IMG/VR virus record: IMGVR_UViG_3300033182_000600
Span: 1-33,353 of that record
Source: a virus
DNA: 33,353 nucleotides
Direction: 5' to 3' (one strand)
Shown: positions 1-33,353 of the stretch, piece by piece
How positions within the stretch are numbered: position 1 is the stretch's first letter
How the letters are laid out: each line of letters starts with the position of its first letter
The notes under the pieces: generated by a model
What the model saw: the letters and a program-made list of their open reading frames with translations, nothing else
Told to the model about the DNA's origin: nothing
The model's database searches: none
Program-made: the position numbers and the translations under genes

Positions 1-495
1 CCAGTATGGAAATCCTAGTCTTGTGCGGATTTTATTGAACCATTTGTTGAACCACAATGCAAAATCATAAGATTTATCACCTAACAAATAAATCCAACGA
101 TTCATGCGTGTAATTCCATCAAACACATCTCCATGTGTAACATAATATTTTTTACCATCAACACCTACATGAACAATTTCATTTAATATTTTAACATTAC
201 CAAATTTTAAATCGTAATCACTTGCCCATATACGAAATGTCTCATCATGATTGCCAAGGATGTATATTACCTTGGTTCCATTTTTTGCTTTACCGAGTAT
301 CTTACGAATGACATTAGTATGAGATTGTGGCCAATGCCACTTACCACTTTTCAATTTCCAAAAATCTAAAATATCACCTACCAAATATAAAGTTTCGCAA
401 GAATGATTTTTTAAAAAGTCATTAAGAACATCTGCCTGACAGCCTTTGGTTCCTAGATGCAAATCTGATATGAAAATTGAACGGTAATTATTCAT
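1..495 (-). CDS. LpxH-like metallophosphatase (UDP-2,3-diacylglucosamine diphosphatase family), C terminus off window
   Basis: Translating the minus strand from the ATG at 495 gives 165 residues open to the window edge. The calcineurin-type metal motifs appear in order: SDLHLG (residues about 9-14), GDILDFW (about 45-51), GNHDE (about 84-88) and THGDVFD (about 122-128). The spacing and the WPQSH segment after the second motif resemble the LpxH/YbbF branch, which removes UMP from UDP-2,3-diacylglucosamine in lipid A synthesis. It does not resemble the nuclease branch represented by gp47 in this window. A CTAAATA late-promoter-like box lies 34 bp upstream. Enzyme family is fairly sure; the substrate is inferred from family only, and a more general phosphoesterase role is possible. 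The gene is cut by the window, not visibly broken. Confidence 0.85.
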   Translation of the reverse strand, partial: MNNYRSIFISDLHLGTKGCQADVLNDFLKNHSCETLYLVGDILDFWKLKSGKWHWPQSHTNVIRKILGKAKNGTKVIYILGNHDETFRIWASDYDLKFGNVKILNEIVHVGVDGKKYYVTHGDVFDGITRMNRWIYLLGDKSYDFALWFNKWFNKIRTRLGFPYW

Positions 496-528
496 AAAAA
501 ATCCCTAACGTTTAACAACTACTAAAAA

Positions 529-535
529 TATTTAG
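529..535 (-). promoter_or_regulatory. late promoter-like box CTAAATA
   Basis: Minus-strand CTAAATA, a one-base variant of the T4 late box TATAAATA, 34 bp before the LpxH-like ATG at 495. The spacing matches the other late boxes in this window. Confidence 0.55.
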
Positions 536-578
536 AAAGTGAACGTTAGATTTGTGTTAATCTATTATTATTTTTTTG

Positions 579-830
579 TTAGAGGATTCTAATATCTTTG
601 AGCCTAGGATTTCTCCAAGGTTTCTGACCCCATATCAACCAACGTTCAATGTTGTATTGAGTTTGATATTCGGGCTTCCAATGTCTTGGGGTTTGTTGCC
701 AGATTTCATTATCATGTGGACTCATGCCACAACGACCATCAAGATGTTCTGTATCTCGCATCAGTTTTTTGCGATGGAAATACAGAACGAATGGTAGGAA
801 TAAATCAAGAAAATTAATGAGAAGTTTCAA
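579..830 (-). CDS. small putative membrane protein, start uncertain (TTG, possible frameshift or amber-interrupted 5' end)
   Basis: The frame encodes 83 residues from a TTG at 830: a hydrophobic segment (residues about 2-17, LLINFLDLFLPFVLYF), then a basic stretch and a Trp-rich polar tail. No Shine-Dalgarno sits before the TTG. Just upstream, AAAGG precedes two ATGs. One at 860 is in the same frame but meets an amber codon at 840-842 after six residues. One at 856 is in another frame, encodes nine residues (MKKILSILS), and its TGA overlaps the TTG as TTGA. Either the TTG is reached by translational coupling to a leader peptide, or a single indel has split a gene whose N terminus was MKKILSILS. 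I do not recognise the family. A plus-strand ORF over the same region is judged a shadow. Confidence 0.4.
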   Translation of the reverse strand: MKLLINFLDLFLPFVLYFHRKKLMRDTEHLDGRCGMSPHDNEIWQQTPRHWKPEYQTQYNIERWLIWGQKPWRNPRLKDIRIL

Positions 831-877
831 GAGAGGATACTAAGAATTTTTTTCATTCATTACCTTTCAAAATGATG

Positions 878-1183
878 TTATAATTTGATTTGAGACGTAT
901 CTGTAGATGCAAGACTCAACCCAGTGACTTGCTGAAGATACATATCTGCAAGTTCCCTCTTTGAAGAAACTTGTGCCAAAACGTGCTGTGTTGAAATAGA
1001 AATATCTTCATCATTTCCTGCCATGATCCAAGGGACCAATGCGATTCCAACTTGACCGTTAGGTCCAGGCACTTGCATGATCGTATGAGGACGTTGCAAC
1101 TCAACCTCATCCGAACCAACTGTACAACGACAAATGACTTCCTCACCTGTCGTCAATTTTATTACCTTCACTTCACTACTCAT
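878..1183 (-). CDS. conserved small phage protein, Sm-like (LSM-type) beta fold suspected
   Basis: A 101-residue protein beginning MSSEVKVIKLTTGEEVICR. The first strand followed by TGEEVICRC, then an IMQVPGPNGQVGIALVPW segment, resembles the small Sm/LSM-like proteins carried by many T4-like marine phages, in which short beta strands form an open barrel. The resemblance is pattern-level and the function is unknown; RNA binding would be a guess. The stop is clean and the gene starts where the upstream 72-residue gene ends (ATGA overlap at 1180-1183), so it belongs to the same operon of small genes. Confidence 0.8.
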   Translation of the reverse strand: MSSEVKVIKLTTGEEVICRCTVGSDEVELQRPHTIMQVPGPNGQVGIALVPWIMAGNDEDISISTQHVLAQVSSKRELADMYLQQVTGLSLASTDTSQIKL

Positions 1184-1398
1184 CGTATTTCAAACTCCTT
1201 ATTTGGAAATTTAGTTTTTGCCAACAAATAGGCACGATATGCTTCAGACCAAGACAAGGTGCGAGTTCGCATGGTCTTCTCATCTTTCAATTTATGATTC
1301 CAATAAAAAGACATTCCAGAGTCACTCATTACCTCGTCAAGATCAATAATACCAATTGCCTGATTGTAAGCATTTATCTCAACGACAGAATACATCAT
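1180..1398 (-). CDS. hypothetical protein, 72 aa
   Basis: A 72-residue soluble-looking protein rich in aromatic residues (FYWNH, WSEAYRAYLL). It starts with ATGATG directly after a strong GGAGG Shine-Dalgarno lying inside the end of the tiny upstream ORF, and it overlaps the downstream 101-aa gene by ATGA. The two overlaps indicate translational coupling. No family recognised. Confidence 0.75.
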   Translation of the reverse strand: MMYSVVEINAYNQAIGIIDLDEVMSDSGMSFYWNHKLKDEKTMRTRTLSWSEAYRAYLLAKTKFPNKEFEIR

Positions 1399-1487
1399 TT
1401 TTCCTCCAATTGTCCGAGATAAACATACTCTCCCTGAATATCTTTCATTTTACTAATGTCAACACCTGATTCTTTATAGCTACTCAT
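1395..1487 (-). CDS. tiny hypothetical ORF, 30 aa
   Basis: The ATG at 1487 overlaps the stop of the 52-aa upstream gene (ATGA), and its own TGA lies inside the ATGATG start of the 72-aa gene. It encodes 30 residues beginning MSSYKESGVDISKMKDIQG. Its last codons carry the GGAGG that serves the next gene. It could be a real micropeptide or a coupling device that keeps ribosomes moving between neighbours. The perfect overlap at both ends is the main support. Confidence 0.5.
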   Translation of the reverse strand: MSSYKESGVDISKMKDIQGEYVYLGQLEEK

Positions 1488-1642
1488 ACATGAGGTTCCG
1501 CATGACCATGTGATTGGTCGGGTTGAATGTTATCAGTATGACACCAATAGTCATGTTCAACTTTGGGCCATACCATGTAATATCCAATAGCAGCAAAGAA
1601 TACAATAAAAACGCCTACCATCATTACAAATATCAGTTCCAT
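1484..1642 (-). CDS. small single-pass membrane protein, 52 aa
   Basis: Encodes 52 residues: an N-terminal hydrophobic segment (about residues 2-25, MELIFVMMVGVFIVFFAAIG) followed by a polar His-rich tail (SHGHAEPH) with a single Cys. The start overlaps the stop of the preceding gene as TAATG and the stop overlaps the next start as ATGA. Likely an N-out or N-in single-span inner-membrane peptide. The His-rich tail could bind metal, but nothing else supports that. No family recognised. Confidence 0.6.
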   Translation of the reverse strand: MELIFVMMVGVFIVFFAAIGYYMVWPKVEHDYWCHTDNIQPDQSHGHAEPHV

Positions 1643-1824
1643 TACTTCTCCTGATTTGTTTCAATCACACGAAATCCACCCAGAATTGAAGGCACCCAAA
1701 GTCCCACATAAATTCCAAGAAGTTTGTTATCTTCAAGACCACTGAAGAAGAATAACCATACTGATAGCAACAAGGACAATGCTGCTGCCAGTAAAACGAA
1801 TTGTGCTGGTTTATTGATTTTCAT
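1642..1824 (-). CDS. small two-span membrane protein, 60 aa
   Basis: The ATG at 1824 is chosen because a GGAG sits 7-8 bases before it and because the longer reading of this frame would overlap the upstream gene almost completely. The protein has two hydrophobic segments (about residues 9-27 and 36-50) and short polar ends. Its start lies inside the last codons of the 89-aa upstream gene, and its TAA overlaps the next ATG. No family recognised; likely inner membrane. Confidence 0.6.
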   Translation of the reverse strand: MKINKPAQFVLLAAALSLLLSVWLFFFSGLEDNKLLGIYVGLWVPSILGGFRVIETNQEK

Positions 1825-2080
1825 TATGACTCCAAATCCAGATTGATTTTTTATAAAGAAAGGGAAATCGCTCTTTTGCTTTTTTGTGAAGACTCCATTG
1901 GCGATTTGCCGCAATGAGAACTGCGATTGACCAGTGGATTGCCCATCCGAGTAGAGCATAAGGAACCGCCTCTGGAAGCACCCAAATACAAATCACTGCG
2001 GTGAGCAAATAAAACTTATCCAACAGAAGTGCGGTGTATGCCATTCTGTCAGAATTGTTTGTCATCATTGAAATAACCAT
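1811..2080 (-). CDS. hypothetical membrane protein, 89 aa
   Basis: An 89-residue protein with a hydrophobic hairpin-like middle (about residues 22-57: LLTAVICIWVLPEAVPYALLGW and the following segment) and a basic C-terminal tail (HKKAKERFPFLYKK). The start lies 1 base after the stop of the 142-aa gene, so the two are coupled. Two membrane spans with a cytoplasmic basic tail seem likely. No family recognised. Confidence 0.65.
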   Translation of the reverse strand: MVISMMTNNSDRMAYTALLLDKFYLLTAVICIWVLPEAVPYALLGWAIHWSIAVLIAANRQWSLHKKAKERFPFLYKKSIWIWSHNENQ

Positions 2081-2081
2081 A

Positions 2082-2510
2082 TCAATCCCACAGGTTCATG
2101 TAATATTTTCCGAACAACTGAAGCCCTTTTTCCATGCGTCTGGTGGACTCCCAGTCTATGTCTCCAGAGTCCTTGTAAAAGATTGGCGGGTAGGCATCCG
2201 ACTCTATATATTGACTGAATGCCCAAATCATCTCATCAAGAACATGGTCCCATCGGTTGTGAAAGTTTTTATCAGTCTCGCCAGCATTCTTATATTTGGT
2301 GAGTTCCTCTTCAGTTGCTCGCAGAGACTCATCTGATACATCCTCATTATCAACAATAGGAGACCCTAGCTTAGTCTTCTTCAGTTGGACAAGGCAAGGA
2401 TGAATAATATGAGCAAGAGTGTAGTCCAAGGACCATGTATCCTCTTTGTCTACTTGGACATCAATTATGTCGTGTGAAGCTTCTTCCACGTGTGTGATAT
2501 TCACTTTCAT
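2082..2510 (-). CDS. conserved phage hypothetical protein, 142 aa
   Basis: A soluble acidic 142-residue protein. Recognisable features are DYTLAHIIHPCLVQLKK in the N-terminal third and NRWDHVLDEMIWAFSQY around residues 86-102, a Trp/His-containing helical motif shared by uncharacterised proteins of many large phages. Function unknown. An AAAGG precedes the ATG at 2510. The downstream 89-aa gene starts 1 base after its stop. Confidence 0.8.
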   Translation of the reverse strand: MKVNITHVEEASHDIIDVQVDKEDTWSLDYTLAHIIHPCLVQLKKTKLGSPIVDNEDVSDESLRATEEELTKYKNAGETDKNFHNRWDHVLDEMIWAFSQYIESDAYPPIFYKDSGDIDWESTRRMEKGLQLFGKYYMNLWD

Positions 2511-2521
2511 AACGTACCTTT

Positions 2522-2695
2522 TTATTGATAAGAATCAATCAATTCTTCTGAATCGTCATAATCGTCATAGTCCAAATAATCTTCAGGTGAATCTCCTCTA
2601 AAAAATTTTCGGTTCATGTTCCGTTGTCGCTTGTGTTCAAAACGGCGATCTTTACGTGACACTCCAATCTTTTCATCATTCAATAGTTTTTCCAT
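2522..2695 (-). CDS. small highly charged hypothetical protein, 57 aa
   Basis: Starts at an ATG (2695) that overlaps the last 20 bases of the deformylase gene and is preceded by GAGGAAAT. The product is split by charge: a basic N-terminal half (SRKDRRFEHKRQRNMNRK) and an acidic Asp/Tyr-rich tail (DYLDYDDYDDSEE). Such a layout suits a nucleic-acid or protein-bridging peptide, but no family is recognised. Confidence 0.6.
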   Translation of the reverse strand: MEKLLNDEKIGVSRKDRRFEHKRQRNMNRKFFRGDSPEDYLDYDDYDDSEELIDSYQ

Positions 2696-3185
2696 ATTTC
2701 CTCACCAATACTCGTTGTTTTTTTCTAGCCTCTCTCAAAAGAGTCTTACTGACTCGTTCTGTAAAGTTTTTGCCATTCATATGATCCATCTCGTGATGGA
2801 AAATTCTAGCCTCAAATCCTTCAAGGTTTTCATGTATCAACTCACCCCTCTCAGTACGATATGAGACGGTAATGGATTTAGGTCGGTGAATGTTCAACCA
2901 CAAGTGGGGGTAACTGAGACAACCTTCTTTCATAAAGACTGTTTCCTCAGATTCTTCAAGAATCTTTGGATTGAAACAGGTGACTGGAGTTTCTCCATTC
3001 ATTAGCATAGAAAATACCTGAAAAGGAACTCCAACCTGATTTGCAGAAAGACCCACTCCTTTATGTAAAATCATATTACTACTCAACATCTCTGCAAACT
3101 TCTCTGAGTCTAACTCTCCATTGAAGTCCCATACAGCAGGAGTTATAGACAGTGCTTCGTCAGCCTCTGGTACTAAATCAATCAT
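2676..3185 (-). CDS. def: peptide deformylase
   Basis: A 169-residue enzyme that removes the formyl group from the N-terminal Met of nascent proteins. All three family motifs are present: GVGLSANQ (residues 43-50), EGCLSYP (87-93, with the metal-binding Cys89) and HEMDH (131-135, two metal-binding His and the catalytic Glu132). The length is typical. Its ATG overlaps the stop of gp46 by four bases, so it is read with the 47/46 operon. Phage deformylases are common in marine T4-like phages and are thought to keep up with heavy phage protein synthesis. No key residue is missing. Confidence 0.96.
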   Translation of the reverse strand: MIDLVPEADEALSITPAVWDFNGELDSEKFAEMLSSNMILHKGVGLSANQVGVPFQVFSMLMNGETPVTCFNPKILEESEETVFMKEGCLSYPHLWLNIHRPKSITVSYRTERGELIHENLEGFEARIFHHEMDHMNGKNFTERVSKTLLREARKKQRVLVRKYGKTIE

Positions 3186-4900
3186 GGTTCAACCATCTGT
3201 GAAAAATTCTTGTGTTTCTCAAACTTGACTACCTTGTCAAATTTATCGTAAAGGACTTCGCCTTTATGACTTATTATAAACACATTTACGTCTTCTGTCA
3301 AGTCATAGATTATCTTGAGAAATTCATCTGTACCTGAATTGTCCAATGAACTATCAAACACCTCATCCATAATTAGGAGGTTTGTGTTTACACTGTTCTT
3401 CAACTTTGCCACAGCCCTCCATGTGAAGAGTAGAGCAAGGTCAATTCGCATCTTCTCTCCCTCACTAAAAGAAGAGTAGGTGAACTCGTCTCTATGCCGA
3501 GATTTGATGGTTTCATTGAAGTTCTCATCTAGCTCAAACGAGACGAAAAAATCCATCTTATTCAAGTGAATGTTGATCAACTTATTGATCACTGGGAGAT
3601 ACTGTTTGATGATTTTGGTCTTGATACCTGAGTCTTTCAGAAGGACTGAAGCCGTGTCAAAGAGATATTTTTCATTGACCAACTCCTCTTTTCGGTCACT
3701 GTAAATTCTGATCTTGTTACTGATCTCTTCCAGTTCAAGTTTCTTACTCTCTATGTCGTCCGTTCGTTCAGATATGACTTGATTCTGTTCCAAGACTTTC
3801 TGAATGTACTTGTCAATGGCATCCACCGAAGATTTGAGCTTGACCATTTTGGTGTTATTCTCACGAATTTGACTCTGTATCTTTTCAATCTCAATGATTC
3901 GTTCGTTCTTCTTCTGTAACTCGGCTCCAAGTTCTAATAATGCGTTCTTGTTTTGATGCATCTTATCATGAAACTCAGTTATCATCTTTGTTCTAAAGGA
4001 TGCATCAATGGTCTGTCTACAAGTGCCACACTCCTCATTTTGTTCATAGAACTCCATCTCCTTATGAAACTTCAGAAGATTCTTTTCAATACCCTTCTGA
4101 TAGTCTTTGAGAGTGTTCAACGACTTACTGACTTTCTGCTCATCAGTAACTGTATTGAGAAGGTCTTCGTTTTCTTTCAGTAAGGCATTGATCTGTTCCA
4201 TCTGAGAAGACTTTGACTGCTCATGAGTCTGAATGTCCTTGAGGTTGTTCTCAATCTGTTGAGTCTTGTCACTCTTCAGTTCCTCAATCATTTTCTTGTA
4301 GACTCGTTCCTCATTCTGTGCACTCTCCAAAGACATGGTAACCTGAGAAAGATTTTCTTTGTTGGAAGAAATCTTTTGTCTCAATAGAGAATTCATCACA
4401 GAAAACACCTCAATGTCCAAGAGGTCTTCAATGATGGCTCTACGATCACTGGCCTTTAGTTGCATGAAGGGAATAAAGGAAGAACTGCCCAACAAGACGA
4501 TTTGAGTGAATGACTTGTAGTTAAGCTTGAGAATAGTCTTTTCTAGGAATTCCTGATAGTCTCGGACTGAGGCATCTTGGTTGAGTAGTTTACCGTCTTG
4601 GTGTATCTCAAAGAAGTTCTTCTTGATACCACGGCGAACCAGATACTCCTTGTTACCAATGGAGAATTCAACCTCAACCTCAGTCCCACCTTGGTTGATA
4701 GAATTGACTAACAGGTTTTTATTGACAGACCGAAAGGGTTTACCAAACAAGACAAAAGTCAGAGCATCCAGAATAGTTGACTTCCCTGCACCATTGTCTC
4801 CAATAATAAGAGTTGAATGGTTCTTGTTCAACTCCATCTCGGTGAAGACATTTCCAGTTGAGAGGAAATTCTTCCACCGAATTTTATGAAAACAAATCAC
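3182..4900 (-). CDS. gp46: recombination-related exonuclease, SbcC/Rad50-like ATPase subunit gp46
   Basis: A 572-residue SMC-like ATPase which, with gp47, degrades DNA ends for recombination-dependent replication and host DNA turnover. Walker A is GDNGAGKST (residues 34-42). Long coiled coils run from about 170 to 290 and 300 to 415, on either side of a zinc-hook CGTC (291-294). The ABC signature FSEGEK is at 478-483 and Walker B LLIMDE at 508-513. The start is GTG at 4900, overlapping the previous stop as GTGA; the residues after it (HKIRWKNFLSTGN) match the expected gp46 N terminus. Size is close to T4 gp46 (560). Confidence 0.96.
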   Translation of the reverse strand: MICFHKIRWKNFLSTGNVFTEMELNKNHSTLIIGDNGAGKSTILDALTFVLFGKPFRSVNKNLLVNSINQGGTEVEVEFSIGNKEYLVRRGIKKNFFEIHQDGKLLNQDASVRDYQEFLEKTILKLNYKSFTQIVLLGSSSFIPFMQLKASDRRAIIEDLLDIEVFSVMNSLLRQKISSNKENLSQVTMSLESAQNEERVYKKMIEELKSDKTQQIENNLKDIQTHEQSKSSQMEQINALLKENEDLLNTVTDEQKVSKSLNTLKDYQKGIEKNLLKFHKEMEFYEQNEECGTCRQTIDASFRTKMITEFHDKMHQNKNALLELGAELQKKNERIIEIEKIQSQIRENNTKMVKLKSSVDAIDKYIQKVLEQNQVISERTDDIESKKLELEEISNKIRIYSDRKEELVNEKYLFDTASVLLKDSGIKTKIIKQYLPVINKLINIHLNKMDFFVSFELDENFNETIKSRHRDEFTYSSFSEGEKMRIDLALLFTWRAVAKLKNSVNTNLLIMDEVFDSSLDNSGTDEFLKIIYDLTEDVNVFIISHKGEVLYDKFDKVVKFEKHKNFSQMVEP

Positions 4901-5103
4901 TGTTTCTCTTTCGTTTCAATTAGACGAGTTAGATACCACTGAGCTTTACGAAGATCTTCAATCTCCCTACCCTTCTTATCACTTCTCAGCACATACTTTA
5001 CGATATTACCACGATAAAAGTCAAGACTAAAACTATCAATGATATCTATCACCTCAATTGTTTGACTCTGGTAATGATCAGGATGATCTACTTTTTCAGT
5101 CAT
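4897..5103 (-). CDS. DUF3310-family small protein
   Basis: A 68-residue protein with the DUF3310 pattern: HPDHYQ near the N terminus, an EVIDIID segment, then YRGNIVKYVLR and EDLRKAQWYLTRLI. The family is widespread in phages and its function is not established (a nucleotide-kinase-associated role has been suggested by context elsewhere). I prefer the ATG at 5103, which overlaps the upstream stop by 8 bases; an alternative ATG at 5112 would add three residues. It sits between the 47 and 46 genes and is coupled to 46 by GTGA. Confidence 0.88.
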   Translation of the reverse strand: MTEKVDHPDHYQSQTIEVIDIIDSFSLDFYRGNIVKYVLRSDKKGREIEDLRKAQWYLTRLIETKEKQ

Positions 5104-5392
5104 GATTCTCATTCAATAATACTGGTCCCGTTCCTTTCTCGGTAATCTTGAAAGTAAAGGGTTTGGTTTGTAAAGAATCTACAATAATATTGTTTACTAG
5201 ATGGTTCAAAGTAATATCTTGCTCATGTGCCATCATGGCTAAAGTCATGAACAAACTATCTGGAATATCCACTTGAATTTCCTCAGTACACTTTTCTTTG
5301 TCATAGACAAATTTTTCACCTTCCTCCAAAGGATTTTTCATAGTTCTTACCTCTTGTTGATGTTGGTAGTACCAGTTTGCAGTGTCCGTCAT
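5096..5392 (-). CDS. conserved small protein between gp47 and gp46, possible ribbon-helix-helix
   Basis: About 98 residues. The ATG at 5392 has a GGAG four bases upstream and follows the gp47 stop by one base; an ATG at 5404 inside gp47 is less likely. The middle (EEIQVDIPDSLFMTLAMMAHEQDITLNHLVNNII) reads as a strand followed by two helices, as in Arc/MetJ-type ribbon-helix-helix DNA-binding proteins. It occupies a place where marine T4-like phages commonly carry a protein of this kind. DNA binding is inferred from pattern only. Confidence 0.8.
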   Translation of the reverse strand: MTDTANWYYQHQQEVRTMKNPLEEGEKFVYDKEKCTEEIQVDIPDSLFMTLAMMAHEQDITLNHLVNNIIVDSLQTKPFTFKITEKGTGPVLLNENHD

Positions 5393-5393
5393 G

Positions 5394-6473
5394 TCACTCC
5401 ACATTTTCCACGGTTAGGGCTTCAACATACAAAGACTTGAGTAAGGAATCTAACTCAGTCTTGTTATCCATGTTTAGAGACTCAATATACTTGGACAAAA
5501 TCGTCATGGTATCTTCAGCCTCGTCAACTAAATGGTCTTCTTCATCATAGAGTGTGGCATCAAATGATTCTGCCACAGAAATATCTGCAACCCCAGATTT
5601 GTAAAGCTTGTCCAATAGTGTATCAAACCAGAATGGATTGTTTCTCTTTACCACCACCAGTTTGACGTAACAGTCTTTATACTCTGAGTAGTCTTTGGAC
5701 TGTATACTCTCAAGAGTCATCTCATCATCATTATAATGAATCTTGTGGAATATCTCATAGGGATTCTGAATAAACTCTAAAGACCTGTCCGCAAAGTCCA
5801 GTACATGGAATCCTCTTGGGTCTTTATAATCACTCCAATAAATCTGATATGGATTACCAAGATAATGCACATTACCTATGGAAGACTTGTGGTGGAAATG
5901 ACCACTAAACACCATATCAAATTTATTGAAAGTATCAATACTGAGTCCATCTTTGCACAAGTGACCCTGATGCATCTCAAATCCATTTACTTCCAGATGA
6001 CCGAATAAAATCTGTGATTTAGTGGTCTGAATCAGGTCCATTGACTCAATGTAGTTCTCTGGACAAATCCAAGGAATAAAGGTCGTATTTACCCCGTAAA
6101 ACGTGTCAGAATCCCCGTCACGAGGACTTTCGTACACATGGATGTTCTGATACCCTTTCAACAGTAGAGAAACAGAATTGACCTCATTTGTAGTCTTGAA
6201 GTAGGTATCATGGTTACCTGCCAACATATGACACTCAATACTATCTCTAACCATTGGATCAAAGAAGTATCGTTTTGCATCAAAGAATGACTTGTAGTTG
6301 ATGTACTTCCTCCGATCAAATACATCACCCATATGAATGATCTTCTTGATATTATTCTCTCTCAAGTAGGGAAAGAACACCTCATCGTAAAACTTTTGAA
6401 AATACTTTGAGAAGATCAAACTATCATTACGTGATCCGAAATGAGTATCAGTAATTATTGCTACTTTGGTCAT
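5394..6473 (-). CDS. gp47: recombination-related endonuclease, Mre11/SbcD-like subunit gp47
   Basis: A 359-residue metallophosphoesterase nuclease that partners gp46. Metal-binding motifs: DTHFG (residues 9-13), GDVFDRR (49-55), GNHD (86-89), GHLEVNG (158-164) and GHFH (191-194). The C-terminal 120 residues are the capping/DNA-binding part. Length is near that of T4 gp47 (339). The start overlaps the gp55 stop by four bases, which places the nuclease in the same transcription unit as the late sigma factor. Confidence 0.96.
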   Translation of the reverse strand: MTKVAIITDTHFGSRNDSLIFSKYFQKFYDEVFFPYLRENNIKKIIHMGDVFDRRKYINYKSFFDAKRYFFDPMVRDSIECHMLAGNHDTYFKTTNEVNSVSLLLKGYQNIHVYESPRDGDSDTFYGVNTTFIPWICPENYIESMDLIQTTKSQILFGHLEVNGFEMHQGHLCKDGLSIDTFNKFDMVFSGHFHHKSSIGNVHYLGNPYQIYWSDYKDPRGFHVLDFADRSLEFIQNPYEIFHKIHYNDDEMTLESIQSKDYSEYKDCYVKLVVVKRNNPFWFDTLLDKLYKSGVADISVAESFDATLYDEEDHLVDEAEDTMTILSKYIESLNMDNKTELDSLLKSLYVEALTVENVE

Positions 6474-7006
6474 AAAAACATCTCTAGAGTGTTTGATTTC
6501 TTTGACACCTTCTTCTTCTTGGTCTCTTTGGTCTTCTCAAAATTTGAGATGAAGTCGTACATATTGACTTTCTGGTCATGAGTCATAGTCTCAAAAGAAT
6601 AGTCATCACCATCATATTCACTCAACTCTACATTAGACACTAGAGACGCATTTGAGTCCATTGTCTTATACTTGATGTACAATTGCTTCTTCTCTCTCTG
6701 TATTCTTCGTATGAATGCATAGTAGATCATCTGTGTGAAGTATGCAAATGGATTCTTTGACTTCTCTGGGTCAAAGTTATTCATGTACTGAACACAGTTC
6801 TCAATGCCATCTGAAATCATGTCATCACGAAATGCATAGTTGATAAAATTAGGACGATAAGACAAACGGTTTGCAATCTTCAGAAAACACTCACCAATGT
6901 ACTCTGGAATCGGGGGTTCTTCCTGATCATTTTGTTTTGCCTCTGCTCGTTCTTTCTGGTATTTTATTAGTTCCTCTAAAAACTTACTGTTATCAATGTA
7001 ATGCAA
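6470..7006 (-). CDS. gp55: RNA polymerase sigma factor for late transcription, gp55
   Basis: A 178-residue small sigma factor that directs host RNA polymerase to TATAAATA late promoters with the sliding clamp and gp33. The diagnostic region is the YRPNFINYAFRDDMISDGIENC segment (about residues 52-73), followed by DPEKSKNPFAYFTQMIYYAFIRRI (about 79-102), matching sigma region 2 as seen in T4 gp55 (185 residues). The start is TTG at 7006 with GGAG six bases upstream. It is the first gene after the 7007-7141 regulatory gap and is preceded by host-type promoters, as expected for a factor needed before late transcription. Confidence 0.94.
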   Translation of the reverse strand: MHYIDNSKFLEELIKYQKERAEAKQNDQEEPPIPEYIGECFLKIANRLSYRPNFINYAFRDDMISDGIENCVQYMNNFDPEKSKNPFAYFTQMIYYAFIRRIQREKKQLYIKYKTMDSNASLVSNVELSEYDGDDYSFETMTHDQKVNMYDFISNFEKTKETKKKKVSKKSNTLEMFL

Positions 7007-7036
7007 GGTTATCTCCTATTTGAAAAACTAATGATT

Positions 7037-7065
7037 AGTATATCATAACAGACAGATGAAGTCAA
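7037..7065 (-). promoter_or_regulatory. sigma70-type promoter P2 for the gp55-47-46 operon
   Basis: Minus strand TTGACT (7065-7060), 17-bp spacer, TATACT (7042-7037). The -35, spacer and -10 are all near consensus. The start point would be about 7030, some 24 bases before the gp55 TTG. Clearly different from the TATAAATA late boxes elsewhere in the window. Confidence 0.8.
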
Positions 7066-7079
7066 GTGTGCCTGGGGGG

Positions 7080-7108
7080 TTGACAAATGACTTGACTTTT
7101 GATAGTAT
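7080..7108 (+). promoter_or_regulatory. sigma70-like promoter facing into uvsW (antisense)
   Basis: Plus strand TTGACA (7080-7085), 17-bp spacer, TAGTAT (7103-7108). It lies between and partly overlaps the two minus-strand promoters and would transcribe antisense to the uvsW 3' end. No plus-strand gene follows, so it may be chance or may make an antisense RNA. Confidence 0.4.
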
Positions 7109-7133
7109 TATTGGTGTGGGGGGTGACAGTCAA
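7105..7133 (-). promoter_or_regulatory. sigma70-type promoter P1 upstream of gp55
   Basis: Minus strand TTGACT (7133-7128), 17-bp spacer containing a CCCCCC tract, TAATAC (7110-7105). It lies immediately after the uvsW stop, in tandem with P2. A similar GTCA(A)CCCCCCA tract also lies just upstream of the P2 -35, so the two promoters share a repeated element. Confidence 0.6.
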
Positions 7134-7141
7134 TATTAGTA

Positions 7142-8593
7142 TTACTGTTTGAGTAGTATGGGATGTTTGAAGACAGGAAAATTTTCTTCCTCATAAGTCT
7201 TGAGACGTTCTTCAAAGTGTACATAAGTATAGTTCTTTTTGGACTTGTAACAGAGGTCGTCAGCAATATCAAAGAGAGTAGCAGAGTCTTTGGTTTCAGA
7301 CTTTCTCAGACCTCTTCCAATAGACTGTAGATTACGAATCCTACTTTTAGATGGACTCGCAAAGATAATACTATGTAGGTTCCTTATATTTACACCTACA
7401 GAGAATACCCCGTATGATGCAACGATGATTGCATCCTTCTCCTTTTCCACAATGAACCGAATCTCCTCTCTGGTATCGGAGTCCGTTCCTCCATGAACGA
7501 AAAAGACTTTCCTGCCCTGACTCCTTTCCTTGATCATGTCAAAGAGTAGTTTACCATGTCTTTCAACAAAACGAAAGAGCAAGAGAGTGTTGTTAGGTTG
7601 ACTGAGAGCAAGGTTACGAATAAACTTGTTCCTGGCTTCAGATGCAACGAGGTAATCTAGTTCTGCCTGATAGTCTGAGTCTTTGAGAGTAAAACAGATG
7701 GAATCAGGATGTTTTAGTATTAGAGCATTGATCTTGAAAGTTGAGAGGTGCTTTTGGTCTATCAGTTCTTTGGTCGTAGTGACCTTATGTACCTTTCCAA
7801 ATAAACCCTCTAATACTAATTTATGAGTCTGTGTACCGTCAAGTGTTCCTGTGGTTCCGATACGATATTTTGCATTGACACACTTGGTCATAATGGAGGT
7901 AAGTGATTTAGACTTGAAACCATGAGCCTCATCACCTATGATCAGTTGATACTGTTCAAAATAAGACTGTTTCATCTTATATATGGATTGCCAAGTTGAG
8001 ATCACAACTGGAAGTTCTGAACCCTTGTCTCTTCCAGCAATGACTGTGTGACAGTTGTTAGCGACATCCCAACCATATTCCCAAAAGTCATTATACATTT
8101 GAGAGACCAAAGATGTAGTTGGGACCAGTATCAAAGTTTTGAGATTCAAATACCGTACCAATAGGTAAATGATAAGAGACTTACCAGAAGCAGTAGGTGA
8201 GAGTAAGAGACTTCTTCTGTGAGTCAATGCATGATTCACTGCAGATATTTGATAGTCTCTAGGTGTATGTTTGAGGTTCAGTGAGTCTATAAACTGTTTT
8301 GAGAGTTTGACATTTGGTGTTGAAAAGTCTGAATCAAAGACGGTCTTGTAATCTCTGACATACAAAAATTTACATAGATGTTCAAAAAGACCCCCGTAGA
8401 GTTGACGGTTGAACACATTGAATAATCTTATACGACCATCCCAGACCTTTGACCTATAGGCTGGCATGAAACTGTAACCAGGCACCATAAAGGTAAAGTG
8501 ATCAGAAATCTCTTGAGCGATGGAGTGGTCACAGTCAATTTTGAGCCAGACTTCGTCCTTCTTTTTGATATGTACGGTGTCAATTGTTTCCAT
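7142..8593 (-). CDS. uvsW: UvsW-type DNA/RNA helicase
   Basis: A 483-residue SF2 helicase that unwinds R-loops and branched DNA and shifts replication from origin-dependent to recombination-dependent mode. The N-terminal ~100 residues, with PAYRSKVWDGRIRLFN, are the UvsW substrate-binding domain. Motif I is SPTASGKS (132-139), motif II DEAH (221-224), motif III GTTGT about 246-250, and motif VI QSIGRGLR (423-430). T4 UvsW has 503 residues. Its ATG lies inside the last codons of uvsY (14-base overlap), so the two are coupled. Confidence 0.95.
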   Translation of the reverse strand: METIDTVHIKKKDEVWLKIDCDHSIAQEISDHFTFMVPGYSFMPAYRSKVWDGRIRLFNVFNRQLYGGLFEHLCKFLYVRDYKTVFDSDFSTPNVKLSKQFIDSLNLKHTPRDYQISAVNHALTHRRSLLLSPTASGKSLIIYLLVRYLNLKTLILVPTTSLVSQMYNDFWEYGWDVANNCHTVIAGRDKGSELPVVISTWQSIYKMKQSYFEQYQLIIGDEAHGFKSKSLTSIMTKCVNAKYRIGTTGTLDGTQTHKLVLEGLFGKVHKVTTTKELIDQKHLSTFKINALILKHPDSICFTLKDSDYQAELDYLVASEARNKFIRNLALSQPNNTLLLFRFVERHGKLLFDMIKERSQGRKVFFVHGGTDSDTREEIRFIVEKEKDAIIVASYGVFSVGVNIRNLHSIIFASPSKSRIRNLQSIGRGLRKSETKDSATLFDIADDLCYKSKKNYTYVHFEERLKTYEEENFPVFKHPILLKQ

Positions 8594-9017
8594 TAGTAAA
8601 TTTCAACCAATCTATGGCATTTTTGATTTGAAATCCTCTATTGTTTATCATTTTCAATATAGAATCCAAATAGTTGACTTTTTCTTGTAGTATTGCAATT
8701 CTCTGTTTGATTTCCAATATATCTTTATCTGCCTCAATGTAACCCGAAATCTCATTTTTTAGCAAACGGCCTAAGTATGGTGTCCAACCTCTGGCTTCTA
8801 ATTCATCCTCACTCATCCGACCAGTATAGTACTCGGATTTAGCATGAGTCAACTTGGTCAGTTCAAATTCAAGTCCCCGTAAACGGATTCTCTCATCTGT
8901 ATAAACCTTTAGATATTTGTCGTGGATTTGTGGGATACGAATAGACTCTAAGCCTAAGTCAGTGAAGTCAATTTCACGGTCACGATTCCATTGTTCTTGA
9001 ATTTCGTCAAGTCTCAA
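8580..9017 (-). CDS. uvsY: UvsY recombination mediator
   Basis: A 145-residue helical protein that loads the UvsX recombinase onto gp32-covered ssDNA. The N terminus RLDEIQEQWNRD, the central YYTGRMSEDE and the C-terminal INNRGFQIKNAIDWLKF match T4 UvsY (137 residues) in order and spacing. The start is TTG at 9017 with GAGGAG five bases upstream; no ATG would give the conserved N terminus. It lies between the tail-tube-like gene and uvsW, the usual marine T4-like order. Confidence 0.93.
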   Translation of the reverse strand: MRLDEIQEQWNRDREIDFTDLGLESIRIPQIHDKYLKVYTDERIRLRGLEFELTKLTHAKSEYYTGRMSEDELEARGWTPYLGRLLKNEISGYIEADKDILEIKQRIAILQEKVNYLDSILKMINNRGFQIKNAIDWLKFTNGNN

Positions 9018-9037
9018 TTCAACTCCTCATAAAATAG

Positions 9038-9595
9038 TTATTCTGAATATACTGGTGCTCCTTCATATGAAGTGTCATTATTCAGAAGATTTTCAATTTC
9101 GTATATATCATATCTAAAAGTGACATCAGCAGTCTGGTATTCTACATCAGTGGTCGCAGAATCAAAGTTGATACCAGAGAGTGATAGTGGAAAGCAGTCT
9201 CTGAATCTGATGTTCATTTGTGGGTTCATGTGACTTGTCAGTACAGTCAAAACAGCATCAGAAGTGAGTCCCTTGGTGTTCTTGAGTTTGGTGTATTTCT
9301 CTTGTGCTTCTTTGGTGGGTATTCCCAATGAGATAATCCAATCATAGACTGTCAACCAGTTCTTCATGTTTTCGTCAATTACAAACCGAATGGTCAATTC
9401 TTCAAATGAAACCTCGTCACCTGTGAAATGAGTTTCTCTCAGAGGTGTACCCATAGTGATTGGATTGATAGACACGCCTGGTAGATTAGCAGCCTGACAG
9501 TAATAGTTTATCTCTGGATAACTGGAAATCTGAAAACGAAATCCAATTGGAGATAGGAAGTTTACATTGGAGGGCATGTTTTGTAGTGCTGACAT
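9038..9595 (-). CDS. tail-tube-fold structural protein in the gp3 position
   Basis: A 185-residue protein, second in the window with the T4 tail-tube look: IGFRFQISSYPEINYYCQAANLPG near the N terminus, a VSFEELTIRFVIDENMKNW beta-helix segment, and a C-terminal FDSATTDVEYQTADVTFRYDIYEI strand. The true tail tube gene (19) is at 23441-23974. In marine T4-like phages the gene between 23 and uvsY is usually annotated as gp3, the tail terminator, which shares the tube fold. The fold is fairly sure; the choice between a gp3-like terminator and a tube/initiator paralogue is open. It has its own TATAAATA late promoter 33 bp upstream. Confidence 0.82.
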   Translation of the reverse strand: MSALQNMPSNVNFLSPIGFRFQISSYPEINYYCQAANLPGVSINPITMGTPLRETHFTGDEVSFEELTIRFVIDENMKNWLTVYDWIISLGIPTKEAQEKYTKLKNTKGLTSDAVLTVLTSHMNPQMNIRFRDCFPLSLSGINFDSATTDVEYQTADVTFRYDIYEIENLLNNDTSYEGAPVYSE

Positions 9596-9627
9596 AATCT
9601 CGTACCTATAGGGTTATCTAACAGAAC

Positions 9628-9635
9628 TATTTATA
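9628..9635 (-). promoter_or_regulatory. late promoter TATAAATA (tube-like gene)
   Basis: Exact minus-strand TATAAATA 33 bp before the ATG at 9595 and directly beyond the gene 23 terminator, so transcription stops and restarts here. Confidence 0.85.
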
Positions 9636-9644
9636 TCACTACAA

Positions 9645-9692
9645 ACGAAAAAAGGGAGGAAACCCTTTCGGACTCCCTCCCTTTCAAAAAAA
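9645..9692 (-). terminator. rho-independent terminator after major capsid gene
   Basis: On the minus strand AAAGGGAGG (9684-9676) pairs with CCTCCCTTT (9659-9651), a 9-bp stem, and the descending arm runs straight into a run of T. A weaker hairpin (CCTC, ACAA, GAGG at 9704-9693) followed by seven T lies just before it, giving a tandem arrangement. Position right after gene 23 is as in other T4-like phages. Confidence 0.85.
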
Positions 9693-9710
9693 CCTCTTGT
9701 GAGGAACCGA

Positions 9711-11015
9711 TTACATCAGATTTGCAACTTTGACAAGTCTGTAGTAATAGTTATTATTGTTGAGTGCACCGTCACCCGTAGAATCAGCAAATGGATTCGT
9801 CACCATTCCGTAACGAGTCTTGAAGCCAATCTTAGGCTGGAAGGTGTTCTCACCAACTGCTCTCACCATTTGGAGAGGCACGTATGGGCAGTAGAACAAT
9901 CCTGCATCATAAGCAGATGCACCCTTGTAACCCACAACGAAGAAGTTAGTTGCAGAAGCACTGAAGTATGGGTCAACATACACTTTGTAGCGACCATTCA
10001 GAGTTCCAACGAAGGTGTTTCCAGTGTCATCAATACCAGATCCGTCCATCACACCAGCCATGGCCAGTGCAGAAGCAACGTCTGAAGAAGTGATAATCAT
10101 GTTACCTTTTCCTCTTCGGGTTGCCTTTGCAATTGCATTAGCTTCTCTCTCAATCTGGAACATCAGACCCTTGAACTTCTCAACTGACCAACGTCCGTTG
10201 GAATCGGTGTCAAGGTCAAAGATACCAGCAGTAGTGGTATTGTGTGCAGCACCATGAGTAGCAACTTTGTAGATGGTACGAATCACTTCTCTGTTGATCT
10301 CAGCCAAAATCTCTTGAGACAGAATGTTTGACAGTTCAGTCTCAGCATCCAGACCGTGGACAGCTCTCAGGTCTTGAGCGAGTTCCATTGAGTACTCACC
10401 CTTCAGAGCTCTGGTCTTGGCAGTAACAGTGACTCTGTCAATTGAGAAGGCCATTTGCTGGAAGTCTGAACCATGCGTACCGTTTCCAGTTCCCCAACCT
10501 TCAGCAGTTGCAGTAGAAACACCAGCTTCAATCGTTGAGGCAGTACCACCTTGAGCAAAATCGGTGGCTGCAGTACCAGCACTAGCATTAGTATTAGGTG
10601 ATGGAGCAGCAGCACCAGAATGAGTTGCATCAGCTTCATTGTAGAATGCTTCAGTTCCAGATTGGGTATCATATCTTGCTCTCATAGCAAAGATAAGACC
10701 AGTAGGACCAGTCATTGGTTGTACACCAGCAACATCATAAGCAATCAGATTAGGCATTGCTCTTCTGATCATTGAGATCAGAACAGGGTCTGCATATTGG
10801 ACATCACCAGAAGCAGCTGCAGTAGGTGCAACGTTGGTTGGAGCTTCGTTCAACGAACCCCAATTACCTTGAGAAGCTTGTTCTCTCATAGCCTTCTCTT
10901 GGTTCTCAAGCAGGACAGCAGTCACTGCTTTTCTGTAGGTATCCTTGATCTTTGGCATATCCTCATGCTCAAGAACAGGAGCCCACTTTCGTTGTAAACT
11001 TTCAGACAGAAACAT
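9711..11015 (-). CDS. gp23: major capsid protein gp23
   Basis: A 434-residue HK97-fold shell subunit. Recognised from the N terminus (LQRKWAPVLEHEDMPKIKD, TAVLLENQE), the PVLISMIRRAMPNLIAYDV segment around residues 76-95, QPMTGPTGLIFAMRARY, and the C-terminal GRYKVYVDPYFSA and FKTRYGMVTNPF. A likely prohead-protease site is LNE|A at residues 55-58, consistent with removal of an N-terminal propeptide as in T4 (after residue 65). The T4 protein is longer (521). Gene 22 lies upstream and the terminator downstream; a short CTAAAA/TTTTAG palindrome sits just before its Shine-Dalgarno. Confidence 0.97.
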   Translation of the reverse strand: MFLSESLQRKWAPVLEHEDMPKIKDTYRKAVTAVLLENQEKAMREQASQGNWGSLNEAPTNVAPTAAASGDVQYADPVLISMIRRAMPNLIAYDVAGVQPMTGPTGLIFAMRARYDTQSGTEAFYNEADATHSGAAAPSPNTNASAGTAATDFAQGGTASTIEAGVSTATAEGWGTGNGTHGSDFQQMAFSIDRVTVTAKTRALKGEYSMELAQDLRAVHGLDAETELSNILSQEILAEINREVIRTIYKVATHGAAHNTTTAGIFDLDTDSNGRWSVEKFKGLMFQIEREANAIAKATRRGKGNMIITSSDVASALAMAGVMDGSGIDDTGNTFVGTLNGRYKVYVDPYFSASATNFFVVGYKGASAYDAGLFYCPYVPLQMVRAVGENTFQPKIGFKTRYGMVTNPFADSTGDGALNNNNYYYRLVKVANLM

Positions 11016-11049
11016 TTTATCTCCTAAAAATTTTAGTGGTTATGGTAAA

Positions 11050-12108
11050 TCAAAGATTATGTCTCTTCAATGCATTCACATAGATTGACATTGAAGGATC
11101 AACTTTTTCCACTTCTTCATCATCTTGATCTGTAGTCTCTAACTCTTCAGTCAGAGTCACAGTTTCACTAATAGTGGTCGGGAAGTAGTTTTCTTTAAGC
11201 ACTTCCAGTTTTGAGATGAATTGTTCGGTGTTACCGTAATCAAGACCTTCGGCAAGTTTGTTCAACTTTTCTCTTTCAATCTCGGTCAGGTCTTCAGACA
11301 CAGAACGAATCATTTCTTCTCTCTTGTAAGAATCCAGTTCTTTCTTGACTGCGACATTGTAGTTTACAGCTTCATCAAGTTTGGATTCCAGTTCTTCTAC
11401 TTTCTCAAAGAGGTCGTCAACAAGGTCAACTTTCTCTTCTGGAATATCAATATAGTGCTCTTGGAAGAGATTCTTCAGGCCGGTCATGAAGTCTTCAACC
11501 AGTTCTGAGCGAATACCTTTTTCCACAGCAAGTTCGTTTTCTTTCATCCACTCTTCAACGACATAGTTGAGGTAGGAATCAACTTTGTCAGCCAGACCGT
11601 CTTTGATCTCAGCCTTAGCTTCAGAGAGTTCTTTGTTGTAGTTAGCTTCAAGAATCTCTACTCTTTCGTTGACTTCTTGGATGACTTTAGCAGTCACTGC
11701 AGCTTCAAAAATGGTTGCTGCTTTAGACTTGAACTCTTCTGAAAGATCTTGACCACTCATCAGAGCCTTGACATCTTCTTCAACGTCAATCTTTACGTCT
11801 TCTTTAGTGACCTTTTTGACTTCTTTCATTTCTTCTTCATCCTCGTCCTCGTCTTCTATCTCTTCTTCATTCAGAGAGGTGGCTTTCATGATACGAGCAT
11901 AAGAATCAGCAAGTTCTTTCTTTTTCATTCCGTTAAGGGAATCATAAATGGCCTTCATCATTCCGGCCTTAGTTTTAGGAGCTGACACGGTTTCTTCAAC
12001 CTCTTCTTCGTCGTCAGTTTCCTCTTCGTTATCTGAAGAATCCATGGCTTCAACGAGCTCTTGTTCAATTTCTTCTTCAGACTGTTGTTCCAAAATTTCT
12101 TCAGACAT
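11050..12108 (-). CDS. gp22: prohead core scaffolding protein gp22
   Basis: A 352-residue, strongly acidic, mostly helical protein between protease 21 and capsid 23. The first ~110 residues are rich in Glu and Asp (several runs such as EEIEDEDEDEEEM). The rest is a coiled-coil-like core with FEAAVTAKVIQEVNERVEILEANY (about residues 132-155), typical of gp22-type scaffolds, and it ends in MSIYVNALKRH, like other marine gp22 proteins. It forms the inner core on which gp23 assembles and is then digested by gp21. It is longer than T4 gp22 (269), mainly through the acidic N terminus. A TATAAATA late promoter lies 47 bp upstream. Confidence 0.93.
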   Translation of the reverse strand: MSEEILEQQSEEEIEQELVEAMDSSDNEEETDDEEEVEETVSAPKTKAGMMKAIYDSLNGMKKKELADSYARIMKATSLNEEEIEDEDEDEEEMKEVKKVTKEDVKIDVEEDVKALMSGQDLSEEFKSKAATIFEAAVTAKVIQEVNERVEILEANYNKELSEAKAEIKDGLADKVDSYLNYVVEEWMKENELAVEKGIRSELVEDFMTGLKNLFQEHYIDIPEEKVDLVDDLFEKVEELESKLDEAVNYNVAVKKELDSYKREEMIRSVSEDLTEIEREKLNKLAEGLDYGNTEQFISKLEVLKENYFPTTISETVTLTEELETTDQDDEEVEKVDPSMSIYVNALKRHNL

Positions 12109-12154
12109 TTAATTCTCCTTTAGAATTTAGATACAGTTTTTGAATATCTAGAGT

Positions 12155-12162
12155 TATTTATA
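12155..12162 (-). promoter_or_regulatory. late promoter TATAAATA (genes 22-23)
   Basis: Exact minus-strand TATAAATA in the gap between 21 and 22, 47 bp before the gene 22 ATG. Confidence 0.8.
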
Positions 12163-12173
12163 AAAAAATAAAT

Positions 12174-12827
12174 TTAGAGTTTAGTTAGGAAATCTTCAAA
12201 TACTTTGATCATTGTTTGCTCACGTTCTTCCTTTGAAGGAGCTTTTTCAATTTGATCTTTGTAATCTTGGATCTGTTGTTCTTTTAAAATCCCGTTGTCC
12301 CAAACCCATTCTCTTCCTTCCATGATTCCATGTACGAATGCATCAGGAGCAGAAGGGTCAGCAACGATATCAGCAGCAGTTGCAAGATAAAAGTCATTTT
12401 GAACTTCTTGTATACCATCCTTACCAGGCTTGAGTGAACCCATACCTCTGGACGACACGCCGAGTCTTGCACCCTCGTCAATCAAATTCTTGACGATCTT
12501 ACCGTAAGGAGTATCAAGAATTTTTGCTCTACCCACAAAGTTGTTATCAACCTTGACCAACTCTTCAATCATGTGAGAAACTCTCTCCAGATTGACTGTT
12601 GGTCCGTCAGGATGACCCAGTTCTCCAAAAGCTCTCTTTTTAGAGATGAACTCATCGGAATACCGTTTAACCTCTTTTTCAAGGATAGGCATACTATAAA
12701 TTCTACCATTTCGGTTCTTTGTTTCAGCCTGCATGAAGACACCCTCAATGAAATAATTTTTTGGTTGTCCTTCTGTGGCTTCAATCAAGAAATCTACTTG
12801 GGTAGCCTCTTCGCTAATAAGTTTCAT
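12174..12827 (-). CDS. gp21: prohead core protease gp21
   Basis: A 217-residue S80-family serine protease that matures the prohead by cutting scaffold, capsid and internal proteins after (L/I)xE. The catalytic His is in ELGHP (His72) and the Ser in GVSSRG (Ser125/126), with KNRNGRIYS and the DTPYGKIV segment between them typical of the family. The length matches T4 gp21 (212). A start ATG at 12827 is preceded by a GGAG. The gene is followed by 22 and 23 and preceded by three candidate substrates. Confidence 0.95.
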   Translation of the reverse strand: MKLISEEATQVDFLIEATEGQPKNYFIEGVFMQAETKNRNGRIYSMPILEKEVKRYSDEFISKKRAFGELGHPDGPTVNLERVSHMIEELVKVDNNFVGRAKILDTPYGKIVKNLIDEGARLGVSSRGMGSLKPGKDGIQEVQNDFYLATAADIVADPSAPDAFVHGIMEGREWVWDNGILKEQQIQDYKDQIEKAPSKEEREQTMIKVFEDFLTKL

Positions 12828-12839
12828 TGATAGTCTCCA

Positions 12840-13607
12840 TTACTCTACAGCTTCAGGGTTTTTAGCCATTACTTTTTCACGATAAGCATCTTTCATTTTT
12901 TTAGTAACGTCTTTTTTAAATTTTTTCTCCCACTTGGCTCTTACCTTCTTGAGAAGGTTAGAAGCTTTTGTCTCTATTTTTTCTTTTTGAGCTGCAGTTG
13001 CATCAGCATATTCACCTGCTTTATCTGCTACAGCTAAAGCCTTCTGTCTGAGGAATCTCTCTAGTGCGGCTTTTATTTTTTCAGGTGTAGGTGGTTTATT
13101 TGCTGTTTTTTCTTTTTTGATTTGTGCTTTTTTTGAAGCAATTTTTGCAGCCAATGACCTTTTGATTCTTTGTATAAAATTCAGTTCATTCAATTCTGGA
13201 TCAAAGTCATTATTCAGGCCTGCCTTTGCCTTTTTAAGTCTTTCAAGCGCGCCTTTCCCACCCCTGACTGTTTTCTCCTTCCCGCCGGGAGTTTTTCCTA
13301 ATTTTGCCATCTGTTCAAGTTTTCTCAGGTAAGTAGGGTCTTTCTTTTTCTTTTTAATTATTTCTTTTTTACGTTTGTAATATTCTTTTGCATGTTTTTT
13401 TCTTTTTGCTTTTTCAAGAGGAGAAACTTTTTTAACTTTTTGTATTTGAATTTCTAAAATCAATTCATTCATCACACCATCTAAAGTCTCCTCATCTAGA
13501 TCTAACACGACGAGATCATTAGCAAGTTGATCTAATTCTCCCTCAGTAATGAATTCTTCTACTAGAATTTCATCAAGTTCTTCTCTGAGTTCAGTAAAAT
13601 TTTTCAT
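12840..13607 (-). CDS. very basic head protein with protease-cleavable N terminus (candidate internal/core protein)
   Basis: A 255-residue protein in two parts. The first ~55 residues are acidic and helical (MKNFTELREELDEILVEEFITEGELDQ). The rest is extremely Lys-rich (KRKKHAKEYYKRKKEIIKKKKK and many more). Potential gp21 sites (L/I)xE include IT-E22|G23 and LVE17. A removable acidic N terminus guarding a basic body is how T4 packages DNA-binding internal proteins. It sits 12 bases upstream of protease 21. I infer a DNA-associated head protein; no family is recognised. Confidence 0.82.
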   Translation of the reverse strand: MKNFTELREELDEILVEEFITEGELDQLANDLVVLDLDEETLDGVMNELILEIQIQKVKKVSPLEKAKRKKHAKEYYKRKKEIIKKKKKDPTYLRKLEQMAKLGKTPGGKEKTVRGGKGALERLKKAKAGLNNDFDPELNELNFIQRIKRSLAAKIASKKAQIKKEKTANKPPTPEKIKAALERFLRQKALAVADKAGEYADATAAQKEKIETKASNLLKKVRAKWEKKFKKDVTKKMKDAYREKVMAKNPEAVE

Positions 13608-13608
13608 C

Positions 13609-14337
13609 TTAGTATCCTACTCCTGCTCTGGATGACAAGTATCCAAGAGTTCCATTTTTCTCGTAGTTTGGTGTATTGAACCCACCCGTTTTTGAAATAT
13701 TGACCATTACAGTGTACCCTGCTTGATTCGTGCCAGAAATAGTTCCTGCAAGTTTGATATCACCCAATGTTGTTCCACCAGATGCTGTCATTGGAATTGA
13801 ACCCATATCACTATTTCTTAGATCCCATTTACCGCCTCCAGTGAAGTAGCCGATATCTTGGGAAGTGGTCCCATCAAAGGTTACTGTTGCAACCATGTTA
13901 GTAGTACTCCACCAAATTTCTCTCACAGCAAAGTCTGGAGTATTGAATGCTGGTGCTGTTGAAGCATCTGTATTGGGTTGACTGCCCGAAATACTACCTG
14001 AAACAGTTTTATTTGTTCCAGGCAATGCACCACTTGAAGCAGCAATTGGTGTAGAGTCTGTTCCACTAGTTACAAGATAACAAGTTGCTGTTGATGCTCC
14101 AGCAGTGTAGTCTTGAACCACTGCATATGCAGGAGTACCAGCCGAATCAAAGGTCAATATTTCACCGATACACAAATTGGTGGTTGGTGCAGTAGTAAAG
14201 GTAACCGTGAACAGTCTATATTTCAGGTCTCGTGCATCTTGTTTCTTTGTTGCTGACTCACTGGCTGTCCCAGTATAAGTACATAAAAGTGTATAGTCAG
14301 AAACCGTATCCCTGATTAGTTGAGTGGTTGCAGCCAT
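13609..14337 (-). CDS. beta-rich putative virion protein, 242 aa
   Basis: Rich in Thr, Gly, Ser and Ala with few charged residues, typical of exposed virion proteins. The C-terminal half (TVTFDGTTSQDIGYFTGGGKWDLRNSD, then SGGTTLGDIKLAGTISGTNQAGYTVMV) resembles small structural proteins found near head genes in marine phages, with a beta-sandwich pattern. It could be a head decoration or fibre-like protein. It lies between two candidate internal head proteins with only 1-3 bases between genes. No named family. Confidence 0.75.
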   Translation of the reverse strand: MAATTQLIRDTVSDYTLLCTYTGTASESATKKQDARDLKYRLFTVTFTTAPTTNLCIGEILTFDSAGTPAYAVVQDYTAGASTATCYLVTSGTDSTPIAASSGALPGTNKTVSGSISGSQPNTDASTAPAFNTPDFAVREIWWSTTNMVATVTFDGTTSQDIGYFTGGGKWDLRNSDMGSIPMTASGGTTLGDIKLAGTISGTNQAGYTVMVNISKTGGFNTPNYEKNGTLGYLSSRAGVGY

Positions 14338-14340
14338 TTA

Positions 14341-15450
14341 TTATACCTCATGTGCTTTACCAAGGACTTTCATGAAACCTCTTTCAGTCCTTTGGAGTTG
14401 ATTGATAATTTTTTTCTTTTCGGATGAATCCAGACTGTCAATGTATTTGACTAGAATCTGAGCAGTAAGGGGTTCAATTGGAATACTGGTCCCATCAGCT
14501 AAAGTCACTTCTCCATCAGTTTTAGACTTAGTCATTTTTTGGAGGTCACTTCTCAAATCCTCATACAAGACACTAGAAAAATTTAAAATGAATGAATCTT
14601 GTACATACTCATAATCACCAGGCATTCCACTTGAACCTCTCTTTTTGGTCCATCCTACAACACGATCCAGACCCCATCTTTTCATGTGGTTTTCAACGTC
14701 TTTTGTGTTCTTTAATTTTTTTCTTTCCAGATTTGCTACGTCATCTTTCATGTCATCTGGAATGTCTTTGATGTCTTTACCGACATAGTCCCTTGGTAAT
14801 TTTACACCAGTACCTTCTGGTTCTTGTTTTTCTGGTTCTGGTTTTTGATCTTCTGGCTCAGGTGTTGGTTCTTGTTTTTCTGGTTCTGGTTTTTGATCTT
14901 CTGGCTCAGGTGTTGGTTCTTGCTTTTCTGGTTCTGGTTTTTGATCTTTTGACTCAGGCTTCATTGTAGATGGTAAATCCATATCATCTAACGATTCACC
15001 TCTTTGAACCTTAACTTTTATTTCTCTGTTGAATCTATTTGCTTGATTTCCAGCTTCTTTTTCTAATTCTACTATATCATCGTTATTTGGATTTTTATAT
15101 TCACTTCCAAATTTGATTCCCATTTTTCCAAGATCATCATTGCCTGGATCAGGTTTTTTAGGGTCTATAAAATAAGATAATGTTTCTTCTTTTTTAGTGT
15201 TTGGGTTATAAGTTTTTACATTAATATCATACCCATATTCAGCATTATCCTTTTTCTCTTTCTGAGATTTTTCAGCATTATCCTTTTTCTCTTTCTGAGA
15301 TTCTTTGTAACCCTTGATTTTATCCTTGACTTTTTTATAGGCCTTACCACCAACACCCCACAGAGCCATAGCACCCATTAGTGCAGCACCAATGGGTCCA
15401 ATTTCGTTTATTTTCTGTTGTTCTACTATAAACTCTCTGTAGGTCTTCAT
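14341..15450 (-). CDS. internal-protein-like head protein with capsid-targeting N terminus and Pro/Glu repeats
   Basis: A 369-residue protein. Residues 1-10, MKTYREFIVE, closely resemble the capsid-targeting sequence of T4 internal proteins (MKTYQEFIAE in IPIII), which gp21 cuts after the Glu. A second (L/I)xE site is INE16. Immediately after it comes a hydrophobic segment (about 17-35, IGPIGAALMGAMALWGVGG), then a duplicated SQKEKKDNAE, and a Pro/Glu-rich rod of a 16-residue unit (about 165-212). The C-terminal third is mixed alpha/beta. Inference: it is packed in the head, trimmed and possibly ejected with the DNA, its hydrophobic helix contacting a membrane. Its start overlaps the 67-like gene stop as TAATG. 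Confidence 0.85.
   Translation of the reverse strand: MKTYREFIVEQQKINEIGPIGAALMGAMALWGVGGKAYKKVKDKIKGYKESQKEKKDNAEKSQKEKKDNAEYGYDINVKTYNPNTKKEETLSYFIDPKKPDPGNDDLGKMGIKFGSEYKNPNNDDIVELEKEAGNQANRFNREIKVKVQRGESLDDMDLPSTMKPESKDQKPEPEKQEPTPEPEDQKPEPEKQEPTPEPEDQKPEPEKQEPEGTGVKLPRDYVGKDIKDIPDDMKDDVANLERKKLKNTKDVENHMKRWGLDRVVGWTKKRGSSGMPGDYEYVQDSFILNFSSVLYEDLRSDLQKMTKSKTDGEVTLADGTSIPIEPLTAQILVKYIDSLDSSEKKKIINQLQRTERGFMKVLGKAHEV
14819..14962 (-). repeat. 48-bp tandem repeat encoding a Pro/Glu rod
   Basis: Three consecutive 48-bp units (14819-14866, 14867-14914 and a diverged 14915-14962) encode a 16-residue unit built of PEPEKQEP and TPEPEDQK. The first two units look identical. Confidence 0.9.
15238..15303 (-). 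repeat. 33-bp tandem duplication
   Basis: Two 33-bp units (15238-15270 and 15271-15303) differ only at their last base and encode the duplicated SQKEKKDNAE block. Confidence 0.9.
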
Positions 15451-15647
15451 TACTCTGTCGGTTCTGATGTTGCTGGTGCATCTTGTTGAGTCACAGAGTT
15501 GAACATTGATTGAGCAACTTCTGCTTTCTTTGATTCAATTGCATTCATAACCTTATTTGCTAAAACACTCTGAATGGCATCCTTTACTTTGGACCCATCC
15601 CCCGAGTAAGAATATTTTACAATGTCTTCTGGAGTGTAATCACTCAT
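15450..15647 (-). CDS. small prohead core protein, gp67-like
   Basis: A 65-residue protein, YTPEDIVKYSYSGDGSKVKDAIQSVL then NKVMNAIESKKAEVAQSMF, followed by a short polar tail. The two-helix pattern, with ARTIDLIKEEKIAIARNF in T4 gp67 aligning to NKVMNAIESKKAEVAQSMF, and the location between portal and protease genes support a gp67-type prohead core component. The acidic tail of T4 gp67 is much shorter here. It has its own TATAAATA promoter 32 bp upstream. Confidence 0.78.
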   Translation of the reverse strand: MSDYTPEDIVKYSYSGDGSKVKDAIQSVLANKVMNAIESKKAEVAQSMFNSVTQQDAPATSEPTE

Positions 15648-15678
15648 AACTTTACCCTATATTTGAGGTTACTGATTA

Positions 15679-15686
15679 TATTTATA
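15679..15686 (-). promoter_or_regulatory. late promoter TATAAATA (head-core operon)
   Basis: Exact minus-strand TATAAATA 32 bp before the 67-like ATG at 15647. It separates the adhesion island from the head-assembly genes. Confidence 0.85.
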
Positions 15687-15738
15687 CTAAACCAACTTTG
15701 GAAAGTTTATACTTCTAAATATTTTGAACATATATTCA

Positions 15739-16086
15739 TTACGGTTTATCAGGCCAAATAACATTTGTCAAATCTCCATTCTCGTCAAGTTGAGGGTTAG
15801 CATCTATTGTAATGTCTCTGAGTGCTTGACGATAATCCAGCCATGCTTGCTTGTTCAAATGAGTGTAGTCTGCCAAACCCCACGGAACATCAGTCTCTAA
15901 AAGCAATTGGTCTCTTTGACTTCTCAACTGGTCAATCGCAGGAACATAATCAGGAGGTTCTGGTGTGTTGCCTTCTGCCAACCACGCAAGGTATTCCTGA
16001 TAGTGACGGTTTCCTCGGTCATTTGGAATAGTTGAATTTTTTTCAGTGTTCAGAATGTTGTCCGAGTCTTTTATAAGTTTATACAT
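15739..16086 (-). CDS. tail fibre assembly chaperone-like protein, copy 3
   Basis: A 115-residue protein whose C-terminal half follows the phage tail assembly chaperone (Phage_tail_APC-type) pattern: LRSQRDQLLLETD, W..YRQALRDI, then a proline-marked VIWPDKP end. Such proteins help a fibre encoded just upstream to fold or attach. It begins 2 bases after the 274-aa fibre gene and is the last of three homologous genes in the island. The N-terminal half (MYKLIKDSDNILN) is not shared with the other two. Confidence 0.82.
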   Translation of the reverse strand: MYKLIKDSDNILNTEKNSTIPNDRGNRHYQEYLAWLAEGNTPEPPDYVPAIDQLRSQRDQLLLETDVPWGLADYTHLNKQAWLDYRQALRDITIDANPQLDENGDLTNVIWPDKP

Positions 16087-16088
16087 TT

Positions 16089-16913
16089 TTATAACTCCGC
16101 GTCATAAATCAAATTTCCATAAAATCCAGAACCCGCACTAGATAAATCTAACCTTCCTCCTGAAAATTTTGAATCATAAATTGATGTTGCTGTTACGCTA
16201 GTAGTGGTTATAATACCGTATGAACCAACTGTCACTAAGTTTTCGCCAGTAAATTCAGGAGTTGTTCTCATTACAACAGGAAATACGATGTTAGACGGGT
16301 GATATGTAATGCTGGCAGTAGCATCTGTTCTTTGGTAATACCCGATATATTTTTGATAATACCTCTGACACAACGCCAACTCCACACCATAAGGTCGGTG
16401 TTCAAACGGTGTGGCAGTAGAACCTGTTTCAAGTTGGACTTTGCTCAAGTTTGTCAGTGTTCCACCAAATCTAATCCAGAGATGCTTACTATACTCTGTT
16501 GCTTCATTCACAGTGATGTTTCCACCATTTGAAACTGTGGTCCAAGTTAGCCCACTATCTGGACCATCACCTGCTGTCGTGTCTGTTGAAACTACATAGG
16601 ATGCCGTTATGTCTGAACCAGCATCTTGCCAACTCAATGTGTATGTTCCGTTGAACACATTTTTGTCCTCAACTCCCTGATACAGATAAGTTCCATCGTA
16701 ATACCATCGGTCGTAATTGTAATCAGATGATGTTGCTGTGATGGATGCTGCGCCTCTTTGATTGACTTGGAAATTTCCATTGATGATGAGATTACGGAAA
16801 CCAGAGAGTTGACCACCATTCACGTTAGATGTAGTGATTCCATTAGAAAAATTTGGACCACCGTTGCCTGCTTTATTGTAGATGTTATCTATGTACAGTG
16901 TTGATGATGACAT
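16089..16913 (-). CDS. tail fibre/adhesin-like protein, 274 aa (pair 3)
   Basis: The protein opens with SSSTLYIDNIYNKAG, a short fibre-attachment-like segment. Residues about 39-54 (FRNLIINGNFQVNQRG) and about 158-195 (VQLETGSTATPFEHRP then ELALCQRYYQKY) are the two hallmark blocks of a carbohydrate-binding-like beta-sandwich common in marine phage tail proteins. It probably contacts surface sugars of the host. It abuts chaperone copy 2 upstream and chaperone copy 3 downstream, forming a fibre/chaperone pair. Confidence 0.82.
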   Translation of the reverse strand: MSSSTLYIDNIYNKAGNGGPNFSNGITTSNVNGGQLSGFRNLIINGNFQVNQRGAASITATSSDYNYDRWYYDGTYLYQGVEDKNVFNGTYTLSWQDAGSDITASYVVSTDTTAGDGPDSGLTWTTVSNGGNITVNEATEYSKHLWIRFGGTLTNLSKVQLETGSTATPFEHRPYGVELALCQRYYQKYIGYYQRTDATASITYHPSNIVFPVVMRTTPEFTGENLVTVGSYGIITTTSVTATSIYDSKFSGGRLDLSSAGSGFYGNLIYDAEL

Positions 16914-17345
16914 TTATTCTCTTACTGGCCACGAATTGAAAACTAATTCTCCATTTTCATTCAATGTTGGTGCTTCTATGTTTCCTGCCTCAATTTCCTG
17001 TGGAAGATTTCGTAAAGCACTTCTATATGTTTTAAGTTCAGTAATATCTATTTCTTCTTCAATTCCACGAGTAACTTCCCAGTCTGTTTCGTTGAGTAAT
17101 CTAGTTCTTTCTAAACGAAGAAGACGAAGTGGTTCGGCTGCTTGGAGTTCTTGGATTTTTGCTTGGATTTCTTCCCAAGTCACTCCAAAATCGTCTGAAT
17201 TAGAACTTTCAATTCCACATTGATTTTCATCTACGCCAACAATCTTTTTGAACATTTGAAGAAATTCTTGCTCATTTGTTGGAGTTCCTCTCATAACCCA
17301 ATCGGTTATTCCTAGTTCATTTATTGCTTGTGTTACATCTATCAT
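16914..17345 (-). CDS. tail fibre assembly chaperone-like protein, copy 2
   Basis: A 143-residue protein. The C-terminal half matches the pattern of the other two chaperone-like genes: LRLLRLERTRLLNETDW, TYRSALRNLPQE, LNENGELVFNSWP. The N-terminal half (MIDVTQAINELGITDWVMRGTP) differs and may select the fibre partner. The start overlaps the stop of the 200-aa fibre by four bases. Confidence 0.82.
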   Translation of the reverse strand: MIDVTQAINELGITDWVMRGTPTNEQEFLQMFKKIVGVDENQCGIESSNSDDFGVTWEEIQAKIQELQAAEPLRLLRLERTRLLNETDWEVTRGIEEEIDITELKTYRSALRNLPQEIEAGNIEAPTLNENGELVFNSWPVRE

Positions 17346-17944
17346 TGCGCAATCTCATAAACGGTTATGTGATGGGCAGCACGACAATCAACGTTATTGT
17401 CGTTTCTATTACCAATGTATAGAGTATACGAACTACTACATTTAGCGGTCAATACGAAATCAATTTGCGATAATGATGTCGTTGTATCCTCAAGAGTTGT
17501 TCCATAAAACATTTTCATCTGTATAGCAGTGCTAACAGCATAAAGATTGCTCAATGGGTTCACATCATCCGTACTCGGGGTGACTAGTTGAGTAGTGGTT
17601 ACTCCAGAAATTGTTTTATTCAATCTAACATCATTCGCGCCAGAACCAGTTGCCCCATAATTGAAACTAAATGAAATCAGCAATTTTGAACCAATTGCTT
17701 TGGGTGTAATGCTTACCGCAAGATTAGTATTGGTGTATGCTGCGCTGGTATGTGAAGATGGTAATTTACTTGTAGTGTTTACCATTTGAATAACATGCCC
17801 AGCAGGAAAAGTAACATTACCACTCAAAGCACCTGCCGCACTCATTATTTCAGTTCCAGAACTACTCTTCAGAGAATTTTCCAGAACTATTCCGTTTCCC
17901 GATGTCTTTTCTTGTAGTGCGTCTACTTTGATTATTGATGCCAT
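17342..17944 (-). CDS. tail fibre/adhesin-like protein, 200 aa (pair 2)
   Basis: The N-terminal ~45 residues (IIKVDALQEKTSGNGIVLEN then SSGTEIMSAAGALSGNVTFP) are shared with the 251-aa fibre at 18222-18977, down to the DNA level, and look like an attachment or trimerisation segment. The C-terminal ~130 residues are an unrelated beta-rich tip (VVVAST-poor, Thr/Ser/Asn-rich, ending AHHITVYEIAQ) similar in style to receptor-binding tips of marine phages. Linked by one-base and four-base overlaps to chaperone copies 1 and 2. Confidence 0.8.
   Translation of the reverse strand: MASIIKVDALQEKTSGNGIVLENSLKSSSGTEIMSAAGALSGNVTFPAGHVIQMVNTTSKLPSSHTSAAYTNTNLAVSITPKAIGSKLLISFSFNYGATGSGANDVRLNKTISGVTTTQLVTPSTDDVNPLSNLYAVSTAIQMKMFYGTTLEDTTTSLSQIDFVLTAKCSSSYTLYIGNRNDNNVDCRAAHHITVYEIAQ
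17805..17864. repeat. 60-bp repeat shared by two fibre genes, copy A
   Basis: Sixty bases matching 18838-18897 with two mismatches, both at third codon positions, coding the shared SSGTEIMSAAGALSGNVTFP block. Confidence 0.92.
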
Positions 17945-18225
17945 TATTCAGTCTCTGATGGTTTCGTGGGCCATTCAACATTAGTAAGATTCCCATTCTC
18001 ATCTAACTCTGGCTGTGCTGTCTCGGGTAAATCACGAAGTGCTTGCATGTAAACTGCCCATTCTTGTGGTACTGCTTGTCCTTGTGAGTATGCTCTCAGT
18101 GTTATATAGTCTGTTTCTTGAAGTAATCTATTGCGTTCTGTTCTGAGTACCCGTAATGTATATTCTCCCAATGTAATATTTTCAATTTCTAATATAGGCT
18201 GAACGAGTTCTAAAAAATTATTCAT
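17944..18225 (-). CDS. tail fibre assembly chaperone-like protein, copy 1
   Basis: A 93-residue protein, the shortest of the three. LRVLRTERNRLLQETDY, W..YMQALRDLPE and ENGNLTNVEWPTKP match the other two copies nearly word for word. Only a short N-terminal segment precedes the conserved part. It overlaps the 251-aa fibre stop by four bases and the next fibre start by one. Confidence 0.82.
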   Translation of the reverse strand: MNNFLELVQPILEIENITLGEYTLRVLRTERNRLLQETDYITLRAYSQGQAVPQEWAVYMQALRDLPETAQPELDENGNLTNVEWPTKPSETE

Positions 18226-18977
18226 GCCAATCTCCTGATTTCTAACCTACCACCAGATATACTTGAATAAGTTCCATAAGTATAATTATTAAAAAACCTA
18301 ACACTTCCAACATCATCAAAATTTACAATAAATGAGAATACACCACAATAAGATATATTTTGTGCAGTGCCAGTTCCACCAGAATAACTATAAAAAGTTG
18401 TTCCATTTTCATCTTGCACGGTCACTTTTCCATTTGATGTCCATGCATAAGAATACCAATTACTATACCCAGTAAACAAATAATATTTACCATGATTGCC
18501 ATTATTTTTTAATGATATTCTATTATTAGAAAAATCTATCCAATCGTCTACCGATGGTTCAGTAGAAATTCCACCTGCATTTCCATACGCATCATAAGCG
18601 GGAGTTGAACTGCTAGACCAACCTTGATATGTAGAATACGCTTGTCCTGATAGTAAAATATCATATTGCCTAGATGCTCCACTACCCTGAACCATAGTGT
18701 TTTGATTCAATGCCCATGTGTATGCCTTACCATTGTGTGTCCCAAAATCAATACCAGAACCTAAAATTAATTTTGTAGTATTAATAGTGGATGGAAAAGT
18801 AACATTACTTCCTAATGTTGTATTATCAATGGTTGATGGAAAAGTAACATTACCACTCAAAGCACCCGCTGCACTCATTATTTCAGTTCCAGAACTATTG
18901 AGCAACGGACTATTCAGTTTGACTCCCGTTCCCTCTGCTGATTTTTCTATCTCATCTACGATTATTTTTCCACTCAT
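18222..18977 (-). CDS. tail fibre/adhesin-like protein, 251 aa (pair 1)
   Basis: Opens with SGKIIVDEIEKSAEGTGVKLN and the SSGTEIMSAAGALSGNVTFP block shared with the 200-aa fibre, then two short internal repeats (NVTFPSTI). The C-terminal ~160 residues form a distinct Tyr/Ser/Gly-rich beta domain (TGYSNWYSYAWTSNGKVTV, then VRFFNNYTYGTYSSISGG), probably the receptor-binding tip. Followed at once by chaperone copy 1. Confidence 0.8.
   Translation of the reverse strand: MSGKIIVDEIEKSAEGTGVKLNSPLLNSSGTEIMSAAGALSGNVTFPSTIDNTTLGSNVTFPSTINTTKLILGSGIDFGTHNGKAYTWALNQNTMVQGSGASRQYDILLSGQAYSTYQGWSSSSTPAYDAYGNAGGISTEPSVDDWIDFSNNRISLKNNGNHGKYYLFTGYSNWYSYAWTSNGKVTVQDENGTTFYSYSGGTGTAQNISYCGVFSFIVNFDDVGSVRFFNNYTYGTYSSISGGRLEIRRLA
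18838..18897. repeat. 60-bp repeat shared by two fibre genes, copy B
   Basis: Partner of 17805-17864, with two mismatches. It marks the conserved N-terminal part of otherwise unlike fibres and could serve for homologous exchange. Confidence 0.92.
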
Positions 18978-19180
18978 ACTATCGTCAGTGTTCCATTAAT
19001 TGTAATGATTGAATTTGCTGTAATTGGACCAGCCAATACACAATTATAATCAGCATCTATTGTAATATTTTCATTTAGTATACTTTTATTCACAACCAAA
19101 TGTTTTGCTTTTACAGAACCATCTTTACTTTGTTTTTCTAAAAAATCTGCTTTGAGAGTTCTAGAACCTAATAGTTTCAT
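18974..19180 (-). CDS. small beta-rich protein of the adhesion island, 68 aa
   Basis: A 68-residue protein. SRTLKADFLEKQSKDGSVKA is followed by short alternating hydrophobic/polar strands (LVVNKSILNENITIDADYN, GPITANSIITINGTLTIV) that read like a small beta-helix or beta-roll cap. Similar tiny proteins accompany fibre genes in marine phages. Function unknown. It overlaps both neighbours by four bases. Confidence 0.68.
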   Translation of the reverse strand: MKLLGSRTLKADFLEKQSKDGSVKAKHLVVNKSILNENITIDADYNCVLAGPITANSIITINGTLTIV

Positions 19181-19521
19181 GTTTGCTCCACTATTGATAA
19201 AGAAACATCAAAAGAACTTGCTGTATTAGATGTAACTTTTAATACATCTGAGGCATTTAAAATCAACTTATTTCCAGACATAATTTCTAATGCAGTTCCT
19301 GTTGGTACAACTAAATTTTTTGCAAAATTTACAGATTGACTCGCATCGTTATCATCTATATATACACCAATTTTAATATCATTATCTATTATATTTGAAA
19401 TTGTAAATCCTATTACAATAGTAGTTGTAAGAGATGGTACTGTATATACAGATGCATTTGCACCTCCTGTAGAATAATTAGTTCCACCATTATATGTTTT
19501 GAGTAAGAGTGTATTTGCCAT
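19177..19521 (-). CDS. small beta-sandwich virion-type protein, 114 aa
   Basis: A 114-residue Thr/Ser/Asn-rich protein. The block LEIMSGNKLILNASDVLKVTSN near the C terminus is characteristic of small virion-associated proteins found next to fibre genes in marine and other phages. No cysteine, no signal peptide. The likely role is a fibre or baseplate accessory; not recognised more precisely. Confidence 0.72.
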   Translation of the reverse strand: MANTLLLKTYNGGTNYSTGGANASVYTVPSLTTTIVIGFTISNIIDNDIKIGVYIDDNDASQSVNFAKNLVVPTGTALEIMSGNKLILNASDVLKVTSNTASSFDVSLSIVEQT

Positions 19522-19528
19522 TTATAAA

Positions 19529-20248
19529 TCAACCGAAAATTATTGAATTAATGAAAGCGTCATCCTGAATCGGTGTAAGATCACTTGTCAATGCAACAGT
19601 ACCAGTACTGTCTGGTAATGTTATTGTTCTATCTCCTGTAGGATCACCACCTTTTAAAGTTGTTTCATATGGGTCGGCTGTAGTACCTTCAAATTTAAGA
19701 TCAAATCCAGCATTCAAATAGATACCATTTTGATTTATACGAACAGGAATATCGTTTGAACCACCATTCTTTACAGCAAATTCAATTATTCCATCTTCAG
19801 ATCCAGATGTGACATCACCTATTTTTCCAGTGATCTTAGCATAAACTTGAGAACTGCCTGCATCATTATCTCCCCGAAACTTCAACTGTCCAAGATAGTC
19901 TGCAGTTGCTGGAGTACTAGAATCACGAACTAAATCAATAATCGGACCTGCATCAACTCCATCATTGGTGGTCGTAATCGTAACAGAAGGTGTAACTGTA
20001 CTGGTCCCTGCAATATCAATATTTCCAGTTCCAGTTATGTCGTTGCTGTTTAGGTCAAGATTCCCACCAAGTTGGGGAGTAGTATCATCTACTATATCAG
20101 CAAGTCCTCCTCCACCAATCTCTTTGACTGTTCCTGAGTCATTAATGTAAAGTTTTTGAGTAGAAGTATCTACTGCTACTTCACCAGAAACAATGTCACT
20201 CGTAGTAGGAGTTGTGGTTCCTCTTTTGAGTTTAATTACTGTTGCCAT
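19529..20248 (-). CDS. tail fibre-like protein, 239 aa
   Basis: The N-terminal segment IKLKRGTTTPTTSDIVSGEVAVDTS then KLYINDSGTVKEIG is the short N-terminal motif used by many phage fibres to join the virion. The middle contains NLDLNSNDITGTGNIDIAG beta-repeat sequence, and the C terminus (DRTITLPDSTGTVALTSD) is the common fibre-stalk motif. The protein lacks an obvious large tip and may act as a connector, or work with the collagen-like fibre encoded just before it. Confidence 0.8.
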   Translation of the reverse strand: MATVIKLKRGTTTPTTSDIVSGEVAVDTSTQKLYINDSGTVKEIGGGGLADIVDDTTPQLGGNLDLNSNDITGTGNIDIAGTSTVTPSVTITTTNDGVDAGPIIDLVRDSSTPATADYLGQLKFRGDNDAGSSQVYAKITGKIGDVTSGSEDGIIEFAVKNGGSNDIPVRINQNGIYLNAGFDLKFEGTTADPYETTLKGGDPTGDRTITLPDSTGTVALTSDLTPIQDDAFINSIIFG

Positions 20249-20266
20249 AATGTAATACCTTTTTTA

Positions 20267-21709
20267 TTAGTAAGTTCCACCGTCAATTATATTTGTCCAA
20301 TCAGGTGTTCCACTATTAGAGTACAGGAAGTAACCATCCGTTCCAGCCCCAGTTGCTTGTACTGCACCAGTTCCATTCCCGTAGAGTAATCCGTTTGAAG
20401 TGAATGTTGTTGCTCCAGTACCACCGTTTGTAACAGGAAGAGTTCCCGTTACCTTACTAGTTAGGTCAATAGATCCAGCCAACATAGCATTAGTAATGCC
20501 AAGTGCCTTAACTTGTAAGGCATCAGAAGAAACTTCAATTGACGAATTATCTACTGCAACATCAAGTGTAACTGAATCTGATACAGCAGATACTGTAGAT
20601 GTAATTGCTGAACCACCAGTAATAGTAAGAGTGTCCCCAAGGTCAACTACTCTAGAATTCGTACCATCCGTAACCGTAATAGTAGAATTACCAGATCCAC
20701 CAGTTGGGGCAGATGCTTTCCATTTTTTAGCAGTTGAATTCCATGTTAATACGAAACCATTATTCGGATTTTTGACTGAGTCATAATCAACATCGTCTAA
20801 CTTGTGGAGATTAACTTCACCCCCACCAGTTAAAATAGGTGCACCAGAAGAAGAAAAATTTATTGAAGAAATTCTTTGGTTTAATTTATTTATTTCTTTC
20901 TTATAATACTCATCATCTATATCTTTTCCCGCAGGACCAGTGTCACCTTTTTCTCCCTGATCGCCTTTTTCACCTTGTGGACCCTGTGGACCCCGTTCAC
21001 CTTGGTCGCCTTTTTCACCTTGTGGTCCTTGAATTCCTTGTATACCTTGAGGGCCTTGGTCACCACGATCACCTTTTTCTCCTTGGTCTCCTTTTTTACC
21101 TTGAAGTCCTTGAGGACCAATTGAGCCAGTATCACCCTTTAATCCCTGTGGACCCTGTGGACCCCGTTCACCTTGGTCGCCTTTTTCACCTTGTGGTCCT
21201 TGAATTCCTTGTATACCTTGAGGGCCTTGGTCTCCTTTATCACCCTTCAGTCCTTGAATTCCTTGTTCCCCTTGTGGACCCTGTTCACCTTTCTCACCCT
21301 GCTCCCCTTGTGGACCTTGAATACCCTGATCACCCTTCTCACCCTTCTCACCTTGTGGGCCTTGAATACCCTGCTCACCTTGTGGACCTTGAATACCCTG
21401 ATCACCCTTCTCACCTTGTGGGCCTTGAATACCCTGCTCACCTTGTGGGCCAGCAAGACCTGGCACACCTTGAAATCCTCTTGGTCCTCTAAGACCTTCT
21501 AGTCCCTGTGGACCTTGTTCACCTCGTTCACCTTGTGGACCTTGTGTAATCGTTTGTTCTATTAATTGATAATACTCTTCGTACAAACGATTTACCTCAG
21601 AGTCCAGTTTTTCCCTAAGTTTTTCAACCTCAGATTTTGTATACTGAAGACTAGTAGCAAGAACTTTTGCACTATTCAGATCAACTTTATCCGATATACT
21701 CATGCTCAT
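20267..21709 (-). CDS. collagen-like tail fibre protein
   Basis: A 480-residue protein in three parts. Residues 1-56 are a helical, coiled-coil-like region ([26 protein letters not shown]). Residues 57-263 are 69 uninterrupted Gly-X-Y triplets, mostly [12 protein letters not shown] and GEQ, expected to form a bacterial-type collagen triple helix (no hydroxyproline needed). Residues 264-480 hold a second short coil and the stalk/tip with [14 protein letters not shown], a classic fibre motif. It overlaps the portal stop by 23 bases. Strong purine bias gives long false ORFs on the opposite strand. Confidence 0.92.
20976..21061. repeat. 86-bp exact direct repeat in collagen gene, copy A
   Basis: Identical over 86 bases to 21147-21232, offset 171 bp (57 codons, 19 Gly-X-Y triplets). 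A recent internal duplication or gene-conversion tract. Confidence 0.93.
21147..21232. repeat. 86-bp exact direct repeat in collagen gene, copy B
   Basis: Second copy of 20976-21061. The offset is a multiple of three codons per Gly-X-Y, so unequal exchange would keep both frame and triplet register. Confidence 0.93.
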
Positions 21710-23363
21710 CTTCTCCTAATACTGTTTTGAAAATATCGTTGATATGCATTTTCAACTCTTCATCTTTTTGTCGGTCAACAATCTTTTTCTCTACGATGTC
21801 ATCTAAAGATTCATTCAGAGTTTGACCATTCTTATGTTTATATGATTGAAATTGTTCTTCTTGATCCATGTCATCATCAGGTTCAGCTTTCTTTTCCAAC
21901 TCAATCTCACGATCCATTTGTTCAATTTCTTCTTGAGTTTGTTTTAGAATACGTTTTCTGACATAATCTTTAGAATAGAAGTTACCAATGACCTCATCGG
22001 CAAAGTTCATAGATTGAAGTAGTTGAAGTCTTTCTTGGAGCATCTCGGCTTCTTTCAATTCGGCAAAGTGTGAATCGGTTTGCCATTCATAAACCACGTC
22101 TTGCTCAATCATTCTCCAATCATTCAGTGTAAGAATACCCTTGAGAATAAGTTGTTTTTCAAGACATGTATGGAACAACTGATTGAAACGATTTCGTAGT
22201 CTTTCAATGAACCGTGTAAATTTGACTTCATCTCTACTTATCTCCTGTGCCCTACCAAGAGTAAACCCTGTCTCTTGTTGAAGCCTTGAAACAGGGACAT
22301 TCAAAGCCTTATAGAGTTTATTCTGAAAGTACTCAACATCAGCCATCTCCCCGAGGTTTTCACCACCAGGCAAAGTAGAAATCTCTGTGCCTCGTCCACC
22401 CTCTCTTCGTGGCAACCAATAGTCTTCCAACATAGACATATGTTTTCGGTCATCTCTCAGTTCACCTGTGTTAGCATCATAGACCATTTTATTCTTATAC
22501 CGAGTCATAATATCACGGAGATATTGTTCAGCCTTCATCTTTGGAAGGTTACCGACATCAATATAGAAGATTCTTCTTTCAGGTGCTCTAGAGATACGAT
22601 AAATCACCACAGCATCTTCAATCATACGGAGTTGGTTGAGAGGTTTGATTGCTTTGTGGAGGTAAGAAATAACTAACTTACGATCTTCACTGAGTAAGCC
22701 AGAATGTGCATAGGCAATAGAATCTGGAGCAATTCTCAACATATTACCACCCTTCTTACCATCTACACCAGATTCATTGAAAACATAGTATTCATCAATT
22801 CTGGGCTGCCCTTTGAAGTCGTTGATGTCTTTCGGAGGGGTGACTTGTCGTACTTTCTTGATCTTGAGAGCATCAATGGGTCTCAATTCAAGAATACCTT
22901 TTTTGGGGTTGGATGGATCAATAATCACATGATAATAGATTCTACCATCTACATACCACTTTTTGAAAATGTCATAACCAAGTTCTCTAAACCGAAGAAG
23001 CCGAGATACATCGTGAAATGCATCCGAAATCTTTTGTTTGATGTCTGGGGAAAGATTGATATTCTCTAGGTTTAGAGAAACAGGATATTCTTCTCTGTCA
23101 GCAACGATAGCTTCATTGATGATATCGTCAATCGCAATCTCACATTCTGGATAGATTGCCATCTGACGATAACGATGAATTAGATCAGCCTCATTCTTTG
23201 CTGCACCTTCCATGTCAAGGTAGGTAGCAAATGCAGCACCAGGCGTTCCTGATACGTCAAGGGAACCATCTTCTGTGGCTGGTAGAGTAAAAGATACTCT
23301 TTCTTGACTTTCTTTTTCTTTTTGTGCTCTACCAATACTAAAACCGAATAATTCAATAGGCAT
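21687..23363 (-). CDS. gp20: portal vertex protein gp20
   Basis: A 558-residue portal, forming the 12-subunit ring at the head vertex through which DNA passes. Recognised by [15 protein letters not shown] (about residues 54-68), [56 protein letters not shown] and [14 protein letters not shown], all standard T4-family portal blocks. T4 gp20 has 524 residues; the extra length is an acidic C-terminal tail. A strong AGGAGG precedes the ATG, with a GC hairpin just upstream. Confidence 0.97.
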
Positions 23364-23382
23364 TCATAACCTCCTAGAAGAT

Positions 23383-23401
23383 GGGGCTCGGACGGAGCCC
23401 C
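23383..23401 (-). other. GC-rich hairpin in the gene 20 leader
   Basis: GGGGCTC (23383-23389) pairs with GAGCCCC (23395-23401) over a 5-base loop. On the minus strand it ends about six bases before the gp20 Shine-Dalgarno. There is no T run, so it does not look like an intrinsic terminator. It may protect or pause the portal mRNA. Confidence 0.7.
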
Positions 23402-23434
23402 AGCCCCTAGTTACTGGTAACGATACTCCACTAT

Positions 23435-23442
23435 TATTTATT
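23435..23442 (-). promoter_or_regulatory. late promoter-like box AATAAATA (gene 20)
   Basis: Minus-strand AATAAATA, one base from consensus, overlapping the gene 19 stop codon and about 72 bp before the gp20 start. The spacing is longer than for the other late boxes, leaving room for the leader hairpin. Confidence 0.5.
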
Positions 23443-23974
23443 AGGTAGTGTAATTACCATGAGTCCAATAATCATACGCCCAATCTACGGTGTATTCTTC
23501 AATGGTATCATTAGACCCCCAATCAAGACCAATTTCACCAAGACCCACTGGGAAACAATTCACAAAATTCCAAGAACCACCACCAATTTCTGTTCCTGCT
23601 CTGCCATAATGGGTAATACTCATTTGTCCCAAAATAACGCTTGGAGGAACAGAAACATTACTTTGATGAGAACTCATCAAATTCATCCATGATTCAAAAC
23701 CATTTCTAATGGTAAAATCTTCATCGTTGATGATCGTTACCGATAAATTATCAAAAGTTCTGTTGCCAGGTACTTTTACCTGACGACCAAAATATGGTAC
23801 TTCCACAACACCCATAGTAGATGGTGGAATTTGTGCGATTTTACACAAAAAACTAAAAGTCTTTTGAGTGACCTCTGTAGCGGGAGCAGCAGTAACCTGA
23901 ACCTCAAATAGATTAGGTCTTGCCCCGCCGAGAATCAGACCTTGTGATCTAAATTCTGTAACTGAGAAAGCCAT
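23441..23974 (-). CDS. gp19: tail tube protein gp19
   Basis: A 177-residue tube subunit that stacks in hexameric rings inside the sheath. GGARPNLFEVQVTA at the N terminus, FLCKIAQIPPSTMGVVEVPYFGRQVKVPGNRTFDNLSVTIINDEDF in the middle and NCFPVGLGEIGLDWGSNDTIEEYTVDWAYDYW at the C terminus are clear gp19 features. Length is near T4 gp19 (163). It lies between sheath 18 and portal 20, with a CTAAATA late box 30 bp upstream. Confidence 0.95.
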   Translation of the reverse strand: MAFSVTEFRSQGLILGGARPNLFEVQVTAAPATEVTQKTFSFLCKIAQIPPSTMGVVEVPYFGRQVKVPGNRTFDNLSVTIINDEDFTIRNGFESWMNLMSSHQSNVSVPPSVILGQMSITHYGRAGTEIGGGSWNFVNCFPVGLGEIGLDWGSNDTIEEYTVDWAYDYWTHGNYTT

Positions 23975-24004
23975 TTGTTGTTCTCCTTATATAAGATTCT
24001 GTAG

Positions 24005-24011
24005 TATTTAG
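24005..24011 (-). promoter_or_regulatory. late promoter-like box CTAAATA (gene 19)
   Basis: Minus-strand CTAAATA 30 bp before the gp19 ATG, in the short gap after gene 18. Confidence 0.65.
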
Positions 24012-24014
24012 TTG

Positions 24015-26225
24015 TTATCCGATAATTTCGGAGAAGTCAACACCACTTCTAACAGAAACAAAGTTGAGTTGAATGAAGTTGATTGAACGATTAGGTTTCA
24101 CGTAAATGTCCCCAACAAATTCGTTCCTATCAATCACATCAGAGGTGTTATTTGACTCATCACAGATTACTCTGAAGTCAATAATACCATCTCTACCTTG
24201 AACATTTCTCAAGAATGGTTCAACAGCTCCAACGAATTGAGCTCTAGTGAATGCATCATTGAACTCAAACAGTTGAGCTCTTGCAAATCTGGAGATTGCT
24301 TTCTCAAGGATAATGAAGAGTCTTCTGACATTGATCCGATCAAATGCACTTGGTTTAGCAAGAAGAGTCTTGTCACCAAACAAAACAGTACCCGTTCCCA
24401 TGAAAGTTACCACAGGGTTGATATTGTTTTTATAAAGAGTATCTCTTTCGGACTGTCTTGGACTATAAGGAAGTTTCACTACATTTCTAATGTTACCTCG
24501 TGTAAATCCAGCAGGGGAGAACCAAGCATCTCTGTTTGCTTCTGTAGCGGCAGAAACACCGGCCGTATCACCGTTTAGTGGAACATATCTATAGACATCG
24601 TTGTATCTGTCATATTGATATTTCCAACCACTATCAAGGAATGCATAAGAAGAAGAACCGAGAGTAGTTCTGAAGTCAAGAATATCATTGACCTCATTAC
24701 CATCATTATTCACCACATCCGAAAATTCTGGTGAAATGAAGGCAACACAGTCTTTTCTCTGTTCTGCAATTGAAATCAATTCAAGAGCAACAGTTGCAGA
24801 AGCTTCACCTGCCATGAGAAGACCAATTTCAACTTCTTCAGTATTCTTGAACTTGGAGAATGCTGTAATCTTGTTACCGTCAGTCACATCTGTTCCATCA
24901 ACTCCACCTGTGAGACTTTCTCTCACGATACCACCTTTTGCATTATAGATGACACCTGAAGTTGCTACTGTACCCCAAGCAGAAGTTCCAAGAGCGGTAT
25001 CAGCATCACCTGCAGAATTATGATCTGCCCACCAGACATACTTTGATCTTCTGTTGACAGCATCAACATAGTATGCTTTTGACCCGTCCTCAAACTTAGC
25101 ACCTTTTGCTACAGAAAGACCAGTATAGATTTCCAATCCCTCTTCGGCATTACCAGTCCATTCTCCATCCTCATCAATGATAGCAACATGGACCTCGTCA
25201 TACAGAGCACCTCTTTCTGCTGAATAGGTAGTGGTTACTGGCTCTTTATCAAACAGACCCGAATATTCCCATGTTCTGGAATAAGTTTGTGCTGTTGCAG
25301 TATTGGTGAAACCGACATTTACCGTCATACTACTAGCATTGGTTACTGTAACAACTTTTCTTTCTTCTCCATTGATTGTAACAATGTCACCTGCATCAAA
25401 TTGGAGATTGAAAGCAGTATTTGCTCCACCAGTAACAGTAGTTGAGTTAGCTGTTACATTGACAGTACCCAACATATTTCTAGCAGGTTCAGCAAATGGT
25501 GATCTTTTGAATCTGACGAACGAAGTGGCTGAAATATCAGAGCCAGGAGCAGTTGCAACAGTTGCAGCAGTATTAGAAGTGATAGCACTAACCACGTAAA
25601 TTGAAGCAGTATTTACAGTTCCATCACCGTTGGTTTCAGCAATGACATCACCCACTGCAAGTTCAGGCTGAAGAAGAGTATTAGTACCTGTAATTGCACC
25701 ATCAGCTGAAGCAATTGCAAGTGTTCCAGTTAGAGTAACATCTGAATTTGATGCAACAATGGTATTTCCTGAAGCAAGGTTAGCTCTAGTTGGACCACAG
25801 ATTGAAACTTTCAGGCTGTTACCCAATTCTCCGGCATATTTTGCAAAGAAAGATCCACTGGTAGTTACCTGTCCAGATTGACCTTCGTCATAAGTGTTGT
25901 AATATTGAGTTCCATTGGCTACAAGGACATTGGTAGTACCACTACCGTCTGCATTCTTAGCAGCGGTTGAGACTGCTCTAACTACATGCAATTTATTTGA
26001 GTAGTTCAAGAAATTTGAAGCAGTAAAGAATGTGGTATACGTATTTGCGTCTGGTTTCTGGAATGTTTGAACCAACATACTCTCTGAATCAACCAGAGTG
26101 ACTTCATTGGCCGGACCCCATCTAAAAGGACCAGCAATTCCAGCATCAATGGAAGAGATGCCTGGAACGACAGTAGTTAGATCAATCTCAGAAGTATTGA
26201 CGCCAGGACTTACTTGAAATGGCAT
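24015..26225 (-). CDS. gp18: tail sheath protein gp18
   Basis: A 736-residue contractile sheath subunit. The N terminus (PFQVSPGVNTSEIDLTTVVPGISS) and the C-terminal core (INPVVTFMGTGTVLFGDKTLLAKPSAFDRINVRRLFIILEKAI, FVGDIYVKPNRSINFIQLNFVSVRSG) are strongly conserved in T4-type sheaths. The middle (about residues 110-330) is a Thr/Ala-rich, less conserved outer domain that likely faces the medium. T4 gp18 has 659 residues. The gene faces the HNH gene across a pair of divergent late promoters. Confidence 0.97.
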   Translation of the reverse strand: MPFQVSPGVNTSEIDLTTVVPGISSIDAGIAGPFRWGPANEVTLVDSESMLVQTFQKPDANTYTTFFTASNFLNYSNKLHVVRAVSTAAKNADGSGTTNVLVANGTQYYNTYDEGQSGQVTTSGSFFAKYAGELGNSLKVSICGPTRANLASGNTIVASNSDVTLTGTLAIASADGAITGTNTLLQPELAVGDVIAETNGDGTVNTASIYVVSAITSNTAATVATAPGSDISATSFVRFKRSPFAEPARNMLGTVNVTANSTTVTGGANTAFNLQFDAGDIVTINGEERKVVTVTNASSMTVNVGFTNTATAQTYSRTWEYSGLFDKEPVTTTYSAERGALYDEVHVAIIDEDGEWTGNAEEGLEIYTGLSVAKGAKFEDGSKAYYVDAVNRRSKYVWWADHNSAGDADTALGTSAWGTVATSGVIYNAKGGIVRESLTGGVDGTDVTDGNKITAFSKFKNTEEVEIGLLMAGEASATVALELISIAEQRKDCVAFISPEFSDVVNNDGNEVNDILDFRTTLGSSSYAFLDSGWKYQYDRYNDVYRYVPLNGDTAGVSAATEANRDAWFSPAGFTRGNIRNVVKLPYSPRQSERDTLYKNNINPVVTFMGTGTVLFGDKTLLAKPSAFDRINVRRLFIILEKAISRFARAQLFEFNDAFTRAQFVGAVEPFLRNVQGRDGIIDFRVICDESNNTSDVIDRNEFVGDIYVKPNRSINFIQLNFVSVRSGVDFSEIIG

Positions 26226-26273
26226 TTTGTATCTCCTATACGGTTGTTATTTGGTGTATTTCAATACTGGAAT

Positions 26274-26281
26274 TATTTATA
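26274..26281 (-). promoter_or_regulatory. late promoter TATAAATA (gene 18)
   Basis: Exact minus-strand TATAAATA 48 bp before the sheath ATG. Half of a divergent pair. Confidence 0.85.
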
Positions 26282-26301
26282 AAAAAGAAGGGTTTCAGAG
26301 G

Positions 26302-26309
26302 TATAAATA
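26302..26309 (+). promoter_or_regulatory. late promoter TATAAATA (HNH gene)
   Basis: Exact plus-strand TATAAATA 34 bp before the HNH ATG at 26344 and 20 bp from the opposed gene 18 box. The only plus-strand late box seen. Confidence 0.85.
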
Positions 26310-26343
26310 ATTATTCCAATATAAACAGTTTTTTGGAGTGAAC

Positions 26344-26706
26344 ATGAAACCAATTGATAGATTTTTGACTAAAATTGTAGAGGGTAAGACTGGTTGTTGG
26401 GAGTGGACAGCAGCAAGAACACAACATGGATATGGTATGTTCTCTTATCAAGGAAAGTCTATACCTGCACATCGGTTTTCATATATACACCACAAAGGAG
26501 ATATACCAGATGGTCAGATAGTACATCAAACCTGTCAGAACAACTGTTGTGTCAATCCTGATCATCTAACTCTATGTACTAAGAGTGAAACTCGTCTCAA
26601 ATATAACTCAACTCGTATTCATCCTGACGTAAAAAATTTGATTCAAGGGATCAAACAAATGGGACCAATAAACGATCATCTATTTGACTTTGGATTTAGT
26701 AAGTAA
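26344..26706 (+). CDS. free-standing HNH homing endonuclease
   Basis: A 120-residue nuclease of the HNH_3 type. GCWEWTAARTQHGYGMF near the N terminus, AHRFSYIHH at about 42-50, and the metal-binding core HQTCQNNCCVNPDHL (61-75: His61, Cys64, Cys69, Asn71, His74). ATG 26344 is preferred over GTG 26338 because GGAG lies five bases upstream. It is the only plus-strand gene. It is inserted between 17 and 18 and runs 11 bases into the 3' end of gene 17. The usual role is to cut related phage genomes lacking it, spreading itself and nearby markers. Confidence 0.9.
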   Translation: MKPIDRFLTKIVEGKTGCWEWTAARTQHGYGMFSYQGKSIPAHRFSYIHHKGDIPDGQIVHQTCQNNCCVNPDHLTLCTKSETRLKYNSTRIHPDVKNLIQGIKQMGPINDHLFDFGFSK

Positions 26707-28321
26707 TAAATATATCATCCACAGCAGTCCAAACTTGTCCATTAGGATCTGTAAATGTACCATCATCTTGCCCATCATCTATAATACCGAACGGTAGCAT
26801 ATCATTTTCCATAGCTTCAAGTTGATCTTGATAAATCTGTTTCCTGATATCAAGATTGGTAAGATCTTTGAAGTATTGTTGTTGAACCAACCAAGAGAAA
26901 ATGACCAGTGTCATGGCAAGGTCATCATGTGCTCCTTCTTCTGCCATGTAAGTGTTGTTCTTTGATACGAAGGTAGTCAATTCTACAATAGTGTCAAAAT
27001 CTGGAACGATCAACTTATCTGTCTCAATCATGTCCTTCAACGTAGCACATCCAATTCTCTTCAGTTGTTTACTTGTTCGTATACCTAACTGAGTATTCTT
27101 ACCAAATCCACCTCCGATTTTTTGCCCTGCTCTACCATGCATTGAGACCATCAACATATTCTCATATTCCATATCATGTTGGAGTGTCTCAGCAACAGAC
27201 TGACCAATGTCATTGACTTCTATCAAGACCCATGATTGATTGAATTTGTTTGCTACATTGTAGATGACATTCGGATAAATCATCGGTGAAATTTTATTGT
27301 CTCTGTACTTCGCTACTTGTTTATAAGGTATAGATGAGACATTGAATATACTGAAGGCAGAATAGTCTTGTTCTTTACCTTGTGCAGTATCTGCAATGAG
27401 ACAGTAAGTATCATGTTTTTTAGGTTCTTCATAGACATCTAACCCACTCTGTGATGAGATTGGGTTCTGGAATGTCATAGTCCTGAGTTTGGATGGTGCT
27501 ACTAACGTGTGAGTTGAGCCAATAAATTCTGCTTCAAATTCTTGCTGCCACTGTTCTGGACTTGTGTTCTTGATTGTTTCTTGTTTCCATTTCTCATCAC
27601 GTCCAGGCACTTCAGACCAATGAACTTCAATCGGTGTGTAACTATTTCTACCTTCTTCTGCATCAATCCACAACTTATAGAACATATTCAGACCAAGAGG
27701 TGTAGATACAATGAACACCTTGGTTGACTGTCCAGATGAAATGGTTGGGTATACTGAGGTAAAGAACTGGTCAGCAATGTTATTGGGGACGTGGGCAAAC
27801 TCGTCAAGGAGAATGACATTGAATGAACTACCTCTCACTGCAGATGATGAAGTTGCAGCAGCAAGAATTTTTGAACCATTCTCCAGTTCAATGTTACCCT
27901 TGTTCCAGATCAAAACACCTTGTTGTAACCATTTCGGTAGGTGTTCGTATGCTAGTTGGAGTCTACTGAGAAGTTCTCTTGCTGTGGAAAGTTTGTTTGC
28001 TAGAATAGCACAGTTGACATTCTCATTGAACAGAATGTAATGGAGTAGGAACGATACGATGGTAGTTGATTTGCCTGTTTGGCGTGGCATCTTGCAAATC
28101 ACGAATCGGTCATTGATGAACGTATCTACCATTTTCTCTTGGTAGGGATACATTTCAAAGGGTACTAGCCCATGATCCACATGAACAATCTGAACGTAAT
28201 TACGTATAAAATGTTTAGGGTTTTCCCAGCATTTCTGGTATTCTTGGAGAGACTCTTCTGTCCATTCAACCTGAACCCCTGCTGCTTTGAGTAATGGATT
28301 ACCCAAATAGTGTTCAGCCAT
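26696..28321 (-). CDS. gp17: terminase large subunit gp17
   Basis: A 541-residue packaging motor. The ATPase has Walker A MPRQTGKST (78-86) and Walker B LLDEFA (171-176), followed by the coupling STPLG. The nuclease domain has CLIADTAQG with the first catalytic Asp, IEVNDIG, and HDDLAM with the last Asp near the C terminus. All catalytic residues are present. It is shorter than T4 gp17 (610). It cuts concatemers and pumps DNA through gp20. Its last 11 bases overlap the HNH gene on the other strand. Confidence 0.97.
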   Translation of the reverse strand: MAEHYLGNPLLKAAGVQVEWTEESLQEYQKCWENPKHFIRNYVQIVHVDHGLVPFEMYPYQEKMVDTFINDRFVICKMPRQTGKSTTIVSFLLHYILFNENVNCAILANKLSTARELLSRLQLAYEHLPKWLQQGVLIWNKGNIELENGSKILAAATSSSAVRGSSFNVILLDEFAHVPNNIADQFFTSVYPTISSGQSTKVFIVSTPLGLNMFYKLWIDAEEGRNSYTPIEVHWSEVPGRDEKWKQETIKNTSPEQWQQEFEAEFIGSTHTLVAPSKLRTMTFQNPISSQSGLDVYEEPKKHDTYCLIADTAQGKEQDYSAFSIFNVSSIPYKQVAKYRDNKISPMIYPNVIYNVANKFNQSWVLIEVNDIGQSVAETLQHDMEYENMLMVSMHGRAGQKIGGGFGKNTQLGIRTSKQLKRIGCATLKDMIETDKLIVPDFDTIVELTTFVSKNNTYMAEEGAHDDLAMTLVIFSWLVQQQYFKDLTNLDIRKQIYQDQLEAMENDMLPFGIIDDGQDDGTFTDPNGQVWTAVDDIFITY

Positions 28322-28740
28322 TATTTCTCCTCTGGTATTGCCTTACCTTTGAGTAATTTTTGTAGTTCGGCAGTTGAACCAACAAACAAAGCATTAGTTA
28401 CATTCTTAGGTCCAGAAGAGGATTCAGCTTTTATATCTTTTTTCATTTTGTGAAGATTGATGAGTTCTTTATTAGTTTCAGTCAATCGTCCTACTAATTG
28501 TCCAAAAACTTCCCACGCCCTGGGATGCTCGGACTGTTTAGCAATCTCAAGGAGTTCTTCCAAACCGTCTTGTCCTCGTTCAATCAAATTGTAGAGGTTC
28601 TCTCGTGCATACTCCATGTCATTGTCAACCAAATCACCTTCCACTGGCGGTTGGATTTTTTCCACCTTTTGTACTTCTTTTGGTTCCGTTTCAACGATAC
28701 CAAGAACCTCGTCCAAGTGGGACTCTACGTCTATACTCAT
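28321..28740 (-). CDS. gp16: terminase small subunit gp16
   Basis: A 139-residue protein directly before gp17, sharing one base with it. MEYARENLYNLIERGQDGLEELLEIAKQSEHPRAWEVFGQLVGRLTETNKELINLHK is the typical small-terminase helical core (about residues 42-100), forming a ring that binds packaging DNA and stimulates gp17. T4 gp16 has 164 residues. No helix-turn-helix is obvious. Confidence 0.94.
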   Translation of the reverse strand: MSIDVESHLDEVLGIVETEPKEVQKVEKIQPPVEGDLVDNDMEYARENLYNLIERGQDGLEELLEIAKQSEHPRAWEVFGQLVGRLTETNKELINLHKMKKDIKAESSSGPKNVTNALFVGSTAELQKLLKGKAIPEEK

Positions 28741-29672
28741 TGATAATCACTTCCTGTCACTGGATCAAAATTTTTACCATCCGTAAAGAATTCAAATGTC
28801 TCACTGAATCCATAGTCTGAATCGGCTTGAGCTGTTGTTGGAGATGGAACCACGGTGTACCTTGACTTGATTGTAGAGTCAGCCATACCGTCACTGCTAG
28901 TCTCATTGAGAATTTTTTCATTATTACCCGATTCCAATAGAATGTAATCTGCTGACCTAGAATTAGAGTCTGTACTCTCAAGGATTATATAGTCAATATC
29001 CAATGTTTGATCTGTACTGCCTGGAATACGGAAATTGACTTCCACAGTCCGAATGACTGTACCAGTTTTGATATCTGGATAGATGTAACCCTTCATCGTG
29101 AAACTGAGAGTCCATGTGATGGATCTTCTAGACTCTAAATCCCCTTCATAGGTATCAGATACTGAAGCAGAGTTTAGTATGATTGGAGTGTCAGCTTTGA
29201 TACCCATTTCTGGGATTGTGTTGATCGTAATCGTAAACTCTGGCGTGAAGAAAGGTAAAATTTGCTCCAGAATTTGTGTACCATCTTCAGCATTCTTGAC
29301 CAGTATGTACAGCTCAAAATCAAAGGTGTATGGAACGGGGTTGTACTGTGTCATCAAAGAACCGTTCCCAGCAGCCGTGTTTGCTGAGACATTCTTTCCG
29401 ATGGTGTTCAACTTCCGAGTGGTGTCGTAATTCAAACCAGTAAGTGCAAACCCCATTCTCGGCGTAATGGTTGCAGTTTGTCTTCTGATGTCAACTGTCT
29501 CTTGTGAAGCTAAAACGTGTTTCTGTTTTGGCCCGTATGCAAGAGGAACCTTGATCCTCTCTACCACTACTCCAGATGAATTTTTACGGTCAACGTTGAT
29601 GTCATTGAATAGAGTTCCAAAGGCAGCAACATACTTCCGAATTGTTTGATGGTAAAAAGTAACACCTAGCAT
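28737..29672 (-). CDS. gp15: tail sheath stabiliser/terminator gp15
   Basis: A 311-residue protein that caps the tail at the neck. FYHQTIRKYVAAFGTLFNDI at the N terminus and the PRMGFALTGLNYD, YNPVPYTFDFELYILVKNAEDG and ILPFFTPEFTITINTIPEM segments identify the T4 gp15 family. After about residue 215 it carries an extension with two DYIxLES repeats that is not part of the T4 core (272 residues). Overlaps 16 by four bases and abuts 14. Confidence 0.94.
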   Translation of the reverse strand: MLGVTFYHQTIRKYVAAFGTLFNDINVDRKNSSGVVVERIKVPLAYGPKQKHVLASQETVDIRRQTATITPRMGFALTGLNYDTTRKLNTIGKNVSANTAAGNGSLMTQYNPVPYTFDFELYILVKNAEDGTQILEQILPFFTPEFTITINTIPEMGIKADTPIILNSASVSDTYEGDLESRRSITWTLSFTMKGYIYPDIKTGTVIRTVEVNFRIPGSTDQTLDIDYIILESTDSNSRSADYILLESGNNEKILNETSSDGMADSTIKSRYTVVPSPTTAQADSDYGFSETFEFFTDGKNFDPVTGSDYQ

Positions 29673-30772
29673 TATAGGTCACCTTCTGAGAATGGATTGC
29701 CTTCACTGAAGTCTAATATAGAATCAGATACAGTCTCAATTCCTACGTTGTTTGCATACGGATCATTTGCGATGACCTGTGTATTGATCGTCTGATTACT
29801 TGGATTGATAAGGTAACTTGAGCCACTAGCATTATAGACTATCTCACCATTAGTGAATGTACCTGTGTTATTGATCAGTTTAAGCTTAGTCTCTAGTGTG
29901 TTGATAGACTGAATTTCAGCAGTGACTCCACTACTTGCACCAGTAATCGTATCAGCAACTGAGAAACTGGATGGCGGTGCGGTAATGGTTACCACTGGAG
30001 CTGTAGAATAACCTGTGCCACCACTGGTTACCGTAATCTTATTGACTAAACCTGATGAAGTAATGTTTGCCGTAGCAGTTGCTGTAGTACCAGAAGATGG
30101 GTCTGAAATAGTGACTGTTGGTGCACTAATATAAGCAGTCCCACCAGAAGTGACTGTTATCGTACCGACTGATGTACCATCAAGTTCTGCCGTAGCAGTT
30201 GCTGCAGTACCTGTTCCATAGGTATACTCAATAAAGTATGCATTGTCTGTCTCTGTATCGTCAATGGCCTCAATACCAGTGTTGAAGTCCTCGTCAGAAT
30301 ATTCAAAGAGTTCACAGACCAGATCAAAAGTCTGTAAAGCACCTACCTGATAGAACACAGCATCATTGATCACTCGTCTAATTTCGTATACTGCATCTGT
30401 AAGAGGGAAGTAAATGAGATCACCCTCTTGGGGGTTGACAGACCTTGACCCTGTCTCAAAATTGAGTTCTTGAAATCTTCTCGTTGCGACAGTAAAGGTA
30501 ATCTGATCTCTGACTTCAAGCCCAAAGTTTGAAACGAAAGTACCCTCTCCCGCAAACCCATCAATATTTTTGATGTACATCTCAATCATACGAGCATCAT
30601 TGAACTGAGAGAGTCTATCCTCACCAAAGATGGTGTCCATATTGACAGTCTCTCTTGCGATGTAGTACAAATCTATACCATAGACTTTTATTGACTCAAT
30701 GATGAGTGATTCAGTCAACCTTTGGTCTGCTGTATTTGTCCCGTAGTGATTGAAGTAATGATTTGTAGCCAT
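29672..30772 (-). CDS. gp14: neck protein gp14 with inserted beta-repeat domain
   Basis: A 366-residue head-closure protein. MATNHYFNHYG and ESLIIESIKVYGIDLYYIAR at the N terminus, and the conserved C terminus (ANDPYANNVGIETVSDSILDFSEGNPF), frame the family. Between about residues 185 and 330 there is an insert with two repeats of the form ITVTSGGTxYxxAPxVTI, plus Gly/Thr/Ser-rich strands. T4 gp14 is only 256 residues, so the insert explains the excess. It probably projects from the neck as a beta domain. Start overlaps nothing; gp13 ends two bases before it. Confidence 0.94.
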   Translation of the reverse strand: MATNHYFNHYGTNTADQRLTESLIIESIKVYGIDLYYIARETVNMDTIFGEDRLSQFNDARMIEMYIKNIDGFAGEGTFVSNFGLEVRDQITFTVATRRFQELNFETGSRSVNPQEGDLIYFPLTDAVYEIRRVINDAVFYQVGALQTFDLVCELFEYSDEDFNTGIEAIDDTETDNAYFIEYTYGTGTAATATAELDGTSVGTITVTSGGTAYISAPTVTISDPSSGTTATATANITSSGLVNKITVTSGGTGYSTAPVVTITAPPSSFSVADTITGASSGVTAEIQSINTLETKLKLINNTGTFTNGEIVYNASGSSYLINPSNQTINTQVIANDPYANNVGIETVSDSILDFSEGNPFSEGDL

Positions 30773-30774
30773 AT

Positions 30775-31524
30775 TTATCCCACGAACCAGTCTACGGGCA
30801 GCTCGTACTTCAATGACAACTCTTCGTCCATCTTCTCTAGTTCCTGTACAGCATCATCATAAAGTTGTCTGCCGTTGAGTGTGATCCCTCCAGGCAATTG
30901 CATGCCTTCAAACTTGATTAGGTTTTGCCCCCACTGCCGTTTGAATAAGGAGGTCACATACTTCTTCAGAAAAATATCTTTCCAAATATCGGCGTATGTT
31001 GCTGGGTCCACAATCTTGTAGGCTTCAAAGACGATGTAGTCACCTGCCTTGACATCAGCTTCCCAATCAATATCAAGGAAGACTCTGTTCATGTGCCGAT
31101 TGAATCTAAACCTTGGTAACCCTTGGAAGAGATCATAAATCATAGACAGTTTTTGTTGTGTGAAGACATAGTCACTGAATGAGTTGAGTGAACCCATAGT
31201 GTATAAGTCATTCAGAGCATACTGGTAGTTCACCGAGAACATGTTTGATGAGCTGGAGGTATCATTGTAGAAAGGGAGTACAGCCTTGATACCAATGAGT
31301 CCATCCTCTACGGTGACATATTTGTTTGTGATGTCGTCTGCTGTAAGTTGAATCTTTGCAAAGGTTGGATATGTACCATCAAAGTGATACTCTTGAAAAA
31401 TCTCAAGACCATCATCAATCAGGTCTTCCATTTGGTCATCATCAAGATTTAGCTCTATCACAGGATGACCAAGTTTCCTTTTGCAGTAGTCTTTGAGTGT
31501 TGCTCTTGAAGTTGGTTGTGTCAT
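30775..31524 (-). CDS. gp13: neck protein gp13
   Basis: A 249-residue head-completion protein that binds gp14 at the portal. LKDYCKRKLGHPVIELNLDDDQMEDLIDDGLEIFQEYHFDG at the N terminus and YEAYKIVDP-like text with the C-terminal FKRQWGQNLIKFEGMQLPGGITLNGRQLYDDAVQEL match marine T4-like gp13. It is somewhat shorter than T4 gp13 (309). First of the neck genes in this block, after a 114-aa gene with its own late promoter. Confidence 0.94.
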   Translation of the reverse strand: MTQPTSRATLKDYCKRKLGHPVIELNLDDDQMEDLIDDGLEIFQEYHFDGTYPTFAKIQLTADDITNKYVTVEDGLIGIKAVLPFYNDTSSSSNMFSVNYQYALNDLYTMGSLNSFSDYVFTQQKLSMIYDLFQGLPRFRFNRHMNRVFLDIDWEADVKAGDYIVFEAYKIVDPATYADIWKDIFLKKYVTSLFKRQWGQNLIKFEGMQLPGGITLNGRQLYDDAVQELEKMDEELSLKYELPVDWFVG

Positions 31525-31532
31525 TGCTTACC

Positions 31533-31877
31533 TCAATATGTTGCAGAAGGAGTTACTGTAGCGACACCCTCGGCAAGTCTTTCTACTGTAGTCCCATCGG
31601 ACTGAGTGTACTCCACATCATAGACGTATTGCCCTGCTGGGATAGTACCAGAGGTAGATGCAGAGAGTGAGATAGTCACATTAGACCCACTGATAGAAGT
31701 ACTAAAAGAGAATACGTTGTTTGATGAATAGTGAGACTGTCTGAGTTTGGCTGATGTAGTGCCAGAGGAGATGGTCACATTACCACCTGCCGTATTCTTG
31801 GCGGTAATGGTCTTTTCAAAGGTTGTTCCTTTATCTATGACCAGATTGACAGTTTGTTTATTGAGGGTGGTTGCCAT
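31533..31877 (-). CDS. small beta-rich putative virion protein, 114 aa
   Basis: A 114-residue Thr/Ser-rich protein. NLVIDKGTTFEKTITAKNTAGGNV is followed by regularly spaced strands and a GTIPAGQYVYDVEYTQSDGTTVERLAEGVATVTP ending, typical of a small Ig-like sandwich used in phage structural proteins. It precedes gp13 with 8 bases between. A CATAAATA late box lies inside a perfect inverted repeat upstream. Function not known. Confidence 0.75.
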   Translation of the reverse strand: MATTLNKQTVNLVIDKGTTFEKTITAKNTAGGNVTISSGTTSAKLRQSHYSSNNVFSFSTSISGSNVTISLSASTSGTIPAGQYVYDVEYTQSDGTTVERLAEGVATVTPSATY

Positions 31878-31889
31878 TTTCTCTCCTAT

Positions 31890-31933
31890 TTCCCGAAACT
31901 ATAATTTCTAAGTATATTTATGAGTTTCGGGAA
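31890..31933 (-). other. perfect 11-bp inverted repeat enclosing a late promoter
   Basis: TTCCCGAAACT (31890-31900) and its exact complement (31923-31933) flank a 22-base interior that holds minus-strand CATAAATA (31922-31915). A transcript arriving from upstream can form the whole hairpin; one starting at the promoter lacks the first arm. The Shine-Dalgarno of the 114-aa gene begins just after the second arm. Confidence 0.8.
31915..31922 (-). promoter_or_regulatory. late promoter-like box CATAAATA (114-aa gene to neck operon)
   Basis: One base from TATAAATA, 37 bp before the ATG at 31877, within the loop of the inverted repeat. Confidence 0.7.
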
Positions 31934-32004
31934 GTAGAGATTTAGACACTATTTGAATACTGGCCCTAGTATCCAAGATACGATAGAATATCGTACACCT
32001 TTGG

Positions 32005-32184
32005 TCACTGGTGTGACTCTATGCCACATTCTACTGCAGCATCCATTTTAGTGCGCAGGATCGTCAACTCCTCATGCAGTTTTTGCCATTGCTGCTGTTC
32101 GGCCTCAAGGTGGTCCATAAAGCGTTTATCTAGCCTTTCCAGCCATCCAATTGGCGCAGGGGTGTTGTCGTAGGGTTCTGTCAT
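32005..32184 (-). CDS. small hypothetical coiled-coil-like protein, 59 aa
   Basis: An open frame from ATG 32184 in the otherwise empty 31878-32212 gap. APIGWLERLDKRFMDHLEAEQQQWQKLHEELTILRTKMDAA reads as one amphipathic helix with a coiled-coil heptad pattern. No clear Shine-Dalgarno. The rest of the gap (31878-32004) holds the inverted repeat and late promoter and no further gene. Confidence 0.5.
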   Translation of the reverse strand: MTEPYDNTPAPIGWLERLDKRFMDHLEAEQQQWQKLHEELTILRTKMDAAVECGIESHQ

Positions 32185-32212
32185 CGTAAAATAAGCAGTA
32201 GTTTTATTTTAG

Positions 32213-32428
32213 TTACTCTGCCGCAGATTGCAGTGGTGAAAGGTCTTCATCAGTCCAGAAATCCTTGGCCAGCATGACTTTCAGGTGTTCCTTGTTTCTG
32301 ACAAGGCAATCTTCCCAATCTGCCGTAGTCATACCTTTGGGTTTTCCACCATTGATTAAATTGACACTATCCATTGCTGCTTTGTAATGTTGTGCGATTT
32401 CTTCAGCAGTGATTGTTTCTTCTTCCAT
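32213..32428 (-). CDS. conserved small phage protein, 71 aa
   Basis: The sequence AQHYKAAMDSVNLINGGKPKGMTTADWEDCLVRNKEHLKVMLAKDFWTDEDL is of a kind often seen in marine T4-like phages beside fibre or neck genes; its function is not known. An AAAGGA precedes the ATG. It follows the S74 fibre gene by 14 bases. Confidence 0.82.
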   Translation of the reverse strand: MEEETITAEEIAQHYKAAMDSVNLINGGKPKGMTTADWEDCLVRNKEHLKVMLAKDFWTDEDLSPLQSAAE

Positions 32429-32442
32429 TTTATCCTTTCTTC

Positions 32443-33353
32443 TTATAGTCCAGCAGCATCAAGTCTTGCGGTGAGTGCATCAATTTGTTGCTGTTGGGAT
32501 TCAATAATAGTTTGCTGTTCCTTGATAGCATTGACCAAAACTGGAATCAGATAATTTGACCCCATTTTAAGGTTTTCTGGATCTGAATTGTCGATGATGA
32601 TGGGGTCATCACCTTCCAGCTCAAGAACTTCCTGTGCTGAAAATCCGTAACGTTCTGGTCCATGATTTTCAGGTTCTTCTCTGGATTTCTTGAAAAAGAA
32701 TTTTATTGGATTCAGTTGTTTGACAAATTCCAAACCGTGACTAACCACACCAGTGATATTTTTATCCCGAATGTCTGATGTGGTGATTGTGGAAGTTTTG
32801 CAATAAAAAGTCGTGGTTTGATTATTCCCCAGAACAACATGATGGGATTGAGTGGTTATATCAACAAAAAAAGACTGACTGCCTGAATTTCGACCGATTG
32901 CAACGTTATTTATCCCAGTGGTGAGATTGCCTAGGGCTTCTTTTCCAATAGCAGTGTTTCGGTCACCACTGGTGTTGCTGCGGAGGGCGTATTTTCCGAT
33001 AGCAGTACACCATGCCCCAATGGTGTTATAGCGGAGGGCCTCATATCCTATAGCAGTGTTGTCGTAGCCACCTGAGCCGCTAGGGATGTTAGACTGGAGT
33101 GCTCCCCTACCTACCACAGTATTGCTACCACTTCCGCCTGTCCCCCTGCCAACAGTAATGTCGTAAATCGTGGCGTCTGCTGCAAACGTGGCATTCCCAG
33201 TAAACGATGGACTGGTGAACATTGTTGCTTTGGACTCATTGGTCACATTACCCAAACCAACGTGAGCTTTAGTGACCCCTGATACCGTTCCTGTAAAAGA
33301 CGGATTAGTGAACATCGTTGCTTTGGACTCATTGGTCACATTACCCAAACCAA
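32443..33353 (-). CDS. tail fibre with C-terminal S74 intramolecular chaperone, N terminus off window
   Basis: The last ~303 residues of a fibre. From the window edge: repeats of GNVTNESKATMFT.PSFTG, then a run of trimeric-adhesin-like head repeats (NTAIGYEALRYN, CTAIGKYALRSN, NTAIGKEALGN, NVAIGRNSGS). The terminal ~110 residues are an S74 chaperone of the endosialidase type: TSDIRDKNI carries the Ser-Asp dyad for self-cleavage before Ser, then ERYGFSAQEV and a C-terminal coiled coil (IKEQQTIIESQQQQIDALTARL). The chaperone trimerises the fibre and cuts itself off. The frame stays open to 33353, so no start is seen. Confidence 0.92.
   Translation of the reverse strand, partial: GLGNVTNESKATMFTNPSFTGTVSGVTKAHVGLGNVTNESKATMFTSPSFTGNATFAADATIYDITVGRGTGGSGSNTVVGRGALQSNIPSGSGGYDNTAIGYEALRYNTIGAWCTAIGKYALRSNTSGDRNTAIGKEALGNLTTGINNVAIGRNSGSQSFFVDITTQSHHVVLGNNQTTTFYCKTSTITTSDIRDKNITGVVSHGLEFVKQLNPIKFFFKKSREEPENHGPERYGFSAQEVLELEGDDPIIIDNSDPENLKMGSNYLIPVLVNAIKEQQTIIESQQQQIDALTARLDAAGL
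33215..33353. repeat. 93-bp-spaced direct repeat at window edge
   Basis: 33215-33260 and 33308-33353 match over 46 bases with one mismatch, offset 93 bp (31 codons). They code the GNVTNESKATMFT fibre repeat, and the second copy ends exactly at the window end. Confidence 0.92.

Follow-up and report, generated by a model that had tools for sequence, protein, structure and literature searches.

In phage Pam3, gp24 and gp25 form a tail fibre and its chaperone (PDB 7YPX, PMC9608196), and in pelagimyophages the fibre genes occupy a cluster flanked by VrlC and gp14 (PMC7029224). Arrays of fibres and chaperones are widespread, one T4-like record carrying 13 APC genes. Melnitz has its pairs in other places, with gp195/196 between gp15 and gp16, and gp177/178 in the fibre region. 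The stretch analyzed here, 33,353 nucleotides in full (the window), is from a marine T4-like virus and carries three fibre/APC pairs as six genes on the minus strand (15739 to 18977). These form the distal half of a fibre island of ~6 kb (15739 to 21709), bounded on one side by the stop of the portal gene and on the other by a TATAAATA motif ahead of the next head gene. Our main reading, to which we give a probability of about three in four, is that the pairs are part of a second host-recognition island, inserted after the stop codon of the portal gene and before the promoter-like motif that precedes the next unit of head genes, with class-specific chaperones and co-expressed fibres. The features are as follows, all on the minus strand and in the order of reading.

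21687 to 23363, minus: portal gene (gp20), near flank; phrog_213, 6e-200
20267 to 21709, minus: collagen-repeat fibre, 480 aa, first island gene; Pfam Collagen, 8e-37
19529 to 20248, minus: Mtd_N-like fibre, 239 aa; Mtd_N match, weak and under the Pfam threshold, homologue of Melnitz gp187
19177 to 19521, minus: o114, small structural-type protein frequent in fibre arrays; phrog_26609, 4e-14
18974 to 19180, minus: o68, small protein recurrent in fibre arrays; matches Melnitz gp193 and the G006 array
18222 to 18977, minus: fibA, fibre 1, 251 aa; tip 76% identical over 199 aa to the fibre before gp21 in contig L334
18838 to 18896, minus: 59-nt anchor repeat (stalk end) in fibA; 2 mismatches to 17805 to 17863
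18115 to 18788, minus: DNA block in common with L334 (77%), fibA tip and apcA start; blastn HSP and identity profile
17944 to 18225, minus: apcA, APC chaperone 1, 93 aa; PF16778, 55% to its chaperone counterpart in L334
17342 to 17944, minus: fibB, fibre 2, 200 aa; homologues Melnitz gp194/195
17805 to 17863, minus: 59-nt anchor repeat (stalk end) in fibB; 2 mismatches to 18838 to 18896
16914 to 17345, minus: apcB, APC chaperone 2, 143 aa, N-terminal domain of the ntB type; PF16778, Melnitz gp196 47% over 115 aa
16089 to 16913, minus: fibC, fibre 3, 274 aa; phrog_4492 tail fibre, 3e-33, and Melnitz gp177
15739 to 16086, minus: apcC, APC chaperone 3, 115 aa; PF16778, ntC N-terminal domain and APC core
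15679 to 15686, minus: TATAAATA late-promoter-like motif, far edge of the island; motif search
15450 to 15647, minus: o65, far flank, adjoining the portal gene directly in empty relatives; site comparison
12174 to 12827, minus: prohead protease (gp21); phrog_207, 5e-81

The original prediction described three tandem fibre/chaperone pairs inserted between portal and prohead genes. All six open reading frames were found at the positions and lengths claimed, on the minus strand, and both flanks were identified by profile as the portal (phrog_213) and the prohead protease (phrog_207). The junctions are as tight as predicted: fibA/apcA and fibB/apcB overlap by 4 nt each and apcA/fibB by 1 nt, while apcB and fibC abut and fibC and apcC are separated by a 2-nt gap. 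The insert does lie in a usually short gap, but its size is ~6 kb and not 3.2 kb: the part that begins at the portal stop (18974 to 21709), with its collagen and Mtd_N-like fibres and two small ORFs, had been missed. The collagen fibre gene overlaps this stop by 23 nt, and o114 is 58% identical to its counterpart in the array of record G006. Base composition was uninformative as to a foreign origin, with a G+C content of 38.5% in the island and 39.4% in the rest. Elsewhere in the window, an S74 fibre and an LtfC-like gene lie beside the neck genes.

All three small proteins scored above the gathering threshold of the Phage_tail_APC profile PF16778 (26.6 bits), apcA with 64.2, apcB with 28.7 and apcC with 42.2 bits; the corresponding E-values of 1e-17, 1e-6 and 7e-11 are beyond chance. 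Each APC gene lies directly downstream of a fibre gene (3/3), and the profile matches support their assignment as probable APC-type fibre chaperones. Their C-terminal cores are homologous, as had been proposed (apcA and apcC 52% over 64 aa, apcA and apcB 39% over 71 aa, apcB and apcC 37% over 67 aa), and their N termini indeed differ. apcA has almost no N-terminal domain, with only about 21 residues ahead of the APC core, and profiles support a two-part build of apcC from an ntC domain and an APC core. The AF2 model of apcB (pLDDT 95.9) has a variable N-terminal domain and a helical C-terminal core. A Foldseek search with this model gave no match below E 0.9 in the PDB, and hence showed no similarity of fold to Pam3 gp25, and among viral models it matched other APC-like proteins.

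The fibres were likewise as described, with a common N terminus in fibA and fibB (58% over 48 aa, including the 59-nt stretch with 2 mismatches) and unlike tips in all three. The tip family of fibB is present in PDB 9efk orf22 (residues 497 to 656, 4e-16), whereas a profile search with fibC matched no solved structure. Among 50,697 phage records tblastn found no match to fibA or fibB; among viral contigs there is one close relative of fibA, and the AlphaFold model of fibA, built on two sequences, was poor (mean pLDDT 44). A Pfam scan detected no S74 domain in fibA, fibB or fibC, which are not S74 self-chaperoned fibres.

We then considered the claim that each fibre has its own matched partner. 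Many other phages also have neighbouring genes of the fibB/apcB and fibC/apcC types, and the types keep apart: ntB (apcB-type) chaperones stand behind fibB-type fibres in 53 of 60 non-edge cases and never behind fibC, and ntC (apcC-type) chaperones stand behind fibC-type fibres in 102 of 103 cases and never behind fibB. After clustering, the counts were 5:0 versus 0:47 (Fisher p 4e-7). The claim thus holds for fold classes. It is too strict for single tips: fibB-type tips unrelated to one another are followed by apcB-type chaperones that are nearly identical, and these data rule out one chaperone per tip. Between similar apcB-type chaperones, DNA identity begins just 0 to 60 nt upstream of the chaperone start in 268 of 294 pairs, with a median onset of 29 nt before it. 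We infer that a chaperone is probably specific for the fold class of its fibre and not for the individual tip.

GAG codons are enriched ahead of fibC-type chaperones (76/101, against a background of about 36% GAG). To read the C-terminal motifs of the fibres as mere Shine-Dalgarno sequences is incomplete, as the amino-acid motif is retained, mostly with GAA, in cases with a distant start of the following gene (17/19). These motifs are also present in fibres with no adjacent chaperone, and may therefore belong to the fold itself and not serve as a tag for the chaperone. We tentatively propose a plug-in code, in which the N-terminal domain of the chaperone might read the fold class via the extreme C terminus of the fibre (an EIA[G/Q]-like ending for ntB and an AEL-like one for ntC), tips might be freely replaceable between a conserved stalk and tail, and the place next to the portal gene might be a second site at which whole cassettes dock.

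Comparison with other contigs showed where segments change. The block in common with L334, its coordinates in the window derived from the blastn HSP, has 77% DNA identity, yet gp21 of the two phages is only 59% identical at the protein level, and outside the block the stalk and the APC core differ. L178 and L341 are 95 to 100% identical from about nt 100 of the fibre to about nt 186 of the chaperone, after which identity falls to about 40 to 55%. These profiles show that phages have exchanged segments of their fibres and chaperones. A rival possibility is that the array is an unused, decaying fragment of a host recognition cluster that landed recently. fibA, fibB and fibC are short compared with the fibres of occupied relatives, as a decaying passenger would be; but none of the ten ORFs is broken and their junctions are tight, L334 keeps the fibA/apcA pair in frame and also upstream of gp21, and fibres of similar size form large arrays elsewhere. 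We regard decay as highly improbable.

The modules had also been called alternative, a use for which we found no support. On that view only a single fibre of the three would be expressed or used for each virion, and recombination or regulation would make the choice, much as phase-variable fibre systems do. The near-identical 59-nt anchors of fibA and fibB, in the same orientation, are a possible substrate for recombination; however, this repeat is direct, so that recombination would delete and not invert, and such inverted repeats as the region has are short and imperfect. Neither a recombinase nor a reverse transcriptase was present among the genes scanned in the 33-kb record, which is a genome fragment, and within it nothing convincing resembled an invertible or diversity-generating switch. 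No minus-strand TATAAATA was found between 26274 and 15686, and hence none inside the island. Joint expression of the fibres thus seems likelier than switching, a view that rests on the absence of this motif, and we consider switchable alternatives unlikely.

The original prediction had suggested comparing the gap across related genomes, and this comparison revealed a site that is gained, lost or refilled, with empty and occupied forms at the exact position. In empty relatives the portal gene is followed directly by o65, and in occupied relatives by an orthologous collagen fibre; TATAAATA precedes o65 in both. The N terminus of the collagen fibre has homologues in occupied relatives only; with the comparison restricted to its 48 N-terminal residues as a control for low-complexity matches, no match was found among phage records. 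Occupied close relatives have a fibre with a built-in (S74) chaperone in place of the fibre/APC pairs, and no APC genes there. The portal tree does not unite the occupied contigs in a single clade (AU p 3.9e-7), and occupancy changes at least six times, three of these forced by supported branches. Many of the contigs compared are short and related, so that counts drawn from them, those of the pairing included, are not independent events. In Mosig, HTVC008M and Melnitz the gap between gp20 and gp21 holds small ORFs only. In the literature covered, which includes few subscription papers, no relevant account of fibre genes between portal and protease came up. Because close relatives leave the spot empty or fill it with other fibres, it looks like a second place for marine T4-like viruses to swap their grip on the host.

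The length of the portal C-terminal tail correlates with occupancy. This correlation, together with the place of the island between portal and prohead protease and the start of its first gene inside the portal gene, would fit fibres that decorate the head, collar or portal vertex and not the tail. In T4-like phages, however, the virion location of a product is not fixed by gene position, and homologues of the Mtd_N-like fibre, o114, o68, fibB, fibC and the APC proteins occur in the ordinary fibre arrays of Melnitz and G006. We consider head or neck fibres very unlikely.

Under the host-recognition reading, each chaperone would be made beside its own fibre, its variable N-terminal part would bind the C-terminal region of the fibre, and the conserved helical APC core would drive trimerization, after which the chaperone may leave the finished fibre. 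Since specificity would be for the fold class, tips could be swapped inside a class with the same chaperone. Other exchanges would transfer the tip and the chaperone N terminus jointly, with one breakpoint inside the fibre stalk and the other where the APC core begins. Late in infection the fibres would most likely all be transcribed along with the sheath, tube and portal genes, and the tail would carry them either together or in competition.

The island would add a second, precisely bounded site of host-recognition variation to marine T4-like phages, within a head gene cluster generally regarded as conserved. As the site is seen empty, with self-chaperoned fibres and with fibre/chaperone pairs, natural before/after comparisons are available at one place, and the places where exchange stops suggest what in a fibre chaperone is specific and what is generic.

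Pam3 gp25 is a dedicated chaperone for one small trimeric fibre, with a variable N-terminal and a conserved helical C-terminal part (PMC9608196); the APC proteins would probably act in a like manner, and apcB and apcC have a similar two-part build. Pam3 has a single pair and the window an array, and the apcB model has no significant match to solved structures. Methylophage Melnitz and the host recognition cluster (HRC) of pelagimyophages offer homologues of fibB/apcB, fibC/ntC, o114 and o68, with fibres alternating with chaperones (PMC9004378, PMC7029224). Like the HRC of pelagi- and cyanomyophages, the island is a variable region with fibre and receptor-binding genes, but the HRC lies between VrlC and the neck gene gp14, and the island between gp20 and o65/gp21. 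The S74 (chaperone of endosialidase) fibre of relatives has the same genomic position and the same first collagen fibre, but its chaperone is a domain of the fibre itself, where the window has separate APC proteins. In R-type syringacin, Rbp tip and chaperone are exchanged together with a conserved fibre N terminus as anchor, as here, at one tailocin locus and with inconsistent downstream breakpoints (PMC6331570), whereas some breakpoints here lie at the boundary of chaperone N terminus and APC core and others just before the chaperone start. In Alteromonas phages V22 and A5 a fibre with a downstream cognate chaperone is, as here, a module mobile between distant phages (PMC7289586, PMC10579305); V22 has a single pair, its chaperone described with a DUF4376 C terminus in place of APC. 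Fibre/chaperone arrays are thus already known, and what is new is their location here and the boundaries of the modules.

The window, one IMG/VR record 33,353 bases long and classified as linear, has its genes in T4-like order along the minus strand (neck genes, terminase, sheath, tube, portal, fibre region, prohead protease, scaffold, major capsid protein, UvsY and UvsW). The six ORFs first read as three fibre/chaperone pairs were borne out, in the order fibA-apcA-fibB-apcB-fibC-apcC. The C-terminal core said to unite the three small apc proteins is common to all of them, and each passed the cut-off of PF16778 (Phage_tail_APC). The same run of genes continues upstream of fibA with the small ORFs o68 and o114, a weakly Mtd_N-like fibre gene and a collagen fibre gene overlapping the portal stop, which makes the inserted unit larger than the pairs.

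15739-18977, minus strand: the three fibre/chaperone gene pairs
15739-21709, minus strand: the whole inserted unit, up to the collagen fibre gene

Upstream of the neck genes, we found an LtfC-like (L-shaped fibre assembly) protein (31533-31877) and a fibre that has a self-chaperone domain (S74) and runs off the record end (32443-33353). These two genes probably mark the border of the usual host recognition cluster and, because they adjoin the neck genes, the portal-side island is probably a second host-recognition locus and not a moved one. The window also holds a peptide deformylase gene (2676-3185) and, at 13609-14337, a 242 aa protein with no Pfam or PHROG match, which has counterparts of ~32-45% identity in close relatives, placed between o369 and gp21 (prohead protease).

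We compared the site across contigs whose portal proteins share 71-78% identity with that of the window. In empty relatives, o65, the ORF flanking the far side of the island, comes 41-57 nt after the portal. In occupied relatives the portal is followed by a collagen fibre with N-terminal homology to the one in the window, then by a ~750-950 aa fibre, proteins of ~69, 102 and ~200 aa, and lastly a fibre of ~900 aa terminating in an S74 chaperone domain, an order that is a composite of several contigs, each covering part of the island. No APC genes were found in the gap of these occupied relatives. The site is thus gained, lost or refilled among related T4-like genomes; within this portal clade, the window alone was seen to have fibre/APC pairs at it. 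Portals of occupied relatives are 556-560 aa long versus 537-550 aa in empty ones, the difference lying in the C-terminal tail (window 21687-21900).

In a portal tree built on residues 1-500, occupied and empty rows of the clade (12 of each) were intermixed, and forcing the occupied rows together was rejected (AU p 3.9e-7). Across the whole tree at least 6 changes of occupancy are needed, of which well-supported branches force 3; each could be a loss, a gain or an exchange. Among 74 more distant loci with both portal and protease, a survey in which short contigs bias against long gaps, the gap was 177-1931 nt in 73, the exception (L127) having an 8.5 kb gap that holds a collagen fibre of 2,484 aa. 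Fibres also occupy this place in other lineages. One is L138-L140 (portal 52%), whose three contigs carry a tandem pair of tail-tube-like genes (177 and 202 aa) ahead of the portal. A fibre and APC gene precede an o65-like gene in L054, and a fibA/apcA pair lies within the stretch before gp21 in L334/L358; the L054 and L334 contigs begin inside the array and so do not reach its portal side.

The motif TATAAATA, which is the T4 late promoter consensus, stands just ahead of o65 in the window and in every empty or occupied clade relative with upstream sequence read; it was absent in the distant record L355. The island is thus bounded by the portal stop on one side and by a conserved promoter-like element on the other. 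The window contains five copies against 1.4 expected, four of them on the minus strand, each just upstream of a gene. Because no copy lies between the motifs of the sheath gene and o65, the fibres are probably produced together with sheath, tube and portal; we saw no sign of a switch within the window.

We made profiles of the N-terminal domains of apcB (ntB) and apcC (ntC), the APC core and two fibre tip families, and read the gene before each chaperone in ~330 loci. These were fetched by chaperone or by fibre, so the neighbouring gene that was read played no part in their selection. Of 60 non-edge ntB chaperones, 53 were preceded by a fibB-type fibre and none by a fibC-type one; of 103 ntC chaperones, 102 came after a fibC-type fibre and none after a fibB-type one (with chaperones clustered, 5:0 versus 0:47; Fisher p 4e-7). 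apcC is atypical in that ntC and an APC core are fused in it, as in 3 entries, against 102 ntC proteins in which no core was detected. Pairs also move between genomic places. In Melnitz, a methylophage isolate, gp195/gp196, between gp15 and gp16, are fibB/apcB relatives (chaperone 47% over 115 aa), and gp177/gp178 are a fibC relative and an ntC protein, in a fibre region that also has gp179/gp180. Behind each of the glycine-rich fibres of gp171/172 and gp175/176 (L171) comes a protein of ~125 aa that belongs to a different recurring type and may represent one more class of fibre partner.

The original prediction gave each fibre its own matched partner. This holds for fibre and chaperone types but not as one chaperone per tip: similar tips accompany similar chaperone N-termini (Mantel, 0/500 shuffles as high; in the same 102 non-redundant pairs, nearest-tip partners reached the 99th percentile for the chaperone N-terminus and the 86th for the core), whereas the reverse fails, apcB-type chaperones 85-100% alike following tips of median similarity 0.12. 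The single close relative of fibA, in L334, matches its tip at 76% over 199 aa and precedes a 93-aa chaperone that shares 55% identity with apcA, whereas the gp21 proteins of these phages are 59% identical. Their shared DNA block of 677 nt (window 18115-18788, 77%) spans the tip and the chaperone start, similarity falling away on both sides, in stalk and APC core. Between L178 and L341, identity is 95-100% in almost every comparison window that lies between about fibre nt 100 and chaperone nt 186, and it drops to 40-55% beyond; there the APC core begins at chaperone nt 150.

Among 294 apcB-type locus pairs, DNA identity set in 0-60 nt (median 29) ahead of the chaperone start in 268 and 60-200 nt upstream in none, indicating that the chaperone is retained while upstream tips are replaced, and that the last ~9 fibre residues stay with it. 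fibB-type fibres end in EIA[G/Q]-like motifs (YEIAQ in the window) and fibC-type fibres in AEL-like ones (DAEL in the window). These ends partly reflect Shine-Dalgarno use, yet are kept where the gene start is not near, and may be a chaperone handle or else a feature of the fold.

By analogy with Pam3 gp24/gp25, where the fibre tip is bound by a variable N-terminal domain while trimerisation falls to a conserved helical one (PMC9608196), the APC proteins would act as fibre-folding partners, and the overlapping genes suggest coupled translation of fibre and chaperone. apcB was predicted with high confidence to form a small alpha/beta domain followed by helices; its model had no significant match among solved structures, so the likeness to Pam3 gp25 is architectural.

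Among the open-access papers searched, we found none describing a fibre island at the portal/o65 site or exchange boundaries where the chaperone N-terminus meets the core. Fibre/chaperone pairs as such, their exchange as a unit (PMC6331570; PMC10579305) and variable host recognition clusters (PMC7029224) are known, and fibre/chaperone arrays are common in marine viral contigs. The 93-kb T4-like record G006 (L356, L357), with no recognised fibre gene in its own gp20-gp21 (portal-protease) gap, has, within ~30 kb (53-86 kb), 13 APC genes alongside several stand-alone genes for ntC; its array fibres have related N-termini and unlike tips, and an o114 homologue lies near the start of the array, as in the window's island.
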